64,000 bases of DNA, from contig OY282444.1 of the NCBI GenBank assembly GCA_958296125.1, positions 2,537,940 through 2,601,939 on the forward strand, read 5' to 3'. This DNA comes from an uncultured Poribacteria bacterium (GTDB lineage: Bacteria > Poribacteria > WGA-4E > PCPOR2b). Shown in pieces: positions 1 to 64,000 of this stretch. Within the stretch, counting starts at the first letter, position 1. The number at the start of each line of letters is the position of its first letter. The notes under the pieces were generated by a model that was not told the DNA's origin, ran no database searches, and saw only the letters and a program-made list of their open reading frames with translations. Position numbers and translations under genes: made by a program.

Positions 1-1447
1 ATCGCAATCCGAAACCGACCGCCAGCCATGTTTTCAATCCGGGGTAGGTAGGAAAATTTCAGAACATTGCGAACACTGCCCGCAGCAAGAGGGGCAATAG
101 GCGCAGTAGCACTATCAGTGGCAATCGGGTCGGGTGTCGTGTCGGGCTCCGCGGCATTAGCGCGGTAGCCCCAGCCTACATTTACTCGGCCTGACAGACC
201 GGCTCTGACGGTTAAATAAAAGCTGGCATCGGAGGGGGTGCCTGTTTGTCTTTTTCTTGTAATAAGTTGATCGGGTGTTTCAGTAGCAAGCTTTCCGCTC
301 CATCCGTGTGTTCCATATACGGGTGCACGGTTCCCAGGGGCAAATACCTTACTCGGCGGGGTGTCTCCGTAGCCCCCTGGGGGACCTGGGACTGACCACG
401 GTGGTGCTGCATTGAGAGTGGTAAAGCCACTGAAACGGGTCAGGAGCTTAGTACCTGCTGTGCCAAATAGTTTTATAGATGTCGTGTTCAGATCGGACCA
501 ATCGTCGGCTGTGGGGGTGCCTCTGTTGACCTGGTAATCGAATTTATAGGTAGCGTCAACGGAAGGGAAACGTATTTGACAATAGATTAGGTAGTGAAGT
601 CTCACGACAGGAGCATTCAGTTTTTGGGCAGCATCTCTTCGACGGGGCCCGGATGGAACTACAGTTTCCAAATCCTCAGCTGATTGTCTGATTGTTATCC
701 GATTCCCGTTAACGTATAGACCCGAATTACCCGGAGATCCATCCTCCCCCTGAGTAAGAGTCATCGTATAGGTATAGGGGTTAGTGTTGCCAGAAAACGA
801 TGGAGTGCCGTAAACCACCCCATCATACTCATCATACCTTGGATCCGCCGAGCTAGGATACGGGGCCGCAGGCCTGGCCAGTGTGTAGTTAGGTAGATAA
901 GTAGTGTTTTCAAATGGCCAACCAGAACTGGGTCTGTCTGGAGGAGTACCAGTTACTGATGAAGAATAACTTGTGTGGAAAGCACGCACCCGAACATTTA
1001 GGGAACCCGGAATCAACTGAATACCCTCTGGGATATCCAACCGAAACCCCTGCTTGTTGTCGTCGTTGTGCGATGTATAAAAAACTTGCAGCCTGTAAGT
1101 GCGACCAGGCTGAATAGCGTCTATTGGAATAGTGTCACCGCTAACGGAACGAATGCGGAAACTTATCAGGTCCGAAAATATCACGCCCTGCGGCGCGGCC
1201 TCGTTAATGAACAATCCCATAACTAACACCAAACTGATAACTAAAAATACGCCGCTTTTACGTTTTTGGGTTAATGGGCTTTGAGTGGCTTTGAGTGGCT
1301 TTGAGTGGCTTTGAGTGGCTTTGAGTGGCTTTGAGTGGCTTTGAGTGGCTTTGAGTGGCTTTGAGTGGCTTTGAGTGGCTTTGAGTGGCTTTGAGTGGCT
1401 TTGAGTGGCTTTGAGTGGCTTTGAGTGGCTTTGAGTAGTTCAATCAT
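1..1447 (-). CDS. Large secreted protein, partial, start out of frame (phase-OFF candidate)
   Basis: One minus-strand frame is open without a stop from about position 1280 to the left edge, over 400 codons, and leaves the window. It begins with a signal-peptide-like stretch (KRKSGVFLVISLVLVMGLF) followed by a beta-rich, Pro/Gly/Ser/Thr-rich region (for example VFYTSHNDDKQGFRLDIPEG). No family was recognised. The only start with a good ribosome site is ATG at 1447, preceded by AGGAG. Between that ATG and the signal peptide lie sixteen 10-bp repeats, and with this copy number translation from 1447 stops at TAA 1271-1273, in a different frame. One more unit, or two fewer, would join ATG to the long frame. 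In-frame internal starts (ATG 1220, GTG 1229, TTG 1232) would cut the signal peptide. A promoter lies about 140 bases upstream. The open frame and repeats are seen directly; phase variation is inferred. Confidence 0.7.
1277..1436 (-). repeat. 16-copy 10-bp tandem repeat (contingency-locus type)
   Basis: Exactly sixteen head-to-tail copies of GGCTTTGAGT on the plus strand (ACTCAAAGCC on the coding strand), with no mismatch seen. A 10-bp unit has no stop codon in any frame and encodes the ten-residue cycle SHSKPLKATQ, so the array is translatable at any length. Each unit gained or lost moves the frame by one base. It sits between a ribosome site/ATG and a signal peptide. Confidence 0.95.
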
Positions 1448-1776
1448 CGTTCTCCTAAAATAAAAATCCTTTTGGGTAAAATGCTAGAATGGAGACAGGG
1501 GGGCACCTGCATAGAACGGTCAACTGACTAAAGTCAACCCCATACAGATAGTTCCCACAATTTTCCCTGTCAAAACTAAGAAACAATTATACTTACATAA
1601 TACAACAGATCGAAAGATCTGTCAAGTGTCATGAGTTTTTTTTGGAGAAAACTATATCCCATATTTTATAAAATCACGAGAATCACCGGCGCAGATGGTG
1701 TTGTGGATAGATCTCCAATTATGCGAGGGATAATACGATGGTAGGGGTGGGGCGGTTTCAGGTTTTTTTGAAAGAA
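1448..1776. other. Intergenic region upstream of the repeat-led gene
   Basis: About 330 bases holding the 5' untranslated region and promoter of the minus-strand gene. The rest is A+T-rich, with no further gene seen. Confidence 0.6.
1597..1625 (-). promoter_or_regulatory. Sigma70-type promoter with palindrome in spacer
   Basis: On the minus strand TTGACA (1620-1625) and TATTAT (1597-1602) are separated by exactly 17 bases. The spacer holds most of a perfect inverted repeat, AGATC-TTTC-GATCT (1608-1621), a possible operator or simple hairpin. It points at the repeat-led gene starting at 1447. Confidence 0.65.
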
Positions 1777-2163
1777 TTATGGGGTGTTTTCCAGTGTTTC
1801 AACTTTTTGGCGTAGCTGTTCAATTTGGGCTTGCATCTCCTTCTGACCACCTCGCTCCTTGTAAGCAATGATGATTTGAGGGATTGCAATGGTGGCTGCG
1901 ATTAGTCCAATGAGTGCGAGCAACAAGAGCCATATATCCCCAATTCTGTCAGCTAGGTTCTCATCCAATGCGTCAATTCTTTTATCCACGGCATCAATTT
2001 TGGCGTTTACCGTCTCGATTTTGAGATCGATATACTCCCTCATCCGTTTTTCGGACGCGCCGATCTCCTCTTTGATAACAGTGCGTAGATCTTCCTTCGT
2101 CAATTGGCCAAACGCAGAAGAGGCCAGCAGCAGGTGTAGGAATAAGATGGTTATGATTTTCAT
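1777..2163 (-). CDS. Small secreted/membrane coiled-coil protein (paralogue 1)
   Basis: Predicted 128 residues: a signal peptide (MKIITILFLHLLLASSAFG), a charged helical region with heptad-like spacing (IETVNAKIDAVDKRIDALDENL), a transmembrane segment (WLLLLALIGLIAATIAIPQ, roughly residues 78-96), and a second short coiled coil at the C-terminus. The ATG at 2163 was chosen because GGAGG precedes it and because its paralogue starts identically. It lies directly downstream of that paralogue, probably in the same transcript. Function unknown; a membrane-anchored coiled-coil scaffold is all the sequence supports. Confidence 0.75.
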   Translation of the reverse strand: MKIITILFLHLLLASSAFGQLTKEDLRTVIKEEIGASEKRMREYIDLKIETVNAKIDAVDKRIDALDENLADRIGDIWLLLLALIGLIAATIAIPQIIIAYKERGGQKEMQAQIEQLRQKVETLENTP

Positions 2164-2204
2164 CGTTAATCGCCTCCTTCGCAGGGAATAGGGAACAAGG
2201 GGAT

Positions 2205-2675
2205 TCATGAGTTCGCCCCGGTTTCCGTCCCTTCGGGCTTTTCACGCAGTTGTTGAAGTAGCGTCTGGAGCTCCCGCTCCCGTCTCCTTTCTGCATAAAG
2301 GATGATCCATTGCGGGAGCGCAACCGCCGCGGTTATCAGCGCGATGATGGCAAGCCAGATGCGATTAAATTTGCTATCCGCGTCATCCAGCCTCGTATTT
2401 AAGGCATCAATACGGGTGTTTGTCGCATCAATACGAGCATTCAAGCTTTTCTCCACAGCATCAATTTTGGCGTTTACTGTCTCAATTTTGGCGTTTACCG
2501 TCTCGATTTTGAGATCGATATACTCCTTCATCCGTTTTTCGGACGCGTAGATCTCTTCTTTGATAATAGGGCGCACCTCCTCTTTGATGATGGAGCGCAG
2601 ATCTTCCCTCGTCAATTGGCCAAACGCAGCAGAGGCCAGCAGCAGGTGTAGGAATAAGATGGTTATGATTTTCAT
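2205..2675 (-). CDS. Small secreted/membrane coiled-coil protein (paralogue 2)
   Basis: Predicted 156 residues with the same plan as its downstream neighbour: a nearly identical signal peptide, an extended coiled coil with repeated units (KIETVNAKIETVNAKIDAVEK, then NARIDATNTRIDALNTRLD), a transmembrane segment (IWLAIIALITAAVALPQWI) and a charged C-terminus. The DNA around the ribosome site and first ~25 codons is almost identical to the neighbour's, so this is a recent tandem duplication. It differs mainly in the number of heptad units, suggesting slippage in the coil-coding DNA. Function unknown. Confidence 0.75.
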   Translation of the reverse strand: MKIITILFLHLLLASAAFGQLTREDLRSIIKEEVRPIIKEEIYASEKRMKEYIDLKIETVNAKIETVNAKIDAVEKSLNARIDATNTRIDALNTRLDDADSKFNRIWLAIIALITAAVALPQWIILYAERRRERELQTLLQQLREKPEGTETGANS

Positions 2676-2716
2676 CGTTAATCGCCTCCTTCGCAGGGAA
2701 TGATAATATATGATAT

Positions 2717-2745
2717 ATAGTATCACGGTTGGGTTGATTTAGCAA
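2717..2745 (-). promoter_or_regulatory. Promoter of the coiled-coil gene pair
   Basis: Minus-strand TTGCTA (2740-2745) and TACTAT (2717-2722) with a 17-base spacer, about 45 bases ahead of the ATG at 2675. Confidence 0.5.
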
Positions 2746-2935
2746 CACTTTCTTCTGTCTGAATCGCGGATGAAAACGGATTGAACGGATAAGCAAATGG
2801 GGCAGTCAGCGCGCCGTGGTAGGGAGGCTTTTATAGTAAACACAAGAGATAAATAGACTCTTTTTCAGAGGTATGCTATACTCTGGAGATTACGGCACAT
2901 TCAGTAGATTTACACAAACGCGCCCTTGCATTCAT

Positions 2936-3135
2936 TAGGGCTATTTAGTTTTCGGTTCTTTGACCAATTTTGGCAGGCCATCTCGGCCCCCTCCCCCCGC
3001 TTGCGGGGGGATAAAGGGGGGTCAGTCGGGAATAGAGGGGGTCAGTCGGGGATAAAGGGGGGTGAGGGGGTCAGTCCCCGGTCACGGGAGGGATCAATCC
3101 CCAGTCCCGGCACAGACCGAAGAATTAAATGACCT
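2936..3135 (+). repeat. MITE-like repeat, copy A
   Basis: Begins with GGGCTATTTAGTTTTCGG and ends with CCGAAGAATTAAATGACC. The two ends are imperfect inverted repeats of each other. The interior has a strong CCCCCCGC/GCGGGGGG hairpin and G-rich GGGGTCAGTC units. No coding capacity. Related copies are at 6549, 33849, 40836 and 43315. Confidence 0.7.
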
Positions 3136-3154
3136 CAATGCTAGCACGGTGTGG

Positions 3155-3183
3155 TTGATTTATAAACGGTTTTTTGATATAAT
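3155..3183 (+). promoter_or_regulatory. Promoter of the TPR/TolB-like lipoprotein gene
   Basis: TTGATT (3155-3160), 17-base spacer, perfect TATAAT (3178-3183), about 115 bases before the ATG at 3298. Confidence 0.6.
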
Positions 3184-3297
3184 GACCTGAAGGGAAGGAA
3201 ACGGGAAAGCGAGAGAAAAATTTAACGCAAAGGCGCAGCGGCGGATTCATTAGGTTCATTGATCTCGCGAGTCATTGGGAGTCATTGGAGTAAAAGG

Positions 3298-4692
3298 ATG
3301 GAATATGATTTAACCTTAAACATATCACGTTTCACGTTTCACGTTTCACGGCTTACATTGCTGATCCTACTTTTCGGATGTGTGATCGGGTGTAGCGGGG
3401 TGGATGACCCCCTCCGGCAGAGCGAGGCGTTGATCCATTCAGGGATGCATCCCGAAGCGATTAATCTACTGGAAAAAATCCTCGCCGTAGACAATCGCAA
3501 CCCGAAGGCGCGGTTTCTGTTAGGTCAGGCGTATGAGGGGTTGGGCAGCTATGACGAAGCAATCCACAATTACAGAGCGGCGATCAACCTATATGCCGCC
3601 CACCCTGAAGACAAAGTAACGGTGCGGCTCACACTGGCAAAGGTGTATCTGAAACAGGGGTTGCGGGAATCGGGATACCGTGAGCTGCGCGCGACCGTCC
3701 GATCCACGGCAGACAGTGCGATACTGCAGCAGATAGCAGGACTCGTCACCGATGCGTATCAGGTGGTGCAGCTGACCAGTAGCAAGTCGGATAACTATTC
3801 GCCGCGATTCTCGGCGGACGGTTCGCAGATTGCGTTCGCGTCGTATCGGTTGGATAACGGTGAAATTTTCATAATGGATCTGGACGGACGGGTGCGTAAG
3901 CGGGTGACGTATACCACTGACTTCGATGAGGGGGAGCCCGCGTTCTTGAGCAATCCGCATTATCTGATCTATAGCCGTGAACCGCAGACCTCGCGTCAGG
4001 TGAAGATTCTGCTGCAGAGCAGCGGATCGACACCAATTTATGCGGGTTTTTATGCCACACACATCAATAGCAAGGTCACACAGGAGATAATGCCCGTCGG
4101 GTTCGGTGTCCGCTCGCTGGGGATATCGCCGGATCGCCAGCGCGTGGCTTACGAATCGAATAGTGCCGGCAATTTGGAATTATACACGCTCGATCTGCGT
4201 GGCGTTGATCTCGGTGCCATCGATCCGGCGGCGATTGCGTCCCAGCAGATTACCCACAACGACGTGGACGACGGCAGCCCGACCTTTTTCCCCGATGGGA
4301 AACGGATTGCGTTTGTCTCCTCACGATCCGACGACCCGCAGGACACCCAAGCGGAGCGGCATCAGATCTATAGCATCAACATCGATGGCAGCGATGAAAA
4401 ACATCTGAATCCCAACCCCTATGACTGCTATAGCCCGGTGATTTCGCCGGACGGGAAGCAGATCGCCTTTGTCTCGGCGCGGGACGGGGACATCGAAATC
4501 TACCTGATGGACGCGGACGGGACAAATGAACGGAGGCTGACGAACGAGATCGGCGCGTCGATGCAGCCGGCATTCTCGCCCGATTCGACCCTGTTGGCGT
4601 TTGTCTCTGACCGAAGCGACACTTTCCAAATCTATCTGATGCACCTCGATCGACCGATAACGCGGAAAGATTTGCTTCGACACCTAGAATAA
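3298..4692 (+). CDS. TPR plus TolB-like beta-propeller lipoprotein
   Basis: About 464 residues. The N-terminus is a signal peptide with a lipobox (LLILLFGC or CVIGC), so the mature protein is probably a lipoprotein. Two or more TPR-like helical repeats follow (AINLLEKILAVDNRNPKARF; SYDEAIHNYRAAINLY). The rest is a chain of PD40/TolB-type blades of the form SPDGKQIAFVSARDGDIEIYLMD, with about six recognisable. Known PD40 propellers bind proteins or sugars in the periplasm; the partner here is unknown. ATG 3298 is preferred over an upstream start because GGAGTAAAAGG precedes it. Codons 10-18 are built on a TCACGTT tandem repeat. Confidence 0.85.
   Translation: MEYDLTLNISRFTFHVSRLTLLILLFGCVIGCSGVDDPLRQSEALIHSGMHPEAINLLEKILAVDNRNPKARFLLGQAYEGLGSYDEAIHNYRAAINLYAAHPEDKVTVRLTLAKVYLKQGLRESGYRELRATVRSTADSAILQQIAGLVTDAYQVVQLTSSKSDNYSPRFSADGSQIAFASYRLDNGEIFIMDLDGRVRKRVTYTTDFDEGEPAFLSNPHYLIYSREPQTSRQVKILLQSSGSTPIYAGFYATHINSKVTQEIMPVGFGVRSLGISPDRQRVAYESNSAGNLELYTLDLRGVDLGAIDPAAIASQQITHNDVDDGSPTFFPDGKRIAFVSSRSDDPQDTQAERHQIYSINIDGSDEKHLNPNPYDCYSPVISPDGKQIAFVSARDGDIEIYLMDADGTNERRLTNEIGASMQPAFSPDSTLLAFVSDRSDTFQIYLMHLDRPITRKDLLRHLE
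3325..3350 (+). repeat. TCACGTT heptamer repeat in signal-peptide region
   Basis: Three full TCACGTT units plus TCACG lie inside the start of the lipoprotein gene and encode SRFTFHVSR. Seven bases is not a multiple of three, so gain or loss of a unit would break the frame. Confidence 0.8.
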
Positions 4693-4727
4693 AAATCCGT
4701 TGACACCAACTTTTCTCGACATCATTG

Positions 4728-4750
4728 GTAGGAGAGGCATCCTGCCTCGA
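4728..4750 (+). repeat. REP-like short palindromic repeat (GTAGGAGAGGCATC type)
   Basis: GTAGGAGAGGCATCCTGCCTCGA, imperfectly self-complementary (GAGGCA...TGCCTC). Relatives are at 49977, 52894, 56163 and 57851. Confidence 0.6.
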
Positions 4751-4790
4751 CTTGCCTCGACATTCGGACGGATACTGAGGGAGGACAAAT

Positions 4791-5936
4791 ATGCGCTTTT
4801 TCGCAACTGCAGCCAAAGGGGTAGAGCCGCTTGTCGCAAAGGAGTTGGCGGCGAGCGGCGCACAGAATATCCGACCCACCATCGGCGGTGTGCATTTTGA
4901 GGGCGGATTGGAAACGCTCTACCGGGCAAACTTGTGGCTCCGCACCGCGAATCGGGTGTTGATGCCGATAGCCGAGTTCCCCTGCCCGACCCCGCAAGCC
5001 CTCTACGAAAACGCTCGCCACGTCCGCTGGGAGGATTGGATGACGGTTAAAGAGACATTTGCTGTCACTTGTAACTGCCGCGATTCACAGATCTCCCACT
5101 CCCATTATGCCGCGCTGAAGGTTAAGGATGCGATTGCGGACGAATTTCGGGATAGCACAGGCCGCCGCCCAAACGTGGACCGGCGGCATCCCGCGCTCCA
5201 GATCAACGCCTACATTGCCAAAGATCGCTGCACCCTCAGCCTTGATGCCTCCGGCGACCGCTTACATCTGCGAGGGTATCGCCGTGAGACGACGGATGCG
5301 CCGTTGCGAGAGACCTTAGCCGCAGCAATCGTGGCGTTAGTTGAATGGGACAGCGAGGGGATGTTCATCGATCCGATGTGTGGTTCTGGCACCATCGTCA
5401 TTGAAGCCGCGCTCAAGGCGATGAATTACGCGCCCGGACTCCTGCGGTGCGGAGACACCTCTTCGGGGCGAACGAGTTTCGGTTTTCAGCGGTGGCCGAA
5501 CTTTGATCGGAAGCTGTGGGCGCGTTTGACCGATGAGGCGCGGGAGGGGATTCGTGAGAAGATTCCGGGGCGGCTCCTTGGATACGATATTTCCAGGCCG
5601 GCGATCCGGATTGCCTCGGCGAATGCGAAATTGGCGGGGCTAGAAAAACACCTCCGTTTTATGAGAGGGGACGCGCTGAAGTTGAGTCCGCGTGGGTATC
5701 GGGGGGTTATCGTTTGCAATCTGCCTTACGGTGAACGGACCGAGGCGGTGGATGAATTGAAATCGTTGTATAGGGGTTTTGGGAATGTGCTTAAACAGCG
5801 GTGTGCGGGGTATACGGCGTATCTCTTCACCGGCAACCTGAGGTTAGCGAAGTGGATCGGGCTGCGGACTGCGAAGCGGTTTACGTTGTATAATGGGCCG
5901 ATTGAGTGCCGGTTGTTGAAGTATGAATTGTTCTAG
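4791..5936 (+). CDS. rlmL: RlmL-type 23S rRNA guanine-N2 methyltransferase
   Basis: 381 residues. The N-terminal part (about 1-160) resembles the ferredoxin-like plus THUMP RNA-binding region (MRFFATAAKGVEPLVAKEL). The C-terminal part is the UPF0020/RlmL methyltransferase domain, with the SAM motif DPMCGSGT near residue 194 and the catalytic NLPYGER near residue 310. Family members methylate guanine N2 of 23S rRNA (G2445 in E. coli). The length matches the stand-alone RlmL half; the RlmK half of the E. coli fusion is absent. The ATG follows GGGAGG. The exact target base is inferred from family. Confidence 0.85.
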   Translation: MRFFATAAKGVEPLVAKELAASGAQNIRPTIGGVHFEGGLETLYRANLWLRTANRVLMPIAEFPCPTPQALYENARHVRWEDWMTVKETFAVTCNCRDSQISHSHYAALKVKDAIADEFRDSTGRRPNVDRRHPALQINAYIAKDRCTLSLDASGDRLHLRGYRRETTDAPLRETLAAAIVALVEWDSEGMFIDPMCGSGTIVIEAALKAMNYAPGLLRCGDTSSGRTSFGFQRWPNFDRKLWARLTDEAREGIREKIPGRLLGYDISRPAIRIASANAKLAGLEKHLRFMRGDALKLSPRGYRGVIVCNLPYGERTEAVDELKSLYRGFGNVLKQRCAGYTAYLFTGNLRLAKWIGLRTAKRFTLYNGPIECRLLKYELF

Positions 5937-6008
5937 ATCAGCAAGTGGGAGGGTAATATAGATACCCTGCTTTCGATGTCCCATCATTAATTGTAATGGG
6001 AAAAACGC

Positions 6009-6407
6009 TTATTGATTCGGAGTTTTTGGAACGTTCCCGTGATGGAAGGCGAGGTGGTCAATGTAATTCTGGTTGAGGCGATCCACTTGATCAGCTAGCC
6101 TCGACATTTCTTTACGAATCAACTCTATTTCTTTACGAATCAACTCTCTGTCTTTGGCAGCTCGCTCTGCCTCCGTTTTTATATCGTCTTTTATATCAAT
6201 TTGAATTGACTGAATTTCCTTGCGAATCAACTCTCTGTCTTTGGCAGCGGCCCCTAACCCCCTTTTGAGGTCACTACGAACCAATGCTATTTCTCTCGAC
6301 AGCTGCTTGACATCTGACTTTAAGGCAAACCAACTGGCAAGCATACCAACAAGCACCAGAGTGACGATAACAATATCGGAAACAGACCACTGCTTAGAAA
6401 TTTGCAT
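6009..6407 (-). CDS. Small membrane-anchored coiled-coil protein
   Basis: About 132 residues: one N-terminal transmembrane helix (VSDIVIVTLVLVGMLASWFA), then a long charged coiled coil containing the repeat AKDRELIRKEI twice and related units, ending in a short polar tail. No enzymatic motif. ATG 6407 is preferred, but TTG 6416 is also possible because an AAGG site lies close to it. Its architecture resembles the coiled-coil pair at 1.8-2.7 kb, although sequence similarity is not obvious. Function unknown. Confidence 0.7.
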   Translation of the reverse strand: MQISKQWSVSDIVIVTLVLVGMLASWFALKSDVKQLSREIALVRSDLKRGLGAAAKDRELIRKEIQSIQIDIKDDIKTEAERAAKDRELIRKEIELIRKEMSRLADQVDRLNQNYIDHLAFHHGNVPKTPNQ

Positions 6408-6502
6408 AACTAACAATTTCCTTTCAGGTGTTTATTCGGTTTGGTTGTGCTTACTATACACCTACTGCCTCGCTGGAATTTTAGGTTGCAGTCTATGTTA
6501 GT

Positions 6503-6531
6503 ATTATATAACTTTTACCGATATAAGTCAA
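6503..6531 (-). promoter_or_regulatory. Promoter of the small coiled-coil gene
   Basis: Minus-strand TTGACT (6526-6531), 17-base spacer, perfect TATAAT (6503-6508), about 96 bases before the ATG at 6407. Confidence 0.65.
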
Positions 6532-6548
6532 CCTTAAGATGAGGAGGG

Positions 6549-6815
6549 TAGAGTCATTTAATTCTTCGGTTCGTGCCGTCCCCCGATAAGATCGGGACAG
6601 GCGTGCCTCCGTTCCGAGAGCCCCGCGAACGGGACAGGCAGGCGAGACCAGGGAGCCCAGGGGCAGGCCATCTTGGCCCCCTCCCCCCGCTTGCGGGGGG
6701 ATAAAGGGGGGTCAGTCGGGGATAAAGGGGGGTGAGGGGGTCAGGCCCAATGCAATCAAGACTAGCACGGACTACCCGTCAAAATCGGTCAAAAACCGAA
6801 AACTAAATAGCCCTA
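6549..6815 (-). repeat. MITE-like repeat, copy B
   Basis: Reverse-orientation copy: AGTCATTTAATTCTTCGG at the left and CCGAAAACTAAATAGCCC at the right. The interior has the C-rich/G-rich hairpin, GGGGTCAGTC units and a module with GTTCCGAGAGCCCCGCGAAC. It fills most of the gap between two divergent genes. Confidence 0.7.
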
Positions 6816-6833
6816 GCATTTTTTCGCTTCATC

Positions 6834-6862
6834 TTGCGTTTTATAGGGATCTGCGCTACACT
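6834..6862 (+). promoter_or_regulatory. Promoter of the CoA-transferase operon
   Basis: TTGCGT (6834-6839), 17-base spacer, TACACT (6857-6862), immediately outside MITE copy B and about 60 bases before the ATG at 6925. Confidence 0.5.
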
Positions 6863-6924
6863 TAACTGAGTCTTTGGATTTGTCAACCCAAAGAGAACCA
6901 ACAGAAAAGGAGCTTCATACACCG

Positions 6925-8112
6925 ATGACCGATCATAAACCGCCCCTCCACCGTTTCACCGTTCTCGATTTGACCCGGGTCCGTGCGGGCCCAACTGCTG
7001 TGCGTCAGCTTGCCGATTGGGGAGCGAACGTCATAAAGATTGAACTGCCGCCGGACCCCGACAAGCGTGGGGACGCGCTCGGTTCGCGCCACGACTTGGA
7101 CTTTCAGAACCTCCAGCGAAACAAGCGGGGAATCACCTTGAACCTCAAGTCAGAGGGCGGTCACGCCGCATTCATGCACATGGTCAAGGGTGCAGATGTG
7201 GTGGTGGAGAACTTTCGCCCCAACGTCAAGACCCGACTGAAGATTGATTACGAGGCGTGTCGATTGGAGAACCCGCGCATCGTCTACGCTAGTATTTCCG
7301 GGTTCGGGCAGGACGGTCCCTACGGGATGCGCCCCGGTTTCGATCAGATCGCGCAGGGGATGGGCGGTTTGATGTGGATTACCGGATTTCCGGGTCAGGG
7401 GCCCCTGCGAGTCGGGGTGCCCATCGCAGACCTCGCCTCCGGTATGTACGCTGCCCTCGGCATCCTGACCGCGTTGCTGCAGCGCGAGGAGACGGGGGAA
7501 GGGCAGTGGGTGCACACATCGCTCCTCGAAGCCCAGATCGCGATGCTCGATTTCCAAGCGGCGCGTTGGCTCATCGGGAACGAGGTGCCGGGTCAGGCGG
7601 GCAACGATCACCCCACCAGCATTCCGACAGGAGTATTTCAGACAACTGATGGCTACATCAATATCGCAGCGAGCGGCGGGGTGATGTGGCAGCGGCTCTG
7701 CGACCTCCTGTCAGCGGATGAACTACGGGACAACCCCGACTATGCGGACGATGGGGCACGGTCACGGAATCGGGCTGCGTTGAACGCGGCGTTGCAAGAA
7801 TACTTCTCGACCCGAAGCAGCGACGAATGGATTGAGGCACTCAACGACGCAGGTGTGCCGTGTGGACCTATCTACAAGATGGATGAGATGTGGTCAGACC
7901 CGCAGGTGAAGCACCTCGAAATGTCGCGTCCCGTGGATCACCCCGCGCTTGGCACGCTGGACGTGCTGCGTCACGCGACAAACATGAGTGGCACGCCAAA
8001 GATGCCATACCGTCCGGCACCCGAAATAGGTGAACATACCGATGAGGTCTTGAGGGAATTTGGATTCTCGGACGACGAAATCGAGACAATGCGAAAGGAG
8101 AATATCGTATGA
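6925..8112 (+). CDS. CaiB/BaiF family III CoA-transferase
   Basis: About 395 residues. The N-terminus (VLDLTRVRAGPTAVRQLADWGANVIKIE) and the following DLDFQNLQRNKRGITLNLK block are diagnostic of the CaiB/BaiF family, which moves CoA from one acyl-CoA to another carboxylic acid. The family's catalytic Asp is expected near residue 170; SGMYAALG and GQWVHTSLLEAQ are also conserved. ATG 6925 has GGAG 13 bases upstream; an upstream TTG (6874) is less likely. Its stop overlaps the next gene by 4 bases (ATGA), so the two are translationally coupled and probably act on the same acyl-CoA. Substrate unknown. Confidence 0.9.
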   Translation: MTDHKPPLHRFTVLDLTRVRAGPTAVRQLADWGANVIKIELPPDPDKRGDALGSRHDLDFQNLQRNKRGITLNLKSEGGHAAFMHMVKGADVVVENFRPNVKTRLKIDYEACRLENPRIVYASISGFGQDGPYGMRPGFDQIAQGMGGLMWITGFPGQGPLRVGVPIADLASGMYAALGILTALLQREETGEGQWVHTSLLEAQIAMLDFQAARWLIGNEVPGQAGNDHPTSIPTGVFQTTDGYINIAASGGVMWQRLCDLLSADELRDNPDYADDGARSRNRAALNAALQEYFSTRSSDEWIEALNDAGVPCGPIYKMDEMWSDPQVKHLEMSRPVDHPALGTLDVLRHATNMSGTPKMPYRPAPEIGEHTDEVLREFGFSDDEIETMRKENIV

Positions 8113-8915
8113 ACCCCGTGGTAAGCAGCACCACAGATTTGCTCATCGTCGAAAAGCGGAACGGTATCGGCTATCTCCGTCTGAACCGCCCCGAAAAGCA
8201 TAACGCGGTCTCTTATGAGATGTGGCAGGGCATCGCGCAGGTGATGGCGGACTTTGAGGCAGATGATACAGTGCGCGTGGTGGTCGTTTCGGGCGAGGGT
8301 GGCAGGGCATTTTCCGCAGGCGCGGATATATCGCAATTCGAGAAGCAGCGCGCATCGGCGGGGGCGATTGAGGAGTATAACATGGAGGCGGGGCTCGCTC
8401 ACGAAAAGCTGACGAACATCTCCAAGCCAACTATCGCCAAAATTGCGGGATATTGCATCGGCGGCGGGCTGGGTATCGCTCTCTGTTGTGACCTGCGTCT
8501 CGCCACCGACGATTCAAAATTCGGTATCCCCGCAGCCAAGCTGGGGCTCGGTTACGGCTACGGCGGGTTGAAGCCGTTGGTCGCCCTCGTTGGTCCCATC
8601 CGCGCCAAAGAGATTCTGTTCACCGCCAAACAGTTTGACGCGGCGGAAGCCTACGACATGGGACTTATCAACCAGGTACTGCCGAAGGAAGAACTGGATG
8701 GCTTTGTGGACGAATACACGGAGACTATCGCAGGCAATGCTCCCTTGACCATCAAAGCTAGTAAGCAGATTATCGCCGAGGTCTGCAAGGATCCGGACGA
8801 CCGAGATTTGGAACTTTGCAAGCGTCTGGTGGATGCCTGTTTTGACAGCGAGGATTATAAAGAGGGCAGGCGGGCGTTCATGGAGAAGCGAAAACCGCAG
8901 TTTCAGGGGAAATGA
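8109..8915 (+). CDS. Enoyl-CoA hydratase/isomerase family protein
   Basis: 268 residues of the crotonase superfamily: LNRPEKHNAVSYEM near the start, the oxyanion-hole segment FSAGADISQF, and the glycine-rich IAGYCIGGGLGIALCCDLRLA. The position that carries the first catalytic Glu of classical hydratases reads FGIPAAKLGLGYGYGG, Ala-Ala rather than Pro-Glu. The second catalytic Glu is also not evident, so it may be an isomerase, dehydratase or decarboxylase-type crotonase instead of a true hydratase. It overlaps the CoA-transferase gene by 4 bases. Confidence 0.88.
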   Translation: MNPVVSSTTDLLIVEKRNGIGYLRLNRPEKHNAVSYEMWQGIAQVMADFEADDTVRVVVVSGEGGRAFSAGADISQFEKQRASAGAIEEYNMEAGLAHEKLTNISKPTIAKIAGYCIGGGLGIALCCDLRLATDDSKFGIPAAKLGLGYGYGGLKPLVALVGPIRAKEILFTAKQFDAAEAYDMGLINQVLPKEELDGFVDEYTETIAGNAPLTIKASKQIIAEVCKDPDDRDLELCKRLVDACFDSEDYKEGRRAFMEKRKPQFQGK

Positions 8916-8982
8916 AGCGTGAAAGCAGAGCAATATAAGTGAAATAATCAACCTATAGACTAATGAAATAAAAGAGGGATAT

Positions 8983-9969
8983 ATGGCATCGGAGAAAGAT
9001 TACGCGGTTCAGTTTGTTGCACAGGAACAGGCGGAACTTCGGGTCGTTGAGCGTGACCCGACTCCGCTCGCCCCGGACGAGGTCGCCGGCAGAAGCATCG
9101 TCACGTTGATAAGTGCCGGAACAGAAGCGACGGGCTCTTACACTTCGGAGGGCGATTTCCCGCGTGGATCCGGCTATGCGGCGGTCTTTGCGGTCGAATC
9201 CATTGGGGCGGATGTGGGTGACATCACGGTAGGCGATTACATCTTCTGTATGGGGAATCATAGGTCCTATCAACGTGTTAAGCGGGACGCGGCAGTGTCG
9301 CTGCCCGAAGGGCTCGCACCGGAGACGGCCGTTTTCGCCCGGCTGATGAACGTGAGCATGACCACGTTGACCACGACGACCGCTCGACCGCCGGAGCGAG
9401 TTGTCGTCACCGGCTTGGGCATCGTTGGGAATCTCGCCGCACAAAATTTCACGCACGCCGGCTACGAAGTGTTCGCCTGTGAACCGATTGAAACGCGCCG
9501 CAGGGTCGCTATTGAATGTGGGATCAAGAATGTCCTGTCCGCTGTTCCGGTGGATGCGCCCGATATCGCGGGTACGGTGGGGCTGGTTATCGATTGTTCG
9601 GGCCACGAGCAGGCGGTGTTGGACGGTTGCAATGTTGTCCGCAAGAAGGGCGAAGTGGTGCTGATTGCGACACCGTGGCACCGGTATACGGAGATGTATG
9701 CTCATACCATCTTGCACGCGATTTTCCACAAATATGTGGTCATCCGAAGCGGGTGGGAATGGGAACTGCCGAACCAACCGACGGAATTTCGCACGAACAG
9801 CATTTACGGAAATCTCGCCGCCGGGGTGAGATGGTTAGCTGAAGGCCGCATGTCGGTTGCCCCGTTGGCAACGAAGATCTCGCCCCGCGACGCTCAGACC
9901 GTATATCAAAACCTTTTGCATAGGCGGAGTGAGCGGTTGACCTATCTCTTTGATTGGACGGATTTTTGA
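8983..9969 (+). CDS. MDR-type zinc-less alcohol dehydrogenase-like oxidoreductase
   Basis: 328 residues. It shows a GroES-like N-terminal half (LISAGTEATGSY; GYAAVFAVESIG) and a Rossmann half with the nucleotide motif VTGLGIVGNLAAQ near residue 143. The zinc ligands typical of alcohol dehydrogenases are not apparent. The family oxidises alcohols or sugars, or reduces enones, using NAD(P). It follows the crotonase gene on the same strand after about 67 bases and may belong to the same pathway. Substrate unknown. Confidence 0.8.
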   Translation: MASEKDYAVQFVAQEQAELRVVERDPTPLAPDEVAGRSIVTLISAGTEATGSYTSEGDFPRGSGYAAVFAVESIGADVGDITVGDYIFCMGNHRSYQRVKRDAAVSLPEGLAPETAVFARLMNVSMTTLTTTTARPPERVVVTGLGIVGNLAAQNFTHAGYEVFACEPIETRRRVAIECGIKNVLSAVPVDAPDIAGTVGLVIDCSGHEQAVLDGCNVVRKKGEVVLIATPWHRYTEMYAHTILHAIFHKYVVIRSGWEWELPNQPTEFRTNSIYGNLAAGVRWLAEGRMSVAPLATKISPRDAQTVYQNLLHRRSERLTYLFDWTDF

Positions 9970-10230
9970 GGGGCGTAAAATGTTAAGGAGTATAGCCCGT
10001 AGGTTGGGTTGAACGGTTAAAAGTAAATCCTTATCAACGACAATAGAGGGGGCGTATTTCAACAACCCCCGCTTATAGATGAATTGAGTGAAACCCAACT
10101 CGGTAAGGACTTCTGTAGCTCGATTTTAAGAACTTCTGTAGCTCGATTTTCCAAAATCGACAGTTTTGCGTCAAGATATGAATCTCGACCTACAGACTAA
10201 TGAACCAATAAACTAACAAAAAGGAGACTT
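9970..10230. repeat. Short dispersed repeats (CTGTAGCTCGATTTT and others)
   Basis: Gap without a gene. It holds two copies of ACTTCTGTAGCTCGATTTT (around 10109-10152), an inverted CGATTTTCCAAAATCG, and split halves of a palindromic GTAGGTTGGGTTGAAC / GAGTGAAACCCAAC repeat with about 70 bases between them. Confidence 0.5.
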
Positions 10231-11841
10231 ATGCAGGCGGAAAAGCGGGTAGGGACAAGACCTACCTCTACAGAAAATCACATTCCTTTACAGGTCAGAC
10301 CGCCCAGAATCCTCTGTAACACTGGGGCTTGGAGCCCGCTGGTTGACACCACCGACATCTTCGCCGGCAACCGGGGCATGAGCCGTGACGACCAATTCAC
10401 GCTCTTCGATGCCCCCGTTGGAATCCAATTCGAGGTGGAATCCGCCCTGAAATCTGAACCGCTGCTTGAAGCCGTGCAAGCGTGGGAACGTCCCGGCATC
10501 GCTCCGCTCTATATCTGGCAGGAGGAGGGGGCCTACCACATGCTCTACGAATCAGGGGGCAACGGCACCGCCTATGCACACAGCACTGACACCTATCAAT
10601 GGACTCGGCCCGAATTGGGACAGGTAGAGTTCCAAGGGTCAAAACAGAACAACCTCATCACCAATCCGCCGCGCGGGGCATCAGGATTTTTCGAGGACCC
10701 ACAGGCACCGCCCGATCAACGTTACAAGGCGATGGGCGGTAATATGGCGTGGTACGACCCGGACACCAATGAAAGGTTGGTCGGAGAGGCGGCGGGCAAG
10801 CGGATTGCTGCCCAGAACGCTGAAGGCGCAGCCTATAAGGGACCCAAGGCGGTCATCTGGGGATGGATGCTGGGGTGGACCTCGCCCGACCGATTTCGGT
10901 GGAGGCCGTTGGAACAGCCGCTCGGCAACCGACCGGTCAACGGTGCGATCGCCGCCCGTTTCGATCCACACCACAACAATTACTACGCTTACCTACAGAT
11001 TATGGGCTACCCGACGGAGGTGCTCGGCGGTATCGGTACGGGACGCTTGGAAGAAAGCACCCACCGCCGCACGATTGGCTTCGCCCGGACCGATGACTTT
11101 CGCACTTGGCCCGCCCCGAAACTTATCTTGGAACCGGACGCACAAGACGATCTGGATATCTCGTTCTACGGTGCCAACTACTTTCCCTATCCGGGCAGGA
11201 CTGATTTACACGGGATGCTGATCCCGGTCTACCACCAGATTACGGATCACATGGATGGTCAGATTGCCTTCAGCCGCGATGGATTGTTCTGGTCGCGCCC
11301 AGAGCGGAAGCCGATTATTGAGGTGGGCGCACCGGGCAGCGGCGATGAGTGTTCCGTCCACTTCTGGCGTGGTGGGCTGATCGAACTCCCCGATGGTTAT
11401 TGGGCATCGCCCTATACAGGCAACTCGAAACTCCACAACGTCCTGCCCAATATGGCGGGTGCGATGTTCCCCGCCCATCGTCCTTTGCAAATCCGGTGGG
11501 CGCGTTGGCAGCCTCATCGCCTCTGTGGTTTGGTTGCAGCGTTGGAAGGGCGTTTTACGATTCCCACAATCTACCGTTGCCACGATGAACTGCGACTCAA
11601 CTACCGGTGTAAGCCCGGCGGTTGGATAAAGGTGGAACTCCTTGAGAAGGCACCCCACCTGATGACCCCGGATGCGGACCCTGTCCCCGGCTTCAGCTTT
11701 GACGAATGTGACCCTTTGACCGGCGATGTAGCTGACCAACCCGTCACATGGAAGGGGCAGCGGAACATCAGCGGTATCGGTGGGACCGTCGCCATTCGTA
11801 TCAAGATGTTCCAAGCGAAACTCTTCGCCTACCGGGTTTGA
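10231..11841 (+). CDS. Five-bladed-propeller glycosidase-like protein
   Basis: 536 residues with features of the GH32/GH43/GH62-like five-bladed beta-propeller superfamily: IAPLYIWQEEGAYHMLYES, then GKDP-like RYKAMGGNMAWYDP, a WGWMLGWTSPDRFRW block and a C-terminal beta domain (FSFDECDPLTGDVADQPVTW). The same C-terminal block occurs in the protein at 28160-29680, so the two are paralogues. No signal peptide is seen. It is probably a carbohydrate-active or carbohydrate-binding protein, but catalytic residues cannot be assigned. The start is supported by AAAAGGAGACTT just upstream. Confidence 0.65.
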   Translation: MQAEKRVGTRPTSTENHIPLQVRPPRILCNTGAWSPLVDTTDIFAGNRGMSRDDQFTLFDAPVGIQFEVESALKSEPLLEAVQAWERPGIAPLYIWQEEGAYHMLYESGGNGTAYAHSTDTYQWTRPELGQVEFQGSKQNNLITNPPRGASGFFEDPQAPPDQRYKAMGGNMAWYDPDTNERLVGEAAGKRIAAQNAEGAAYKGPKAVIWGWMLGWTSPDRFRWRPLEQPLGNRPVNGAIAARFDPHHNNYYAYLQIMGYPTEVLGGIGTGRLEESTHRRTIGFARTDDFRTWPAPKLILEPDAQDDLDISFYGANYFPYPGRTDLHGMLIPVYHQITDHMDGQIAFSRDGLFWSRPERKPIIEVGAPGSGDECSVHFWRGGLIELPDGYWASPYTGNSKLHNVLPNMAGAMFPAHRPLQIRWARWQPHRLCGLVAALEGRFTIPTIYRCHDELRLNYRCKPGGWIKVELLEKAPHLMTPDADPVPGFSFDECDPLTGDVADQPVTWKGQRNISGIGGTVAIRIKMFQAKLFAYRV

Positions 11842-12013
11842 AGGGGTGGTTCATTGAACGCATCAACACCTGTCTGAATCAGGATTTTCAGGTTTCTTAA
11901 TCCCGATTTATCGGGGATTCAAGGATTTACAGGATAGAAATGGGGAGGCCGTATCACGTCGGTGGAGCGGAGGGATAAAGAACGCACCTAATGACACTTT
12001 TGCAGCCACGCTT
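11842..12013. repeat. Short dispersed repeat (CTGAATCAGGATTTTCAGG type)
   Basis: A gene-free gap with CTGAATCAGGATTTTCAGG, ATCCCGATTTATCGGGGAT (a hairpin) and AAGGATTTACAGGAT. This chain of short units is of the kind seen as intergenic repeats in many bacteria. Confidence 0.4.
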
Positions 12014-13159
12014 ATGGAGTATGGAGATTATCAACTTGAGCTACACGACAATTCACCTTTCACCGAGGATCCAAATTACCTCTCAAATCAACTCATCACA
12101 TATATTGGTAACAAACGTGCACTTCTGGGGCAAATTGGCAAAGTGGTCAGGCATGTCAAGAAACGAACCGGCAAGCAACATCTTCGCGTCTTCGACGCAT
12201 TTAGCGGCTCTGGTGTCGTTTCGCGCTTTCTGAAAGCGCACGCATCGTTTATTATCAGTAACGATTTTGAAGACTACGCTGCCGTGATTGCACGGTGTTA
12301 TCTGCGTAACAGAGGTTCAGTTGATTTCACGGCTCTATCCGAAATTGTGGACGAACTAAATGTTCGAGTGGCTGCCGAACCTCTTCCCAAGGGATTTATT
12401 GAAACACTTTATGCTCCAAAGGACGAATCAAAAATCACGAAGGATGATAGAGTTTTTTATACGACTACCAATGCCCGCCGTTTAGACAACTATCGTAGAA
12501 TGATTGATGAGTTTCCCTCAGAGTTTCGCGATTTGCTTATAGGGCCTCTTCTTAGTGCCGCATCTGTCCACTCAAATACCGCAGGTGTATTCAAGGGATT
12601 CTATAAAGATCGCATCACCGGAGTCGGACAGTACGGCGGGACCGGATCGGATGCTTTAAACCGAATCAAGGGCAAAATCACACTCGAAACGCCTGTGTTG
12701 AGCGAGTTCGAGTGTGATTATCAGGTTCTGCAAGAGGACACCAATAAAATTGCTAGTCAAATAAAGGGGCTTGACTTGGCTTACATTGATCCTCCTTATA
12801 ACCAACATCCCTATGGTTCCAATTACTTTATGCTCAATTTGCTAGTCCATTATAAACAACCAAATAAAATAAGCCGTGTGTCTGGTATTCCATCGAATTG
12901 GAGGCGTTCAGGATACAATGTTCGAGCAAAGTCTTTACCGCTTCTCAAAGAACTACTTCACAAAATTGACGCACGTTTTCTCTTAATCTCTTTCAATAAT
13001 GAGGGGTTCATTACTCCTAATGAGATGCGGGCTATGCTACAAAAAATAGGCTCCGTTGACGAGTTTAGTATTCCCTACAATACGTTTCGCGGATCAAGAA
13101 ATCTTAGGAACCGGACTATTCATGTGACAGAGCAGATGTTTCTCGTAGAAAGGAGTTGA
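12014..13159 (+). CDS. Orphan DNA adenine-N6 methyltransferase
   Basis: 381 residues. Motifs: YIGNKRALLGQI near residue 35, the SAM motif FDAFSGSGVVSRFLK near residue 62, and the catalytic DPPY in AYIDPPYNQHPYGSNYF near residue 258. The order (SAM motif then DPPY) is that of alpha-type adenine methylases (COG3392-like). No restriction enzyme gene lies beside it, so it is an orphan here. The coding DNA is visibly more A+T-rich than the flanking genes and an IS605-like relic follows directly, which suggests recent transfer. No good ribosome site precedes the ATG, so the start is uncertain. Confidence 0.85.
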   Translation: MEYGDYQLELHDNSPFTEDPNYLSNQLITYIGNKRALLGQIGKVVRHVKKRTGKQHLRVFDAFSGSGVVSRFLKAHASFIISNDFEDYAAVIARCYLRNRGSVDFTALSEIVDELNVRVAAEPLPKGFIETLYAPKDESKITKDDRVFYTTTNARRLDNYRRMIDEFPSEFRDLLIGPLLSAASVHSNTAGVFKGFYKDRITGVGQYGGTGSDALNRIKGKITLETPVLSEFECDYQVLQEDTNKIASQIKGLDLAYIDPPYNQHPYGSNYFMLNLLVHYKQPNKISRVSGIPSNWRRSGYNVRAKSLPLLKELLHKIDARFLLISFNNEGFITPNEMRAMLQKIGSVDEFSIPYNTFRGSRNLRNRTIHVTEQMFLVERS

Positions 13160-13320
13160 CATACTCCCCCACCCTGAAGAACTGGGGCTTGTTTGAAGCT
13201 GCCATCCTCCGGGATTTATTGGGTTTTTCGATGCTAGATGTAGCTTTACACGCCCGCCACCGAACAGGCGCAGCAACCGTTTAGAAGGATTCTCGTTGCC
13301 CCCTGACAAGGGGGGCAAAC
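13160..13320 (-). mobile_element. IS200/IS605 (IS1341)-type right-end relic, possible omega-RNA region
   Basis: Begins TTGACATACTCCCCCACCCT and continues with a structured, G+C-rich stretch. Read on the minus strand it ends in GGTGGGGGAGTATGTCAA, as do the right ends of many tnpB-bearing IS1341-like elements. No tnpB frame remains. In such elements the region before the right end encodes the guide omega-RNA, so this may be a leftover RNA module. The assignment rests on recognition by eye. Confidence 0.4.
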
Positions 13321-13396
13321 GGGGACTCCACTGCGAAGATTTTGATTATTTTCTAAATTCATGATTCCACTTTAACACAGTAAGGAGAAAGATTAG

Positions 13397-14959
13397 ATGA
13401 ACAATACCCCGGATTATACCTCGCGGGTTCCTCATTACACCTTCGCTGACACCCTCGAAGCACAGGAGGAACAACTCAAAACCAATCCACTGATGCTCCG
13501 GCTCATCGAGTCGCGCAAAGGGTATGCAGGCGATCCGCACCGTCCCATCTACCATTACGTGAATCCCGAAGCGATGCTCAACGATCCCAACGGACTCTGT
13601 TTCTGGGGGGGAAGGTGGCATCTTTTCTATCAGGCATATCCGCCGGAGGATACTCGCCAGCATTGGGGTCATGCGATTAGCGATGATCTCATCCATTGGC
13701 GAGACCTGCCCTACGCGATTTACCCGAATCCCGAAAGATGCTGTTTCTCCGGCGCAACCTTTGTCGAGGAGGACCGGGTGATCGCGATGTATCACGGCAC
13801 GGAGGTGGGCAATATGGTCGCCGTGTCGAGCGATCCGTTGTTGTTGAATTGGGAGAAGGTAGCGGGCAAGGCGGTGATCCCGATGAAAAATCCGGACGGT
13901 TCAACCCCGCCCTACCGTGTTTTCGATCCGTGCATCTGGAAAAAGGATGGCGTGTACTATTCGCTTTCAGCGGGTACGCTGCCGCATGGGCCCGGCGGCA
14001 AACGGATCCGCGCCAATTTTCTGCTCCGCTCGACAGATTTAGCAAATTGGGAGTATCTGCACCCGTTCGTCGAGGATGACCTGTACACATTGGTGGGCGA
14101 TGACGGTGCTTGTCCATATTTCTGGCCCATCGGAGACCGTCACATCCTCCTATTCTTCAGCCACATGAGCGGTGGGCAGTATCTGCTGGGCGATTACGAT
14201 AAAGCGCGCGATAAGTTCGTTGTGACCGCAGGCGCAAAGAACAATTTTGGCGCGGCAGCCCCCGCGGGCGTACACGCTCCCTCCGCGACCCCCGATGGGG
14301 AGGGAGGGCTCATCTGCATCTGGAACATGAACCCCGCGAAGCCGACCAAAGGCTGGAATCAGATTATGACATTGCCGCGACGCTTAATCCTCGCCTCAAA
14401 AGATGAATTGGAGATTGAGCCCGCCGGAGACATCGAATCGTTGCGCGGCACACATCAGGCGGTCAGTGGGATGACGCTGTCCGCGAATCAGGAGGTTATC
14501 CTCAAGAATATCGAAGGGAACGCGATGGAGCTTATCGCGGAGATCGATCCGAAAGGCGCACCGATGGTCGAAATGAACGTCCTCCGCTCACCGCAAAAGG
14601 AGGAGTTCACCCGCATTGCATTCTTTAGGGAGCGGGGTTTCAGGGATCCGGATTTGAGTCGGGAGGGGCGGGACAGCTTGATAACGATCGATTCCTCGTA
14701 TTCGTCGATCTTGCCGGATGTGCTTTCACGCGCCCCCGAAACTGCTGCCGTTTTCATCGAGTCCGATGAGACGCTCAAGCTGCGCGTATTCATCGACAAG
14801 AGCGTGGTCGAGGTCTTCGTCAACGGGAAGCAGTGCGTTGCGATGCGCGTCTACCCTGGTCGCGAAGATAGCGTCGGTGTGTCGCTGCGGTCTCAAGGGC
14901 AAGATAGCGAGCTCAGATCGCTCGACGCATGGCAGATGGAGAATATCTATGAAGTGTGA
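13397..14959 (+). CDS. GH32-like beta-fructosidase family protein
   Basis: 520 residues. The N-terminal five-bladed propeller carries the GH32 nucleophile motif AMLNDPNGLCFWGG (Asp near residue 63), then HWGHAISDDLIHWRDL, SGATFV and the VFDPCIWKKDG block equivalent to RDP. The C-terminal beta-sandwich (LRVFIDKSVVEVFVNG) is typical of the family. The acid/base Glu of the EC motif is not found: the aligned segment reads DDGACPYFWPIG, with Ala before Cys. Its activity may therefore differ from invertase or levanase. No signal peptide is seen, which suggests a cytoplasmic location. AAGGAGAAAGATTAG precedes the ATG. Confidence 0.85.
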   Translation: MNNTPDYTSRVPHYTFADTLEAQEEQLKTNPLMLRLIESRKGYAGDPHRPIYHYVNPEAMLNDPNGLCFWGGRWHLFYQAYPPEDTRQHWGHAISDDLIHWRDLPYAIYPNPERCCFSGATFVEEDRVIAMYHGTEVGNMVAVSSDPLLLNWEKVAGKAVIPMKNPDGSTPPYRVFDPCIWKKDGVYYSLSAGTLPHGPGGKRIRANFLLRSTDLANWEYLHPFVEDDLYTLVGDDGACPYFWPIGDRHILLFFSHMSGGQYLLGDYDKARDKFVVTAGAKNNFGAAAPAGVHAPSATPDGEGGLICIWNMNPAKPTKGWNQIMTLPRRLILASKDELEIEPAGDIESLRGTHQAVSGMTLSANQEVILKNIEGNAMELIAEIDPKGAPMVEMNVLRSPQKEEFTRIAFFRERGFRDPDLSREGRDSLITIDSSYSSILPDVLSRAPETAAVFIESDETLKLRVFIDKSVVEVFVNGKQCVAMRVYPGREDSVGVSLRSQGQDSELRSLDAWQMENIYEV

Positions 14960-15199
14960 AACGTGAGAAAAACACCGCAGGCAGCATCTCTTCTATTTTA
15001 TGTGCTACCCTCAGCTAAACGACACCAGTTTTGGCTATCTAGACCGAGTCGTTTCGGTCTTGTGCCGACTAAGCCATCGGCTCTTAGTGCTAGAATCCAA
15101 AGTTCGCAAGTCCTAAAAATCTGAATCTATTGAGCCTGATCTGCGAATCTATTCGTTGTCTTACAACCCAACCCCGATCGGGTGGAAGGAGAAAGTAGA
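14960..15199. other. Intergenic gap with two small hairpins
   Basis: No gene was seen. Two inverted repeats are visible: AGACCGA-GTCGTT-TCGGTCT (about 15040-15060) and GCCGA...TCGGC just after. Neither is followed by a T-run, so neither is a clear terminator. Confidence 0.4.
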
Positions 15200-16936
15200 A
15201 TGCCAAAAAGTCATCGCCCCTCAGTCCGCGGGAAACGTTACGTTGTCTCATCGGTGCACTATCTCGCAACAATGGGCGGGGTTCGCATCCTCGAAAGTGG
15301 CGGTAACGCCGCCGATGCCGGTGTCGCCGTTGGCATCTGTATCAATGTGCTTCAACCGGGATTCACCCATTTTGGCGGTGTCGCACCGATTATCTACTGC
15401 CCGGCAGCCGGGGCACCCGTAGAAACCATCAGCGGTCTAGGACGTTGGCCCCAGGCGGCGAGCATCAATTATTTCCGAAAACATTACAACGGCGACCTGC
15501 CCCCCGGAATTTTACGAACCGTCACACCCGCATCGCCCGATGCGTGGCTGACGGCGTTGGCACGATTCGGCACCATGACCTTTGAACAAGCCATCCAGCC
15601 CGCGTTAGACCTCGTCGAAAATGGTCACCCGGTCGATGATCAGTTCCACACATTTGCTAGCGAGGAGTTAGGGGGTGAACCATCGACCACTGCCGTATTC
15701 AATCCCGATGGACATATTCCACAAATCGGGGAGATCTTTTTCCAGAAAGATCTGGCGAACACCTTCAGGCGGATGATCGATGCCGAACGGGCGGCGGGTG
15801 GCGAACGGGCGGCGGGAATTAAAGCCGCACGCGACCTAATTTATAAGGGTGAAATTGCCCACGAAATCGCCGATTTCCACGCACAGGAAGGGGGGCTGCT
15901 GACCTATGAGGATCTCGCTGCATTCTCCGTTCGGGTCGAGCCGCCGACACACATCACCTACAAAGGTTATGATGTTTACACCTGCGGCCCTTGGTGTCAG
16001 GGGCCAACCCTAAATATGGCACTAAAGATTCTTGAAGGGGTTGACTTGCAGGGGCTAGGCCATCAATCAGCGGACTATCTCCACACAATCATAGAAGGAC
16101 TGAAATTGGCGTTTGCGGATCGGGAGGCGTACTTTGGTGATCCGGATTTTGTGCAGGTGCCGATGGCAGGCTTGCTTGATGAGCGATATGCCGCCGAAAG
16201 ACGCGATGCTATTAATCCGCGGCATGCCGCCAGCGACATGCCTCTTCCTGGTGATCCGTGGCGGTTCCATCCGGAGCCGCGCGGAGAAAACGGTCCTGTC
16301 CCGACCCTGAACCCGAATCGATCTCAACCGGAGCGTATATCGCACTGGGAGAGCGATACCAGTTACCTCTGCGTGGTGGATGAGGGGGGCAATGCCTTCT
16401 CAGCGACTCCTTCGGATGTGGTTGGCTGGTCTCCGGTCGTGCCGGGCTTAGGTTTTCCCGTCTCAGGACGAGGGACCCAGACGTGGCTTAATCCGGTGCA
16501 CCCCTCCTGTCTGCAGCCGGGGAAGCGTCCACGCCTCACCCCGAACCCAGCGATGGTTCTGAAAGATGGTGCTCCATTCATGCCCTTCGGCTGCCCCGGC
16601 GGCGATGCACAGGTGCAAGGGATGCTGCAAGTGTTCCTCAACATCATCGAATTCGGGATGGAGCCGCAAGAGGCGATCGAAGCCCCCCGCGTGATTAGTC
16701 ACAGTTTTCCGAACTCATTCTGGCCCCATGGATCGCTGCCCGGCGCGGTGACGGTTGAAGCTCGTATTGCCCCGCAGGTGCGCGAGTCTTTGAGAAATCG
16801 TGGGCACCACCTCGAAGATGATGACGATTGGAGCGCAGGGGTCAGCCGTGTATGTGCGATTACTGTTGACCCTCAGACCGGCACACGGGTCGGCGGTGCC
16901 GATCCACGCTCTACATCGTATGCAATCGGTTGGTAA
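15200..16936 (+). CDS. Gamma-glutamyltransferase family protein
   Basis: 578 residues. The Ntn-hydrolase fold is indicated by GGVRILESGGNAADAGVAVG near the start and by the autoprocessing region WESDTSYLCVVDEGGNAFSAT, whose Thr begins the small subunit in this family. A PGGDAQVQGMLQVFLNI block follows. Family members cleave gamma-glutamyl bonds of glutathione or related amides, and some are cephalosporin acylases; the substrate is unknown. No signal peptide is apparent, unlike classical periplasmic Ggt. ATG 15200 is preferred over an upstream GTG because AAGGAG sits 9-14 bases before it. Confidence 0.85.
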   Translation: MPKSHRPSVRGKRYVVSSVHYLATMGGVRILESGGNAADAGVAVGICINVLQPGFTHFGGVAPIIYCPAAGAPVETISGLGRWPQAASINYFRKHYNGDLPPGILRTVTPASPDAWLTALARFGTMTFEQAIQPALDLVENGHPVDDQFHTFASEELGGEPSTTAVFNPDGHIPQIGEIFFQKDLANTFRRMIDAERAAGGERAAGIKAARDLIYKGEIAHEIADFHAQEGGLLTYEDLAAFSVRVEPPTHITYKGYDVYTCGPWCQGPTLNMALKILEGVDLQGLGHQSADYLHTIIEGLKLAFADREAYFGDPDFVQVPMAGLLDERYAAERRDAINPRHAASDMPLPGDPWRFHPEPRGENGPVPTLNPNRSQPERISHWESDTSYLCVVDEGGNAFSATPSDVVGWSPVVPGLGFPVSGRGTQTWLNPVHPSCLQPGKRPRLTPNPAMVLKDGAPFMPFGCPGGDAQVQGMLQVFLNIIEFGMEPQEAIEAPRVISHSFPNSFWPHGSLPGAVTVEARIAPQVRESLRNRGHHLEDDDDWSAGVSRVCAITVDPQTGTRVGGADPRSTSYAIGW

Positions 16937-16981
16937 ACGAACCTGCTGAAATTGGACTTACAATGATACGAATGAGAACTG

Positions 16982-17128
16982 ATGGACACCATCCGTCCGC
17001 CTTCAACACAATTTGCCGCTTATAACAAGATCGAGGCAGATAAATCATTAGCAATTTATCCTGACTTTGAGCATGAAGATCTGCCGGGACACGGAGACCA
17101 GATCTTTCAGTTTATGAGCGAGCTTTAG
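16982..17128 (+). pseudogene. Acetyl-xylan esterase (AXE1 family) C-terminal fragment
   Basis: A 48-codon open stretch reads LMDTIRPPSTQFAAYNKIEA and then IYPDFEHEDLPGH before its stop. This is the C-terminal end of AXE1/cephalosporin-C deacetylase proteins, including the region of the catalytic Asp and His. The rest of the gene is missing and stop codons lie just upstream. It is a relic, not an expressed gene. Confidence 0.7.
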
Positions 17129-17172
17129 TCCTTATTCCCGCTACTTTGCTGAACTCTAGTGGGCTTTCAACG

Positions 17173-17766
17173 ATGATGAAAACGCAAACCGTTCGACTCA
17201 CTCTATGGCTGCTGGTTTTCTGCCTCATCTCCGTCGCGGGGTACGCTGATGAAGGCAATCTTTTTGCGCGATTGGATCGAGGCATATTCAATGCGATCTA
17301 CGATGAACCGCCCCAACTCAAGCCGCTCGGCACAATCATGGAGGTAGGCACCGAACTCGGCAATGGCAAATTAATGATGGGGGTCTCCCTCCTCCTTATG
17401 GCTTATGGAAATGATGAACACCGAGAGATGGGCAGGTTGATGACTTCCACTTTCATTAGCACAGGCGCAATCGTTTGGGGGATGAAGGAGATTATTGGAC
17501 GTAAGCGGCCCTTAGACGATGTGGTCGGTAATCCGGCATTTCCATCGGGGCATACCGCCTACGCTTTCGCCGGTGCGGCACTCCTCGGGGCCCAGTATCC
17601 CAAACTCCGTATTCCGCTTTATATCGGCGCGGGGTTGGTCGGCCTCTCTCGGATCTATCTGGGCAGGCATTACGCCTCTGATGTGATTGCCGGCGCAGCG
17701 GTTGGCACGATAACCGGCACCCTCGTCTCGCGCTACCGCGCGACGTTGTTGCAGTGGCGGTTTTGA
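17173..17766 (+). CDS. PAP2-family membrane phosphatase
   Basis: About 197 residues. A signal peptide or first helix (LTLWLLVFCLISVAGYA) is followed by membrane helices and the three phosphatase motifs: KEIIGRKRP, PSGHTAYAF and SRIYLGRHYASD. The family removes phosphate from lipid phosphates such as undecaprenyl pyrophosphate or phosphatidic acid at the outer face of the inner membrane. ATG 17173 or 17176 is likely; an ATG at 17146 in the same frame lacks a clear ribosome site. Confidence 0.85.
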   Translation: MMKTQTVRLTLWLLVFCLISVAGYADEGNLFARLDRGIFNAIYDEPPQLKPLGTIMEVGTELGNGKLMMGVSLLLMAYGNDEHREMGRLMTSTFISTGAIVWGMKEIIGRKRPLDDVVGNPAFPSGHTAYAFAGAALLGAQYPKLRIPLYIGAGLVGLSRIYLGRHYASDVIAGAAVGTITGTLVSRYRATLLQWRF

Positions 17767-17928
17767 TATGGCTTTGCGGGTGCACAGTGGCTTTGACAAT
17801 CCACGGCGAGCGGCAATTGATGGGTGTGTGGGTTACGGCATACGCCTACTACTTTTTCTGGTGGTGTCGCAAAGCTGATATCTAAACAATAACGATAACA
17901 GCCGAACAGATAGCAACCTCACCTATTT

Positions 17929-19107
17929 TTATGCTGTCCGTAGGCGCGGATCTAACGCATCACGAACGGCATCCCCGAATAGATTTGCCGGCAGGACCAA
18001 CCCAAACATAAACAGAAACGCGGCGATGAGATTCCACCAGACCACCGGATCGCGAGCTAACTCCAAGCGGGCGGTGTTGATCATGTTACCCCAACTGCCC
18101 GTCGTGGGATCCACGCCAATCTGGAGGTAGGTCAGCAGGGCTTCAAAGAAAACCAGTCCACTGAAACGCAGGATAGCAGAGATAAGCACGATGTGCATGA
18201 CGTTTGGGACGATGTGTTTGAGAAGGATCTTCCACCGACTCACGCCGAAGGCTTCTGCGGCCTGGATATATTCTAACTCCCGCAGCTTGAGGGTTTCGCC
18301 ACGCAGCAGCCGACACAGCCCGGTCCAACTGCTGATCCCCAGGATGAGACAGAGGTTAAATAAGCCGTGCCCAAACAGGAGCATGAACGCAGCAATCAGA
18401 AGAATGCTCGGAATTGACGCGAGGGTGGAGTAGATATACTGAACGATGTCATCAACCCGCCCCCCGAAATACCCAGCGAGCACGCCGAAGCAGAGCGCAA
18501 ATGGAATCGCGGCTAGCGTTGTGAACCCACCGATGATCAACGCTGTCCGAATCCCTTTAAGCGCGCGGTAGAGGACATCGGTGCCGACCTTGTCCGTCCC
18601 GAAGAGGTGTGAACGGGGGTGTTGCAGTGGCGGATGCTCGCGAGCAACCCGTCCATCAGGTTGTTGGATTGTCGTTTTGGTGTAGAGGTGGGTTGCGAGA
18701 GGAGCGGAGTAGGTTTTTTCCGTCTTTTCGCGCAACGGTGTACAGAGCCGATCGAGGAGGCTCCACCTACGTGGGGAATAGATTAGTTGCCCCGCCTCAT
18801 TGCGAACCAGTTTTCCATTGGGGTTGAAGGCCGGATCACCCCAACGGAGACTATCAAGCAATCCAATCGATATGTAGACCGATAGGATAGCAAAGGACAC
18901 CATAGCCAACCGATGCCCGCGGACCTGACGTGCAGCATTTCGCCAATACTCCCGATGTGAAGCGTACCGAATCAGGAAGATTGCCGCCGCAATCATTGCA
19001 AGAAGGAGCAGGTTATGGTAGGCACCAGAGTGCCAGATCCATGCAATTCGATCACCGAAATGGATGGCTCCCGCTGTCTGATCCATTCCGATGAGAAAGA
19101 TGGGCAT
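17929..19107 (-). CDS. ABC transporter permease, DppC/OppC type
   Basis: About 392 residues. An N-terminal extension has two hydrophobic helices; a periplasmic loop and the conserved LFGTDKVGTDVLYRALKGIRTAL segment follow. The binding-protein-dependent transport domain then shows the EAA-like loop EAFGVSRWKILLKHIVPNVM. The C-terminus LFGDAVRDALDPRLR is typical of peptide/nickel permeases. No ATPase, second permease or solute-binding gene is next to it within the window, so it is isolated here. Substrate not assignable. Confidence 0.85.
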   Translation of the reverse strand: MPIFLIGMDQTAGAIHFGDRIAWIWHSGAYHNLLLLAMIAAAIFLIRYASHREYWRNAARQVRGHRLAMVSFAILSVYISIGLLDSLRWGDPAFNPNGKLVRNEAGQLIYSPRRWSLLDRLCTPLREKTEKTYSAPLATHLYTKTTIQQPDGRVAREHPPLQHPRSHLFGTDKVGTDVLYRALKGIRTALIIGGFTTLAAIPFALCFGVLAGYFGGRVDDIVQYIYSTLASIPSILLIAAFMLLFGHGLFNLCLILGISSWTGLCRLLRGETLKLRELEYIQAAEAFGVSRWKILLKHIVPNVMHIVLISAILRFSGLVFFEALLTYLQIGVDPTTGSWGNMINTARLELARDPVVWWNLIAAFLFMFGLVLPANLFGDAVRDALDPRLRTA

Positions 19108-19110
19108 CAC

Positions 19111-19268
19111 TCTTTGTCCTCTACGCTATAGAACCTCGCTTCATATGATCGAACAAACCAACGTGGTTCGGGAATCATGAAAAATTACACAAATTACAAG
19201 CGAAAGAGGTTACGGCATACAGAGTATGCCTACTACTGGGCAACTTGGGTTACTAATAGTGTAGCTGC
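19111..19268. repeat. Gap with GGCATACAGAGTATGCC palindrome and AACTTGGGTTA repeat
   Basis: GTTACGGCATACAGAGTATG (from 19209) has a shorter cousin GTTACGGCATACGCCTACTAC near 17830. CAACTTGGGTTACTAATA at 19241 matches repeats at 43257 and 46535. No gene seen. Confidence 0.45.
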
Positions 19269-20084
19269 TCATATACGTGGCAGCGTATCGTGTGGGTGAA
19301 CTAGCGCATGACGCTCGTGCAACTGAGCCAGATGACGGAGCCGCTCTGGGCTAGCGGTCTCTAGCATCAGGTCGGTGTACATGCCTCCGATTTTGAATCC
19401 GTGCGCCACAGGGCAGTGATGACGGAGGTATTCATCCACGCGCGCCAACCCTTCCTCTGTTACCCCCTGCTTAATCAGATTCATCGTAAACATGCGTCGG
19501 CGATTGCTACCGCCGAAGGAGGCGTGGAAGGTATCGTGATAGAAGATTGCCAGATCACCGGGGTTCGTTTCTAAGGCGACATTCCCCGGCACCTCGGAGG
19601 GTGGAAGGCCCCATAACTCTTCAGAATCCCTTGGCGATACATTCTCCGTCCGCCAAAAGGAGTCGGGGCGATGACTGCCCGGCATAACGCGCAAACAGCC
19701 GGTATCGCGGCGCAGTGGGTCGAGATAGTATGCTATTTTGATCGCGAAAAGTTCAGGGTATCCGCCATCGGCATGCCAGCCGGTATCCCCGCTGTAGTAG
19801 TTACCATCGCCCGAAGCGTAGTTAAAATCGGCTCCCAAAATGTCGGAGGCGATACCAACGACGCGTGAATCGTCAAGCAGCGTACAAAGTTTTTCGCTGT
19901 GATCAATCGTTGGAACAATCATGGTGCGTTGTGAGCCATCATGTCCATCGCCCCTGCCGTAAGTATTGAGTACGTGCTCAAACTCTTCGGTAATCCAAGC
20001 AACCTCGTCCGGCCGGAAAAGTTGCGGAATATGGATAAAGCCAAAGGTGTGGAAAAAGTTGAGTTGTTGTTCAGTAAGATTCAT
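19269..20084 (-). CDS. Phytanoyl-CoA dioxygenase (PhyH) family protein
   Basis: 271 residues of the Fe(II)/2-oxoglutarate dioxygenase superfamily. The HxD pair is in GDTGWHADGGYPELF, the distal His in FYHDTFHASFGGSNRRRMF, and the 2-oxoglutarate-binding Arg directly follows. It hydroxylates an unknown substrate in the cytoplasm. ATG 20084 has AGGGAGG about 10 bases upstream. Two more dioxygenase genes of this superfamily occur at 29912 and 46673. Confidence 0.85.
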   Translation of the reverse strand: MNLTEQQLNFFHTFGFIHIPQLFRPDEVAWITEEFEHVLNTYGRGDGHDGSQRTMIVPTIDHSEKLCTLLDDSRVVGIASDILGADFNYASGDGNYYSGDTGWHADGGYPELFAIKIAYYLDPLRRDTGCLRVMPGSHRPDSFWRTENVSPRDSEELWGLPPSEVPGNVALETNPGDLAIFYHDTFHASFGGSNRRRMFTMNLIKQGVTEEGLARVDEYLRHHCPVAHGFKIGGMYTDLMLETASPERLRHLAQLHERHALVHPHDTLPRI

Positions 20085-20152
20085 GAGAATGCCCCTCCCT
20101 ACGGGCACACATTAATGAAAGCTCATAGAAAAAGAAAGTGCAAAATGCTAAG

Positions 20153-20186
20153 AGAAACCGAGTTTTCAAGAACAAACTCGGTTTCT
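20153..20186. repeat. Hairpin repeat AGAAACCGAG...CTCGGTTTCT, copy 1
   Basis: Perfect stem AGAAACCGAGTTT / AAACTCGGTTTCT with an 8-base loop. Similar hairpins lie at 34320 and 61772. There is no T-run, so it is a repeat rather than a clear terminator. Confidence 0.65.
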
Positions 20187-20194
20187 GGCGCGCG

Positions 20195-20277
20195 ATGCAG
20201 TGGTAGCCGTAACAACTCATGTGGATTGCGAGGAGGGAATCGATCCCCATTATTACGATATTTGGATGTTTTGCCAT
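20195..20277 (-). pseudogene. Sulfatase N-terminal fragment
   Basis: Minus-strand MAKHPNIVIMGIDSL followed by HMSCYGYHC matches the first blade of sulfatases, where PNIV...DSL binds metal and CYGY follows. The match ends at the GAAACCGAG hairpin, after which the frame encodes nothing recognisable. Asp and Arg of the usual SLRADHMS are changed (SLLAIHMS), which fits decay. Confidence 0.6.
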
Positions 20278-20370
20278 AGGGGTCCGTGGTCGGGTCAATC
20301 ACCATCGCTCCCTAGCTTTGAGAGTTGAAAAGCCGTCGCATATAATCAGCGGGCAATACACCCTAACATC

Positions 20371-21246
20371 TCACCCCTCTATCGCCTGATCCAAAGCCCG
20401 AATGTAACCGATAGTCCAAGCAAGCCCAGCGGCGGAATCTCCGGCGATGGATGGGTAATGCTCGGGGTAGATCTGCCCCTGATAGTTGATCTGCTTGAGT
20501 GCGCGAATCGAACCAACCATATCGACCTCCCCTGTACCGAAAGCGACTTCGAGGTAGCCGATGTCTGCCAGACGTTTTTCAACCTCCGGTGGGATGTCAC
20601 CAGCAACTTGCGTCACCACATCACGGATGTGGAACATGAAGATCTGATCGCCGTAGTTCAAGATGTCCCTCACCAAATCGTCGCCAGCCATCTGGGATTT
20701 TCCCTGACAGAACGTGACACCGTTGGCAGGGCTATCTACTTCGTTTAGGAGCCGCGACATCGTTTCATAGTTCCAGAGCAGGCGATCCGGCACATGAAAG
20801 TGGTGGGTGGAGATTCGGACACCGGCGGTTTCGGCGATACGGGTGAGTTGGTTATAGACCTCAATCAAGCCGCTCCAGAGTTGGTCTCTTTCGGCATCGG
20901 AACTTAATCGGTCAACGTTGAGATAGAGATGAACGTAAGGAATGCCGGCTTCACCCATATTTTGGATAAGCTCCCCGAAGATTTTCACCTCTTCCTTTTG
21001 GGTGTCGGGATCAGAGAAGGCCTCCTGGCGAATGCGGTCTGGTGTGAGCGCGGCGAGGGTGATGCCCGCAGCGGCGTATTTGCTGACAAGGCCTTTCAGG
21101 GCATCGGTTGAAGGGATTCCATCGGTGTCCTCACCAGCAATTCCAGTAACGCCCAAGACGATGTGGTAGACATCGGTATCGTGACAAAAGGCGATGTTGC
21201 GGTCGTGGTCTGTTCCGTAAGGGGCAAAAATACCGATAGCTAACAT
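20371..21246 (-). CDS. Mannonate dehydratase (UxuA)-like TIM-barrel protein
   Basis: 291 residues. The block STHHFHVPDRLLWNYETMSR...NGVTFCQGKSQMAGDDL and the later FMFHIRDV resemble UxuA-type mannonate dehydratases and xylose-isomerase-like TIM barrels. It is shorter than E. coli UxuA (about 390 residues) and could be a sugar-phosphate isomerase/epimerase instead. GGAGGT lies just ahead of the ATG. It acts in the cytoplasm, probably in sugar-acid breakdown; substrate not certain. Confidence 0.7.
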   Translation of the reverse strand: MLAIGIFAPYGTDHDRNIAFCHDTDVYHIVLGVTGIAGEDTDGIPSTDALKGLVSKYAAAGITLAALTPDRIRQEAFSDPDTQKEEVKIFGELIQNMGEAGIPYVHLYLNVDRLSSDAERDQLWSGLIEVYNQLTRIAETAGVRISTHHFHVPDRLLWNYETMSRLLNEVDSPANGVTFCQGKSQMAGDDLVRDILNYGDQIFMFHIRDVVTQVAGDIPPEVEKRLADIGYLEVAFGTGEVDMVGSIRALKQINYQGQIYPEHYPSIAGDSAAGLAWTIGYIRALDQAIEG

Positions 21247-21393
21247 AGATAACCTCCGTAGGGTTGAAGTCGCAGTGGCGATGATGTGCGATTGTTAAGT
21301 GAACTGAGCTATCCCAATCCGTCCTCAATATGATAAGATCAAGCCGTTATTCTATCACTAAAACAGTTTCGTGCCAAGCAAAAATTTAGATGA

Positions 21394-21422
21394 TTGCGTT
21401 ATCTCGCGGAAAATGGTATAAT
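21394..21422 (+). promoter_or_regulatory. Promoter with perfect -10 box
   Basis: TTGCGT (21394-21399), 17-base spacer, TATAAT (21417-21422), about 39 bases before the ATG at 21461. Confidence 0.65.
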
Positions 21423-21460
21423 TTGGCAATCTATTCAAACAGTAAGGAGGAATTTCAACT

Positions 21461-21826
21461 ATGAGTCAGGAAAAGGTCTTCCAAGTCGGTGGGGTTGAAC
21501 TCCACGTTGATAACCGGAGCTTAGGCGATGATGGGGGCCCCTCTGTCCGCGTCTACGGCGATGTTGATGGTGAAGCGGTACAATTGCTGCGGTTCGATTG
21601 CTTCCGAAAAGACCCGCACTATCATTACGATCCGTCCGGCAGAAACGAGCAACACCCCCTCGATCAAGCGACTGTCCCCGATTCAATTGGCTGGACGATT
21701 GAACAACTCGGAACCAACCTCGCGGAGATGATTCGCACGGCTAGCTATGACAGGGTTGCCGCAGGAGTTGATCAAGCGGCGATCGAGGGTGTGCTGTCAG
21801 AGGTTGAATCAATTATGCGGAGTTAA
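21461..21826 (+). CDS. Conserved-looking small acidic protein, function unknown
   Basis: 121 residues, soluble and acidic, with no signal peptide. Notable segments are GGPSVRVYGDVDGEAVQLLRFD and the His-rich DPHYHYDPSGRNEQHPLD, which could bind a metal, followed by a helical C-terminus. A strong promoter and a near-perfect TAAGGAGG site precede the ATG, so it is very likely expressed. I do not recognise the family. Confidence 0.75.
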   Translation: MSQEKVFQVGGVELHVDNRSLGDDGGPSVRVYGDVDGEAVQLLRFDCFRKDPHYHYDPSGRNEQHPLDQATVPDSIGWTIEQLGTNLAEMIRTASYDRVAAGVDQAAIEGVLSEVESIMRS

Positions 21827-21887
21827 ATGGTCATCTGCCTTGTTAACCCAATCGAGGGTTATTAACAGGAGAAGTCCCCACTCCCCA

Positions 21888-22017
21888 AATACGTTCATCG
21901 GTTATAAGATCGAAACAGAGTTTATCCGCACTATTGATTTGTTCCCAACTATTTTAAGTCAGTCCGGGCGCACTGTCGAACCGAGTCAAATTGATAGCAC
22001 ATCCTTCGCTAGGTCAA
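21888..22017 (+). pseudogene. Sulfatase internal/C-terminal fragment
   Basis: Plus-strand frame reading ETEFIRTIDLFPTILSQSG and then IDSTSFAR. In sulfatases a segment of the form VRTIDIFPTIL...IDGVSL lies toward the end of the catalytic domain. No start and no N-terminal part are present. It may come from the same lost gene as the N-terminal fragment at 20195-20277, which lies on the other strand. Confidence 0.55.
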
Positions 22018-23031
22018 CTCCTCATTGTACGCGAATAGTGCGGGTGTGCCGCCGGTATGCAGGAAAATTATCGTATCATCGGAGGAAATCCGTCCCTTTC
22101 GGATGTGATCGATCAAGCCTGATAACGCTTTGCTAGTGTAGGAGGGATCAAGGAAGATTCCCTCGGTTCGCGCCATCAGTTTCAGAGCATCGACACACTC
22201 TGGCGTGAGGATGCCGTAATCTTTCCCGACATAATCGTCGGAGTTACACACATCGTCATCGTTGATAGCGAGGTCAAGTCCCAAAATCGCTGCTGCATCG
22301 TTTGCAGCAGTTCGGATACGCTCGACTCGATCCGCCCAGCCAATTGGCGCAATTCCAAAGGGTTTCAGTTTCATTCCTAGTGCCTTTGTTCCGAGGATTA
22401 ACCCTCCCTGCGTTCCGCCCGCCGAAGCCGCGTAAATCCAGTCGGCATCAATTCCCATTGCTTCCTGTTGTTCGTGGATTTCAGCGATGCACCACGCAAA
22501 GGCAACCGCGGCGAGAGCTGTCGATCTGGGTGCAGCAAGGACATGGGGTTTAAGGCCCTTTCCCTTCAGTTCTTCGGCGAGGGCATATTTTATCGCGTCA
22601 AGTTCGGGGCCCATAGGCGCATCGACAAATTCAACATCCGCACCAGCCAAATCGTCCAGCAATACATTCCCCTGCCTCATGCTTTTGTTGTCACGAGAGA
22701 GCCGGAGGTAGCACTTCAACCCCAACTTTGCCGAAGCGGCGGCGGCTTGCCGACAATGGTTCGATTGCGAGGCAGCACCCTGAATGATTGTGTCCGCCCC
22801 CTGATGCACCCCATCACCGATTGTAAAGGTCAATTGACGCACCTTGTTCCCACCGAACGCAAGCCCTGAACAGTCCTCACGTTTGATGAGGATGCGGGGA
22901 CCGCCCAATGCCTCTGATAAACGCGGACACTCCTCCAAGCGCGTTGGAAAATGTCCGATATTGACTTGCGGCAGTTGTTTTATTTTTTTACAAAGTTGCT
23001 CTCTGGTAACTGCAGCATTTGATGACCTCAT
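22009..23031 (-). CDS. D-cysteine desulfhydrase / ACC deaminase-like PLP enzyme
   Basis: 340 residues of the fold-II PLP family. The N-terminal PTRLEECPRLSEALGGPRILIKRED and FGGNKVRQL (PLP-binding Lys near residue 60) are characteristic; QSNHCRQAAAASAKLGLKC and ASAGGTQGGLILG follow. Relatives split D-cysteine to pyruvate, sulfide and ammonia, or deaminate 1-aminocyclopropane-1-carboxylate; sequence alone does not decide. It overlaps the upstream small gene by 4 bases, so the two are co-translated. Confidence 0.85.
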   Translation of the reverse strand: MRSSNAAVTREQLCKKIKQLPQVNIGHFPTRLEECPRLSEALGGPRILIKREDCSGLAFGGNKVRQLTFTIGDGVHQGADTIIQGAASQSNHCRQAAAASAKLGLKCYLRLSRDNKSMRQGNVLLDDLAGADVEFVDAPMGPELDAIKYALAEELKGKGLKPHVLAAPRSTALAAVAFAWCIAEIHEQQEAMGIDADWIYAASAGGTQGGLILGTKALGMKLKPFGIAPIGWADRVERIRTAANDAAAILGLDLAINDDDVCNSDDYVGKDYGILTPECVDALKLMARTEGIFLDPSYTSKALSGLIDHIRKGRISSDDTIIFLHTGGTPALFAYNEELT

Positions 23032-23423
23032 GAGTTCTCCTTCTGAACCAGCAATTCTTTCAGTAAATTGGTCAGTTCTTCGTTTCCTGAAGTTAGCTCA
23101 AATACACGTTTTATTTTATCTTCGCGACTGGTCTCAGACACCCCACCGCCCGGCTCCCAGATGACTTCCAACTGCCTGGGGTTCAGACGATCATAGTTGA
23201 TTTTGACGATGGTAAAAGGGTAGTTATCCGGCACCAGTATAATCCAGTCAACGGTCTCGCCCCGATCCGAATATTGACGGTCTGTTGTCAGGCGTCGATC
23301 CTGATGGGGGACATTCTGTTTAATCCACTGTTTGCGCCCGAACGGATCTGTTTCATAACGCCCCACTTCCAGCCAACTGCGCCCTGAGCCGTTGGGTTTG
23401 GTTGTAACATTAATCTGCGGCAC
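23028..23423 (-). CDS. Hypothetical protein coupled to the PLP enzyme
   Basis: 131 residues, soluble. N-terminal half is beta-rich (SWLEVGRYETDPFGRKQWIKQ; WIILVPDNYPFTIVKINYD), C-terminal third helical (EDKIKRVFELTSGNEELTNLL). No family recognised. Its stop overlaps the start of the desulfhydrase-like gene, implying translational coupling. A GGGGGGTGC stretch before the ATG may be the ribosome site. Confidence 0.65.
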   Translation of the reverse strand: MPQINVTTKPNGSGRSWLEVGRYETDPFGRKQWIKQNVPHQDRRLTTDRQYSDRGETVDWIILVPDNYPFTIVKINYDRLNPRQLEVIWEPGGGVSETSREDKIKRVFELTSGNEELTNLLKELLVQKENS

Positions 23424-23443
23424 GGTTGCACCCCCCTCTTATT

Positions 23444-24457
23444 TCAGTCTCTTTTGATTTGAACTGAGGCACCCTGTTCGTGGCTATCGGCAATCGCTTG
23501 GCAGATTCGCATCACCTCACAAGCCTCGGCAAGACTGGCGTGAGGTTGTCTACCAACGAGGATTGACCGGGCAAAATGCTCCAGTTCTTCGAGGTACCCG
23601 GGGCGTCCGTAGCCACGATAGTGGGTTCCTTGATCCCATTCCAGCGTCGGGAAATCCCGATAACCACCGACACCCTGCCACACATCTGGCTTGAGATACT
23701 GGACCCGCTGCATGTTGTGCACTTGGATTACATGTCCACCGTCGCCGGAGACCATCACCGATGTTTCTAGTGTTGGTGCCCCCGCAACCATATTTAGCGT
23801 GCCGACGGCTCCGTTGTCAAACTGTAGAGAGATGGCAAACGCCATTCGTCCGTCCGCGCCGAAATGTTCAAAGGCGCGAAGTTTTGTCACGTCCCCCACC
23901 AGATACCGCATGCAATCGACAATATGAACGCCCTGATCCAGCAGGTACGCCCACTCCAGCGTTTCATGTGCGCCTCTCGGACTCGGTGCCAGATAACGTC
24001 CTTCAAATAGGAGGGGCTCTCCAAATTCTGCGCGTCTAATAATCCGCTTTGCTATCCGATGTGCAGGCGCATGGCGCCACATCGTGGCGACCATGCCAAA
24101 TTTTCCCGTTCTCGCCGAAGTTTCAGAGAGCCGCTCGGCATCTTCCACATTGATCGCGGGTGGCTTTTCAATGAAAACGTGCTTTCCTAGTTCCATGCAA
24201 GTAATCGCCAAATCCGTGTGCATGGTTTTGGGGTGTCCAACAATCGCAACGACATCCAGTGCTTCAGCTGCAATCATCTCCTGGTAATCTGTATACCACT
24301 GGTTGGCACCAAAGCGTTTGGCGTTGCTCTCAGCTTTTGCGGCTGCGATATCGCACGTCGCGACAAAATCAATTTCAGGGACCAACCGAATACACGGTTG
24401 CAAATTCCGGGTCGCGTGTGCGCCACAACCGATAAAACCCAATTTAATCTGTGCCAT
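23444..24457 (-). CDS. Gfo/Idh/MocA-family oxidoreductase (1)
   Basis: 337 residues. The NAD(P) motif LGFIGCGAHATRNL is at the N-terminus and the signature VFIEKPPAI near residue 95 contains the catalytic Lys of EKP. The C-terminal domain follows (EWAYLLDQGVHIVDCMRYLVGD, with the conserved Asp/His). Such enzymes oxidise or reduce sugars, inositols or related polyols. It sits directly downstream of a second Gfo/Idh/MocA gene, probably in one operon. Confidence 0.88.
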   Translation of the reverse strand: MAQIKLGFIGCGAHATRNLQPCIRLVPEIDFVATCDIAAAKAESNAKRFGANQWYTDYQEMIAAEALDVVAIVGHPKTMHTDLAITCMELGKHVFIEKPPAINVEDAERLSETSARTGKFGMVATMWRHAPAHRIAKRIIRRAEFGEPLLFEGRYLAPSPRGAHETLEWAYLLDQGVHIVDCMRYLVGDVTKLRAFEHFGADGRMAFAISLQFDNGAVGTLNMVAGAPTLETSVMVSGDGGHVIQVHNMQRVQYLKPDVWQGVGGYRDFPTLEWDQGTHYRGYGRPGYLEELEHFARSILVGRQPHASLAEACEVMRICQAIADSHEQGASVQIKRD

Positions 24458-24483
24458 GACAATTCCACCTATATTTTGAGGTC

Positions 24484-25389
24484 TCAGCCCACAGTATACT
24501 CCAACGCCGTTTGCACCCCATCGTTTACGGCGGATTTGGCTGCCGCTTCGATGAAGGCAACAATTTCCACACTTTCGGAGATATCGATCGGTGGCTTTCC
24601 GGTCTCGAACATCTGAACAATCTGTTTGAGAAGTTCACGGTAGATGTAACTTGCATTTATCGAGGTTCGCACGATGGATTTTTCACAATATGCGGTGAAA
24701 CCGTAGCCCTGTGTTCCCTTCCGGAGGCCGCGCATCGTTCCGATTCGTCCATCTTTCCAACGCCCGGTCACAACGTCCACGTCATCGTTCGAGATCGCCC
24801 CAACCGTTTCACAGCCAGGTCCCATCAGCGCGTATAGGGTTTCGACACCGTGGAGTCCGTAATGAAAGAGCCCCGGATTGCGTGGGTGGAGCGGCGCGGG
24901 TGAGGAGACTTCCGCACCGAGAATCTTTCCAATTTCGCCCTCTTTACCCTTAACCTCGACCACCTCCAGACCGTAACGCAACGATGAAGAGGTGAAAATT
25001 GCGACGTTTTTTGATTGGGCGAGCGCTACTAAAGCCTGTGCTTGTGTTAAGTCACAGGTAAAGGGTTTATCCACAAATGCGGGCAATCCTGCTTCCAGAA
25101 ACGGGGTCGTTCGTTCATAGTGGAAGCCCCCTTCGACCGACTCGATGAGCACCGCATCAATCTGTCCAATCATCTCCTCTGGTTTGTCCACCAACGGTAC
25201 GCCGTATTCCTGCATCTGCTTTGTATATCCGGGGATGCGTTCAGGCGATAGTAGCGATTCCCCCGGACAACCGACCACAACTTTTGCTCCTTCTACCCAC
25301 TGATCCGCACCTATATCAATATGGTTAAGCCGTCGTGTGAATTCAACCACATGCGACGTATCAAAATCAACAATTCCGAGCCGAATCAT
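24484..25389 (-). CDS. Gfo/Idh/MocA-like oxidoreductase (2)
   Basis: 301 residues. IRLGIVDFDTSHVVEF replaces the usual GxGxxG with a degenerate form, but PAFVDKPFTCDLTQAQ (DKP, equivalent to EKP) and the HYGLHGVETLYALMG block mark the family. ATG 25389 has GGAGGGAG upstream; a TTG 12 bases earlier is less likely. The poor dinucleotide motif leaves open a different cofactor-binding mode. Confidence 0.8.
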   Translation of the reverse strand: MIRLGIVDFDTSHVVEFTRRLNHIDIGADQWVEGAKVVVGCPGESLLSPERIPGYTKQMQEYGVPLVDKPEEMIGQIDAVLIESVEGGFHYERTTPFLEAGLPAFVDKPFTCDLTQAQALVALAQSKNVAIFTSSSLRYGLEVVEVKGKEGEIGKILGAEVSSPAPLHPRNPGLFHYGLHGVETLYALMGPGCETVGAISNDDVDVVTGRWKDGRIGTMRGLRKGTQGYGFTAYCEKSIVRTSINASYIYRELLKQIVQMFETGKPPIDISESVEIVAFIEAAAKSAVNDGVQTALEYTVG

Positions 25390-25615
25390 ATCTCCCTCCA
25401 AGCTATGCTATTATTAATCGTTCGGCTAATGGTATGCATCCTCTTCAGAAATTTCTCATGGACAATCACAATACTGAATTTTCGCTGATTTTTCAGCGTT
25501 TTGTCAAGGTATTTTTTTCTGTATACAAGGGATTGGGTCTATGATACAATGTCAAAATTGATTAACATTTCCAAATTATCGGCGTTGGGGTGTGTTACGT
25601 GGATTTTTGCGTGAG

Positions 25616-26464
25616 ATGAGCCCTGTCCCTAACCTTTCAAATTTCCAATCCACTATGCAATCAATATTGACGAAACAGGTCATACGCTGGCGTAATTCCT
25701 ACCCATCCCCGGCTGAGGATTCTCTCGTGGTTGAGGAACCGCTCGAAATTCGAGTGGGTAGACAGAGCCTGATAGTTGTGATGCGAACACCGGGGCATGA
25801 CTTTGATCTCGCTGCAGGATTTCTTTACACGGAAGGGCTGATAACATCGTCCGATGACATCGGGGCAATCGCTTACTGTGAGGATATTGAGGGGCCGGAC
25901 CTGCAAAATATCATAAACGTTCACCTAACGAATGGACAGGTTCTCGAAGAGCAGCAGGGTTGGCAACGGAACTTCCACGCGAATGCTAGTTGTGGGTTGT
26001 GCGGCAAAATGACTATCGAATCGGTCAAACAGGAGATTCCACCGATAACATCAGAGATTCAGATAGATCCGGGCGTTTTTTACCTGCTCAACGATAAACT
26101 CCGATCGGCGCAATCTGTCTTTGAAGCAACCGGCGGGTTGCACGCCGCTGGATTATTTGATGAGCGGGGTGAACTGCAAATCATACGCGAGGATGTTGGA
26201 CGGCACAATGCAGTGGATAAGGTGATTGGACAGGCACTGTTAATTGAGCAACTTCCTTTAGATCGACACATTTTGATGGTAAGTGGACGCGCCAGTTTCG
26301 AGATTATTCAGAAAGCGTTATTCGCCCGCATACCAGTGATTGTAGCGGTTTCTGCGGCATCCAGTCTAGCTGTCGAATTGGCGCAAGAGGGGGCAATCAC
26401 GCTGATTGGGTTTATGCGCGGCAAAGGCATGACGGTCTACAGTCATCCGGGCAGGATTCGATGA
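25616..26464 (+). CDS. fdhD: FdhD, formate dehydrogenase accessory sulfurtransferase
   Basis: About 282 residues. PGHDFDLAAGFLYTEGLI, the sulfur-carrying NASCGLCGKMTIES (CxxC) and REDVGRHNAVDKVIG are diagnostic. FdhD passes sulfur from IscS to the molybdenum cofactor of formate dehydrogenase. No formate dehydrogenase gene is in the window. A GTG at 25592 and an ATG at 25655 are alternative starts; none has a strong ribosome site. Confidence 0.92.
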   Translation: MSPVPNLSNFQSTMQSILTKQVIRWRNSYPSPAEDSLVVEEPLEIRVGRQSLIVVMRTPGHDFDLAAGFLYTEGLITSSDDIGAIAYCEDIEGPDLQNIINVHLTNGQVLEEQQGWQRNFHANASCGLCGKMTIESVKQEIPPITSEIQIDPGVFYLLNDKLRSAQSVFEATGGLHAAGLFDERGELQIIREDVGRHNAVDKVIGQALLIEQLPLDRHILMVSGRASFEIIQKALFARIPVIVAVSAASSLAVELAQEGAITLIGFMRGKGMTVYSHPGRIR

Positions 26465-26624
26465 ACCACCGCAGAATGGCAATAAAGTTATAATCAGGTC
26501 TGGAATATACCAAAATAAACTCAACATGAGTTTTTTCGGAAAGTTCGTCTGTAGTCGAATCAACTCCCCAACTGCTTACATTCGGCTATGCTCAACACAT
26601 TGTGGTAAAGGAGGATTATTCTAA

Positions 26625-26900
26625 ATGGAAGCGATTTTAGGCACAACCCAATCACTGGTGAATTTTTTATTTTTGGTTGTCATACTGGCTACGGCGGGGC
26701 TCTCATGGTGGTTATCTACCAAATATCGCGAACGGTATGCGGAATTCCCGTGGAATAAGGCAGCGATTATTCTCGCAATTGAAGTTTTAGCTTGGATTGC
26801 ATTCAATATCTTTTGGAGTTGGGTTACACATAATTGGTGGATTGCCATCGCCCTCATCGTTATCATTGTTCTCGTGCTAAAAAAGCGGAGACGCGAATAA
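26625..26900 (+). CDS. Small three-helix membrane protein
   Basis: 91 residues with three hydrophobic helices (about 11-29, 45-64 and 69-85) and a positive KKRRRE tail. AAAGGAGG lies before the ATG. No family recognised. It lies 21 bases before the aldolase gene and may be co-transcribed. Confidence 0.75.
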   Translation: MEAILGTTQSLVNFLFLVVILATAGLSWWLSTKYRERYAEFPWNKAAIILAIEVLAWIAFNIFWSWVTHNWWIAIALIVIIVLVLKKRRRE

Positions 26901-26921
26901 ATAAGAAATGGAGTCAATCCT

Positions 26922-27785
26922 ATGAGTAGAGTCAACCGTGCTATCGAACTTCTTGAGGGGAGACATACCCTCATTTATGGCGGAAGCAGCGATTTCTCAT
27001 TCGAGGGCGGGGTTAGAGCCTGTCAGACGGATAACGATTTCCTCTTGCTTGAACAAGAGCATGTCCCGATGAATATACCGGGGGTGGGGGAATTCATGAG
27101 AGGGTTAGCAGCGGCGGGCCCTACAAAAAGTGGGCACCCGACACCAACCGTATTGGTAACGCTGCCCATGCAAGGCACCGACGAGCACGTGGTACGAGCA
27201 AACGCTTGGATGGTGACACACTACCTTGCCTGCGGCGTTCACGGTTTCGTGCTTTGTCACGCCGAGACTCCAGGGGCGGTGAAGGCTTTGATCGAATCTA
27301 TGCGGTTTCCCTTCCATAACATCGGCGTAGGAGAAGGACTGGATCAGGGACATCGGGGTAACGGCGGTGGCGCGGGTCATATCTGGGGATTGGATCACCC
27401 GGAATATCTGCGGAAGGCGGACGTTTGGCCCCTGAACCCAGAGGGCGAATTAATCGTGGGGTTGAAAATCGAGAACCGCCGCGCCCTTGAGAATGCCGAG
27501 GCGACCTGCAAAGTACCGGGCATCACCTACGTCGAGTGGGGTCCCGGTGACATGGGGTACTCGTTCGGCGACCCGGACGCGCATGATCCACCCTACAGTC
27601 CCGAAATGGCTGGGGCCCGCGCGCGAGTGAATGCCGCCCGCAAAGCAGCAGGCATCGAGTTTTGTGATGCGATTACCGTTGACACCTACAAAGAACAAAT
27701 CGACAACGACATCTTGATCAGTGGGGGAGGGCCCGAAGTCGCTGCACTGTGCCGAGAGTACACCAAGCGAACCATGCCGGCGTAA
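26922..27785 (+). CDS. HpcH/HpaI-family aldolase
   Basis: 287 residues. FLLLEQEHVPMNIPG, VLCHAETPGAVKALIESMRFP and LIVGLKIENRRALENAEATCKVPGI (Glu metal ligand in IEN) match HpcH/HpaI aldolases, which cleave 2-keto-3-deoxy sugar acids or related hydroxyacids with a divalent metal. A glycine-rich HRGNGGGAGHIWG loop is unusual. Cytoplasmic. Probably part of sugar-acid catabolism with neighbouring isomerases. Confidence 0.8.
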   Translation: MSRVNRAIELLEGRHTLIYGGSSDFSFEGGVRACQTDNDFLLLEQEHVPMNIPGVGEFMRGLAAAGPTKSGHPTPTVLVTLPMQGTDEHVVRANAWMVTHYLACGVHGFVLCHAETPGAVKALIESMRFPFHNIGVGEGLDQGHRGNGGGAGHIWGLDHPEYLRKADVWPLNPEGELIVGLKIENRRALENAEATCKVPGITYVEWGPGDMGYSFGDPDAHDPPYSPEMAGARARVNAARKAAGIEFCDAITVDTYKEQIDNDILISGGGPEVAALCREYTKRTMPA

Positions 27786-28159
27786 CACCGTCCCGCGAGC
27801 GATTGCTGGCTGAACCTAACGAGGAAGGGATTTGTCTGAGGTTATGACAGTAATTCGCACAAGCCCAATGTTTTCCTGCCTGTCCCCGATTCCATCGGGC
27901 CTGCCCTCGGAACGGGGACAGGCCCGTTCGCGGGGGTCTCGGAACGGACAACATTCAGACTAGAGGCTACTAACAGTAAAGGGGACCATTGAACTCAGTC
28001 ACTTCATCAGGGAACATGGAAGTGATATAGCTGATCCTTTGTCAATTTCATGGTGCCTGGCTCCCTAAGCGTTCGGGGTTTTGAACCCTGTATGACAGTA
28101 GGATAATATTCCACAGAAACCTTTACGCCAGCAAATTGAGACGGTAGAATCAAGCTGTA
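27786..28159. repeat. Gap with G+C-rich inverted repeats
   Basis: Positions 27885-27955 hold CCTGTCCCCGATTCC, CCCTCGGAACGGGGACAGG and TCTCGGAACGGA, modules that also occur inside MITE copies B and D. A GGGGTTTTGAACCC hairpin lies near 28077. No gene was recognised between the aldolase and the convergent propeller gene. Confidence 0.5.
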
Positions 28160-29680
28160 TCACTTGAATTGAAACGAGTAGAGCTTGGCGTTCTTGAAGT
28201 AGAAACGCAGCTTTATCGGCTTGCCAGCTAGCGCACTCACATCGGAATCCCCGTTCCACGAGACAGGGTGGGCAGTGCTAGACTCCGTGATCGGATCAGC
28301 GTCGTCGAAGCTAAATCCGGGCAACTTCTTATGGTTTGCCATTAAAATTTCTACCTTTACCTCGCCGGGACTTGGGCCCGCGGCAATCGGTGCCATGCTT
28401 GTGTTCAGATATAGGCGCGACCCGGTGAATCCAAACGGGCGGGTTGTCATCTGACCGAAGGATTCAGGCTCCTCGAAGATTTGCCGTTCGCCATAGATGT
28501 GTTGCAGTTCCTCCTCAGATCTATCCTTGACCACCCAACCCTTCCCACTATCAAGAGAAACGAACCCGTCAAGACGTGAGACCGCCAGTCCAATCCCCTC
28601 CGTGGACTTGTCCCCTAACTCTAGGGCAATTTCAGGGGATCGGCTATTCGTGCCAATGTAGTAGGTGAAGATGTTATCCCCGTGAACAATCATGTCTTGA
28701 GCGTAGACGCTGCTGAAGTCGAAATCCGCTCGCGAGCCGCCACGGGGTATGAAGGGCTCCCGGTAGTTTCGCTGAAAGTGAAAGCCATCCCGACTGAAGA
28801 CAACCTCCGGATGATGGGTTACATTGGTGGTGCGAAAGATCCACAGCAATCCAACATGGACACCTTCATAGGCGATGACCGGCAGGCTGTAGAACTCGGT
28901 GTCGGGGTAGTCGCCCTCGTCCGGTACAAGGATAATCTCCGGCTCGCTCCAATGAATCATATCTGGACTCTCTGCCCTGCCGATAAGCCGCTTGCCGTAG
29001 GGCCCCCGCCAGTGGTGGCTGGCTTCCATGGTGACGTAGTACGTTTCGCGTATCGGGTCCCAACCTTGAAAACGACCCGCCCAGCGTCCCAACTGCTGTC
29101 CGGTATCAATGACGGGGTTGCCTTCGTAGGGAGTCCAGTTGAGCGCGTCCGGGGAATAGAAGAGATCGTATTGCATCCCTCGTGTCTGCGTGCTGCCCAT
29201 CATTTGCAACGCCTTGTACCGTTTGGCGGGATCTTTCTCGTGCAGGTCTTGGAAAGCCGGCACTGTGGGTAGACCTTCACTTTGGGGGAGGATGTTATTG
29301 TCCGTCGATCCATCGAATTGGACGAGTCCCAGCGATGGTCGCTCCCAGTAAACTCCATCTTCAGAGGTCGCCAAGCACATCACATCGCCCCGACTATCCA
29401 AGACCAGGCCCGCAGGACCACCGGGAATCGGCTTCCCATTTTCCAAGCGCACAGTGATAGTTGAGGAAGAATACCACATCTTGAAGCCTTGAGCAGTTGG
29501 ATCGAAAATCACCTTGATGGGCCGCATGAAGTTGCCTTCCCACGGACGCTCTGGCCGGAGGATGGGGTTGTCGTCCACCTTTACCGCGGGGTTCAACCCT
29601 TGTTTTGCGTTGACCAAGCTCTCAATCAGGTAATCATCGAAGAAGAGCTGCTTGGTCGATCCAACGTTGAGCATCGGCAT
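28160..29680 (-). CDS. Five-bladed-propeller glycosidase-like protein (paralogue)
   Basis: 506 residues. It shares its plan with the protein at 10231-11841: DPTAQGFKMWYSSS, RYKALQMMG, the SPDALNWTPYEGNPVIDTG-type blades common in GH32/GH43-like propellers, and the C-terminal FSFDDADPITESSTAHPVSWNG block. No signal peptide was seen. Likely carbohydrate-related; catalytic residues not assigned. GGAGAAAAAAG precedes the ATG. Confidence 0.65.
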   Translation of the reverse strand: MPMLNVGSTKQLFFDDYLIESLVNAKQGLNPAVKVDDNPILRPERPWEGNFMRPIKVIFDPTAQGFKMWYSSSTITVRLENGKPIPGGPAGLVLDSRGDVMCLATSEDGVYWERPSLGLVQFDGSTDNNILPQSEGLPTVPAFQDLHEKDPAKRYKALQMMGSTQTRGMQYDLFYSPDALNWTPYEGNPVIDTGQQLGRWAGRFQGWDPIRETYYVTMEASHHWRGPYGKRLIGRAESPDMIHWSEPEIILVPDEGDYPDTEFYSLPVIAYEGVHVGLLWIFRTTNVTHHPEVVFSRDGFHFQRNYREPFIPRGGSRADFDFSSVYAQDMIVHGDNIFTYYIGTNSRSPEIALELGDKSTEGIGLAVSRLDGFVSLDSGKGWVVKDRSEEELQHIYGERQIFEEPESFGQMTTRPFGFTGSRLYLNTSMAPIAAGPSPGEVKVEILMANHKKLPGFSFDDADPITESSTAHPVSWNGDSDVSALAGKPIKLRFYFKNAKLYSFQFK

Positions 29681-29911
29681 CTTTTTTCTCCTTTTTCCAA
29701 TTTCGGCAAGTAGATGTTCATACGGGATTCATGCCGCTGAACCGCTAGCAAACAATCCTCACCAGACATTCGGTTTTAGATCCTATCCGTGCCGAGAGCA
29801 CGATTTGGTCATGTTTGAGGGCACCCCCCGCCTGCCTGCCCTCGGAACGGGGAGACCAGGGCCTCAAAGAAACTTGGGGGTGCCCCTACGAGGCTTTGAA
29901 CGGATTCATCT
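29681..29911. repeat. Gap with CCTGCCCTCGGAACGGGG module
   Basis: Contains the same G+C-rich module (near 29830-29860) as at 27885. No gene was seen. Confidence 0.4.
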
Positions 29912-30823
29912 TCATTTTCCGTGTGCTTCCGCCCAAGCCCTCAATGGAACATCGTCCGAATTCTTTGTAATCCAGTGTTGAGAGTGAGGTTGAAAATCAG
30001 GAGAAGCACCCAACGGATGACCCCCCGTTGCCAATGCACCAAGTAATTGTTTCCGGATCGGTGAACTGTCGGCGACCAACTCCGGCGCTTGCTGAATGTA
30101 ATCCGCCGGGCGGAGCCACCGGTAGTGGTAGCCGATGTGCATAATCTTGCGGGTTTTGTCCGAGAGATTGGGACCGACACAGTGCCAAGTCGCTGTGCGC
30201 CATAGAACCGCAGCCCCCGGCTTCAGCCTGAGCTCGACCGCCTCGGAGAGATCGAGTTTGCGCCCCATTTCCCGCAGCTCCTGTGGGGTACGCTTGTGGC
30301 TCCCCGGCATCAACCAGAGATTACCGGAATTGGATTCACTCAAATCAGAGAAGACATAGAACACCTTGATCTCCATAAAGGGCAGCCGTCCGTCCAGCGA
30401 CGGTCCCTCAAAGAGCTCTTCGCCCGACAGATCCGGATGCCAGCCGAGGTTGTTGTAGCCAGCTTTCTGATCATCTCCGTCACCGACACCAATGTCGCCG
30501 GGTTTCAGGTCCTCTGGGTAAGGGGGGCGATAGTCGAGGTGCGTGGTTCGGATCTGAATGTTCCACCCGATGGTATCAACGACCAACGGCAGCATTCTGG
30601 GGTGGTCGATCAGGTCGAGGAACGCTTCGTGATGAGCTAGCGCATTGCGGATAGTAAAGGGCTCGTTGGGGCCCCCGCCTTCGGCACGACGGACCCTAAC
30701 TTTCACCTCGTCAACAGCCGATAGTAATCGGTCTAGTTCCTCTTGGGTCAAAAAATCTTCGAGGATAACGTATCCCTTCTCTTCAAAGTCCTTCTCCTGC
30801 TGCTGCGTCATTGCTATCGACAT
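29912..30823 (-). CDS. Phytanoyl-CoA dioxygenase (PhyH) family protein
   Basis: 303 residues. KDFEEKGYVILEDFLTQEEL is a typical PhyH N-terminus; NLGWHPDLSGEELF carries the HxD pair and ATWHCVGPNLSDKTRKIMH carries the distal His and 2-oxoglutarate Arg. AAAGGAG precedes the ATG. It lies directly downstream of the TPP-enzyme gene in the same direction, so they may share a transcript. Confidence 0.87.
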   Translation of the reverse strand: MSIAMTQQQEKDFEEKGYVILEDFLTQEELDRLLSAVDEVKVRVRRAEGGGPNEPFTIRNALAHHEAFLDLIDHPRMLPLVVDTIGWNIQIRTTHLDYRPPYPEDLKPGDIGVGDGDDQKAGYNNLGWHPDLSGEELFEGPSLDGRLPFMEIKVFYVFSDLSESNSGNLWLMPGSHKRTPQELREMGRKLDLSEAVELRLKPGAAVLWRTATWHCVGPNLSDKTRKIMHIGYHYRWLRPADYIQQAPELVADSSPIRKQLLGALATGGHPLGASPDFQPHSQHWITKNSDDVPLRAWAEAHGK

Positions 30824-30862
30824 CAGTTTGTCTCCTTTCGATGGATTCGTGAAATACTACTA

Positions 30863-32533
30863 TTACGGTGTCCACGCTCGCGGAGCAATGCCTTCGACGT
30901 GCGTTTTAACATCGACGACCACTGGTCTCCCCGCAGAAAAAGCCTGATCCAATGCGCTCGAAAGTTCACTTGGTTTGTTGACCGTAATTCCGAGGCAGCC
31001 CATTGATTCCGCGATCTTGGCGAAATCGGCATCGGGAAATAGCCAGAGTTCATCGGAACCAGCTGTCCGTCCGCCGTAGATGGACTCGACACCACCCTGT
31101 TCTTGGTTCAGGGAGTGATTGTTGTTGACCAGAATAACAGCATTGATTTCGGATTTCACAGCGGTTTCCAAATCTGCTAGATGATACCAGATACCGCCAT
31201 CGCCGGTGAAGCAGAGCACGGGCCTGTCAGGTTGGGCACATTTGGCACCCATCGCCGCAGGCAGCCCCCAGCCAAGCGAACCGGAGCAACGAATGAATAT
31301 CTGATCGGAGTGTTTGAGATCGAGCATCGTGCCAGTCCAGACACCGGAATGCCCTGTGTCGGAGACCAGAATTGCGTCAGACGGCAGATAGTCGGTCAGT
31401 TCTTTGCAGAGGCGTTCCGGTCGCATCGGCACAATATCCGAGTTTGCGACTTCGCTAACGCTCGCTTTCCAGTTCCGAACCAATTCCTGCACGCTGTCAA
31501 TCCATTCTGTCCGCGGTTCAACGGTTTCCGCATTTTCAATCATGCGGCGCAGCGAGTTTCTGATGTCACCCTGCATCCCTAGCTGAATTGGGTAATTGCG
31601 TCCTAACTCCTCTGGATTGATATCGAGTTGGATAATTGGCGTTCCCTGCGGTGGGACACTGTATCCATTGGTTACCTGTCCTCCGGTATGACTCCCGATG
31701 AAGAACACCAAATCCGCCTCACAAACTGCTTGGTTGGCGCAAGCTCGTGAATATGAACCGGGGACACCGACCGCCAACGGATGGTCGCAGGGAAACATCG
31801 CCTTCGCGTTGAGAGCGGTGGCAACTGGAATCGAGAGTTTTTCTGCAAGGGCGATAAGTTCGGCGCGAGCCCCTGAAGCGGTTACACCGCCGCCGGCAAC
31901 GATGATAGGACGTTTGGCATCCGCGAGCAGTTGGATTGCTTCTCTCACTGTTTCGATCTCCGCTTCTGGACGGAAAGGCGGCAGGTGGGTAAAGGGCTCT
32001 TCGATGATGACTTCCAGGTCTGCCTCGCGATCCACGACTGCTTGACCGGCGAGCCCTTCGAGATCCAGATGTGCCGGGCCCGGTGTGCCGGAGGTAGCGG
32101 AACGGAAGGCTTGACGCAGATAGACCGGGAGTTGTTCCGGTGTAGCCACGAACGCGCTATATTTGGTCACCGCCGAAAACGGATTGACGTGGTCAACCTC
32201 CTGATAGGCGTGGCGTTGTTGGTTAATCTGATTCTCCCTCCCGGTAATAGCGATAACCGGAGAGCAAGCGAGGTAGGCATCTTGTAGGCCCGCGGCGAGA
32301 TTGACCGCACCCACCGACTGCGCCATACAGAGGCCGGGCCCGCGTTTAACGCGAGCGTAGGCATCCGCCATATATGCAGCCCCTTTCTCACCGTGGGTTT
32401 GAACGCGCTTTATCCCCAGTTTTTCCATCTCCATCAACGCCCTAGGGGCGATATAGGGCATGAAAAAGACGTGGGTAATTCCGTAACCGTGGACGGTCTC
32501 TGCGATGAATCTACTTCCTGTCATTTTAGGCAT
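30863..32533 (-). CDS. Thiamine-diphosphate enzyme, acetolactate-synthase-like
   Basis: 556 residues with the three domains of the TPP family: the N-terminal Pyr domain with the activating Glu in HGEKGAAYMADAYARV near residue 44, the central domain (RPIIVAGGGVTASGAR), and the C-terminal PP domain with GDGGIWYHLADLETAV...VNNN, the metal/TPP motif. Relatives include acetolactate synthase, oxalyl-CoA decarboxylase and sulfopyruvate decarboxylase; the substrate is not clear. No regulatory-subunit gene is adjacent, which argues against classical branched-chain synthesis. Confidence 0.85.
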   Translation of the reverse strand: MPKMTGSRFIAETVHGYGITHVFFMPYIAPRALMEMEKLGIKRVQTHGEKGAAYMADAYARVKRGPGLCMAQSVGAVNLAAGLQDAYLACSPVIAITGRENQINQQRHAYQEVDHVNPFSAVTKYSAFVATPEQLPVYLRQAFRSATSGTPGPAHLDLEGLAGQAVVDREADLEVIIEEPFTHLPPFRPEAEIETVREAIQLLADAKRPIIVAGGGVTASGARAELIALAEKLSIPVATALNAKAMFPCDHPLAVGVPGSYSRACANQAVCEADLVFFIGSHTGGQVTNGYSVPPQGTPIIQLDINPEELGRNYPIQLGMQGDIRNSLRRMIENAETVEPRTEWIDSVQELVRNWKASVSEVANSDIVPMRPERLCKELTDYLPSDAILVSDTGHSGVWTGTMLDLKHSDQIFIRCSGSLGWGLPAAMGAKCAQPDRPVLCFTGDGGIWYHLADLETAVKSEINAVILVNNNHSLNQEQGGVESIYGGRTAGSDELWLFPDADFAKIAESMGCLGITVNKPSELSSALDQAFSAGRPVVVDVKTHVEGIAPRAWTP

Positions 32534-32668
32534 ACTGCTTTCTCCTATAAGCGATGTGACAAAGCCCCCGGTCTAGGGTTAGGCAGCTTACAATTGATAA
32601 TTGGCAGCTGATGAGAGCCGGGGTTCTCATGACATGAATCTTCAACTTCTCATTTAGGAACGATTTTT

Positions 32669-33457
32669 CTACAACTTTCTTGGCGTGCCACCATCTATGT
32701 TTATGATTTCTCCCGTTATGAACCGGGACTCATCGGAAACAAGGAAAAGCACTAAATTCGCTACATCTGCCGGATAACCCGGACCGTCAAGTATTTGAGA
32801 CAGATCGAAGATTGGCTTGAAGAAGTGATGTTCTCTGCCACCGGTTGCCCCCGGGGTGAGGATTTGCCCAGGGCGCACGCAGTTGACTCGAATATTATGC
32901 TGTCCGCCCATACTCGATGTGTACCGCGTGAAAGCCTCGACACCCGCTTTTGCCACATAATATGAGGACGACGGCGTTCTGCCGGTTATATCATACATGT
33001 TCTTACTAAACCCGATAACAGCTGCAATAGATGAGTTGTTTACTATGGCACCGCCCCCGGCCTCTACCATGTGGTGCCAAACCGCTCGCGACATGTAGAA
33101 GGTGCCTGACAAGTTGACGTTAATTACCCGATCCCAACCTTCATCTCCTTCGTTGGGGAAATTCTCCCCGGCTCCTCCGCCCGCGTTGTTAAAGAGGATA
33201 TTGATTGGGCCGTATTTTGAAACCGCCTCTTCGACCGCCGAATCGACAGCACTACTGTCCGAGACATCGCAAGGGATAAATGTTGCTTCACCTCCCTCAC
33301 TATTTATAGCTTCTTGAACTTGAACGCCCTCCTCCTCTCTTCTTGCCATAATAGCGACTTTTGCCCCTTCTTGGGCAAAGAGATGGGCAGTCGCTTTACC
33401 GATACCGCTGTTTCCCCCTGTGACAATTGCAACTTTACCTTCTAGTCTTGCTGACAT
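32669..33457 (-). CDS. Short-chain dehydrogenase/reductase
   Basis: 262 residues of classical SDR type: TGGNSGIGKATAHLF (NAD(P) binding) at 13-27, NNAGGG near residue 90, the catalytic Ser in VNNSSIAAVIG and YYVAK near residue 165. The C-terminus INIDGG is also typical. It oxidises or reduces an unknown alcohol or ketone. It lies upstream of, and in the same direction as, the TPP enzyme. Confidence 0.9.
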   Translation of the reverse strand: MSARLEGKVAIVTGGNSGIGKATAHLFAQEGAKVAIMARREEEGVQVQEAINSEGGEATFIPCDVSDSSAVDSAVEEAVSKYGPINILFNNAGGGAGENFPNEGDEGWDRVINVNLSGTFYMSRAVWHHMVEAGGGAIVNNSSIAAVIGFSKNMYDITGRTPSSSYYVAKAGVEAFTRYTSSMGGQHNIRVNCVRPGQILTPGATGGREHHFFKPIFDLSQILDGPGYPADVANLVLFLVSDESRFITGEIINIDGGTPRKL

Positions 33458-33518
33458 TATTTTCTCCTTATGCCGCCGCCGCTCTTAGAATAGCCGTTAG
33501 TTGTTAAATTCTATCGCC

Positions 33519-33678
33519 TTAGTCTTTGTATTCAACAACGAGATCATCGCCCTTAATTTTAACTGGGTAGGTCTTGGCTCGTATCTCTGAATCTACCAGA
33601 CAACGCCCATGAAACACCATCTTTAGGCTTGGCGGTCCAGCCCGGTGCAGTAATCGGTGCGGCTCCTACTTGACTCAT
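33519..33678 (-). pseudogene. Small frameshifted gene, Rieske-like tail
   Basis: From ATG 33678 the frame reads MSQVGAAPITAPGWTAKPKD; after a one-base shift it continues as VFHGRCLVDSEIRAKTYPV and KIKGDDLVVEYKD to a stop at 33519. The total, 160 bases, is not a multiple of three. The tail resembles the C-terminal strand region of Rieske-type ferredoxins, but the metal-binding boxes are absent. A decayed or internally deleted small gene. Confidence 0.4.
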
Positions 33679-33848
33679 ACAAATACCCCCTTACCCTTGA
33701 AGTCCGCCTTGGAAAATTCTAATAATTTCGTTATAAGATACCATAGATGGGGGGGCAGATCAATAATTTATTTTTAGGGGTGGGGAATTTGCACTGAGGA
33801 ATTAGCTGCTTGACAAAGTTATCATGTTACTGGATACCAGTGGGTAGA

Positions 33849-33956
33849 TAGGGGCATTTAGTCTCCTGTAGGTCGAAGACTCTCGGAACGGAGAGGGATT
33901 TCCGAATCCCGACACATCGCTCAGACAGGAAGAAAACCGAAAACTAAATAGCCCTA
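33849..33956 (-). repeat. MITE-like repeat, copy C (short)
   Basis: Right side CCGAAAACTAAATAGCCC matches the conserved end of the family; left side TAGGGGCATTTAG is a diverged version of the other end. The G-rich core is missing, replaced by TCTCGGAACGGAGAGGG. Confidence 0.5.
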
Positions 33957-33973
33957 GGGGGTAGACACGATAT

Positions 33974-34003
33974 TTGACATCAGCGGTGGATTTAAGGTAA
34001 AAT
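33974..34003 (+). promoter_or_regulatory. Promoter-like sequence before the HsdR relic
   Basis: Perfect TTGACA (33974-33979), 18-base spacer, TAAAAT (33998-34003), 48 bases before ATG 34052. Confidence 0.5.
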
Positions 34004-34051
34004 AGTAGTGGCATTTGCACACAATCTCACCTCATCGCAGATAAAGAAGAT

Positions 34052-34299
34052 ATGAAACCCGAAGAAAAAGCGCGACAGCACATTGACCAACTGCTTATCA
34101 AAGCGTGCTGGACGATTCAAGCTCGCAAGTGCCAGAAGGATACTCTCTCGTGGATCGCAGCAGCCTCGGAAGACAGACCCTCAAAGAATTTCAGCAGTAT
34201 CCCACACCGGACGATGGCAGAAAATTCACCGAACTTTACAACGTGCAATATCCCACCACCAACCGGATCGACGAGGTGAGCTCAGTAAACAGATGCGCT
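34052..34299 (+). pseudogene. Type I restriction HsdR-like N-terminal fragment
   Basis: ATG 34052 starts KPEEKARQHIDQLLIKACWT, the characteristic first helix of type I restriction R subunits and related helicases (KARQxIDxxLxxxGW). The frame then becomes unrelated. A second frame contains QTLKEFQQYPTPDDGRKF, not recognised. It is a broken gene head with its promoter still present. Confidence 0.5.
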
Positions 34300-34319
34300 C
34301 ATGTTAAGAACTAGTGCAA

Positions 34320-34354
34320 AGAAACCGAGCGTTTCCGAAAAAATTCGGTTTCTC
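34320..34354. repeat. Hairpin repeat AGAAACCGA...TCGGTTTCT, copy 2
   Basis: Stem AGAAACCGA / TCGGTTTCT around GCGTTTCCGAAAAAAT. Same family as 20153 and 61772. Confidence 0.6.
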
Positions 34355-34433
34355 TAAGCTACTCTGTACTTTTTTGACATGAACCAACAGATTTGCTAAG
34401 CACCCCCAAGCAGGGAGAAACGATTGGGGCCCC

Positions 34434-34997
34434 CTAACCATTCAGGAAATTCTTCAACAGCTTTTTCCCTTCGCTGGTCAAGATAGACTCAGGGTGGAAC
34501 TGCACCCCCCAGATCGGGTAATCTGTGTGCCGAAATCCCATAATTTCGCCTCGGTCGGTCCATGCAGTGAGTTCTAGGCAATCCGGCAGCGTCTCTTTTT
34601 TCACAATGAGGGAGTGGTAGCGTGTCGCCTCAAACGGGTTTTCAAGGTTGTCGAAAATTTGATCACCGTTGTGGTGAATCATTGACGTTTTGCCGTGCAT
34701 CAAGCGTCCTGCGGGGACGATATCGCCGCCAAACACATTGCCAATACACTGATGCCCCAAACAGACACCGAGAAGGGGCACACGTCCGGCAAAATGACGG
34801 ATCAGATCGCAGGAGATGCCGGCCTCCCGCGGTGTGCGGGGCCCCGGCGATATGACGATCTTCTCAGGTGCGAGGGCTTCGATCTGGTCGAGCGTGATTT
34901 TGTCGTTGCGATGGACGACAAGGTTTGCTCCCAACTCACCGAGATATTGCACAAGGTTGTAGGTGAATGAGTCGTAGTTGTCAATCATGAGTATCAT
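34434..34997 (-). CDS. trpG: Anthranilate synthase component II (glutamine amidotransferase)
   Basis: 187 residues. Class-I glutamine amidotransferase triad: Cys in [10 protein letters not shown], and His-Glu in [30 protein letters not shown] is the classical TrpG/PabA start. It supplies ammonia from glutamine to TrpE for anthranilate synthesis and could also serve p-aminobenzoate synthesis. It is the last gene of the hisI-trpE-methyltransferase-trpG run, 11 bases after the methyltransferase gene. Confidence 0.92.
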
Positions 34998-35008
34998 GGG
35001 GGCCTCTC

Positions 35009-35695
35009 CTAATCATTTCTGTGGATTCTCATCATTTCGTTGCCATCTTTCTGGAACTCATAGGGTACGCGACAAATATCAACTGTGAATCCCGCTTCCG
35101 AAAAGTATGATTGAATCGGTGCAACGTAGGGCGACTTCTCGCCATTCAATGTTAGCAGCGGGAAAATCCGTACCTCTTGAGAAACGCGACAGAGTTCTTG
35201 TATAGAATCCCGATGAAAATCGAAAGATAGCTGAACAGAATATAGAAAGAGCAGATGCGAGCAGAGTGCTAAATCGAACTGGCAATCGGTAAAACTGAGT
35301 GAAGGTAGAGACTCAGGCAGATAACGTCCCTGCACCTTTCCCACCTCAAAATCTTCTAAAAACTTCCTCATGGTCTCAAGGCGGAAGCGACCCCAATGCG
35401 CTGGATCTGAAAAGAAATCCCAGACAAAGTTGTCGGAGTTTTGTTTCACCTGAGAGATGAGGGTATCGTAATTCTCTTCAATTCTCCCCTCGATCTGCGC
35501 TCTTGAAAACAGGTAAATCGGGTCAATTGACAGAACCGTATGTCCCAAGGCAGTCATCTCGCTGTTAAAGCTGGCAGGTCCATCACCGACACCGAGGATA
35601 CGTAGGTCTAGTTCCTTGGCGGAGAGATTGAACATCTGCGTGTATTCTTGCAGCGATCTGCCCCAAGGGATGACTTGATTGAGTGCTACACTCAC
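35009..35695 (-). CDS. SAM-dependent methyltransferase-like protein inside the trp operon
   Basis: 228 residues. [19 protein letters not shown] near residue 32 is a SAM-binding motif I with GxGxGxxxFN, followed by the acidic [33 protein letters not shown] resembles the motif-IV region of class I methyltransferases. No substrate-specific feature was recognised. It lies between trpE and trpG with short spacers (21 and 11 bases), so it is almost certainly co-transcribed. No known step of tryptophan synthesis needs a methyltransferase. Confidence 0.7.
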
Positions 35696-35716
35696 GGTTT
35701 GCCTCCTGTCGCCGAT

Positions 35717-37216
35717 CTACTCCAATCCCGCCTCAGCTAATTCAATTGCTCTTAATCCCGCCCGCGCCTTGTTGACCGTTTCCTCGTATTCCATTTCGGG
35801 CACAGAGTCTGCAACGATACCGCCGCCCGCTTGGATGTAGGCGATGCCATCTTTGACGACAAGCGTGCGAATTGTTATTGCTGTATCCGCGCTGCCAGAG
35901 AAACTAAAATAACCGACGGCTCCACCGTAAGGACCCCGGCGGGTCGGTTCAAGTTCGTCAATAATCTCCATCGCCCGGATCTTGGGGGCACCGGATAGTG
36001 TCCCGGCAGGCAAGCAGGCGCGAATCACATCGAAGGGGGTCTGCCCCTCGCGTAATTCTCCGACAACGTGCGAGACAATGTGCATCACATGCGAGTAACG
36101 TTCGATTACCATCATCTCACTCACGTGGACAGTATGGTATTCGCAGACGCGCCCCAAGTCGTTTCGCCCAAGGTCAACGAGCATGACATGCTCTGCCTGC
36201 TCCTTCGGATCGGCGAGGAGTTCCGCTGCCAAGGTTTCATCTTCGGTCGGGGTTGCTCCACGCGGGCGGGTTCCCGCGATTGGACGCATCTCTACAACAC
36301 CGTCCTCAACGCGCACCATCATCTCAGGTGAGGCACCAGCAATCTGGAGTTCATCAAACTTGAGGTAGTACATATAAGGCGAGGGGTTCACGGTGCGCAA
36401 AGCACGATACGCATCAAATGTATCGACCGATATCGGCACGCTAAAACGCTGCGATGGCACAACCTGAATGATGTCCCCCGCGGCGATATACTCCTTTGCT
36501 CGAAGGACAACCTGATGGTAATCTTCCTTCGTAAAGTTTGACGTAACAGGCACATTGTTCGGGCTTCCATCCGGCTGTTTGACCCCGCCTGCGAGAGGGA
36601 AAGAGGGGGACAACGGCTGTTGGAGTTTGGCAGTGAGCTCGTCAATATGATCGATTGCCTGCGCGTAGGCTTCGTCAACGTCCCTATTGATGTGGGCATT
36701 GGCGACCACCTTAATCTGATTATTCACATGGTCAAACACCAAGAGGGTATCGGTGACCATGAAAAAGCAATCAGGTAGCTCTCGATCATCCACGGTAGTG
36801 TCGGGGAGGTCCTCGACGAAACGCACCATGTCGTAGTTCAGGTAGCCAACCGCCCCACCGTAAAACCGTGGCAATCCCTCAACCTCAACGGGTTGGTAGC
36901 GAGTCATCAATTCTTCAAGCTCCTCTAACGGATCTTCGCTTTCCCGTTCAACCGTTTGCCCGGTTCGGAGGTCATCGATCCGGACCAGATTGCCGCTGCT
37001 CCGAAGTAGGATTGATGGGTCACTGCCGAGAAACGAATACCGAGCGACGTGTTCACCGCCTTCAACGCTCTCCAACAAAAATGCGTGATCCGTTGCGCCA
37101 ATCTTGTAAAACGCGGACACAGGCGTTTCCATATCCGCCAAGATTTGTTTGTAAACGGGAATCAAGTTACCGTGTTGCGCTTTTTCTCGAAAATCTTCTA
37201 AGTTTGGGTGATACAT
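35717..37216 (-). CDS. trpE: Anthranilate synthase component I
   Basis: 499 residues. The N-terminal domain has the tryptophan feedback site LLES in HAFLLESVEGGEHVARYSFLG near residue 48. The chorismate-binding domain shows PSQRFSVPI, SPYMYYLKFDELQIAGASPEMMV, PIAGTRPRG, DLGRNDLGRVCEYHTV and GTLSGAPKIRAMEI. It makes anthranilate from chorismate with TrpG. The LLES motif predicts inhibition by tryptophan, and the upstream leader peptide predicts attenuation as well. It lies 20 bases after hisI. Confidence 0.95.
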   Translation of the reverse strand: MYHPNLEDFREKAQHGNLIPVYKQILADMETPVSAFYKIGATDHAFLLESVEGGEHVARYSFLGSDPSILLRSSGNLVRIDDLRTGQTVERESEDPLEELEELMTRYQPVEVEGLPRFYGGAVGYLNYDMVRFVEDLPDTTVDDRELPDCFFMVTDTLLVFDHVNNQIKVVANAHINRDVDEAYAQAIDHIDELTAKLQQPLSPSFPLAGGVKQPDGSPNNVPVTSNFTKEDYHQVVLRAKEYIAAGDIIQVVPSQRFSVPISVDTFDAYRALRTVNPSPYMYYLKFDELQIAGASPEMMVRVEDGVVEMRPIAGTRPRGATPTEDETLAAELLADPKEQAEHVMLVDLGRNDLGRVCEYHTVHVSEMMVIERYSHVMHIVSHVVGELREGQTPFDVIRACLPAGTLSGAPKIRAMEIIDELEPTRRGPYGGAVGYFSFSGSADTAITIRTLVVKDGIAYIQAGGGIVADSVPEMEYEETVNKARAGLRAIELAEAGLE

Positions 37217-37236
37217 GGGAGTCTCCTTAAAATCTA

Positions 37237-37617
37237 TCAGTACACTGCATCCGGATCAAAAACCTTTTCACCAACAATGCGCGTGGAATTGCCATGGGGG
37301 GAGACTTCCCGAAAGAAACAGGAGCGGTAGCCGGTGTGGCACGCCCCGCCTTTCTGTTCGACTTTGATGAGCAGCGCATCACCATCACAATCAAAGGCGA
37401 CCGTTCGCACAGCTTGTGTGTGTCCTGAAGTCTCGCCCTTGATCCAGTATTCCTGGCGGGAGCGGCTCCAGAAGCAGACACGCCCTGATTCTAATGTCTT
37501 CCGCACTGCCTCGCGGTTCATATAGCCAACCATGAGGACCTCTTTGTTTTCGTCATCCTGTATAATGGCAGGAATTAAACCGTTCTGATCGAGTTTAAGT
37601 TGATCAAGTATTTCCAT
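37237..37617 (-). CDS. hisI: Phosphoribosyl-AMP cyclohydrolase
   Basis: 126 residues. [47 protein letters not shown] and [13 protein letters not shown] are the HisI signature; the Cys residues and acidic DCDGD bind zinc and magnesium. It opens the purine ring of PR-AMP in histidine synthesis. It is the stand-alone form without HisE. ATG 37617 is preferred because AGGG lies five bases upstream; ATG 37629 has no ribosome site. It is the first gene behind the attenuator. Confidence 0.95.
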
Positions 37618-37652
37618 TTTTTCCCTCATTTAACAGAGAATAGGCATAAAAA

Positions 37653-37688
37653 AAGCCGTAGACAACGGGGTGCGCATGCCTACGGCTT
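37653..37688 (-). terminator. Attenuator terminator before hisI
   Basis: On the minus strand AAGCCGTAG (37680-37688) pairs perfectly with CTACGGCTT (37653-37661), followed by a run of T continuing to 37648. It lies between the leader peptide and hisI, so it would stop transcription before the operon. The loop segment GCACCCCGTT (37664-37673) can pair with AACGGTGTGC (37726-37735) inside the leader with one mismatch, a possible competing fold. Confidence 0.8.
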
Positions 37689-37711
37689 CGGTAGAGTATG
37701 AGTCCAAAAGT

Positions 37712-37810
37712 TTATCTCAGCACAGGCACACCGTTTCCCTCAACACAACGCCACCAATGCCAATGATAAGACGCGATTTGAAACTGTGGTTGTCGGTTCA
37801 GGGTTTGCAT
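37712..37810 (-). CDS. His/Trp leader peptide of the hisI-trp operon
   Basis: A 32-codon minus-strand frame, ATG 37810 to TAA 37712-37714, with GAAAGG four bases upstream. It encodes MQTLNRQ... and, at residues 14-22, SYHWHWWRC, that is three Trp and two His codons within five positions. It follows a good promoter and precedes an intrinsic terminator, the arrangement of ribosome-mediated attenuators. Stalling at Trp or His codons when the matching charged tRNA is scarce would favour read-through into hisI-trpE-trpG. The frame, codons and hairpin are seen directly; the regulation is inferred. Confidence 0.85.
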   Translation of the reverse strand: MQTLNRQPQFQIASYHWHWWRCVEGNGVPVLR

Positions 37811-37846
37811 AGTGCCTTTCAACTTCCTAATTATCTGGATGCTTAA

Positions 37847-37876
37847 AGAATATCACAATCCCAGTCTCGGTGTCAA
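37847..37876 (-). promoter_or_regulatory. Promoter of the hisI-trp operon
   Basis: Minus-strand TTGACA (37871-37876), 18-base spacer, TATTCT (37847-37852) with an extended TGA just before the -10. About 35 bases upstream of the leader ATG. Confidence 0.7.
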
Positions 37877-37946
37877 GAAAATTGATCGGCAATTCTCCTC
37901 GCCTTATTTTTTAGGTAGGCCGCGGAAAATTACCGATGCGGTGCCC

Positions 37947-38759
37947 TCACCCAACCAACGGCTTCAAAAACTCGATGCTTCGACGTGCAATTGTCTCTGG
38001 ATCCGGCTTAAAGTTGAAGACTTCGGTCGAAAGATAACCGGTGTAATTAATCTCTTTCAGTGCCTCGATAATCGGTGGATAATCCACGTTACCGGAACCG
38101 GGGAGGTATCCGTTATCATCGTTGGTGTGAAAATGCGCCACATGTTCGGCGTATTTGCGGATCTGCGTGGGCATGTCCAAATTTTCGGCGGCTGTGCTTG
38201 TGACATCAAGGATGATTTGGAAATTCGGATTATCCACCGCTTTGACCATCTCTACCGCAGCCGCCGGTGTATTGATGAAATTTGTGCTTTGGCTTGTCAA
38301 CGGTTCCATGCACAAGATGATATCCTGTTCCTGAGCAAATTCGGCGCACGTCGCGAAGGTTTCCTGTGCATAACGCCACGCTTGCTCTGGTGTCAGTGGA
38401 TCCAGCACATTGCGTTCATTGGGCGAACCGATGACCATAATCTTCCCACCCAGATCGGCACAACATGTGATCAGCGCGAAAAAATAATCCTGTGTTCTCT
38501 CGCGGATGTCTCCATTGGGGTGATTGACGTGCAACCCCTTTGGCGAGACCAGCAGCCAATGAAGTCCGGCGATTTCAATCTTCGCTGCATCCGCCGCTTT
38601 TCGGATGCGATCTCTATCGGTTTGGCTGATGTCCAACACCGCTTCTGCGAGCGTGAAAGGTGCGAGTTCCACCGCATCGTAGCCGAGTTTGGCAGCACAC
38701 AGAAAAACATCTTCAATCTGCCAATCCTCAAACATTTCGTTGCAGATAGCCAGTTTCAT
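37947..38759 (-). CDS. Sugar phosphate isomerase/epimerase (xylose-isomerase-like TIM barrel)
   Basis: About 270 residues. KLAICNEMFEDWQIEDVFLCAAKLGYDAVELAPF at the start, IILCMEPLTSQSTNFINT (metal Glu), FQIILDVTSTA, HVAHFHTNDDNGYLPGSGNVDYPPI (His/Asp metal ligands) and YLSTEVFNFKPDPE at the end match AP-endonuclease-2-like TIM barrels. It isomerises or epimerises an unknown sugar using a divalent metal. ATG 38759 has AGGAG upstream. A long plus-strand frame over the same DNA is a shadow. Confidence 0.85.
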   Translation of the reverse strand: MKLAICNEMFEDWQIEDVFLCAAKLGYDAVELAPFTLAEAVLDISQTDRDRIRKAADAAKIEIAGLHWLLVSPKGLHVNHPNGDIRERTQDYFFALITCCADLGGKIMVIGSPNERNVLDPLTPEQAWRYAQETFATCAEFAQEQDIILCMEPLTSQSTNFINTPAAAVEMVKAVDNPNFQIILDVTSTAAENLDMPTQIRKYAEHVAHFHTNDDNGYLPGSGNVDYPPIIEALKEINYTGYLSTEVFNFKPDPETIARRSIEFLKPLVG

Positions 38760-38782
38760 GGTTAACTCCTGATTCCGTTTAA

Positions 38783-39379
38783 TTAAAGATTTTCCTTCCA
38801 CCGTTGGATGAGACCTGTATCAACGTCAAATTGGTCCAGCACTTTCGTGATGACGAAATTAATCATATCATCAACCGTCTTGGGGAAGTGGTAAAAACCC
38901 GGCATCGCAGGCAACACCACAACGCCAAGTTGAGAGAGCTTGAGCATATTTTCGAGGTGGATAGGACTGAGCGGCGTTTCTCGTGGCACGAGGACCAGTT
39001 TACGCTGCTCTTTGATGCACACATCGGCGGCGCGCTGGATGAGGTTTCGGGAGATGCCAGCCGCTATTGCGCCGATAGTCCCCATGCTGCACGGTGCAAC
39101 GACCATACCCACGGTGCGAAAGGAACCGCTGGCAATCGATGCCCCGATGTCGGACTGATGGTGGTAAATCACCTGATCTGAGGAATAGCCGATTAGGGAT
39201 TCGAGGCGGAAATTATCCAAATCTATGCGGAGCTGTAGTTCTTCCCATAGTGCCCTTGCGCCGGAGTCGGAAATCGTCAAATGGATTTCATAGTCGCCGC
39301 ATTGGGTGAGGGTATCCAGCAGACGCACACCGTAGATGACGGCACTTGCTCCCGTTATCCCGATAATTATGCGTTTCAA
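38783..39379 (-). CDS. ubiX: Flavin prenyltransferase UbiX
   Basis: 198 residues. GITGASAVIYGVRLL, the HQSDIGASIASGSF loop, VVAPCSMGTIGAIAAGISRNLIQRAADV, VPRETPLSPIHLENML and PAMPGFYHFPKTVDDMINFV are the UbiX/Pad1 signature. It adds dimethylallyl to FMN to make the prenyl-FMN cofactor of UbiD-type decarboxylases. No ubiD is in the window. The start is TTG 39379, with GGGAGG five bases upstream, and it overlaps the stop of a 29-codon upstream frame. Confidence 0.92.
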   Translation of the reverse strand: MKRIIIGITGASAVIYGVRLLDTLTQCGDYEIHLTISDSGARALWEELQLRIDLDNFRLESLIGYSSDQVIYHHQSDIGASIASGSFRTVGMVVAPCSMGTIGAIAAGISRNLIQRAADVCIKEQRKLVLVPRETPLSPIHLENMLKLSQLGVVVLPAMPGFYHFPKTVDDMINFVITKVLDQFDVDTGLIQRWKENL

Positions 39380-39465
39380 GCAATCCTCCCAGCTTCTTGA
39401 GGCATCATGTGTAATGGTTCAGGTAATTTCTGAACCTGCTCACCAACCCTTTCCGCAGTTACCAT
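39376..39465 (-). CDS. Tiny 29-residue frame overlapping ubiX (antitoxin-like relic?)
   Basis: ATG 39465 with AGGAG upstream encodes MVTAERVGEQVQKLPEPLH and a short tail. The first 18 residues look like the start of DUF2281-type antitoxins (TAERxxEQVQKLPEPL). Its TGA overlaps the TTG start of ubiX. It may be a truncated antitoxin gene that now acts as a coupling leader for ubiX. Confidence 0.45.
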   Translation of the reverse strand: MVTAERVGEQVQKLPEPLHMMPQEAGRIA

Positions 39466-39489
39466 GGCAGTCTCCTGATAAACAGCGTA

Positions 39490-40752
39490 TTATTCTTCAT
39501 CAAACGGCGGCAGGTTGTCGGCAGCGTCAAACGCAAATGGTTTCAGTTCGCCGATGACCTCTAGATCGGTGCGCAGTTTTGCATCTTCAAGTAGGCCTTC
39601 GGAGATATCCACCTCTGCTAGACCGAGGGTGCTTTCAATTCGCACGACTTTCGTCTGTTCGGGTGGGGTCAGTCCAACCGTGTTCAATGCAATCTCGATA
39701 GCTTCCCGGTCTGTGTCGTAATAGAAGGGCGTTTTCGATTTCTGCGGGCCCATTCCGGTGATGCCATTCATGTACGTCGCGTGCCGATCCATCTTTTCCA
39801 CAAGACGCGTCGTTGTGAAGTCCGCCAGTCCAACCCCTGTCGCGTTGCCATCGCTATCGTCTGTCAGGTCTCGGACAAAGATTCGCACAATCGCGGGCTT
39901 CTCTGGCTCTGGCTCGAGGATCTGCATCATACGACCGATGATGTTTGTATCCATCCCGGTCCCACTGATATTCTTGCCCATCCAATCTACGATTAAGAGG
40001 TCAAAGGCATCAAACGGAAGGCGTCCCATCAACGATTTGGATTCGACGAGAAGTTCGCGCTCGCGACGCATCATCTCACCGGCGCGCATCGCGGCAACTT
40101 TCGCTGTCTGTTCGTGTGCGTTCTCGACCAATCCCACGCCAAAAGCAACCCTCCCGGCATCTAAGAGCAAGCCAGTAACTGTCCGGATGACATGCTCAAA
40201 CCCGTAGTGGAAAAAGGCGCGGTGGTACATATTCGCACCGTGCTGCTTACCAAACCCAATCGTCAACATCTTCAGCAGACCGCTCTCAATCGTGCCGCTG
40301 AAATCGGTGTGTGCTTTAATCCGATTGATTGGGACAATGTGATCTGCTTCGGCGGCGTAGGTATCAAGGTAAACCGGCAACCCGTCGGCGGTCTGACCGA
40401 TCTCAACAACCTCCATCGTTGCCTTCACCGGTGCCCCGACCGTCTCTTCGGTAACCCCGTAATGCTCCAGCACGGATCGCTGTCCTTCTGCGGTTGCGCC
40501 GCCGTGGCTCCCCATCGCTGGCACAACAAACGGTTTTGCGCCGATGCCCTTGAGATAATCCACCGTTGCTTTAATGACGACATCAATGTTTGCAACTCCA
40601 CGGCTGCCGCCGCCAACAGCGACGCTATCCCCTTTGCCGATAATTGATGCCGTGCCGATTTGATCTAATTCCGCTCTAACTGCTGCGGGCAAATCTGCGA
40701 CGACAGGTGCATTAAAATGTTGCTTTATACGAATCATCCTTGGTAGTGCCAT
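39490..40752 (-). CDS. LarA-like (DUF2088, nickel lactate racemase N-terminal type) protein
   Basis: 420 residues. VAVGGGSRGVANIDVVIKATVDYLKGIGAKPFVVPAMGSHGG and HIVPINRIKAHTDFSGTIESGLLKMLTIGFGKQHGA resemble the LarA/DUF2088 superfamily, whose founding member racemises lactate with a nickel-pincer nucleotide. The usual partner genes larB, larC and larE are absent nearby. Many LarA homologues act on other 2-hydroxyacids, so the substrate is open. A small gap with a tiny frame separates it from ubiX. Confidence 0.75.
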   Translation of the reverse strand: MALPRMIRIKQHFNAPVVADLPAAVRAELDQIGTASIIGKGDSVAVGGGSRGVANIDVVIKATVDYLKGIGAKPFVVPAMGSHGGATAEGQRSVLEHYGVTEETVGAPVKATMEVVEIGQTADGLPVYLDTYAAEADHIVPINRIKAHTDFSGTIESGLLKMLTIGFGKQHGANMYHRAFFHYGFEHVIRTVTGLLLDAGRVAFGVGLVENAHEQTAKVAAMRAGEMMRRERELLVESKSLMGRLPFDAFDLLIVDWMGKNISGTGMDTNIIGRMMQILEPEPEKPAIVRIFVRDLTDDSDGNATGVGLADFTTTRLVEKMDRHATYMNGITGMGPQKSKTPFYYDTDREAIEIALNTVGLTPPEQTKVVRIESTLGLAEVDISEGLLEDAKLRTDLEVIGELKPFAFDAADNLPPFDEE

Positions 40753-40835
40753 TGGTTCAGTCCTCCATATCTGTGAAATGCTGCTACCATGTTACCAGAA
40801 GTTGGGGCGAATAACAAGAGAGAAATGCGTGGTGC

Positions 40836-41049
40836 TAGGGCTATTTAGTTTTCGGTTTTTTGACCGATTTTGGCGGGTAGTCCGTTCCCCCGCAAGCTTG
40901 CTCTGTCCGTTCCGAGACCCCGTGCCGAGGGCAGGCCAGGCGGAACGGAGCGGGACAGGCGAGACCATGGAATAACCTCCCTCAATCCCCCCGTAGACGA
41001 GACCAGGGAATGACCCCCCTCAGTCCCCCCGCAGGCGGGGGGAGGGGGC
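40836..41049 (+). repeat. MITE-like repeat, copy D (right end lost)
   Basis: Starts with GGGCTATTTAGTTTTCGG and GACCGATTTTGGCGGG, contains the GTTCCGAGACCCCGTGCC module and the C-rich/G-rich core. The conserved CCGAAGAATTAAATGACC end is missing; instead the core runs straight into an aroF fragment on the opposite strand. Confidence 0.6.
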
Positions 41050-41112
41050 CTACATCGGGGGCACGGTGTCAATAGATTGTTGTTCCGCTCCTACTTTCAT
41101 AACGATGACCAT
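41050..41112 (-). pseudogene. DAHP synthase N-terminal fragment
   Basis: ATG 41112, preceded by GAGGAGATATATC, encodes MVIVMKVGAEQQSIDTV and then PPM-stop. The first 17 residues are the start of type AroF/KDOPS-like DAHP synthases (MIVVMKPGATxEQIDxV). The frame then enters MITE copy D and stops, so the rest of the gene has been lost or moved. Confidence 0.65.
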
Positions 41113-41169
41113 GATATATCTCCTCGACCAATTCGTTCTACCTTCTAAGCGTGGATTTGAAAGGGGAGG

Positions 41170-42750
41170 CTATTTTTTACTCAGGCTCACCCGCTCGACT
41201 TCTCCCGGTTCAATGCACAAATCCTTCCAATCTGACTTTGTCTCCATGTCTGTTTTCGGGCACCAAGAAAAAGATAACGTTGAGTCGCCGCCATTATAGA
41301 ATACTACATCCCCTTGACCGTCTACAAGCGGCCGAATAAGCGATAAGAGGTTCTGCGGTAGGCAATGTTTGCCGTCCTGCGTCCGCACCTCCAAGGTCGG
41401 CACAACTGCGCTCTGGTGTTCACGAGTGCCAAGCAGAAGCGGACCGTAGCACGCTGTGACGGCTCCATGGCCCCAATTTCGTCCATGCCCCGCTGCGACT
41501 GAACAGACAGCACCGCCCATATCCGCATGTTCCCTACCACCGCGAAGCACTCTCCGTGCCATCGTTAGGCGTGTTGATGCGCTTCGGAACGCCCGCATCG
41601 CAAACTCCATGTTGCCGGTAATCTGATAAGCGAGGGTCATGGCTGCTGTCGAAGGCTCCCTGATTGGCTGCACGGAACCGTCGTCCGACCATTCACCCCA
41701 ATATGCCATATCTGCTCGGCGGCCAACGCCCGGCTCCCGTCGCCGGATCTCCTGCGGAAAGATGAGCGCAAGCTGTTTCGGTGAGGGTGGCAGCCTACCC
41801 AGTTGATCGTGAATACACTGGTCAAAAGTAGTATCCTCGAATGTCCAGCGGTAGTAACTGATTGCGGCGACACCGGGGTCGTTGTACGGGTCAAGCAAGG
41901 ATTGAATGAGTGGTTCGACAATTCGCTTTGCCGCGTCTCTGAAAATCGTATCCCCCAACAGATGGTAGAGATCGCCCAACGCGTAAATCGCACCGGAGGC
42001 AAGCAGATTTTCAATTCCCGCCAATGGATCGCCTGAGAGGTGATGCGTGCCGTGAGCGGCAAGCCCGTGTAGTTTCCTCTCTTCAACTTCTGCCTCGCCT
42101 AAGCCATTGCCCTCTAAGTCCCACAGCAGCGGCATTGGCGATTCAGCAGCGATGATCCGCTCTGCACGTTTCCGACCATATCGCAATGACCAATCAAGGT
42201 AACGTTCTTCCCCCGTGACCCGATATGCCGCCAGCGCGATATGGATGAATCGGAAGTGTTCGGCAATCTCATACGCTGTCTCTGGGTCCGGTTGAACCGT
42301 TCGGCTCCCGATGTAGTAGCCGTAAAACGTATCACGGTCATAATCGTACCAAGCGGGGATCTCCTCCACCCAATTCCCGATGTGCTCGGCGGCATCCGTC
42401 AACATCGAGCGCGCTTGCTGATCGTCCGGCACAAGATCTATGTATCGCGGCAGAAATAGCAGAAACGGTTCCGTGCCGTGATGCGCTTCCGCCTCTGGCT
42501 CATAGCCGTGCAGACACTCCCGTTCAATCCAACCCGCCAATGCGGATTTCAGGTCCCCAAAATGTTTCAAAACGGTTCTATCGCCGGTTACAAGGTAGTG
42601 CGGAAACCACGCCAAGGCATAATTGGCTTCATCTTCACCGCCACCGTTTGGTCCGGGCGGATCAAGTGCCATGCTCTGCTTCAGCCATTGATCCATCTCT
42701 TCGCGGAGATCTATATAGTATTTATAGCATTCTTGAAGGATGTCGTTCAT
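41170..42750 (-). CDS. Putative six-hairpin (alpha/alpha-toroid) protein, function unknown
   Basis: 526 residues without a signal peptide. Repeated helical pairs (EDEANYALAWFPHYLVTGDRTVL; FRFIHIALAAYRVTGEERYLDWSLRYG; ASGAIYALGDLYHLLGDTIF; AAMTLAYQITGNMEFAMRAF) have the pattern of alpha/alpha toroid glycosidases and lyases. The C-terminus is a short beta domain (LEVRTQDGKHCLPQN; GDVVFYNGGDSTLSFSW). Perhaps carbohydrate-active; no catalytic residues assigned. Confidence 0.6.
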   Translation of the reverse strand: MNDILQECYKYYIDLREEMDQWLKQSMALDPPGPNGGGEDEANYALAWFPHYLVTGDRTVLKHFGDLKSALAGWIERECLHGYEPEAEAHHGTEPFLLFLPRYIDLVPDDQQARSMLTDAAEHIGNWVEEIPAWYDYDRDTFYGYYIGSRTVQPDPETAYEIAEHFRFIHIALAAYRVTGEERYLDWSLRYGRKRAERIIAAESPMPLLWDLEGNGLGEAEVEERKLHGLAAHGTHHLSGDPLAGIENLLASGAIYALGDLYHLLGDTIFRDAAKRIVEPLIQSLLDPYNDPGVAAISYYRWTFEDTTFDQCIHDQLGRLPPSPKQLALIFPQEIRRREPGVGRRADMAYWGEWSDDGSVQPIREPSTAAMTLAYQITGNMEFAMRAFRSASTRLTMARRVLRGGREHADMGGAVCSVAAGHGRNWGHGAVTACYGPLLLGTREHQSAVVPTLEVRTQDGKHCLPQNLLSLIRPLVDGQGDVVFYNGGDSTLSFSWCPKTDMETKSDWKDLCIEPGEVERVSLSKK

Positions 42751-43314
42751 TAAGTCCTCTCACAAGTTTAGGTCAGGCATCTGACAGCACCGGTAATTCA
42801 GGCACATACTGATATTCCGGATCCGTCTTCTGTTTCTTTAGAAGGTCCTTATGCTAGTTACTAAGGAGCTGGGAAAATCAACTCTTTAATCTGTAAAAAC
42901 GCCTCTTTTTGAATAGCCGATTCAGATAAGGGAACCGATTGGGGGCTGGTTCAATTCGGACAGTAGTTGTGTTTCGATGGGCCCTCCCTTCCATTCGGCA
43001 ATCCATATCATAGCGACTCACTCCCTATTGCTACAAGGAGGGGGGCCGGAGTCATGGTGCGAGTTTTATCCCAATGGCATCAACAATGACAGAAGTCCAT
43101 AGACAGAAGTCATCGAAATCGGTTATCATATTGTTAGCCTCTAGTTTTGGATGGATTATCAAGTTCATCCATAGTAACAGACTGGAGGGCCTTTTAACGT
43201 CCTTTTTTTATTGCCGATAAAAATAAAGGGAAGTTAATTAGCATAAGGCCCTGCTAGCAACTTGGGTTATTATACTAGAGGTGCGGCGGTGGGTAAAGGC
43301 AAATTCCAAGGGGC
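42751..43314. other. Gene-poor intergenic region
   Basis: Nothing clearly coding. On the minus strand 42782-42845 ends an open stretch KQKTDPEYQYVPELPVLSDA-stop, which looks like the tail of a lost gene; its family is unknown. 43257-43274 holds GCAACTTGGGTTATTATA, repeated at 46535 and, diverged, at 19241. Confidence 0.4.
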
Positions 43315-43465
43315 TAGGGCTATTTAGTTTTCCATTTTTTGACCGATTTTGGTGGGGCATCTTGGCCCCCTCCCCTCGCTTGCGGGGGGCTAAAGGGGGG
43401 TCAGTCCCTGGTCAAGGGCGGTCAGTCCCTGGGCACGGCACGGACCGAAGAATTAAATGACCCTA
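43315..43465 (+). repeat. MITE-like repeat, copy E (complete, shortest)
   Basis: TAGGGCTATTTAGTTTTCC at the left and CCGAAGAATTAAATGACCC at the right, with the C-rich/G-rich hairpin and two GGTCAGTCCCTGG units between. About 151 bases, the best copy for defining the ends. Confidence 0.7.
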
Positions 43466-43514
43466 CCTAGTTACAGATCAAATGCTCCCTTCTAAGGGAT
43501 AGTTGTCTCATTAC

Positions 43515-43540
43515 AACGGAATAATCCGTTAGTTTTTTTT
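43515..43540 (+). terminator. Weak terminator-like hairpin
   Basis: AACGGA-ATAA-TCCGTT followed by AGTTTTTTTT. There is no plus-strand gene close upstream, so its role is unclear. Confidence 0.35.
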
Positions 43541-43554
43541 CTGCCTTGTGGTTC

Positions 43555-43583
43555 TTGCCATAAAGTCTAATGTTTGGTATACT
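43555..43583 (+). promoter_or_regulatory. Promoter of the TPR-threonine aldolase operon
   Basis: TTGCCA (43555-43560), 17-base spacer, TATACT (43578-43583), about 150 bases before the ATG at 43735. Confidence 0.55.
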
Positions 43584-43734
43584 ATAATCAATTGCCGGTT
43601 CACTCATTAAGGAATTTCCTTAAGCCTATTTGTCTGTCAATACGCTCGTACCAAGACGTACCAAGACCAAAAAATGATACAAAGACACCCATTCTTTCGA
43701 TGGGTGGATAAACTGTATCTGAAGGAGATTTAAT

Positions 43735-44265
43735 ATGGTTGAGACCCCAGAAGATGAAGTAACGCAAGACGATATAGAAAAAGGGGAAGAAACGATAGTG
43801 GAAGCGGAGGACACCTCTTCCGTAGATGATGAAGTAACCCAGGATGATATAGTAACAGCGGAAGAGGAGAGCTCTTCCTTAGTAGAATCCCTCGGGACGG
43901 ATCTGGAGTTCCTACATGGTGATAATCAAAGTTTTTATCAAGCTAACAAGGCATATTATGAAGATCGAAACTACGAAGAAGCCATCGCAGAATTTCAAGC
44001 CGCAATCGAATATGAACGCGCGCAGGATCCGGATTTTCTAGATTCGGTGGATTCAGCAGATCAAGCGAAAATGAAAGAACCGAATGAAATCATTACCAAA
44101 TCTATGTACTGGATGGGGGAGGCTTATCTCAAATTGAACCAGATTGATCAAGCCGTTGAAATGTTTGGGCGGTTATCCAAACACTTTAGTCAACACTACC
44201 TTAGGCTCGCGGCGCAACGACGAATCGCCTCGCTGAGGCTTGATGAAGAAAGTGAGTCCGTGTAA
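43735..44265 (+). CDS. Acidic TPR-like protein
   Basis: 176 residues. The first 55 are strongly acidic and contain the repeat DEVTQDDI twice. After that come TPR-like helices: QANKAYYEDRNYEEAIAEFQAAIEYE and MYWMGEAYLKLNQIDQAVEMFGRLSKHF. No signal peptide. Probably a soluble protein-interaction module. GAAGGAGA precedes the ATG. Its TAA overlaps the ATG of the threonine aldolase gene (TAATG), so the two are co-translated, although no functional link is obvious. Confidence 0.75.
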   Translation: MVETPEDEVTQDDIEKGEETIVEAEDTSSVDDEVTQDDIVTAEEESSSLVESLGTDLEFLHGDNQSFYQANKAYYEDRNYEEAIAEFQAAIEYERAQDPDFLDSVDSADQAKMKEPNEIITKSMYWMGEAYLKLNQIDQAVEMFGRLSKHFSQHYLRLAAQRRIASLRLDEESESV

Positions 44266-45311
44266 TGGATAAGATTATTGACCTGCGAAGTGATACGGTA
44301 ACTAAACCGACCGATAGGATGCGCGAAGCCATGATGAATGCAGAGGTGGGGGATGATTGCTACGGGGAGGACCCGACCATCCATCGCCTAGAAGCGTTGG
44401 CGGCTGAAAAGGTTGGCAAAGCGGCAGCGATGTACGTTCCAACAGGAACAATGGGGAATACGGCTGCCATTTTGACCCATACCCGCGCCGGCGATTATGC
44501 CATCATGGATGCTGAGTGCCATATTTACTACTATGAACATGGAAATCTGTCCTCATTAGCGGGAGTCATGCCGATTGTGATGAACAGCCCAGATGGTGTC
44601 CCTAAACTGGATGAGGTTGAGCCTTACCTGCAACGTGACCCCGCCAAATTCCCCAAAATTAGTCTAATCTGTTTGGAGAACACACACAATCGTCGTGGTG
44701 GACGTGCCATCCCGTTGGATCGGATGGGCGCGGTTCACGAATTGGCACAGCGATATGGGGTTCCGGTTCACTTGGACGGTGCACGCATTTTCAATGCCGC
44801 CCATGCCTTGGGTGTTGATGTGCGTGAAGTCGCAAGCCATGTCGATTCGGTTATGTTCTGTCTCTCAAAGGGGTTGGGTGCTCCTGTTGGATCGATGCTC
44901 GCCGGAGACGCAGACTTTATCCAAGAGGCACGACGCGCTCGGAAACGGCTTGGCGGTGCCATGCGGCAGTCGGGGGTACTTGCTGCGGCTGGCATTGTCG
45001 CGCTGACGGAAATGCCAGATCGACTCGGCGACGACCACGCCAACGCTAAACTGCTCGCCAAAGCGTTGTCTCAGTTTGACGAATTAGCCCTGCAGCCAGA
45101 GGACGTGCATACCAACATGGTGTTTGTCAACACAAAACCGTTGGGCATTTCGGCAGCAGACTTCGCAGACCACACCCTGCAACACAATATTAAGGTCTCC
45201 GTTTACGGACCGATGACCGTCCGAATGGTGGCGAATCACGACGCGAGCCGGGAGGATGTGCTGTATGCCGCGGAAGCATTGGTGGATTTAATCAAGTCCC
45301 TAGGGCCTTAA
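44265..45311 (+). CDS. ltaE: Low-specificity L-threonine aldolase
   Basis: 348 residues. IDLRSDTVTKPTDRMREAM, VGDDCYGEDPTIHRLEA, VPTGTMGNTAAILTH, the VHLDGARIFNAA block with the PLP-contacting Asp, and FCLSKGLGAPVGSM with the PLP-binding Lys near residue 203 identify the fold-I threonine aldolase family. It cleaves L-threonine or L-allo-threonine to glycine and acetaldehyde. Confidence 0.92.
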   Translation: MDKIIDLRSDTVTKPTDRMREAMMNAEVGDDCYGEDPTIHRLEALAAEKVGKAAAMYVPTGTMGNTAAILTHTRAGDYAIMDAECHIYYYEHGNLSSLAGVMPIVMNSPDGVPKLDEVEPYLQRDPAKFPKISLICLENTHNRRGGRAIPLDRMGAVHELAQRYGVPVHLDGARIFNAAHALGVDVREVASHVDSVMFCLSKGLGAPVGSMLAGDADFIQEARRARKRLGGAMRQSGVLAAAGIVALTEMPDRLGDDHANAKLLAKALSQFDELALQPEDVHTNMVFVNTKPLGISAADFADHTLQHNIKVSVYGPMTVRMVANHDASREDVLYAAEALVDLIKSLGP

Positions 45312-45350
45312 AACGCAACGACAAGAAAACGAGAAAGCGAGAAAACGAAA

Positions 45351-45488
45351 TCTCCTTTTTATCCTATCCAAAGGACACGCCGCCCCGGTACTTTACGCCC
45401 TGCCGCGATCTGGCAAGGCGGACGAACTTTTGGAAGCGCACGGCATCAGCGCACGGGCGATCATCCGAAAAGTGAAGGAGATTCTCTG
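45351..45488 (+). pseudogene. Transketolase remnant (internal deletion)
   Basis: One frame reads FILSKGHAAPVLYAL, the transketolase N-terminal motif, then without a break KADELLEAHGISARAI and KVKEIL-stop, which is the very end of a transketolase C-terminal subunit. Hundreds of codons between are gone and no start codon is present. Confidence 0.65.
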
Positions 45489-45521
45489 AGTACAAAGATT
45501 AGCCCCGCCCGGCCCTACCAG

Positions 45522-46367
45522 CTATCCCCTTCTATCAATCCCCGCCTCGACAAAGGCGCGAGATAATGTTTCATAGGAGAGGGTCGCTGCTGCGAGCGGG
45601 TCATAGTTTTCGCGGGCTTGCACCATAAAACTGACTTCCGCGGTGATGAACCCGTCGTAACCGTGCTGCTGCATCAGTTTCAGGTAGTTCACGTAATTGA
45701 AGGGGCCTTCGCCGGGGATGAGGAACTCGAAATCGGGAGCGAGCCCGCGCTGATCTTTGACATGCGTATGGGCAGAATGGGGTGCCAGGGCAGCGACACT
45801 CTTCGCGGTTGGTATGCCGATGATATCAAAATGGCTGATGTCGAAATTGACCTTGAGGTAGGGGGAACCGACGAGGTTGAGGAGTTCAAGGACTTTATCG
45901 GGCGTATCGATCAGACCACCGATGTGGGGTTCCATGGCAAGCGTCACCCCGCGCGTTTGGGTATATTCGACCAGTTCACCGATCCGTTCGGCGAGGAATT
46001 GCTTGCAGTCGTCCCACTCTTCCGGCTGCCCGCCTGACGTTGTATTGATTGCCGGTGGACTAGCTCCTTGTGCGAGTTCAACCCCGAGATCTGCCGCGCC
46101 TTTCAGCCGCCACATGTTTTGTGCATGTGCTTCGGGATCGGTTTCCATCAAGCTTGAATGTGCGGCAATCGCCGGTAGTGCTAGGTTGTGCTGTTTCAAC
46201 AGTCCTGCAATTCGCTTGCGTTCGGCGGCATCAAGCGTGCTCAGTTCGGTAATGAAACGGGGTCCGACAGCCAGCTCCATCCCATCAAATCCGAGTTGTG
46301 CGATATGCGGAATTGCTATATCAATGGGGACGGTCGGCATTCCCCAAGTGCTATAACCGAGATTCAT
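45522..46367 (-). CDS. Sugar phosphate isomerase/epimerase (TIM barrel)
   Basis: 281 residues. LGYSTWGMPTVPIDIAIPHIAQLGFDGMELAVG, VTLAMEPHIGGLIDTPDKVLELL (metal Glu), LKVNFDISHFDIIGIP (Asp/His), HSAHTHVKDQRG (His/Asp) and GFITAEVSFMVQ mark the xylose-isomerase-like TIM-barrel family. Substrate unknown. It is the third TIM-barrel enzyme of this superfamily in the window, with 20371 and 37947. Confidence 0.87.
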   Translation of the reverse strand: MNLGYSTWGMPTVPIDIAIPHIAQLGFDGMELAVGPRFITELSTLDAAERKRIAGLLKQHNLALPAIAAHSSLMETDPEAHAQNMWRLKGAADLGVELAQGASPPAINTTSGGQPEEWDDCKQFLAERIGELVEYTQTRGVTLAMEPHIGGLIDTPDKVLELLNLVGSPYLKVNFDISHFDIIGIPTAKSVAALAPHSAHTHVKDQRGLAPDFEFLIPGEGPFNYVNYLKLMQQHGYDGFITAEVSFMVQARENYDPLAAATLSYETLSRAFVEAGIDRRG

Positions 46368-46399
46368 GTAAATATTCCTTTTTTTGTTAGATTTTCGAT

Positions 46400-46672
46400 T
46401 AGATAGGGTTGTTACAATTCAAGCTGCCACATGTCGCCCCGCCCCGATAAGATCGGTTTCGTTCCGAGGACTCCGATAAAGTCGGAGGAATCCCGATTTG
46501 TCGAGAGATTCAAAGCAACTGGGGCTTTAGGTGGTAACTTGGGTTATTATAAAAGAGTTGATGTGCACATACAAGGTAAAAAGAGGCGCAGTTTCACCCT
46601 CATCTTGAAAGATGGAGGAATCTACTGCGGAAATTAGATAAGGACAAATTCACCGAAAAACGGAGGGGTTAG
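46400..46672. repeat. Gap with CCGATAAGATCGG / GTCGGAGG modules and AACTTGGGTTATTATA
   Basis: Contains short hairpin-like modules CCCCGATAAGATCGG and CTCCGATAAAGTCGGAGG, then TAACTTGGGTTATTATA at 46535, also found at 43257. A 68-codon plus-strand frame here is made of these repeats and is not believed to be a gene. Confidence 0.4.
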
Positions 46673-47509
46673 ATGGCTGCGGAAAATTGGATACCGGTTG
46701 GACCGGATTTAGAGACGATTCGGGGGCATTATGCAGACCCACTTTATGCCTTGTCTCAGGCGGAGATGCCTGCCATTATGTTTCGAGGGGCTTACGACGC
46801 GGATCAATGCACTCCATTGATTCAACGGTTCTACGACATGGGACTAGCGCGCAACCCCGAAGATGGCGCATACGGCGGAGACGAACGGGTGAGGACTGAC
46901 ATCGGCACCAGTTTGGGAATTCGCGGACAAAATCAAGAGCGTTTCTTCCAACATGCGGAAGCCACCCATCACCTGTTTAAATTCCTGTTTGATGGGTTCG
47001 ACAATCCGGTAGACCTCATCTATAATACGCTGTCGGCTCTTGCACCGGATAAACAGGTCAGAACAGCATACGAGCCAGATGGTCGCCGTTATGGTCCAGC
47101 GATTTTTCGCATCCATTACCACACCCAACTCTACCTACCCCACATTGATCATGTGAGGCTGCGAGAGGAGCGGACCGATTACGCCGTATACCGTTTTGAG
47201 CACCAGTTTGCGGGTGTGCTCTGCCTCCAAAATGCGGATGAATTTGACGCGGGTACGCAGGCAATTCTACATCAATGTTTGTGGACGGAGGAGGTCCAGC
47301 CATATATCGCCGAGGGCACTTTCCATCAGTATGCCGCTGAAAACGGTATCGAGAAGTGTCAAGTCGAACTGTCGCCGGGCGATCTGTATTTCTTCAACAC
47401 CCGGTGTATTCACGAAGTTCCTCCGGTGCAGGGGGACCACCCTCGAACTGTGCTAGCGGTGTTTATCGGCTACTCTTCAGACGATGATGAGATTTTTGTG
47501 TGGTCGTGA
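46673..47509 (+). CDS. 2-oxoglutarate/Fe(II) dioxygenase-like protein
   Basis: 278 residues. RIHYHTQLYLPHIDHVRLR supplies the HxD pair, ELSPGDLYFFNTRCIHEVPPV the distal His, and the following HPRTVLAVFIGY the 2-oxoglutarate Arg. It is closer to the prolyl-hydroxylase/2OG-FeII style than to the two PhyH proteins. Substrate unknown. GGAGGGGTTAG lies just before the ATG. Confidence 0.75.
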   Translation: MAAENWIPVGPDLETIRGHYADPLYALSQAEMPAIMFRGAYDADQCTPLIQRFYDMGLARNPEDGAYGGDERVRTDIGTSLGIRGQNQERFFQHAEATHHLFKFLFDGFDNPVDLIYNTLSALAPDKQVRTAYEPDGRRYGPAIFRIHYHTQLYLPHIDHVRLREERTDYAVYRFEHQFAGVLCLQNADEFDAGTQAILHQCLWTEEVQPYIAEGTFHQYAAENGIEKCQVELSPGDLYFFNTRCIHEVPPVQGDHPRTVLAVFIGYSSDDDEIFVWS

Positions 47510-47513
47510 TCAT

Positions 47514-47549
47514 AAAAAAAGCCATATAACCTCAACAAGGCTATATGGC
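47514..47549 (-). terminator. Intrinsic terminator of tRNA-Leu
   Basis: Minus-strand stem GCCATATA (47542-47549) with TATATGGC (47521-47528), then seven T (47514-47520), right after the tRNA 3' end. Confidence 0.8.
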
Positions 47550-47556
47550 GGATCAA

Positions 47557-47640
47557 TGCCGGAGGTCGGACTCGAACCGACACGAGCCTAAGCTCACTGG
47601 ATTTTGAGTCCAGCGCGTCTACCGATTTCACCACTCCGGC
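47557..47640 (-). tRNA. tRNA-Leu (anticodon CAA)
   Basis: Minus-strand class II tRNA: acceptor GCCGGAG/CTCCGGC, anticodon arm CTGGA-CTCAAAA-TCCAG with anticodon CAA, long variable arm GAGC-TTAG-GCTC, T arm GTCGG-TTCGAGT-CCGAC, discriminator A. The CCA end is not encoded. It has its own promoter and terminator, so it is probably a single-gene unit. Confidence 0.95.
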
Positions 47641-47653
47641 AAAAGTATCCCTA

Positions 47654-47683
47654 ATTTTAGCATATCCACCTTAAAAGAATCAA
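47654..47683 (-). promoter_or_regulatory. Promoter of tRNA-Leu
   Basis: Minus-strand TTGATT (47678-47683), 18-base spacer, TAAAAT (47654-47659), about 14 bases before the mature 5' end. Confidence 0.5.
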
Positions 47684-47979
47684 GTGCAAAATCTGGAAAT
47701 TAACTAGAGTTACCACTTTGATAAGCCAAGCATCAGAAACTAAGAGACGTGATACGTAACGCGTAATTCTTCCTGTATTGCCGCGGGGGTGGCCCCCTAT
47801 AAGGGCAGAGCGTTGTCCATAAGACCTTTTAACAGGGCTTTGGAGTAGCGGACGTAAGACGGACTTTGGTTCGCTATCCGTGTTGACACCACAATTCGAT
47901 GCCTGAAGGACAGCGATTGTTAGGACTCGTCCTAATAATCTTAGAATCCCAATCCTTTAGGTTTAGGAGTATGTCAATC
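47684..47979. other. Intergenic region
   Basis: About 300 bases between the tRNA promoter and the MOSC gene end. No gene, repeat or clear terminator was recognised. Confidence 0.4.
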
Positions 47980-48525
47980 CTACGGTGCTGCGGTTATCTT
48001 GCGGATAGAATCCCCAACCCGAATCTTCCCGGCTTGGGTTGTCCGTATAAACAACCCGCGGAGTCGCTGAGATTTATAGGGCTCCGCGTTGACTACCTCA
48101 AGCGCATCTTTGCCGTATCGGCGTTGAAATTTTTGACAGCCGGTATGTGGGACATCTGTGACTTCGAAGGTAGCGGTGCCAATCTGTAATTGAGTGCCGG
48201 CGGGGAGATTCTCCTCGCTCAGATCCAAATCGACGAGCAGGTTATCGCCGGCGAGGGGCATTCGGGCATTGTCACCGGCGATTATCCTCAGAAATCGGGA
48301 ATTTATCACAGATATTTGGGCACCCGGATTGGGACTTTTCGGACGTGCCCAGCGATCTCCTTCAAGCCCTCCGTCGGGACTAACTCCCGCTTCTTGAGGG
48401 GTTGCCCGCTGTTCGTCGGGCAAGCGAAGGACAATATATTCAAGGACACCGAGGTCTTGGGGACTTTCTGCTAATTGATCTATCCGGGCTTCAATTTGAG
48501 AAAGTGATAAACGCTGGATTGCCAT
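47980..48525 (-). CDS. MOSC-domain protein
   Basis: 181 residues. The MOSC core is seen in LEGDRWARPKSPNPGAQISVINSRFLRII, LDLSEENLPAGTQLQIGTATFEVTDVPHTGCQKF (conserved Cys) and LRGLFIRTTQAGKIRVGD. MOSC domains bind sulfur or the molybdenum cofactor. A frame starting much further upstream exists, but ATG 48525 is preferred because GAGGAG lies just before it and the region upstream looks non-coding. Together with fdhD it hints at molybdenum enzymes in this organism. Confidence 0.85.
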   Translation of the reverse strand: MAIQRLSLSQIEARIDQLAESPQDLGVLEYIVLRLPDEQRATPQEAGVSPDGGLEGDRWARPKSPNPGAQISVINSRFLRIIAGDNARMPLAGDNLLVDLDLSEENLPAGTQLQIGTATFEVTDVPHTGCQKFQRRYGKDALEVVNAEPYKSQRLRGLFIRTTQAGKIRVGDSIRKITAAP

Positions 48526-48699
48526 TTGTTTCTCCTCTGTAGTATGCGCTGCTACGGATTTTTGAGCGAATCTCTCTGCTACCGGCGCAAAGTGTATCTC
48601 GTAATTGTAGTATAGAATCGAAAAAATTAAAAGGAAAAAGATTTTCCGATTGCTTTCAACCATTAACCTACTGCATATTTCCGCTGCTACCCTTTTGGC

Positions 48700-48728
48700 T
48701 TGACTGACCGATTCGGGTTGTGTAGAAT
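48700..48728 (+). promoter_or_regulatory. Promoter of the envelope operon
   Basis: TTGACT (48700-48705), 17-base spacer, TAGAAT (48723-48728). The expected start of transcription is close to 48735, leaving only a short leader. Confidence 0.6.
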
Positions 48729-48754
48729 ATACCCCTTGAAAGGTGGGATTGAAT

Positions 48755-49147
48755 TTGTCAGTTCGTATATTCTTACTTCTACTCGCTTTGCCTTTTGCGA
48801 TATTTGCGTGTGGGACCTTACAGGACCACCCCACGATCGAGCAGTATAATCAATTTGCGATTAAATCCGCAGAATTGCAGCTTTGGAACGAAGCGATTTT
48901 CCGTTGGCAGCACGTTTTAAAGATCGAGCCGCAAAATGCGAAGATATACAATAATTTAGGTGTCGCTTACGAAGCAGTGGGCAAGATTGACGAAGCGATC
49001 GAAGCGTATGAGCGTGCGACAGAATTAGAACCCGATAATAGGTTTTACCGCTTCAACTATAGGAAGTGCCGGCTGCATGTTCAGCGCAACCGCGTGAAGC
49101 CACCCCCCGCGGAAAAAGCGGAGACACCAGATCAGCCTGAATCTTAA
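48755..49147 (+). CDS. TPR lipoprotein
   Basis: About 130 residues. A hydrophobic signal with lipobox (ALPFAIFAC) and three TPR-like units: SAELQLWNEAIFRWQHVLKIEP, AKIYNNLGVAYEAVGKIDEAIEAYERATELEP and a partial third. TTG 48755 is chosen because AAGGTGGG lies at the right distance; GTG 48743 would leave almost no leader. It is the first gene of a run of four envelope genes and is probably a periplasmic assembly factor. Confidence 0.75.
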   Translation: MSVRIFLLLLALPFAIFACGTLQDHPTIEQYNQFAIKSAELQLWNEAIFRWQHVLKIEPQNAKIYNNLGVAYEAVGKIDEAIEAYERATELEPDNRFYRFNYRKCRLHVQRNRVKPPPAEKAETPDQPES

Positions 49148-49164
49148 AACGCGCCTTTGAACAG

Positions 49165-49932
49165 ATGAACCTAAATCCACAAATCCACAAATCAATCCGG
49201 ATCCAGAGAATCCCATTCATCGTTACAATGCTGCCCATGCTCTTATGCTTGTGGACTTATTGGGGCTGTGGGTCCGCGGTTACGCGAGTACCGATCAAAA
49301 TTCAGGTTGAATCCACAATTGATGTCACCAAGTATTCCGGCTTTGCTGTGCTGCCATTTATTGAAGCGAAGGACTCAAAGAATCAGCGGGTCGCAGCTTC
49401 CGACAAAACAGGGGGGGAGATTGCGTCCTTGATGCGAATCGGATTAGGGCGGAATCAAAACTTAGATGTCGTTAGCGCACAGGAAACGTTGCGGCTATTT
49501 AGCGATGAAACGCTTGATGAAGACCTGCTGGTAGATGTGTCAGAGTTGGTGCGTATTGGTCAGTATTTTGAAGTCGATGCAGTTATCGCGGGCAGCTATA
49601 ATTTCTTTGCGGTGAGTCAGCCGAGACGTTACTACGGGGAACGTTATTCCAGAAGGCTGCAACGGTATGTCACTGACTATCAGGATTACCTTGAGAAGAC
49701 CTACATCCTTTCGTTGAGAATTGTCATTACCAGTGTAGACACAGAAGAAATTATACGGGATGATACGTATGAACGGCGTGCGTATCAGTCGCACAGCGTT
49801 AGTTCATTCCTGATCTCGGAGGTCACGCCGGCTGAGGGCCTCTTAAAGAGTTTAGCGCGACAGGCGATCTCGGAGTTCACCCGACAAGTCGCACCGCACT
49901 ATGAACGAGAAGAAAGGTTTTTGGTGAAATGA
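49165..49932 (+). CDS. CsgG/TolB-like periplasmic lipoprotein
   Basis: 255 residues. A signal peptide with lipobox (LLCLWTYWGC) is followed by a domain of the kind found in CsgG/LpoB-like proteins: FAVLPFIEAKDSKNQRVAASDKTGGEIASLM, then VVSAQETLRLFSDE and ELVRIGQYFEVDAVIAGSYNFFAV (the typical 'variable is absent/present' region), then two beta strands with EEIIRDDTYERR. The exact start (ATG 49165 or a later ATG) is uncertain. It overlaps the next gene by 4 bases. Confidence 0.7.
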   Translation: MNLNPQIHKSIRIQRIPFIVTMLPMLLCLWTYWGCGSAVTRVPIKIQVESTIDVTKYSGFAVLPFIEAKDSKNQRVAASDKTGGEIASLMRIGLGRNQNLDVVSAQETLRLFSDETLDEDLLVDVSELVRIGQYFEVDAVIAGSYNFFAVSQPRRYYGERYSRRLQRYVTDYQDYLEKTYILSLRIVITSVDTEEIIRDDTYERRAYQSHSVSSFLISEVTPAEGLLKSLARQAISEFTRQVAPHYEREERFLVK

Positions 49933-52841
49933 TGAAAACCGGACAAAATCGCTTGACCCAATTGAATCAACGACTGCGGGAGGGGCATCCTTGCCCCGAT
50001 ACCTTGAGTTTTCAACTTGTTCTTCTGATCGTTTTTTCGCTGTCTTTTTTCCTTTCGGTTGGCAGTGGTTGGGCGCAAAGCTTTGGTAAAAATAAGGTCA
50101 CGGACCAGGATTTTGATTGGCTGATTCACCGGACAGAGCATTTTGATATCCACTACTATCCGGGTGAAGAGCAGCTGGCCGCTATCATGGCGGACATTGT
50201 TGAAGAGGCTTACGAGAAACATAGCGAGGATTTTGAGCACGAGCTTAAGGATCGGACACCGCTCATCTTATATCAATCCCACAAAGATTTTCAAGAGACC
50301 AATATTACACTGGCTGAACTGCACGAAGGTGTCGGCGGGTTTGCCGAACTCTTTAAGCGGCGCATGGTCATCCCCTTCACTGGTTCAATGTCCGCATTTC
50401 GTGAGGTTATCTTTCACGAACTGGTCCACATCTTTCAGTATGACATCATCTATCAGAAGCCCGCGGGGCATTTTTATAGCGGTGAGTTTCTGTATAGCCC
50501 TCCAATCTGGTTTATGGAGGGAACGGCAGACTACTTCGGTAACGATAATGATGCCGCTGGAGAGATGGTATTAAGAGATGCAAGCATTGCCAATCGGGTG
50601 GTTCCACTGACGCGGCTTCAGGATTTTCGCGTGCTCGGATCGCAGGTGTTTTTGGGATATAAGCTGGGCCAATCCGCCGTGGCATACCTTGTTGAGACTT
50701 ATGGGCGGGATAAGGTTGGGCAGATTATGCACGAACTGCGCCATATCCGCACCAAAGATCTTAACCAAGCCTTCCAGAACGTAATCGGCGTTGAACTTGA
50801 ACAATTTGATAAAGAGTGGCGCTTGACGGTGCAGAAGCAGTATTGGCCAATGATTGAACACAAGGATATGCCCGACTCGATTGCCAAGAACCTGACGGAG
50901 AAATCACGCTATTCGCATAACGTGAAGCCGATCTGGTCTCCTAGTGGTGACCTTATCGCTTATATCACAGGTAACGATGGATTTAGTGAAATTGTCCTTG
51001 TGTCTGCCAGAAATGGCAGCCGTTTAGAGCGCATCAGCAAAGATTTTTTCGGGAGTAAATATGAAGAGATTCGGAGCGACGGCAGTGGGTTAGCTTGGTC
51101 CCCGGATGGTGACTGTATCGCCTTCATCGCCAAGCATCGCGAATCGGAGTATCTGCTTGAGGTGAACATTATCAGTAAGCAGCTAGAACGCCGAATCAAG
51201 CTCGACTTCGACGCTGCCGGTTCGCCAAGCTATGACAGCAGTGGTGAGCGGATTGTTTTTTCTGCGCTAAGTGCGGGACAGACCGACCTGTTTATTATCA
51301 ACTTAGCGACAGAGGAGCTAACACGCCTGACAAATGATTCCTTTGACGATAGTCACCCCTCATGGCATCCAACGAAGGAAGAAATTGTCTACGCCTCGGA
51401 GCGAGGGGGTAAGTACAAGCTGATTATCATTGACGTTAACGGGCAAACATCGCGACAGTTGCCGCATGGTGAGCACAATGCCGTTAATCCTCGTTGGGCA
51501 CCCGGTGGCGAGCAACTGCTTTTTTGTTCAGATCTGGGGGGTGTCTATGACCTATGCACTGTGCAATCGGATGGCACAGACCTTACACGGTTGACCAACA
51601 TCATCACCGGCTGTTTCAACCCAAGTTTTTCGCCAGACCGGAAGCGCATCCTGTTTGGTGCTTACCAATCGGGTAAGCAGGACATTTATGTCATGGAGGC
51701 AGAGAAGGCACTTAATGAAAAGATTGAGATGCCGCCCCTTGAGTTTGAGCCGGTTGTCATACAATCTGGGAAAAGGAAACAGCGCCGAGTCGGGCATCGG
51801 AAGTACGGCACGAAGATTGGCTTAGATGCTATCTTTACAAACTTCAGTCTCGGCGCTGATGGCTTGCTGCGTAATTCGACGGAGCTGGTCGCGAGTGATA
51901 TGATGGGGAATCATCGCTTAGGATTGAGTGTCCAGAATCAGTCAGGTTTCCTGGCTCCGGATTTCATTGCCCGGTACGGTTCCCTTTCGCGGCGTGCGGA
52001 TTTTGGGGTCTCCCTCTTTAACTTTCATGAATATCACCTGCTGGGGACAACCCGGAATCGTCGCCGTGTCTCGCAACGTTTAACGGGCCTTGCCGGCTCT
52101 GCTACTTATCCCTTCAATCGGTATCGTCGCGTGGAGTTACAGTTATTGATGTATTCTACCCCCTACGCTTTCAGATTCGATACGGAATACGAAGATAATC
52201 GTGGGCTTTTGATGCTTGCAACGGTCTCTCTGGTTAACGACACGACGCGATGGCAGGTGTTCGGACCCCATAGCGGTGTCCGTTATAATCTCACATTTGA
52301 AAAGTCATATCGTGCGACCGGCAGCGACCTTGAGTTGACAAACCTCATTTTTGATGCCCGCCGATACTTTAAGCTCGGTAGACGTTCGACCTTCGCAACC
52401 CGGTTGCTTCTCGGTGGGAGTTTCGGAAGAGACAAGTCGCTGTTTTATCTCGGTGGCATTGATACGCTACGCGGCTATAGTTATGAAGAACTGATCGGGA
52501 CGCGGATGGGGCTGCTGAACTTTGAGCTCCGGATTCCGTTTATTGATGAACTCCGTTTTGGTTGGCCCTTTTCGTGGGCGATTGGCGGCATTCGCGGCAT
52601 AATCTTCGCCGACTTTGGAACGGTTTGGTCGAAGGGCGAGTTCAACTTGGATAACCGTTACTATCTGCTTCGACGTGAGGGATATCGGCTTCGGCTCGAT
52701 GATGCCAAAGGCTCAATTGGCGTTGGACTTCGATTGCAGATCGGTTTCTTCTCCCTCGACTTTGACGTGGCGCGGCGCACCGATCTTGCTAGTATCGATC
52801 CGGATACGACGTTCCATTTCGGTTTGGGTCAGGCGTTTTAG
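49929..52841 (+). CDS. Metalloprotease / TolB propeller / outer-membrane beta-barrel fusion
   Basis: 970 residues in three parts. (1) After a signal peptide (LVLLIVFSLSFFLSVGSGWA) comes a peptidase-MA-like gluzincin domain with HELVH near residue 163 and the third ligand Glu in WFMEGTADYF near 197. (2) A PD40/TolB-type propeller, about 320-600 (IWSPSGDLIAYITGNDG; SWHPTKEEIVYASERGG). (3) A C-terminal BamA/D15-like barrel, about 640-970, ending in the phenylalanine of GLGQAF, with FYLGGIDTLRGYSYEELIGTRM. The barrel would place the protease in the periplasm at the outer membrane. A REP-like repeat (49977-50001) lies inside the first 25 codons. ATGA overlap with the lipoprotein gene. Confidence 0.82.
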   Translation: MMKTGQNRLTQLNQRLREGHPCPDTLSFQLVLLIVFSLSFFLSVGSGWAQSFGKNKVTDQDFDWLIHRTEHFDIHYYPGEEQLAAIMADIVEEAYEKHSEDFEHELKDRTPLILYQSHKDFQETNITLAELHEGVGGFAELFKRRMVIPFTGSMSAFREVIFHELVHIFQYDIIYQKPAGHFYSGEFLYSPPIWFMEGTADYFGNDNDAAGEMVLRDASIANRVVPLTRLQDFRVLGSQVFLGYKLGQSAVAYLVETYGRDKVGQIMHELRHIRTKDLNQAFQNVIGVELEQFDKEWRLTVQKQYWPMIEHKDMPDSIAKNLTEKSRYSHNVKPIWSPSGDLIAYITGNDGFSEIVLVSARNGSRLERISKDFFGSKYEEIRSDGSGLAWSPDGDCIAFIAKHRESEYLLEVNIISKQLERRIKLDFDAAGSPSYDSSGERIVFSALSAGQTDLFIINLATEELTRLTNDSFDDSHPSWHPTKEEIVYASERGGKYKLIIIDVNGQTSRQLPHGEHNAVNPRWAPGGEQLLFCSDLGGVYDLCTVQSDGTDLTRLTNIITGCFNPSFSPDRKRILFGAYQSGKQDIYVMEAEKALNEKIEMPPLEFEPVVIQSGKRKQRRVGHRKYGTKIGLDAIFTNFSLGADGLLRNSTELVASDMMGNHRLGLSVQNQSGFLAPDFIARYGSLSRRADFGVSLFNFHEYHLLGTTRNRRRVSQRLTGLAGSATYPFNRYRRVELQLLMYSTPYAFRFDTEYEDNRGLLMLATVSLVNDTTRWQVFGPHSGVRYNLTFEKSYRATGSDLELTNLIFDARRYFKLGRRSTFATRLLLGGSFGRDKSLFYLGGIDTLRGYSYEELIGTRMGLLNFELRIPFIDELRFGWPFSWAIGGIRGIIFADFGTVWSKGEFNLDNRYYLLRREGYRLRLDDAKGSIGVGLRLQIGFFSLDFDVARRTDLASIDPDTTFHFGLGQAF
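49977..50001 (+). repeat. REP-like repeat inside a coding start
   Basis: GGGAGGGGCATCCTTGCCCC, inside the first codons of the metalloprotease/barrel gene where it encodes REGHPCPD. Related to 4728, 52894, 56163 and 57851. Confidence 0.6.
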
Positions 52842-52893
52842 CTGAGAAAAGTTCACCAATTCATTTAAATCACCGCAGCGGCGCAGAGGGCAC

Positions 52894-52919
52894 GTAGGAG
52901 AGGCATCCCTGCCCCGATA
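52894..52919 (+). repeat. REP-like repeat
   Basis: GTAGGAGAGGCATCCCTGCC then CCGATA, between the barrel gene and the UPF0182 gene. Confidence 0.65.
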
Positions 52920-52961
52920 CGTCCTCCGTGGCTCTGCGGTAAATTCGTAAGGAAGGAAAGT

Positions 52962-55900
52962 ATGCAACCAAACTTGACTCGACTCATCATTATCTTCGTT
53001 GTTTTAGCAATAATCATCGGCGGGGGCGCGATCTTCGTCAAAATCTATCCTGACCTGCTCTGGTTTGATATGGTCGGCTACCTCACCATCTACAAAACGG
53101 TCCTACTGACAAGAATAGGGTTGGGAGTTGTCGTCGGCGGTTTCTTTCTCGCGGTGACCCTGACAAACCTCTATCTCCTGTATCGCTTTACCCCACCTCG
53201 ACTGAGTCCGACGCTCGTCGAATCGATCCCGCTTGAAGGTATGCCCGATTTTAACCTCCGGAAAGCGGTCTATATCGTACTTACACTCTTGGCGGTTGGA
53301 GGGAGCATCGTAGGCGGTTATGCCTCAACAGACTATTGGGAACAATTTCTCCGCTATTCAAACGCTAGCAATCTTTCCTTCCAATCCGCGACATCGCTCG
53401 ATGCACCGGCAAATCGGGAGGCTACAGAGGTTGCCATCTCTGAATTGGAGTATAATGCGAAAAGGTTTAAAGTAGGGGATGAGGTTACAATCGAAGAGGG
53501 AGATAACAGGCATAGTGCGAAAATCCGATCGATAAGCCCGGGTGCAGATGGGAGCGTCAAGATTGCATTAAGCCAAGGGCTTAGCTTCGGGGCGACCGAG
53601 GACGCAGTTCTGGTCGGAGCTGCCCGGGATCCAATTTTCAATAGAGATGTCAGCTACTATGTTTTTCGGATGCCCCTAGAACGCCTAATCTGCGGTTATC
53701 TATTCGGTCTATTCATGTTGGTCACTCTCTTTACGGGGGTGCTCTACTTTTTTCATGGGCTACTCATCAATGAAAACAACCGCTTTGAACCGCCGCAACG
53801 TGTCAAGACCCATCTGTTTCTGCTGATTGGGTTGATGCTGCTATTTCGTGCTTGGAATTACAGGTTTGTGATGTATGACCTACTCTACACCACCAACGAT
53901 GTCGTGCGGGGTGGGGGCGGTTATGCAGCGATACAGGCACGGTTGCCTGTGTTATGGATACTGCTCGCGCTTACCATTGGCTGCGCGTTGATTTTCTTCA
54001 TCAGTATTTTTTTCCGGCGTATCTCCTTCGCTGTTGGGAGCGTCATTGTTCTTCTGCTTGTTGCTTTTATGGGACAAGCCTATCCCCGTATCGTTCAAAA
54101 GCTGAAAGTTGAACCGAGCAAGCAGGAACTTGAGGGAAGATATATCAACTATAACATCAGGGCAACGCTGCACGCCTATGATCTGGAGGATAGCACCGTG
54201 ACCGAGACGGAGTACCCTTTGACGGGGGAATTGTCTTATGATAGCATCACGGGGCAGGAAAATGCAGCGGTGATTAACAGCATTCGGCTTTGGGATTGGC
54301 GGCCCCTGCGGCGAACTTTCCGCCAGCTACAGGAATTACGTTCACAATATGATTTCTCTGACGTAGATATCGACCGTTACCCGATGGGAAGCGGTGAACC
54401 TCGACAGGTGATGCTTTCCGGGCGCGAACTGAATATTAATGATTTACCGCGTGAAGTGAGTCGGGACTGGTTTAAGCGCACTTACGTCTACACTCACGGT
54501 TATGGAGCGGTGCTGAGTCCTGTGAACGAAATCCTCGACGGGAAGCCGAAGATGTACATTCGGGATATGGACCCAATTAACTACGAGCCTGAATGGACAC
54601 ATCGGTTTAACGACAATCCCGGGCCTCGAATTTACTATGGTGAGCGCACCAACCATTATGTTATCGTCCACCCGGACCGCTCCGATCCTCTTGAGTTTGA
54701 TTACCCCGAAACGTTTGGACAAGATTTTGCCAAATACGCGTACCAAGGCAAGGGCGGTGTCACCCTTTCCTCGTTCACCCGAAAATTCGCGTATATGCTG
54801 AAATTTAACAACGCGCTCAACTTTATTTTGCCCGGTGAAATACAATCGACAAGCCGCGTCCTCTACGATCGAAACATAAAGGAGCGTGTCAGCCAAATCG
54901 CCCCGTTCCTGAAATATGATAACGACCCTTACCTTGTCCTCCACAACGGTCGGTTAATCTGGGTGATCGATGCGTATACAACGACCGCCCGTTATCCCTA
55001 TTCTGCACCGATGCAGGATGCCATCCGCAGAACCATTGCGGAACGGGGGGGTAGACGTGCCGCTGGACGTATCGTCGGTGGTGAAAGCCCTTGGGGGAAT
55101 TATATTCGTAACGCCGCCAAAGTCACGATTGATGCCTACGACGGCAGCGTGAATTTCTATCTGATGGAGCAGGAGCAAGATCCGGTTGCGGAGTGTTATC
55201 GCCGCATCTTCCCAGATCTATTCAAACCGTTCGAGGCGATGCCCGCAGATCTCAAAGCGCATATCCGATATCCGACGACCATGTTTCGTATTCAGGCGCA
55301 AATGTATCAGGATTATCACATGAAAGACCCGATAACCTTCTACGCGAGTGAGGATCAGTGGCAGATTGGCGAGGAGCTTTACGATAATACCGAGCGTCCC
55401 CGCCCCCAACAGGCACCGCAACCGCCAAGCCCATTCACACGTACCCAACAATTGCCGGAGACGGTCACGAATGTGCAAGAAGTTGACCCTTACTATGTGG
55501 TTGTCAAAATACCGGGAGAGGAACATGCGGAATTTGTCCTGATGCTTCCTTTCACACCGAAAAACAAGCCGAACCTCACTGCATGGATTGCTGCGAGATG
55601 CGATTTACCACAGTATGGACACCTTCTGGTCTATCGCTTCCCGAAAGGAAAACTCGCCCCCGGCCCGATGCAGGTCGAAAACTTCATCACGCAAGAACCT
55701 GGAATTTCCCAGCAGATTAGCTTGTGGAATACGCAAGGCTCACGCGTCCTGCGGGGGAACCTGCTCATCATCCCGATGAATGAGGCCATTCTCTATGTTG
55801 AACCAATCTACATCCAAGCAGAGAACGAAGAGTCGGCGATTCCCGAATTGCGCCGCGTTGTTGTCGGTTATAAGGAAAATGTCGCATGGGGTGCGAGTCT

Positions 55901-56150
55901 TGATGAGGCATTGATCAATATGTTTGGTAAGCGACTGGAGGTCGCACTGACACAAGACACTTCTTCTGCCGACCCTCCCAAAGCGGCAAGTGCAGCGGGT
56001 TCGCTATCAATTCCGACGTTGGCAAAACAGGCGAGGGAGCAGTTCAAGGAGGCGCAAGCGGCGCAACGCGCAGGGAATTGGGCGGAATATGGACGTTACC
56101 TTAATCTTCTCGAAGCAACCTTGAAACAGCTTGAGGTGGATGCCCAATAA
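52962..56150 (+). CDS. UPF0182 family large membrane protein
   Basis: 1062 residues. About seven N-terminal membrane helices (first: LIIIFVVLAIIIGGGAIFV) carry the family marks DLLWFDMVGYLTIYKTVL, YRFTPPRLSP, and DLLYTTNDVVRGGGGYAAIQARLPVLW; a large extracytoplasmic domain follows with RRTFRQLQELRSQYDF, FAYMLKFNNALNFILPGEI and DNDPYLVLHNGRLIWVIDAYTTT. The segment around residues 140-225 (EVAISELEYNAKRFKVGDEV...) may be an inserted beta domain in the loop between two helices. Function of the family is unknown. GGAAGGAAAG lies just before the ATG. Confidence 0.9.
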   Translation: MQPNLTRLIIIFVVLAIIIGGGAIFVKIYPDLLWFDMVGYLTIYKTVLLTRIGLGVVVGGFFLAVTLTNLYLLYRFTPPRLSPTLVESIPLEGMPDFNLRKAVYIVLTLLAVGGSIVGGYASTDYWEQFLRYSNASNLSFQSATSLDAPANREATEVAISELEYNAKRFKVGDEVTIEEGDNRHSAKIRSISPGADGSVKIALSQGLSFGATEDAVLVGAARDPIFNRDVSYYVFRMPLERLICGYLFGLFMLVTLFTGVLYFFHGLLINENNRFEPPQRVKTHLFLLIGLMLLFRAWNYRFVMYDLLYTTNDVVRGGGGYAAIQARLPVLWILLALTIGCALIFFISIFFRRISFAVGSVIVLLLVAFMGQAYPRIVQKLKVEPSKQELEGRYINYNIRATLHAYDLEDSTVTETEYPLTGELSYDSITGQENAAVINSIRLWDWRPLRRTFRQLQELRSQYDFSDVDIDRYPMGSGEPRQVMLSGRELNINDLPREVSRDWFKRTYVYTHGYGAVLSPVNEILDGKPKMYIRDMDPINYEPEWTHRFNDNPGPRIYYGERTNHYVIVHPDRSDPLEFDYPETFGQDFAKYAYQGKGGVTLSSFTRKFAYMLKFNNALNFILPGEIQSTSRVLYDRNIKERVSQIAPFLKYDNDPYLVLHNGRLIWVIDAYTTTARYPYSAPMQDAIRRTIAERGGRRAAGRIVGGESPWGNYIRNAAKVTIDAYDGSVNFYLMEQEQDPVAECYRRIFPDLFKPFEAMPADLKAHIRYPTTMFRIQAQMYQDYHMKDPITFYASEDQWQIGEELYDNTERPRPQQAPQPPSPFTRTQQLPETVTNVQEVDPYYVVVKIPGEEHAEFVLMLPFTPKNKPNLTAWIAARCDLPQYGHLLVYRFPKGKLAPGPMQVENFITQEPGISQQISLWNTQGSRVLRGNLLIIPMNEAILYVEPIYIQAENEESAIPELRRVVVGYKENVAWGASLDEALINMFGKRLEVALTQDTSSADPPKAASAAGSLSIPTLAKQAREQFKEAQAAQRAGNWAEYGRYLNLLEATLKQLEVDAQ

Positions 56151-56162
56151 GCATGAAGACGA

Positions 56163-56189
56163 GTGGGAGGGGCATCCCTGCCTCGATAT
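56163..56189 (+). repeat. REP-like repeat
   Basis: GTGGGAGGGGCATCCCTGCC then TCGATA, between the UPF0182 and DUF5069 genes. Confidence 0.65.
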
Positions 56190-56264
56190 CCATCTTTTAA
56201 GCGTTCCGCTTCTGGGTTTGGGACTGACGTAAAGGATGAGACTAACGTAAAGGAGGTGAATTAC

Positions 56265-56510
56265 ATGGGACTCGATTGGAAACCACGTCATCGGGATATG
56301 CTCATTGGCGGGTACTGGTGGTTGGCGCGGGTTACGGATAAGGCACGTGCCAAGTTGAACGGTACTATCGGTGAGTACATCTACCCGTGACCGCAGGACA
56401 AAAAGTTCCTGGAGGAACACAAGCTAGACGCTGACGAGTTTGTTGGTATGGTGAAAAGCAATCCGTCAGACGACGATATGATTGCCGCGATGAAGCAGCT
56501 CAGTTCATAA
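56265..56510 (+). CDS. DUF5069-like protein with in-frame TGA (candidate selenoprotein)
   Basis: From ATG 56265, which has a perfect AAGGAGGTGA site, 41 codons read MGLDWKPRHRDMLIGGYWWL and on to GTIGEYIYP. Codon 42 is TGA (56388-56390). The same frame then continues PQDKKFLEEHKLDADEFVGM to TAA at 56510. Family members have GGYxxLARxxDKxRAxLxGTxGEYxYxCPLDxxFL, so the TGA stands exactly at the conserved Cys. Eighty-one residues in total matches the family size. The hairpin GTTCC-TGGA-GGAAC (56405-56418) has its loop 19 bases after TGA and a G in the second loop position, as in bacterial SECIS elements. Either UGA encodes selenocysteine, or a TGC/TGT to TGA change has broken the gene. Function of DUF5069 is unknown. 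Confidence 0.7.
56405..56418 (+). promoter_or_regulatory. Candidate bacterial SECIS hairpin
   Basis: Perfect 5-bp stem GTTCC/GGAAC with TGGA loop, 19 bases between TGA and loop. An alternative pairing CAGGA/TCCTG (56393-56411) competes with it, so the fold is not certain. Confidence 0.4.
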
Positions 56511-56638
56511 GTAGGAGGGATTTCTCAATCCCGATTTCCATTGAAACGGCGAGCAGGGGAGCGGGCAGCAACTCCCCCTGCTCCAATTCCTAAGAATATA
56601 CCTCAGAATCGACAATATAAAACGGAGAACCTCTCTCA

Positions 56639-59146
56639 ATGAAAAAGACGACATTGTTTACTTTTATCCTATTATTAGTCTCTGTTCTGTTGTTATCAAA
56701 CAGCTTCGCGCAAAATAATCCGCAGTGGCAGCTGCCCGATGGTGCCACTACGCGATTTGGAAAAGGCTGGATATCTGGACTTGAATATTCGCCTGACGGC
56801 ACCCGGTTGGCAGTCGGCAGTGCCATCGGTATTTGGCTCTACGATGCAGCGACACTTCAAGAGGTTGATTTACTCACAGGGCACACAGAAGCAGTGTCCA
56901 CTATCGCATACTCCCCGGACGGAGGTATACTTGCCAGTGGGAGTTGGGACAATACTATTCGGTTGTGGAATACTGCAACCGGTGAGACCATCAATACCCT
57001 CACCGGTCATGAGGAAGGTATATTGAGCATTGCCTTTAGTCCGGATGGAAAAACCCTCGTCAGTGGGAGCTACGACGATACCGTTCGCCTATGGGATATT
57101 GATACCGGCGAAAATATCAAAACCCTTACCGGGCATGAGGACTGGGTCTCTAGCGTTGCTTTCAGTCACGCTGGGAGCATGATTGCTAGTGGAAGTTGGG
57201 ATCAAACCGTCCGCCTGTGGGATGTTGACACCGGCGAGAACACCCAAACCCTCACTGGACATACATCTCTCATCGAGACGCTTGCTTTCGGTTGGGGAGG
57301 CACTCTCGCCAGTGGAGACTATGACGCGATGATCCATCTGTGGAATGTTAAAACAGGTGAGAAAATCAGAACTCTTACCGGGCATACTTCAGTTATCTAC
57401 GAGGTCACTTTTTCTGCGGATGGGGGCATATTGGCGAGCGCGAGTGAGGACGATACCATCCGCCTATGGAATGCGGTTACGGGTGAAACCGTCAAAGCCT
57501 TTACCGGACACACGGCTGATGTCTATAGGGTTGCGTTTAGCCCGGATGGCAGCACCCTCGCCAGTGGGAGTGGTGATGCAACGGTCCGTTTGTGGGATGT
57601 TGACACAAATGAGAACATTGGAACCCTTACCGGGCATGAGATCCGTGTCCTGAGCGTCGCTTTCGGTCCGGGGGGTCGCACGTTCGTCGGTCGGAGTTGG
57701 GATCAAACTATCCATATCTGGAATACTGAAACAGGAGAGCGTCAACCCTTTCTTGTGGGGCATACGGATGATGTAGATATTGTTGTTTTCAGTCGGGATG
57801 GCCGCACAATTGCCAGCGGCAGTCAGGACAATACTGTTCGCCTGTGGGCCGTGGGAGGGGCATCCCTGCCCCGAACCGGAGCGCACCTGAAAACCCTCGT
57901 CGCGCATACGGCTTATATTACAACCCTTGCTTTCAGTCCCGATGGAAAGACCCTCGCAAGTGGGAGTGAGGACGATACCATCCGCTTGTGGGATGTCGCC
58001 ACCGGGGCGCGTTTGGCAACCCTCTACGGACACGGTGCTGGTGTTGAGCACATCACTTTTAGTCCCAATGGAAAGACCCTCGCAAGTGGGGGTCGAGACG
58101 CTGCCGTTGCCCTGTGGGATGTCGAGACCGGGGATGTTCTGCAAGCGTTCTTTGGCCATCGGGGTCATGTTCTCACCGTTGCTTTCAGTCCCGATGGAGA
58201 GACCCTCGCAAGTGGAGGGTGGGACAATACCATTCGCCTGTGGGATGTCACCACCGGTGAGGAGGTGACAACCATCCGAGGGAGTGAGTATGGTGTCGAA
58301 AGCGTTATTGAAAGTGTTGCCTTCAGTCTCGATGGAAAGATCCTCGCAGCCGGGGGTTGGGGTTATACGATTGGCTTGTGGGATGTTGCAACAACAGAGC
58401 ACATCGAAACCTTTACCGGACATACCTCTAGGATTGAGAGCGTTGCTTTCAACCCCGATGGCACCGTCCTCGCCAGTGGAAGTCAGGACGGCACGGTGTT
58501 GCTATGGGATATTCCAGAACCCGAGGTGCCCCCGTTGGTCGAGGATGTCAACGGGAATGGGGTGGTCAACATCTTGGATTTAACGCTAGTTGGCTTACGC
58601 TTGGGCCAGACAGGGGAAAACGATGCCGATGTCAACGGGGATGGCGTTGTGGACATTGTGGATTTGGTTCAGGTCGCCGGTGCGATAGGCAACGTGGCTG
58701 CTGCCCCTGCGGTGCAGTCCCTCGCTCTAGCAAATCTGACCAACGCCGATGTTGAGGACTGGCTCACCCAAGCACAAGCGTTAGATCTCACGGATGTCCG
58801 CTCACAAAGGGGAATCCTTTTCCTTGAACAATTCCTTGCAGCACTAGCTCCCAAGGCGACAGCACTCTTGCCTAACTTTCCCAACCCGTTCAATCCAGAG
58901 ACATGGATTCCTTATCAACTCGCCAATGACACTGATGTAATACTGACGGTTTACGATACAAAGGGCACACCGGTGCGCCAATTCGATTTGGGACATCAGT
59001 CCGCGGGATTCTATACTACCCGAACGACAGCTGCCTATTGGGACGGATGTAACGAAATCGGCGAATCGGTCGTAAGCGGGGTCTATTTCTATCAACTCCA
59101 AGCAGGCGATTACACCGACTTACGACGCATGGTGATTCTCAAGTAG
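56639..59146 (+). CDS. 14-repeat WD40 protein with dockerin-like and sorting domains (copy 1)
   Basis: 835 residues. A signal peptide (LFTFILLLVSVLLLSNSFA) is followed by fourteen WD40 units, each of about 42 residues ending in forms of RLWDVDTGE, enough for two seven-bladed propellers. A dockerin-like pair of calcium loops follows (DVNGNGVVNILDL; DVNGDGVVDIVDL). The end is a FlgD/T9SS-like domain (LLPNFPNPFNPETWIPYQL ... SGVYFYQLQAGDYTDLRRM). It is probably exported and displayed or secreted, with the propellers binding partners. Repeat 9 carries an in-frame REP-like insertion (57851-57874), making RLWAVGGASLPRTGAHL where its paralogue has RLWDVDTGAHL. Confidence 0.9.
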   Translation: MKKTTLFTFILLLVSVLLLSNSFAQNNPQWQLPDGATTRFGKGWISGLEYSPDGTRLAVGSAIGIWLYDAATLQEVDLLTGHTEAVSTIAYSPDGGILASGSWDNTIRLWNTATGETINTLTGHEEGILSIAFSPDGKTLVSGSYDDTVRLWDIDTGENIKTLTGHEDWVSSVAFSHAGSMIASGSWDQTVRLWDVDTGENTQTLTGHTSLIETLAFGWGGTLASGDYDAMIHLWNVKTGEKIRTLTGHTSVIYEVTFSADGGILASASEDDTIRLWNAVTGETVKAFTGHTADVYRVAFSPDGSTLASGSGDATVRLWDVDTNENIGTLTGHEIRVLSVAFGPGGRTFVGRSWDQTIHIWNTETGERQPFLVGHTDDVDIVVFSRDGRTIASGSQDNTVRLWAVGGASLPRTGAHLKTLVAHTAYITTLAFSPDGKTLASGSEDDTIRLWDVATGARLATLYGHGAGVEHITFSPNGKTLASGGRDAAVALWDVETGDVLQAFFGHRGHVLTVAFSPDGETLASGGWDNTIRLWDVTTGEEVTTIRGSEYGVESVIESVAFSLDGKILAAGGWGYTIGLWDVATTEHIETFTGHTSRIESVAFNPDGTVLASGSQDGTVLLWDIPEPEVPPLVEDVNGNGVVNILDLTLVGLRLGQTGENDADVNGDGVVDIVDLVQVAGAIGNVAAAPAVQSLALANLTNADVEDWLTQAQALDLTDVRSQRGILFLEQFLAALAPKATALLPNFPNPFNPETWIPYQLANDTDVILTVYDTKGTPVRQFDLGHQSAGFYTTRTTAAYWDGCNEIGESVVSGVYFYQLQAGDYTDLRRMVILK
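57851..57874 (+). repeat. REP-like repeat inserted in a WD40 unit
   Basis: GTGGGAGGGGCATCCCTGCC then CCGA within the coding sequence. Compared with the tandem paralogue the site is 18 bases longer, so the frame is kept. Confidence 0.8.
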
Positions 59147-59238
59147 GCACACCAATTGCTGAATCTAAGCTACCTCTACTGTTACTGTGGATTTGGAAAT
59201 TCGCAAAACAGACAGCTCAAAACGGAGAACCCCTCTCA

Positions 59239-61761
59239 ATGAAAAAGAAGATACTTTTTAGCCTTACTGTATTAGTCTTTACTCTATTTCTATCAAATAG
59301 CTTCGCCCAAGATAATCCGCAGTGGCGGTTACCCAATGATGCCATTGCGCGATTTGGTAAAGGGTGGATAGCTGGACTTCAGTATTCGCCTGACGGCACC
59401 CGGTTGGCGGTCGGCAGTGCCATCGGTATTTGGCTCTACGATACGGCAACCCTTCAAGAGGTTGATCTGCTCACCGGGCAGACCGCAGTATATTCTTCTG
59501 TGGTGTTTTCGCCATCCTATTCTATAGCGTATTCGCCGGATGGGAGCATACTTGCTAGCGGGGGTTGGGACCAAACTATCCGTCTGTGGAATACCACTAC
59601 AAGTGAGGACATCAAAACCTTGATCGGGCATAGGAGTAGTATCCGCAGCCTCGCTTTTAGCCCGGATGGAAAAATTCTCGCAAGTGGAAGTTACGACGAT
59701 ACTGTTCGCCTGTGGGATGTTGACACCGGTGAGACCGTTCACACTCTGACCGAACATACGGATCGGGTCACCAGCGTTGCTTTTAGCCCAAACGGGGATA
59801 GGGTTGCTAGTGGAAGTTGGGATCAAACGGTCCGTCTATGGAACGTTGAGACCGGCGAGAATATCAGAACCATCACCGGACATACGTCTCTCGTCCGGGC
59901 AGTTGCTTTTAGCCCGGAGGGAGCGATGCTCGCCAGTGGAGATTACGATGCAGCCATCCGTCTGTGGGATGTTGACACCGGCGACGAAATCAAAACACTC
60001 ACCGGGCATACCTCCATTATCTACGGACTCACTTTTTCGGATGAGGGGATGTTGGCAAGCGCGAGTGAGGACGATACGATTCGCTTGTGGGATGTTGACA
60101 CCGGTGAGACCGTTCACACTCTGACCGAACATACGGCTGATGTCTACAGAGTCGCGTTTAGCCCGGATGGGCGCACACTCGCAAGCGGGGCGTGGGATGC
60201 AAGCGTCCGCCTATGGGACGTTGATACGGGTGAGCCCATCGAAACTATTACTGGGTTCGCGGATGTTGTTTTGAACGTTGCGTTTAGTCCGGAGGGGCGC
60301 GTACTCGTCGGTCGGAGTTGGGATAGGACCATCCGCCTGTGGAATACCGAAACAGGAGAGCGCGACCACTTCCTCTCCGGGCATACAGACGATGTGAGCA
60401 TCGTTGCTTTTAGCCCGGATGGGCACACCCTCGCTAGTGGCAGTGATGACGATACGGTCCGCTTGTGGGACGTTGATACCGGCGCACACCTGAAAACCCT
60501 CGTCGGGCATAGGGCTTATATCATAAGCGTTGCTTTCAGTCCCGATGGGAGCATGGTGGCGAGCGGAAGTGAGGACGATGACATCCGCTTGTGGGATGTT
60601 GCCACCGGGGCGCGCTTGAGAACCCTCCGCGGACATAGCACCGGCATCGAGAGCATCGCTTTCAGTCCCAATGGTACAATCCTCGCCAGTGGAAGTCGAG
60701 ACAGTACTGTTCGTCTGTGGGATGTCGCCACTGGGGAATCTCTGAGCGTCCTTGGCGGCCATGAGGGTCATGTCCTCACTGTTGCTTTCAGTCCCGATGG
60801 AAAATTTGTTGCAAGTGCCGGATGGGATCGTGTCATACGGTTGTGGGATGTTGACACCGGTGAGGAGGTAATAGCCATCAACAGGGAGGCGCATGGTGTC
60901 GAGAGTGTCGCTTTCAGTCCCGATGGAAAATTTGTTGCAAGTGGAGCGTGGGATGATACGGTTGGTTTGTGGGATGCTACCACCGGCGAGTCATTGAAAA
61001 CCTTCGTCGGGCATACGTCTAGCGTTGAGAGTGTTGTTTTCAGTTCCGATGGTACCACCCTCGCCAGTGGGAGCTCGGATGGCACAGTGCTTTTGTGGGA
61101 TGTGACACTCCCACCATCTCCCGAAGAGCCACCGCCCCCGGTTGTCGAGGAGGTTGAGGATGTCAATGGGAATGGGGTGGTCAACATCTTGGATTTAACA
61201 CTGGTTGGCTTACGCTTGGGACAGACAGGGGAAAACGATGCCGATGTCAACGGGGATGGCGTTGTGGACATTGCAGACTTGATTCAGGTCGCAAGTGCTA
61301 TCGGAAACTCCACTGCCGCGCCTGCCGCACATCCCTTGGCACTTACGAACCTGACCCCCGCCGATGTCGAGGGGTGGCTCACTCAAACACAGGAATTGGA
61401 TCTTACGGATATAAGGATACAAAAAGGAATTCTCTTCCTTGAACAACTCCTTGTAGCACTGGTTCCGCAAGAGACAGCACTCTTGCCGAATTACCCCAAT
61501 CCGTTCAATCCGGAGACGTGGATTCCTTATCAACTTGCTAACGACGCTGATGTGACCCTCACGGTTTATGACACAAAAGGCACGCCGGTGCGCCAGTTCC
61601 ATTTGGGGTATCAGTCCGCAGGATTCTACACCACTCGGACGAACACCGCTTATTGGGACGGACGTAATGAAAACGGCGAATCGGTCGCAAGCGGGGTCTA
61701 TTTCTATCAACTCCAAGCAGGGGATTATACCGACTTACGACGGATGGCAATTGTCAAATAA
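59239..61761 (+). CDS. 14-repeat WD40 protein with dockerin-like and sorting domains (copy 2)
   Basis: 840 residues with the same order of domains as its upstream neighbour: signal peptide, fourteen WD40 units, a proline-rich linker (PPSPEEPPPPVVEEV), dockerin-like DVNGNGVVNILDL/DVNGDGVVDIADL, and the NPFNPETWIPYQL terminal domain. The two genes are tandem duplicates, including the shared upstream CAAAACGGAGAAC(C)-CTCTCAATG region. This copy has no REP-like insertion, so it shows the ancestral state of that site. Repeats near 59700 and 60090 are almost identical to each other at DNA level (GATGTTGACACCGGTGAGAC), a sign of recent conversion. Confidence 0.9.
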   Translation: MKKKILFSLTVLVFTLFLSNSFAQDNPQWRLPNDAIARFGKGWIAGLQYSPDGTRLAVGSAIGIWLYDTATLQEVDLLTGQTAVYSSVVFSPSYSIAYSPDGSILASGGWDQTIRLWNTTTSEDIKTLIGHRSSIRSLAFSPDGKILASGSYDDTVRLWDVDTGETVHTLTEHTDRVTSVAFSPNGDRVASGSWDQTVRLWNVETGENIRTITGHTSLVRAVAFSPEGAMLASGDYDAAIRLWDVDTGDEIKTLTGHTSIIYGLTFSDEGMLASASEDDTIRLWDVDTGETVHTLTEHTADVYRVAFSPDGRTLASGAWDASVRLWDVDTGEPIETITGFADVVLNVAFSPEGRVLVGRSWDRTIRLWNTETGERDHFLSGHTDDVSIVAFSPDGHTLASGSDDDTVRLWDVDTGAHLKTLVGHRAYIISVAFSPDGSMVASGSEDDDIRLWDVATGARLRTLRGHSTGIESIAFSPNGTILASGSRDSTVRLWDVATGESLSVLGGHEGHVLTVAFSPDGKFVASAGWDRVIRLWDVDTGEEVIAINREAHGVESVAFSPDGKFVASGAWDDTVGLWDATTGESLKTFVGHTSSVESVVFSSDGTTLASGSSDGTVLLWDVTLPPSPEEPPPPVVEEVEDVNGNGVVNILDLTLVGLRLGQTGENDADVNGDGVVDIADLIQVASAIGNSTAAPAAHPLALTNLTPADVEGWLTQTQELDLTDIRIQKGILFLEQLLVALVPQETALLPNYPNPFNPETWIPYQLANDADVTLTVYDTKGTPVRQFHLGYQSAGFYTTRTNTAYWDGRNENGESVASGVYFYQLQAGDYTDLRRMAIVK

Positions 61762-61771
61762 GCGCGTAAAA

Positions 61772-61805
61772 GAGAAACCGGGGTTTTTAGCAAAACCCAG
61801 TTTCT
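61772..61805. repeat. Hairpin repeat AGAAACC...GTTTCT, copy 3
   Basis: AGAAACCGGGGTTTTTAGC then AAAACCCAGTTTCT; stem with one interruption. It lies between the WD40 gene and pheA and could slow or end transcription, but lacks a T-run. Confidence 0.55.
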
Positions 61806-61863
61806 GAATCCAAGCCACTTTTGCTTATCCGAAGCGTAGGAGATAGCACTTCACGCAGCTATT

Positions 61864-62943
61864 ATGAAACTAAGAGACTACCGCAATCTGCTGGATCAGA
61901 TTGATGACCAGATTTTAGCCCTTTTACAGGAACGGGCAACTATTGTCAAACGGGTCGGTGAGCTCAAATCGCGCACCGGCGTTGAACAGATTTATGCGCC
62001 GCATCGGGAGCGGGAAATTCTCTCTCGGTTGGAAATGCGGAACCGAGGGCAATTCCCGTCCGATGCCCTACATACAATTTATACTGAAATTATCTCTGCC
62101 TGTCGTGCGCTCGAAAGGCCGTTATCCATTGCCTTCCTCGGGCCCGTTGGTAGTTTCGGTCACACGGTGAGTTCGCACCTCTTTGGTCAGTCAGTAAAGT
62201 TTATCGCGGTGGTGCCCCAACCCGACATCTTTGCGACGGTGGAATCCGGTCGAGCGGATTATGGTGTTGTCGCGATCGAAAACTCTAGGCATGGAACGGT
62301 CCGTGATGTTTTAGATATGTTTCAGTACACATCCCTTCAAATTTGCGGGGAGTGCTTCTTGCCGATTAAGCAGCATCTCCTCTCAAAATCCCCCCTCGCA
62401 CAGATTAAAAAGATCTATTCCCATCCACAGGCTTTCGCCCAATGTCGTCAATGGCTCAGTCAAAATATGCCAGGTGTACAACAGATTGAGGTTTCCAGCA
62501 CATCAGAAGCGGCGGAACTGGCAACCAATGAGCCAAATACAGCAGCAATAGCGAGTCAATTCGCCGGCGAGATTTATGGACTGCGTATGGTGGGAGAATC
62601 AATAATGGACGGACCCAATAACACGACGCGCTTCCTTGTTATTGGGAGTCACTCGGCGGCACGCACTGGAAACGACCGAACCTCTATCCTTTTCGCGGTT
62701 AAGGATAAGGTTGGCGCATTATGGGAGGTGCTGCAGGTTTTGAAAAACTATGAGGTCAATATGAGCAAGATTGAATCCCTGCCATCTCGTACCAAAGCGT
62801 GGGAGTATGTTTTCTTTGTAGATTTGGAGGGGCACGCGGAGGATGAAAATGTCCGAAAAGCACTTACAGAAACTGAAGAGTTTTGCGTACTCGTGAAAAT
62901 CTTGGGGACTTATCCGGCTGGGGATCAGAGCGAGGGGTTTTAA
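61864..62943 (+). CDS. pheA: Chorismate mutase / prephenate dehydratase (P-protein)
   Basis: 359 residues. Chorismate mutase domain at 1-85 (LLDQIDDQILALLQERATIV), prephenate dehydratase at about 92-265 (FLGPVGSFGHTVSSHLFG; catalytic Thr in NNTTRFLVIG), and a C-terminal ACT domain (KVGALWEVLQVLKNYEVNM; KIESLPSR) that binds phenylalanine for feedback. It turns chorismate into phenylpyruvate. In the dehydratase start the usual GTYSE/A reads GSFGH. No ribosome site stronger than a loose GGAGATAG is seen. Confidence 0.92.
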   Translation: MKLRDYRNLLDQIDDQILALLQERATIVKRVGELKSRTGVEQIYAPHREREILSRLEMRNRGQFPSDALHTIYTEIISACRALERPLSIAFLGPVGSFGHTVSSHLFGQSVKFIAVVPQPDIFATVESGRADYGVVAIENSRHGTVRDVLDMFQYTSLQICGECFLPIKQHLLSKSPLAQIKKIYSHPQAFAQCRQWLSQNMPGVQQIEVSSTSEAAELATNEPNTAAIASQFAGEIYGLRMVGESIMDGPNNTTRFLVIGSHSAARTGNDRTSILFAVKDKVGALWEVLQVLKNYEVNMSKIESLPSRTKAWEYVFFVDLEGHAEDENVRKALTETEEFCVLVKILGTYPAGDQSEGF

Positions 62944-62967
62944 ATTCTATCAATTGAACCCTTGCAT

Positions 62968-63990
62968 TCAGTAAATCAGGATTAAAATCAAGTTTACCAA
63001 GCTATGCGTGATTATGCACGGGATTAGCGATTTCGTCCGAATGTATAGCCACGCGAGGGCAAGCCCCATGATAAATATTGGAATCCCTCCAAAAACCAAC
63101 GGCACGAAAGCCCGGATGTATCCATGGAGCACCGCAAAAAGGAGTGCACTGAGTAGTATTCCTTTAGTTTGACCAAATCGACCGGCGAGACTGATATACG
63201 CAATTCCCCGAAATAGAATCTCTTCCCCTACTGGCATTAGAATTAACATCACGAAACTGATAAGAATTACTGTGCTATCTCCGAAGTTTTCTGGCATACC
63301 GATCGACCATTGCTGCTGCTCCCACTGAGCCAAAGCTTCTAGCTCTCCTAAAGACATGTGTCCGCTGAACCAGTCTATCCCTTGCTGAAAACCTACCGAA
63401 ACAAAGGCTAAAGCAGGTGCGAGTAATAGAGGCAGTCCAAAGTCGGCAAGGTTGCCGCTGTATTCCAACCCAATAGATTTCACAGTCCTGCGATAACGCC
63501 CAGTTATGCACAAAAGAGATAGCCAAATCAGCACATTTCCAATGACTAGCTTAACGATCCAAAAGTGAGAAGCTGGAAGCGTATACGCAGCTAAGTTTGT
63601 TGATGTAAGGACATCAAACCCTTCCGCCGCTAAAATTGCGACATAACGCGCGACCTCTTGAAATAAAAAGGTTACCAAAAAAATAACCACCGGATCTGAT
63701 GGATTCAGATAGCCGTGCAGTCTTGCAACTGTTTCTTCCACTGTGTAGAATTGATCGCAGTGTCCACATTTACGCGACCATGCCCGGTTATCCCGTTGGC
63801 ACTTAGGGCAGGTCCAGATGAGTTCGGGCATCTGATTCCAAAAGTAAAGTGGGAAGCATGCGTACGGAAGGAAAAAAGTCCCCAAAGCCCAAAACCCAGA
63901 TCGCTCTTGCAGTCTACTATCAGTGTATACCCAAAGGGCAAGAGCACCGTTGATAACTGCGTTCAAAAATAGTGCGTATACCTCTTGCAT
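62968..63990 (-). CDS. CPBP-family intramembrane protease with zinc ribbon
   Basis: 340 residues, about eight membrane helices. A cytosolic zinc ribbon near residue 60 reads WTCPKCQRDNRAWSRKCGHCDQF (two CxxC). The C-terminal CPBP/Rce1-like region has PVGEEILFRGIAY (EExxxR), FAVLHGYI (FxxxH) and THSLVN (HxxxN), the three active-site motifs of glutamic intramembrane proteases. The family processes prenylated proteins or matures peptides; bacterial substrates are mostly unknown. It is convergent with pheA. Confidence 0.85.
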   Translation of the reverse strand: MQEVYALFLNAVINGALALWVYTDSRLQERSGFWALGTFFLPYACFPLYFWNQMPELIWTCPKCQRDNRAWSRKCGHCDQFYTVEETVARLHGYLNPSDPVVIFLVTFLFQEVARYVAILAAEGFDVLTSTNLAAYTLPASHFWIVKLVIGNVLIWLSLLCITGRYRRTVKSIGLEYSGNLADFGLPLLLAPALAFVSVGFQQGIDWFSGHMSLGELEALAQWEQQQWSIGMPENFGDSTVILISFVMLILMPVGEEILFRGIAYISLAGRFGQTKGILLSALLFAVLHGYIRAFVPLVFGGIPIFIMGLALAWLYIRTKSLIPCIITHSLVNLILILIY

Positions 63991-64000
63991 TGGCAGATTC

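Follow-up and report, generated by a model that had tools for sequence, protein, structure and literature searches.

A putative leader-peptide attenuator with interleaved histidine and tryptophan codons ahead of a mixed hisI-trpE-trpG operon in Poribacteria

Introduction

Histidine and tryptophan are made by pathways that share only PRPP. In the genome of an uncultured Poribacteria bacterium, the histidine gene hisI stands directly ahead of tryptophan genes, and a short open reading frame (ORF) enriched in His and Trp codons stands ahead of hisI. This locus raises the question of whether the short ORF belongs to an attenuator and, if so, whether it senses one amino acid or two.

Attenuators with leader peptides are familiar from other bacteria. 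In Escherichia coli, the his leader has seven His codons in a row, the thrABC leader carries Thr and Ile codons, and the ilvGMEDA leader carries Ile, Val and Leu codons. Trp_leader and His_leader are families of the Rfam database. One source lists thrABC and ilvGMEDA of E. coli among attenuated operons (PMC1183508). In Actinobacteria, trp attenuators have a leader with tandem UGG codons ahead of trpE, according to another (PMC1262725). A 2010 paper gives leader peptides as shown in Proteobacteria and Actinobacteria and adds Firmicutes, with a His leader ahead of hisS (PMC2965389).

Results

A leader, a terminator and a candidate promoter precede a mixed operon

The window, that is, the whole stretch of 64,000 nucleotides that we analyzed, comes from a 5.16-Mb single-contig genome. 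From the letters alone, a first-pass annotation had proposed that a promoter, a 32-codon leader with the run SYHWHWWRC and an intrinsic terminator precede a mixed hisI-trpE-trpG operon, with His and Trp codons interleaved in the control run. We located all three upstream elements on the minus strand, and the control codons are interleaved as proposed (Table 1). The three genes were identified by Pfam and NCBIfam, and the description of the operon needs one amendment, as a 228-aa ORF (X) also intervenes between trpE and trpG. The gene order is thus hisI-trpE-X-trpG, tightly spaced. The start of hisI is probably at 37617, which is preceded by GAGGGA, rather than at 37629. The 228-aa ORF had no Pfam or NCBIfam match, and its sequence gave us the impression of a SAM-dependent methyltransferase. 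A match to it is present in locus L039, and none was seen between trpE and trpG of L033-L035. A PriA-type enzyme serving both pathways was considered as the reason for the mixed operon and is not favored, given the two trpF-type matches and the two strong HisA/HisF-type matches in the genome.

Table 1. Positions in the window of the features of the leader and the operon
Feature	Coordinates	Strand	Basis
Sigma-70-like promoter, TTGACA-18-TATTCT	37847-37876	minus	Promoter scan; TTGACA in relatives
Possible region 1, AGGCAC at ribosome-binding site, complementary to region 2	37812-37817	minus	Weak
Leader ORF, 32 codons + stop, MQTLNRQPQFQIASYHWHWWRCVEGNGVPVLR	37712-37810 (ATG 37810, TAA 37712)	minus	Matching leader in 69 genomes
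Control codons CAT TGG CAT TGG TGG (His-Trp-His-Trp-Trp)	37751-37765	minus	Per-codon conservation
Region 2, GTGTGCCT, antiterminator 5' arm, in last leader codons	37724-37731	minus	Covariation
Region 3, AGGCATGC, antiterminator 3' arm; overlaps terminator 5' arm	37674-37681	minus	Covariation
Intrinsic terminator (regions 3:4), GAAGCCGTAGGCA-12 nt-TGTCTACGGCTTT then T run	37648-37689	minus	Long-loop rule, folding, covariation
hisI, phosphoribosyl-AMP cyclohydrolase	37237-37629	minus	PRA-CH by Pfam and NCBIfam
trpE, anthranilate synthase component I	35717-37216	minus	Pfam and NCBIfam; 20 nt past hisI
228-aa ORF (X), trpE/trpG interval	35009-35695	minus	Open reading frame
trpG, anthranilate synthase component II	34434-34997	minus	Pfam and NCBIfam

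The leader start codon is preceded by GAAAGG, which resembles a ribosome-binding site. The promoter matches the consensus at 10 of 12 positions, with TTGACA at 37876-37871 and TATTCT ending at 37847; since the scan returned 5 promoter-like sites where shuffled sequences predict 4.2, this match by itself proves little and is no better than chance. The five further genomes of genus g1 also have TTGACA at about -66 relative to the leader start codon (-59 in one), as does G017. Among the 68 leaders with 90 nt upstream, promoter-like sites with at least 9 of 12 matches were present in 37, against 17% of shuffles, and sites with at least 10 of 12 in 22, against 3.3%. The terminator was not listed by a generic scan for loops of at most 8 nt, and a rule with longer loops was used instead. 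The folding energy of its hairpin alone is -21.4 kcal/mol.

The leader is conserved across the phylum

We sought hisI in 84 genomes of the phylum and found it in 79; with a second hisI of G048, this makes 80 loci (a weak second match in G033 was left out). A leader precedes hisI in 70 of them. One (L010, on contig C149 of G048) was dropped from the His counts, leaving 69 leaders; its hisI is 84% identical to that of the window and its leader is f1-like, and this contig in a g10 genome is probably a contamination, or else a recent transfer. The 69 leaders come from genomes of six families (f1, f2, f4, f5, f7 and f8). For three of them (G048, G056 and G058) the contig ends ahead of trpE, and the hisI-trpE linkage is assumed. 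Among the other loci, three have too little upstream DNA (107 nt in G013, 35 nt in G054 and 29 nt in G049), three have hisI away from trpE (G002, G024 and G025), and no recognizable leader was found ahead of linked hisI-trpE in G004 (433 nt available), G023, G026 and G027. Outside the comparison stand G005, which has no hisI match and just 182 nt of DNA ahead of its trpE, and G007, G010 and G050, in which there is no close full-length trpE match.

The initial reading depended on conservation of the H/W run and the terminator in relatives, and both are conserved. HWHWW occurs literally in 48 of the 69 leaders, WHWW in 57 and HW in 68. A strict terminator rule was passed in 61 of 70 loci; inspection of six of the nine misses revealed a hairpin and a T run in each, the T run being weak only in G011, and the misses outside that inspection being G047, G042 and G037.

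Several loci depart from the common pattern. In L114 (G069) and L115 (G077) a 13-codon in-frame insert divides HWHWW (…EHWQCEAKTNS…RIWWHS…) and the frame is kept, and some f1 leaders have an extra in-frame TGG codon. Genus g8 of family f4 (L145 and L137, from G027 and G026) has linked hisI-trpE with no leader or H/W run upstream, and it seems to have lost the attenuator. In G023 (L147 and L260) the interval from hisI to trpE contains GTGTGCCTGTA, which resembles the last part of a leader, as if the attenuator had decayed there. This stretch suggests that in family f3 hisI first ended up beyond the attenuator and then, in genus g7, dropped out of the operon. L117 (G083) has a cobalamin riboswitch (102 bits; 114-333, minus strand) about 280 nt ahead of the leader, on the opposite strand.

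Two covarying stems compete for region 3

A test for mutually exclusive stems had been suggested along with the initial reading. We performed it on an alignment of 23 of 65 leaders. Standard pairs make up 92.4% of the antiterminator, regions 2:3, and 5 of its 8 pairs have changed on both sides, e.g., with C-G replaced by U-A, and U-A by C-G, in f9/f10; its covariation score of 0.373 compares with 0.218 for shuffled alignments, none of 500 shuffles scoring as high. The terminator, regions 3:4, has 94.6% standard pairs, both-side changes in 7 of 12 pairs and a score of 0.384 against 0.201, again with 0 of 500 shuffles as high. When the partner was offset by one, two or three columns, the score of each stem fell. 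As the two stems have columns 96-100 in common, they are mutually exclusive.

Folding energies were less distinctive. The energy of the 2:3 duplex ranked among the best 10 of 200, relative to shuffled region 2, in only 27 of 65 leaders, mostly outside f4, and the folding energy of the whole leader was unremarkable (z of -1.54; 14 of 200 shuffles as good). Candidate partners of region 2 on its 5' side differ by family. In f1, either the ribosome-binding site or TGGCAT may serve, and TTGGCAT is able to pair with region 2 or its surroundings; TGGCAT, which encodes Trp-His, is also the alternative partner in the f1/f2 consensus. In f4 the candidates are the SHS codons (TCACACTCC), within which CACACTCC pairs with the region 2 stretch GGAGTGTG. 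A single classical 1:2 stem consistent across families was not found.

The position of the ribosome was simulated in a partition-function stall scan of 18 representatives of the 65 sequences. In most, region 3 is paired with upstream RNA while the ribosome stands anywhere between the start and the last codon of the H/W run, and this antiterminator pairing is lost once the ribosome nears the end of the ORF. G039 (L149, f4) is an exception, with a lower antiterminator value at early codons. In most representatives the antiterminator is predicted to be available at any His or Trp codon of the run, so a stall at either should act alike.

His codons follow the presence of hisI

All 69 leaders ahead of hisI contain at least one His codon and 68 contain at least two, His making up 12.9% of their residues. 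Four other leaders precede trpE with no hisI behind them (G001, G002, G024 and G025); G001 yielded no hisI, and in the other three genomes the gene lies on a different contig. Their runs read FWRWWWRS, NWCWWWRNE, SRWRHID and RWWYTSWGR, with 0, 0, 1 and 0 His codons, respectively. In all four, terminator and antiterminator are retained, as are the Trp codons. Averaged by genus, the number of His per leader ranges from 1 to 5 in 13 genera with hisI, versus 0, 0 and 0.5 in the three without (P = 0.0018, exact one-sided Mann-Whitney test, which ignores shared ancestry). Trp per leader does not differ between these genera (P = 0.53).

In a TrpE tree of 84 rows, all with more than 330 aligned residues and including six outgroup rows, the leaders without hisI occupy two separate places, f9+f10 and f3g7, with G001+G002 apart from G024+G025. 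The association of His with hisI therefore rests on only two independent switches, in a tree with moderate support near f6/f8/f9/f10 (89/86) and some long branches. There are exceptions on both sides, as G024 retains one His without hisI and G003 (f5) has one His only with it. In f5, f7 and f8, His is placed elsewhere relative to Trp (GHHHWCWWHE, WRHWHWR and YHRHWRRLRHR), a placement that points to selection acting on which codon is present and not on a single position of the RNA. Control-run codons for both end products are thus conserved and depend on gene content, in two switches. The dual His/Trp reading of the first-pass annotation is supported by these data, from which sensing of His would follow indirectly.

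Codon usage was then compared at the nucleotide level. In f4, the largest family, His codons adjoining Trp are CAT in 94 cases and CAC in 0, against 459 CAT and 249 CAC in hisI/trpE there, which indicates that the nucleotides are held, beyond the amino acid. Within the SHS motif of f4, the helix with region 2 accounts for the first His. Part of the f4 His conservation is, to judge from these codons, RNA pairing or another nucleotide-level constraint. At the middle position of f1 we counted 5 CAT and 3 CAC, synonymous variation as expected if the amino acid alone mattered, and both codons are used in f1, f7 and f8 (the anchored codon table omits nine of the 69 leaders, which have no W-x-W-W anchor).

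Other his and trp loci

A first scan took in 30 loci each of hisG, hisD and trpA and the genome's own hisA/F and trpF, with some incomplete loci possibly misplaced. A second covered hisB (9 loci), trpC (8), trpD (8), hisG (8), hisD (4), hisA/F (2) and trpF (2); its positive control recovered the ORF in 6 of 8 cases, two having longer open frames, and the terminator in 8 of 8. Although several short frames rich in H or W and a few hairpin-plus-T matches turned up, no leader-then-terminator arrangement was found ahead of hisG, hisD, hisB, hisA/F, trpA, trpC, trpD or trpF among these loci. We also searched 74 loci for a second leader between hisI and trpE; six had short frames with two close Trp codons, all without a T6 run, and the sole T6 run, in G068, came without such a frame. 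No Rfam family, Trp_leader and His_leader included, reached the gathering threshold in the window or in 14 loci picked for the leader, and a permissive scan of the leader gave one chance match only.

Discussion

The element combines a short codon-enriched ORF, an intrinsic terminator and an exclusive antiterminator, as leader-peptide attenuators do, and it is almost certainly a ribosome-mediated transcription attenuator. Translation of the leader is inferred from the conservation of its codons and from differences that keep the frame. The analogy with trp attenuators makes it very probable that the element senses a shortage of Trp; it probably also senses a shortage of His, as suggested by His codons that track hisI. 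Transcription would begin some 60 nt ahead of the leader ORF. When the first ribosome translates the full leader, it would cover region 2, leaving region 3 to pair with region 4 and transcription to stop before hisI. Scarcity of charged tRNA-His or tRNA-Trp would stall the ribosome in the HWHWW run and free region 2, so that the antiterminator 2:3 could form and hisI-trpE-X-trpG be transcribed. The best explanation of the data, and a likely one, is an attenuator that acts as an OR gate with His and Trp as its two inputs.

The strongest competitor is a plain tryptophan attenuator, in which the His codons are there for their RNA bases, CAU beside UGG, as pairing partners, and shortage of His plays no special role. 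The invariant third base of the f4 His codons and the pairing of the SHS codons in f4 and of TTGGCAT in f1 are what it would predict; TrpE and TrpG also make up most of the operon, and no His-type leader with a terminator was found ahead of hisG, hisD, hisB or hisA/F in the loci examined. Against it, His is kept in every leader-bearing lineage with hisI although its positions differ and both codons serve in f1, f7 and f8, and it is nearly absent from the four leaders without hisI despite the same 2:3 and 3:4 stems. We consider this alternative unlikely, though it deserves more weight than any other.

Control by something other than stalling, e.g., a riboswitch, a TRAP-like protein or a T-box, with the short ORF incidental, gains what room it has from the indirect nature of the case for stalling and translation. 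It is very improbable given the Rfam results on the window and the 14 loci and given an ORF that is kept through differences in frame, such as the extra TGG of some f1 leaders and the 13-codon insert of G069 and G077. More improbable still is a decaying or non-functional leader, or a chance short ORF next to the terminator of an upstream gene: loss of the leader in G023, G026, G027 and possibly G004 would fit decay, but conservation in six families and compensatory changes in both stems would not.

The OR-gate attenuator can be set beside known systems. With the trp attenuators of Proteobacteria and Actinobacteria it shares a short leader ORF with Trp codons and an exclusive antiterminator and terminator, which in those systems lie ahead of trpE (for Actinobacteria, PMC1262725). 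The Poribacteria leader differs in interleaving His with Trp, in having hisI as the first gene, in belonging to another phylum and in matching no Rfam family. With his attenuators and the hisS leader it shares His codons in a leader ORF ahead of a his gene; unlike them, it has no pure His run, His being mixed with Trp, and hisI is apparently the only his gene under it in the loci examined. thrABC and ilvGMEDA likewise have one leader with codons for several amino acids, all of them end products to which the operon contributes, but those amino acids come from one branched pathway, whereas His and Trp come from separate ones. Close hisI-trpE pairs also occur in Verrucomicrobiota, Omnitrophota and others, and no comparable H/W leader was found ahead of hisI in those loci. 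Our literature search, with most subscription papers outside its scope, returned no His+Trp leader and no attenuation in Poribacteria; multi-amino-acid attenuators are known (thr and ilv), and one joining His and Trp across unrelated pathways was not found in the literature searched.

It is reasonably likely that one attenuator joins two unrelated pathways as an OR gate and that its codon content has been tuned by evolution: where hisI left the operon, the His codons left the leader, and the Trp codons and the switch stayed. If this is true, a leader-peptide attenuator would couple a pair of separate biosynthetic pathways, in a phylum where our search found no attenuator described, and these operons would provide a natural experiment on how control codons follow operon content. 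The locus would also be a warning that gene callers overlook such short leaders in candidate phyla.

What the first reader, a model, noticed from the sequence alone, without database searches (positions are those of the whole stretch)
56265..56510. DUF5069 gene with TGA exactly at the conserved Cys: candidate new selenoprotein
The frame before and after TGA 56388-56390 is one continuous DUF5069 protein, with a perfect ribosome site and an intact 39-codon tail. The stop replaces the Cys of the conserved Y-x-C-P-x-D motif (here YIYP-TGA-PQD), which is the classical Cys/Sec exchange pattern. A 5-bp hairpin with G in the apical loop lies at the spacing known for bacterial SECIS elements. fdhD in the same window fits an organism with formate dehydrogenase, often a selenoenzyme. 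I am not aware of a described DUF5069 selenoprotein. The alternative, a single-base nonsense mutation, cannot be excluded.
Basis: partly seen in the sequence, partly recalled or inferred. Interest (0 to 1): 0.85.

Follow-up and report, generated by a model that had tools for sequence, protein, structure and literature searches.

The report
New selenoprotein family in sponge symbionts
A small protein of unknown function (DUF5069) in Poribacteria, mostly known from marine sponges, carries an in-frame stop codon that is almost certainly read as the rare amino acid selenocysteine, which adds a new family to the list of selenium-using proteins.

Summary
TGA 56388-56390 interrupts one 81-codon DUF5069 frame in a single-contig Poribacteria genome. 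That genome has selA, selB and tRNA-Sec side by side, and selD, which has its own in-frame TGA at the known Sec site. The TGA is not a private mutation: all 55 Poribacteria homologues found in genome contigs have it, as do 72 of the 78 poribacterial genomes with this short form. The other six form one family and use Cys. Among 61 distinct Sec genes the codon is never TAA or TAG; the tail keeps its length (39 codons in 58 of 61) and is under purifying selection (pN/pS 0.19). A hairpin, GUUCC-UGGA-GGAAC, starts 14 nt after the UGA and is identical in 61/61 although its codons are degenerate; Cys forms lack it. Three Chloroflexota genes have TGA at the same codon with another hairpin. DUF5069 is absent from a 2026 inventory of 119 prokaryotic selenoprotein families and has no NCBIfam model. 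What the protein does is inferred: a small single-selenol redox or nucleophilic protein whose Sec starts a helix and which has no second Cys. Translation was not tested experimentally.

The parts
56250..56259 (+). ribosome binding site AAGGAGGTGA of the DUF5069 selenoprotein gene
   Evidence: Sequence; AGGAGGTG-like sites precede the start in nearly all Poribacteria homologues
56265..56510 (+). DUF5069 short-form selenoprotein gene, 81 aa with Sec at residue 42, stop TAA 56508-56510
   Evidence: PF16798 E 6.3e-16; found in 78 of 85 poribacterial genomes, 72 of them with the TGA
56388..56390 (+). in-frame TGA read as selenocysteine (Sec42), in the motif G-E-Y-I-Y-P-U-P-Q-D
   Evidence: TGA in 55/55 Poribacteria loci and 61/61 distinct Sec genes; TGC/TGT in family f7 and most Chloroflexota
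56405..56418 (+). bacterial SECIS candidate: hairpin GUUCC-UGGA-GGAAC, loop 56410-56413, 19 nt between UGA and loop
   Evidence: Identical in 61/61 Sec genes, incl. four degenerate codons without synonymous change; not kept in 9 Cys genes; RNAalifold consensus is this hairpin
52962..56150 (+). UPF0182 (COG1615-type) membrane protein gene directly upstream, 114 nt before the ATG; conserved neighbour
   Evidence: PF03699 E 9.8e-240; relatives upstream in 53 of the loci scanned
61864..62943 (+). pheA-type chorismate mutase/prephenate dehydratase; conserved downstream neighbour, here separated by two WD40 genes
   Evidence: PF01817, PF00800, PF01842; relatives downstream in 47 of the loci scanned

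Best explanation
The gene encodes a selenoprotein, the first found in the DUF5069 family as far as could be searched. The ribosome reads UGA 56388-56390 as selenocysteine because the hairpin 56405-56418 recruits SelB carrying Sec-tRNA-Sec, made by the SelA, SelD and SelC of this genome (shown: the parts and their conservation; inferred: the recoding itself). The product is a small protein with no apparent membrane segment (read from the sequence). Sec42 sits at the start of a helix (43-51) in the segment GEYIYPUPxD. No Sec form has any other Cys, so it most likely acts as a one-selenol redox or nucleophilic centre that an outside thiol or thioredoxin-like partner must reset (inferred). Sister lineages use Cys at the same place, so Sec probably improves a thiol chemistry that the family already had. 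The tree is easiest to read as Sec gained once in Poribacteria and reverted to Cys in one family, and gained separately in a Chloroflexota clade.
For: Machinery in the same contig: selA 529 bits, selB 370 bits over its cut-off, tRNA-Sec 76.6 bits (gathering 47; anticodon tca) adjacent at C1:47917-51235, and selD 370 bits with TGA in TCG-U-AAK. TGA at the codon: 55/55 Poribacteria loci, 73 genes in 72 genomes of the phylum. Cys (TGC/TGT) in six f7 genomes; 34 of 37 Chloroflexota genomes with a match have no internal stop, and those read show TGC or TGT. Never TAA/TAG at codon 42 in 61 genes, while the true stop is TAG 31, TAA 28, TGA 2. Tail 39 codons in 58/61 and pN/pS 0.19 after the TGA against 0.13 before it. 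Hairpin identical in 61/61 with codons TTC CTG GAG GAA unchanged, whereas other F, L and E codons in the gene vary freely. It fits the loop, stem and spacing terms of the published bSECIS model (PMC13188914). SelD of this genome has a like hairpin, AGUCC-AGUU-GGACU, 17 nt after its UGA. Three Chloroflexota Sec genes share GTGCTCGGTGAG (hairpin GCUC-GGU-GAGC, 21 nt after the UGA), which their Cys relatives lack despite often encoding the same VLGE. selB is in 68 of 72 TGA genomes, and in all of those at least 90% complete. Helix 43-51 after Sec42: AlphaFold2, pLDDT 78.6, Z 11.6 to 3omd.
Against: No peptide or selenium labelling. The hairpin core never varies in Poribacteria, so covariation cannot be shown. 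Alone it folds at only -4.2 kcal/mol, and in free RNA of this genome it forms with probability 0.05 because a pairing with bases just after the UGA competes; it forms at 0.99 once the bases next to the UGA are taken up, as by a ribosome (the L157 gene reaches only 0.35). The redox role rests on analogy and on one helix-start residue in a model of medium confidence.
Confidence: 0.94

Rival explanations
1. The TGA is a nonsense mutation and the gene is a pseudogene, or a 41-residue peptide is the real product.
For: TGA is an ordinary stop in this genome (16 of 34 long ORFs in the window end in it).
Against: Same TGA in 72 genomes, never TAA or TAG, tail kept in frame and under purifying selection, silent-site freeze in the hairpin.
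Confidence: 0.02
2. UGA is read through by another route: reassignment to Trp or Gly genome-wide, or near-cognate readthrough without selenium.
For: Open tail after TGA; readthrough signals can also be local hairpins.
Against: TGA is a normal stop of about half the long ORFs in the window, mostly with short frames after it. Homologues have Cys, not Trp or Gly, at the place. A complete Sec system is present.
Confidence: 0.02
3. It is a selenoprotein, but Sec serves metal or ligand binding or a structural or regulatory role, not redox catalysis.
For: No second Cys or Sec to form the usual CxxU pair; not a thioredoxin fold; small helical domain. Conserved neighbours UPF0182, pheA and a QueG-like gene give no clear redox partner.
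Against: Sec is usually kept where reactivity pays and exchanges with Cys; the helix-start position would favour a reactive selenolate. Neither is specific proof.
Confidence: 0.35

Closest known systems
DUF5069 (Pfam PF16798), solved example PDB 3omd (Leptospirillum rubarum, unknown function)
   Same: Same fold (VIA-align Z 11.6, rmsd 1.9 over 78 residues) and sequence (E 1e-13); 3omd has Cys at the Sec position (GEYTYNCPLDQ)
   Different: Here a short form (profile 4-75 of 133) with Sec in place of Cys; the long paralogue of this genome that was read (L001/L002) has no Cys there
Bacterial selenoproteins with a single Sec and Cys homologues (inventory of 119 families, PMC13188914 Table 1)
   Same: In-frame UGA, downstream bSECIS-type hairpin, Cys/Sec exchange, sel genes in the genome
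   Different: DUF5069/PF16798 is not among the 119 families and the protein matches no NCBIfam model; no CxxU/UxxC motif, no thioredoxin fold
SelD selenophosphate synthetase (TIGR00476), Sec form
   Same: In the same genome, Sec at TCG-U-AAK, hairpin of the same make (xUCC-NG[G/U]N-GGAx) at a like distance
   Different: Known selenoenzyme of another family; used here as internal control

Membership tests
Bacterial selenoprotein gene | In-frame UGA with homology on both sides of it | tested here: met
   PF16798 match spans the TGA, residues 7-78
Bacterial selenoprotein gene | selA, selB, selC and selD in the same genome | tested here: met
   All four over cut-off in the single-contig genome
Bacterial selenoprotein gene | Cys in homologues at the UGA position (Cys/Sec pair) | tested here: met
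   TGC/TGT in f7 Poribacteria and in Chloroflexota
Bacterial selenoprotein gene | UGA-containing homologues in other organisms | tested here: met
   72 poribacterial (own genome included) and 3 Chloroflexota genomes
Bacterial selenoprotein gene | Hairpin with 3-9 nt loop, G in its first two positions, 4-16 bp stem, 16-37 nt from UGA to loop (bSECIS model, PMC13188914) | tested here: met
   5 bp, loop UGGA, 19 nt; identical in 61/61
Bacterial selenoprotein gene | SECIS free energy of -7.5 kcal/mol or lower | tested here: inconclusive
   Hairpin alone -4.2; in this genome the best free fold is another one, with the hairpin forming when the 5' bases are occupied
Bacterial selenoprotein gene | Selenium in the protein | not testable with these tools
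   Needs mass spectrometry or 75Se labelling
DUF5069 (PF16798) | Profile score over the gathering cut-off | tested here: met
   59.2 bits against 27
DUF5069 (PF16798) | Full profile length of 133 | tested here: not met
   Only positions 4-75 match; the short form is the norm in this lineage. It is filed as a short form of the family, by sequence and fold, not as a full-length member
Thioredoxin-fold redox selenoproteins | CxxU or UxxC motif | tested here: not met
   No Cys besides the Sec in 54 distinct Sec proteins
Thioredoxin-fold redox selenoproteins | Thioredoxin fold | tested here: inconclusive
   Helical model (pLDDT 78.6) whose one convincing match is 3omd

The most novel reading that the evidence does not exclude
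DUF5069 short forms are a new class of selenoenzyme: a small helical, non-thioredoxin, single-Sec catalyst without resolving Cys, in which Sec arose independently in Poribacteria and in a Chloroflexota clade, each time with a new SECIS hairpin built into the same stretch of the gene.
Probability: 0.5. Interest if true: 0.75.

Novelty: new member of a known kind. Interest (0 to 1): 0.66.

Why it matters
It adds a family to the known prokaryotic selenoproteins and assigns a chemically special residue to a domain of unknown function that has a solved structure (3omd), so a likely active site of DUF5069 can now be named and tested. It implies selenium use across most Poribacteria, and annotation by the standard code would cut this gene at residue 41. 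The Sec/Cys pattern in two phyla gives a clean case for how SECIS hairpins arise and decay: the hairpin's silent sites are frozen in Sec genes and free in Cys genes.

Tried and rejected
A functional tie of short DUF5069 to selenium use as such: in Chloroflexota 32 of 37 genomes with the short form have selB, but so do 306 of 400 overall (Fisher p 0.16), so no link is shown. Covariation of the hairpin: the core is invariant; the two outer pairs give only one pair with both-sided change. Hairpin in this sequence alone as proof: six such sites in the window. Function from neighbours: UPF0182, pheA and a QueG-like gene give no clear lead. Structure search found only 3omd as a convincing match. fdhD as evidence: present, but not specific to selenium, and FdhA was not searched. 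Literature: no paper in the library holds DUF5069 or PF16798 or Poribacteria with selenoprotein; subscription papers and bioRxiv are not held, so priority elsewhere cannot be excluded.

Full report
What is there. The window lies at C1:2537940-2601939 of a 5.16-Mb single-contig genome whose nearest named relatives are Candidatus Poribacteria MAGs. ATG 56265 starts, after a strong ribosome site, a frame of 41 codons, TGA 56388-56390, 39 codons and TAA 56508-56510. With TGA read as one residue the product is one DUF5069 domain protein, the match running across the TGA (E 6.3e-16).

The Sec machinery. On the same contig selC (47917-48006, tRNA-Sec 76.6 bits, anticodon tca), selB (48137-50029, 370 bits) and selA (50138-51235, 529 bits) lie side by side on the minus strand. 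selD (1302552-1303472, 370 bits) has its own in-frame TGA in TCG-U-AAK, the known Sec site of SelD (the site is from general knowledge of SelD, UxxK in PMC13188914 Table 1). TGA is otherwise a normal stop: 16 of 34 long ORFs in the window end with it.

Homologues. A scan of one genome per species gave 55 Poribacteria loci, 66-94% identical, all with TGA at codon 42, and three Chloroflexota loci with TGC or TGT. In 85 genomes of the phylum 78 have the short form: 72 with TGA (73 genes) and six with Cys, all six in family f7. selB is in 68 of the 72 TGA genomes; the four without it are 73-83% complete. Five of the six Cys genomes keep selB, so there Cys stands in place of Sec without loss of the system.

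Selection. In 61 distinct Sec genes codon 42 is always TGA, while the terminal stop is TAG, TAA or TGA (31, 28, 2). The tail is 39 codons in 58 of 61. pN/pS is 0.13 before and 0.19 after the TGA. So the tail is translated protein.

The hairpin. GUUCC-UGGA-GGAAC, 14 nt after the UGA with its loop 19 nt after it, is the RNAalifold consensus and identical in 61/61. Its four codons, TTC CTG GAG GAA, show no synonymous change, while elsewhere in the same genes Leu uses six codons and Phe and Glu both of theirs. The Cys genes of f7 often keep F-L-E but not the codons or the full pairing. Loop, stem and spacing fit the published bacterial SECIS model (PMC13188914), including G-G in the loop with flanking bases able to pair. 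SelD of this genome carries AGUCC-AGUU-GGACU, 17 nt after its UGA, so both share UCC-NG[G/U]N-GGA. Limits: the core is invariant, so there is no covariation. In free RNA of this genome a competing fold wins, and the hairpin forms at 0.99 only when bases near the UGA are occupied, as on a ribosome. A hairpin of this quality occurs at six TGA sites in the window. The evidence is the conservation, not the fold.

A second phylum. Of 400 Chloroflexota genomes, 37 have the short form, and three of these (L191, L192, L193) have TGA at the same codon. They share GTGCTCGGTGAG, giving GCUC-GGU-GAGC (the last pair G-U in L193) 21 nt after the UGA; their Cys relatives often encode the same V-L-G-E with other codons. 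Two of the three genomes have selB over its cut-off; in the third (2.3 Mb) none was found. On a tree of 53 proteins Sec needs four changes, at least three by well supported branches: Poribacteria with Cys in f7, and a Chloroflexota clade in which L197 has Cys and its genome has no selB over the cut-off. With 75 columns this is suggestive, and the place of L197 is unsure.

Mechanism. AlphaFold2 (pLDDT 78.6) gives four helices and matches 3omd, a DUF5069 crystal structure without assigned function (Z 11.6), which has Cys at this position. Sec42 directly precedes helix 43-51, inside GEYIYPUPxD with invariant Y38, Y40, P41 and D45. No Sec form has another Cys, so an internal selenenylsulfide is impossible. 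Inferred: a one-selenol redox or nucleophilic centre reset from outside. A binding or structural role remains possible. Neighbours (UPF0182 before, pheA and a QueG-like gene after, the last read by eye) are conserved but tell little.

Known or new. The 2026 inventory lists 119 prokaryotic selenoprotein families, none of them DUF5069. NCBIfam has no model that matches, and no paper in the library names DUF5069 or PF16798. A sponge metagenome paper notes that SelA and SelB co-occur in most symbiont bins (PMC5649159); the passage read names no such protein. So this is a new family of a known kind.

Noticed in passing
L160:520-1600 (G000:C1 about 1302520-1303600): selD of the same genome is itself a Sec form (TCG-U-AAK) with a hairpin AGUCC-AGUU-GGACU 17 nt after its UGA, much like the one studied here.
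   Followed up: partly
56639-61761: Two tandem WD40 beta-propeller proteins with a C-terminal sorting-like domain stand between the selenoprotein gene and pheA here, while many relatives have pheA directly downstream.
   Followed up: partly
46673-47509: A WelO5-like 2-oxoglutarate halogenase family protein (PF22814, E 7.5e-20), possibly of interest for natural products of the symbiosis.
   Followed up: no
56222-56259: Near-duplicate pair GACTGACGTAAAGGATGA / GACTAACGTAAAGGAGGTGA just before the gene, which doubles the ribosome-site-like stretch.
   Followed up: no
L197 (G129:C1:268724-268930): A Chloroflexota genome nested among Sec forms that has Cys and no selB over the cut-off: a possible Sec-to-Cys reversion after loss of the system.
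   Followed up: partly
L148-L153: Poribacteria family f7 uses Cys at the site although five of six genomes keep selB, so other selenoproteins presumably maintain the system there.
   Followed up: no
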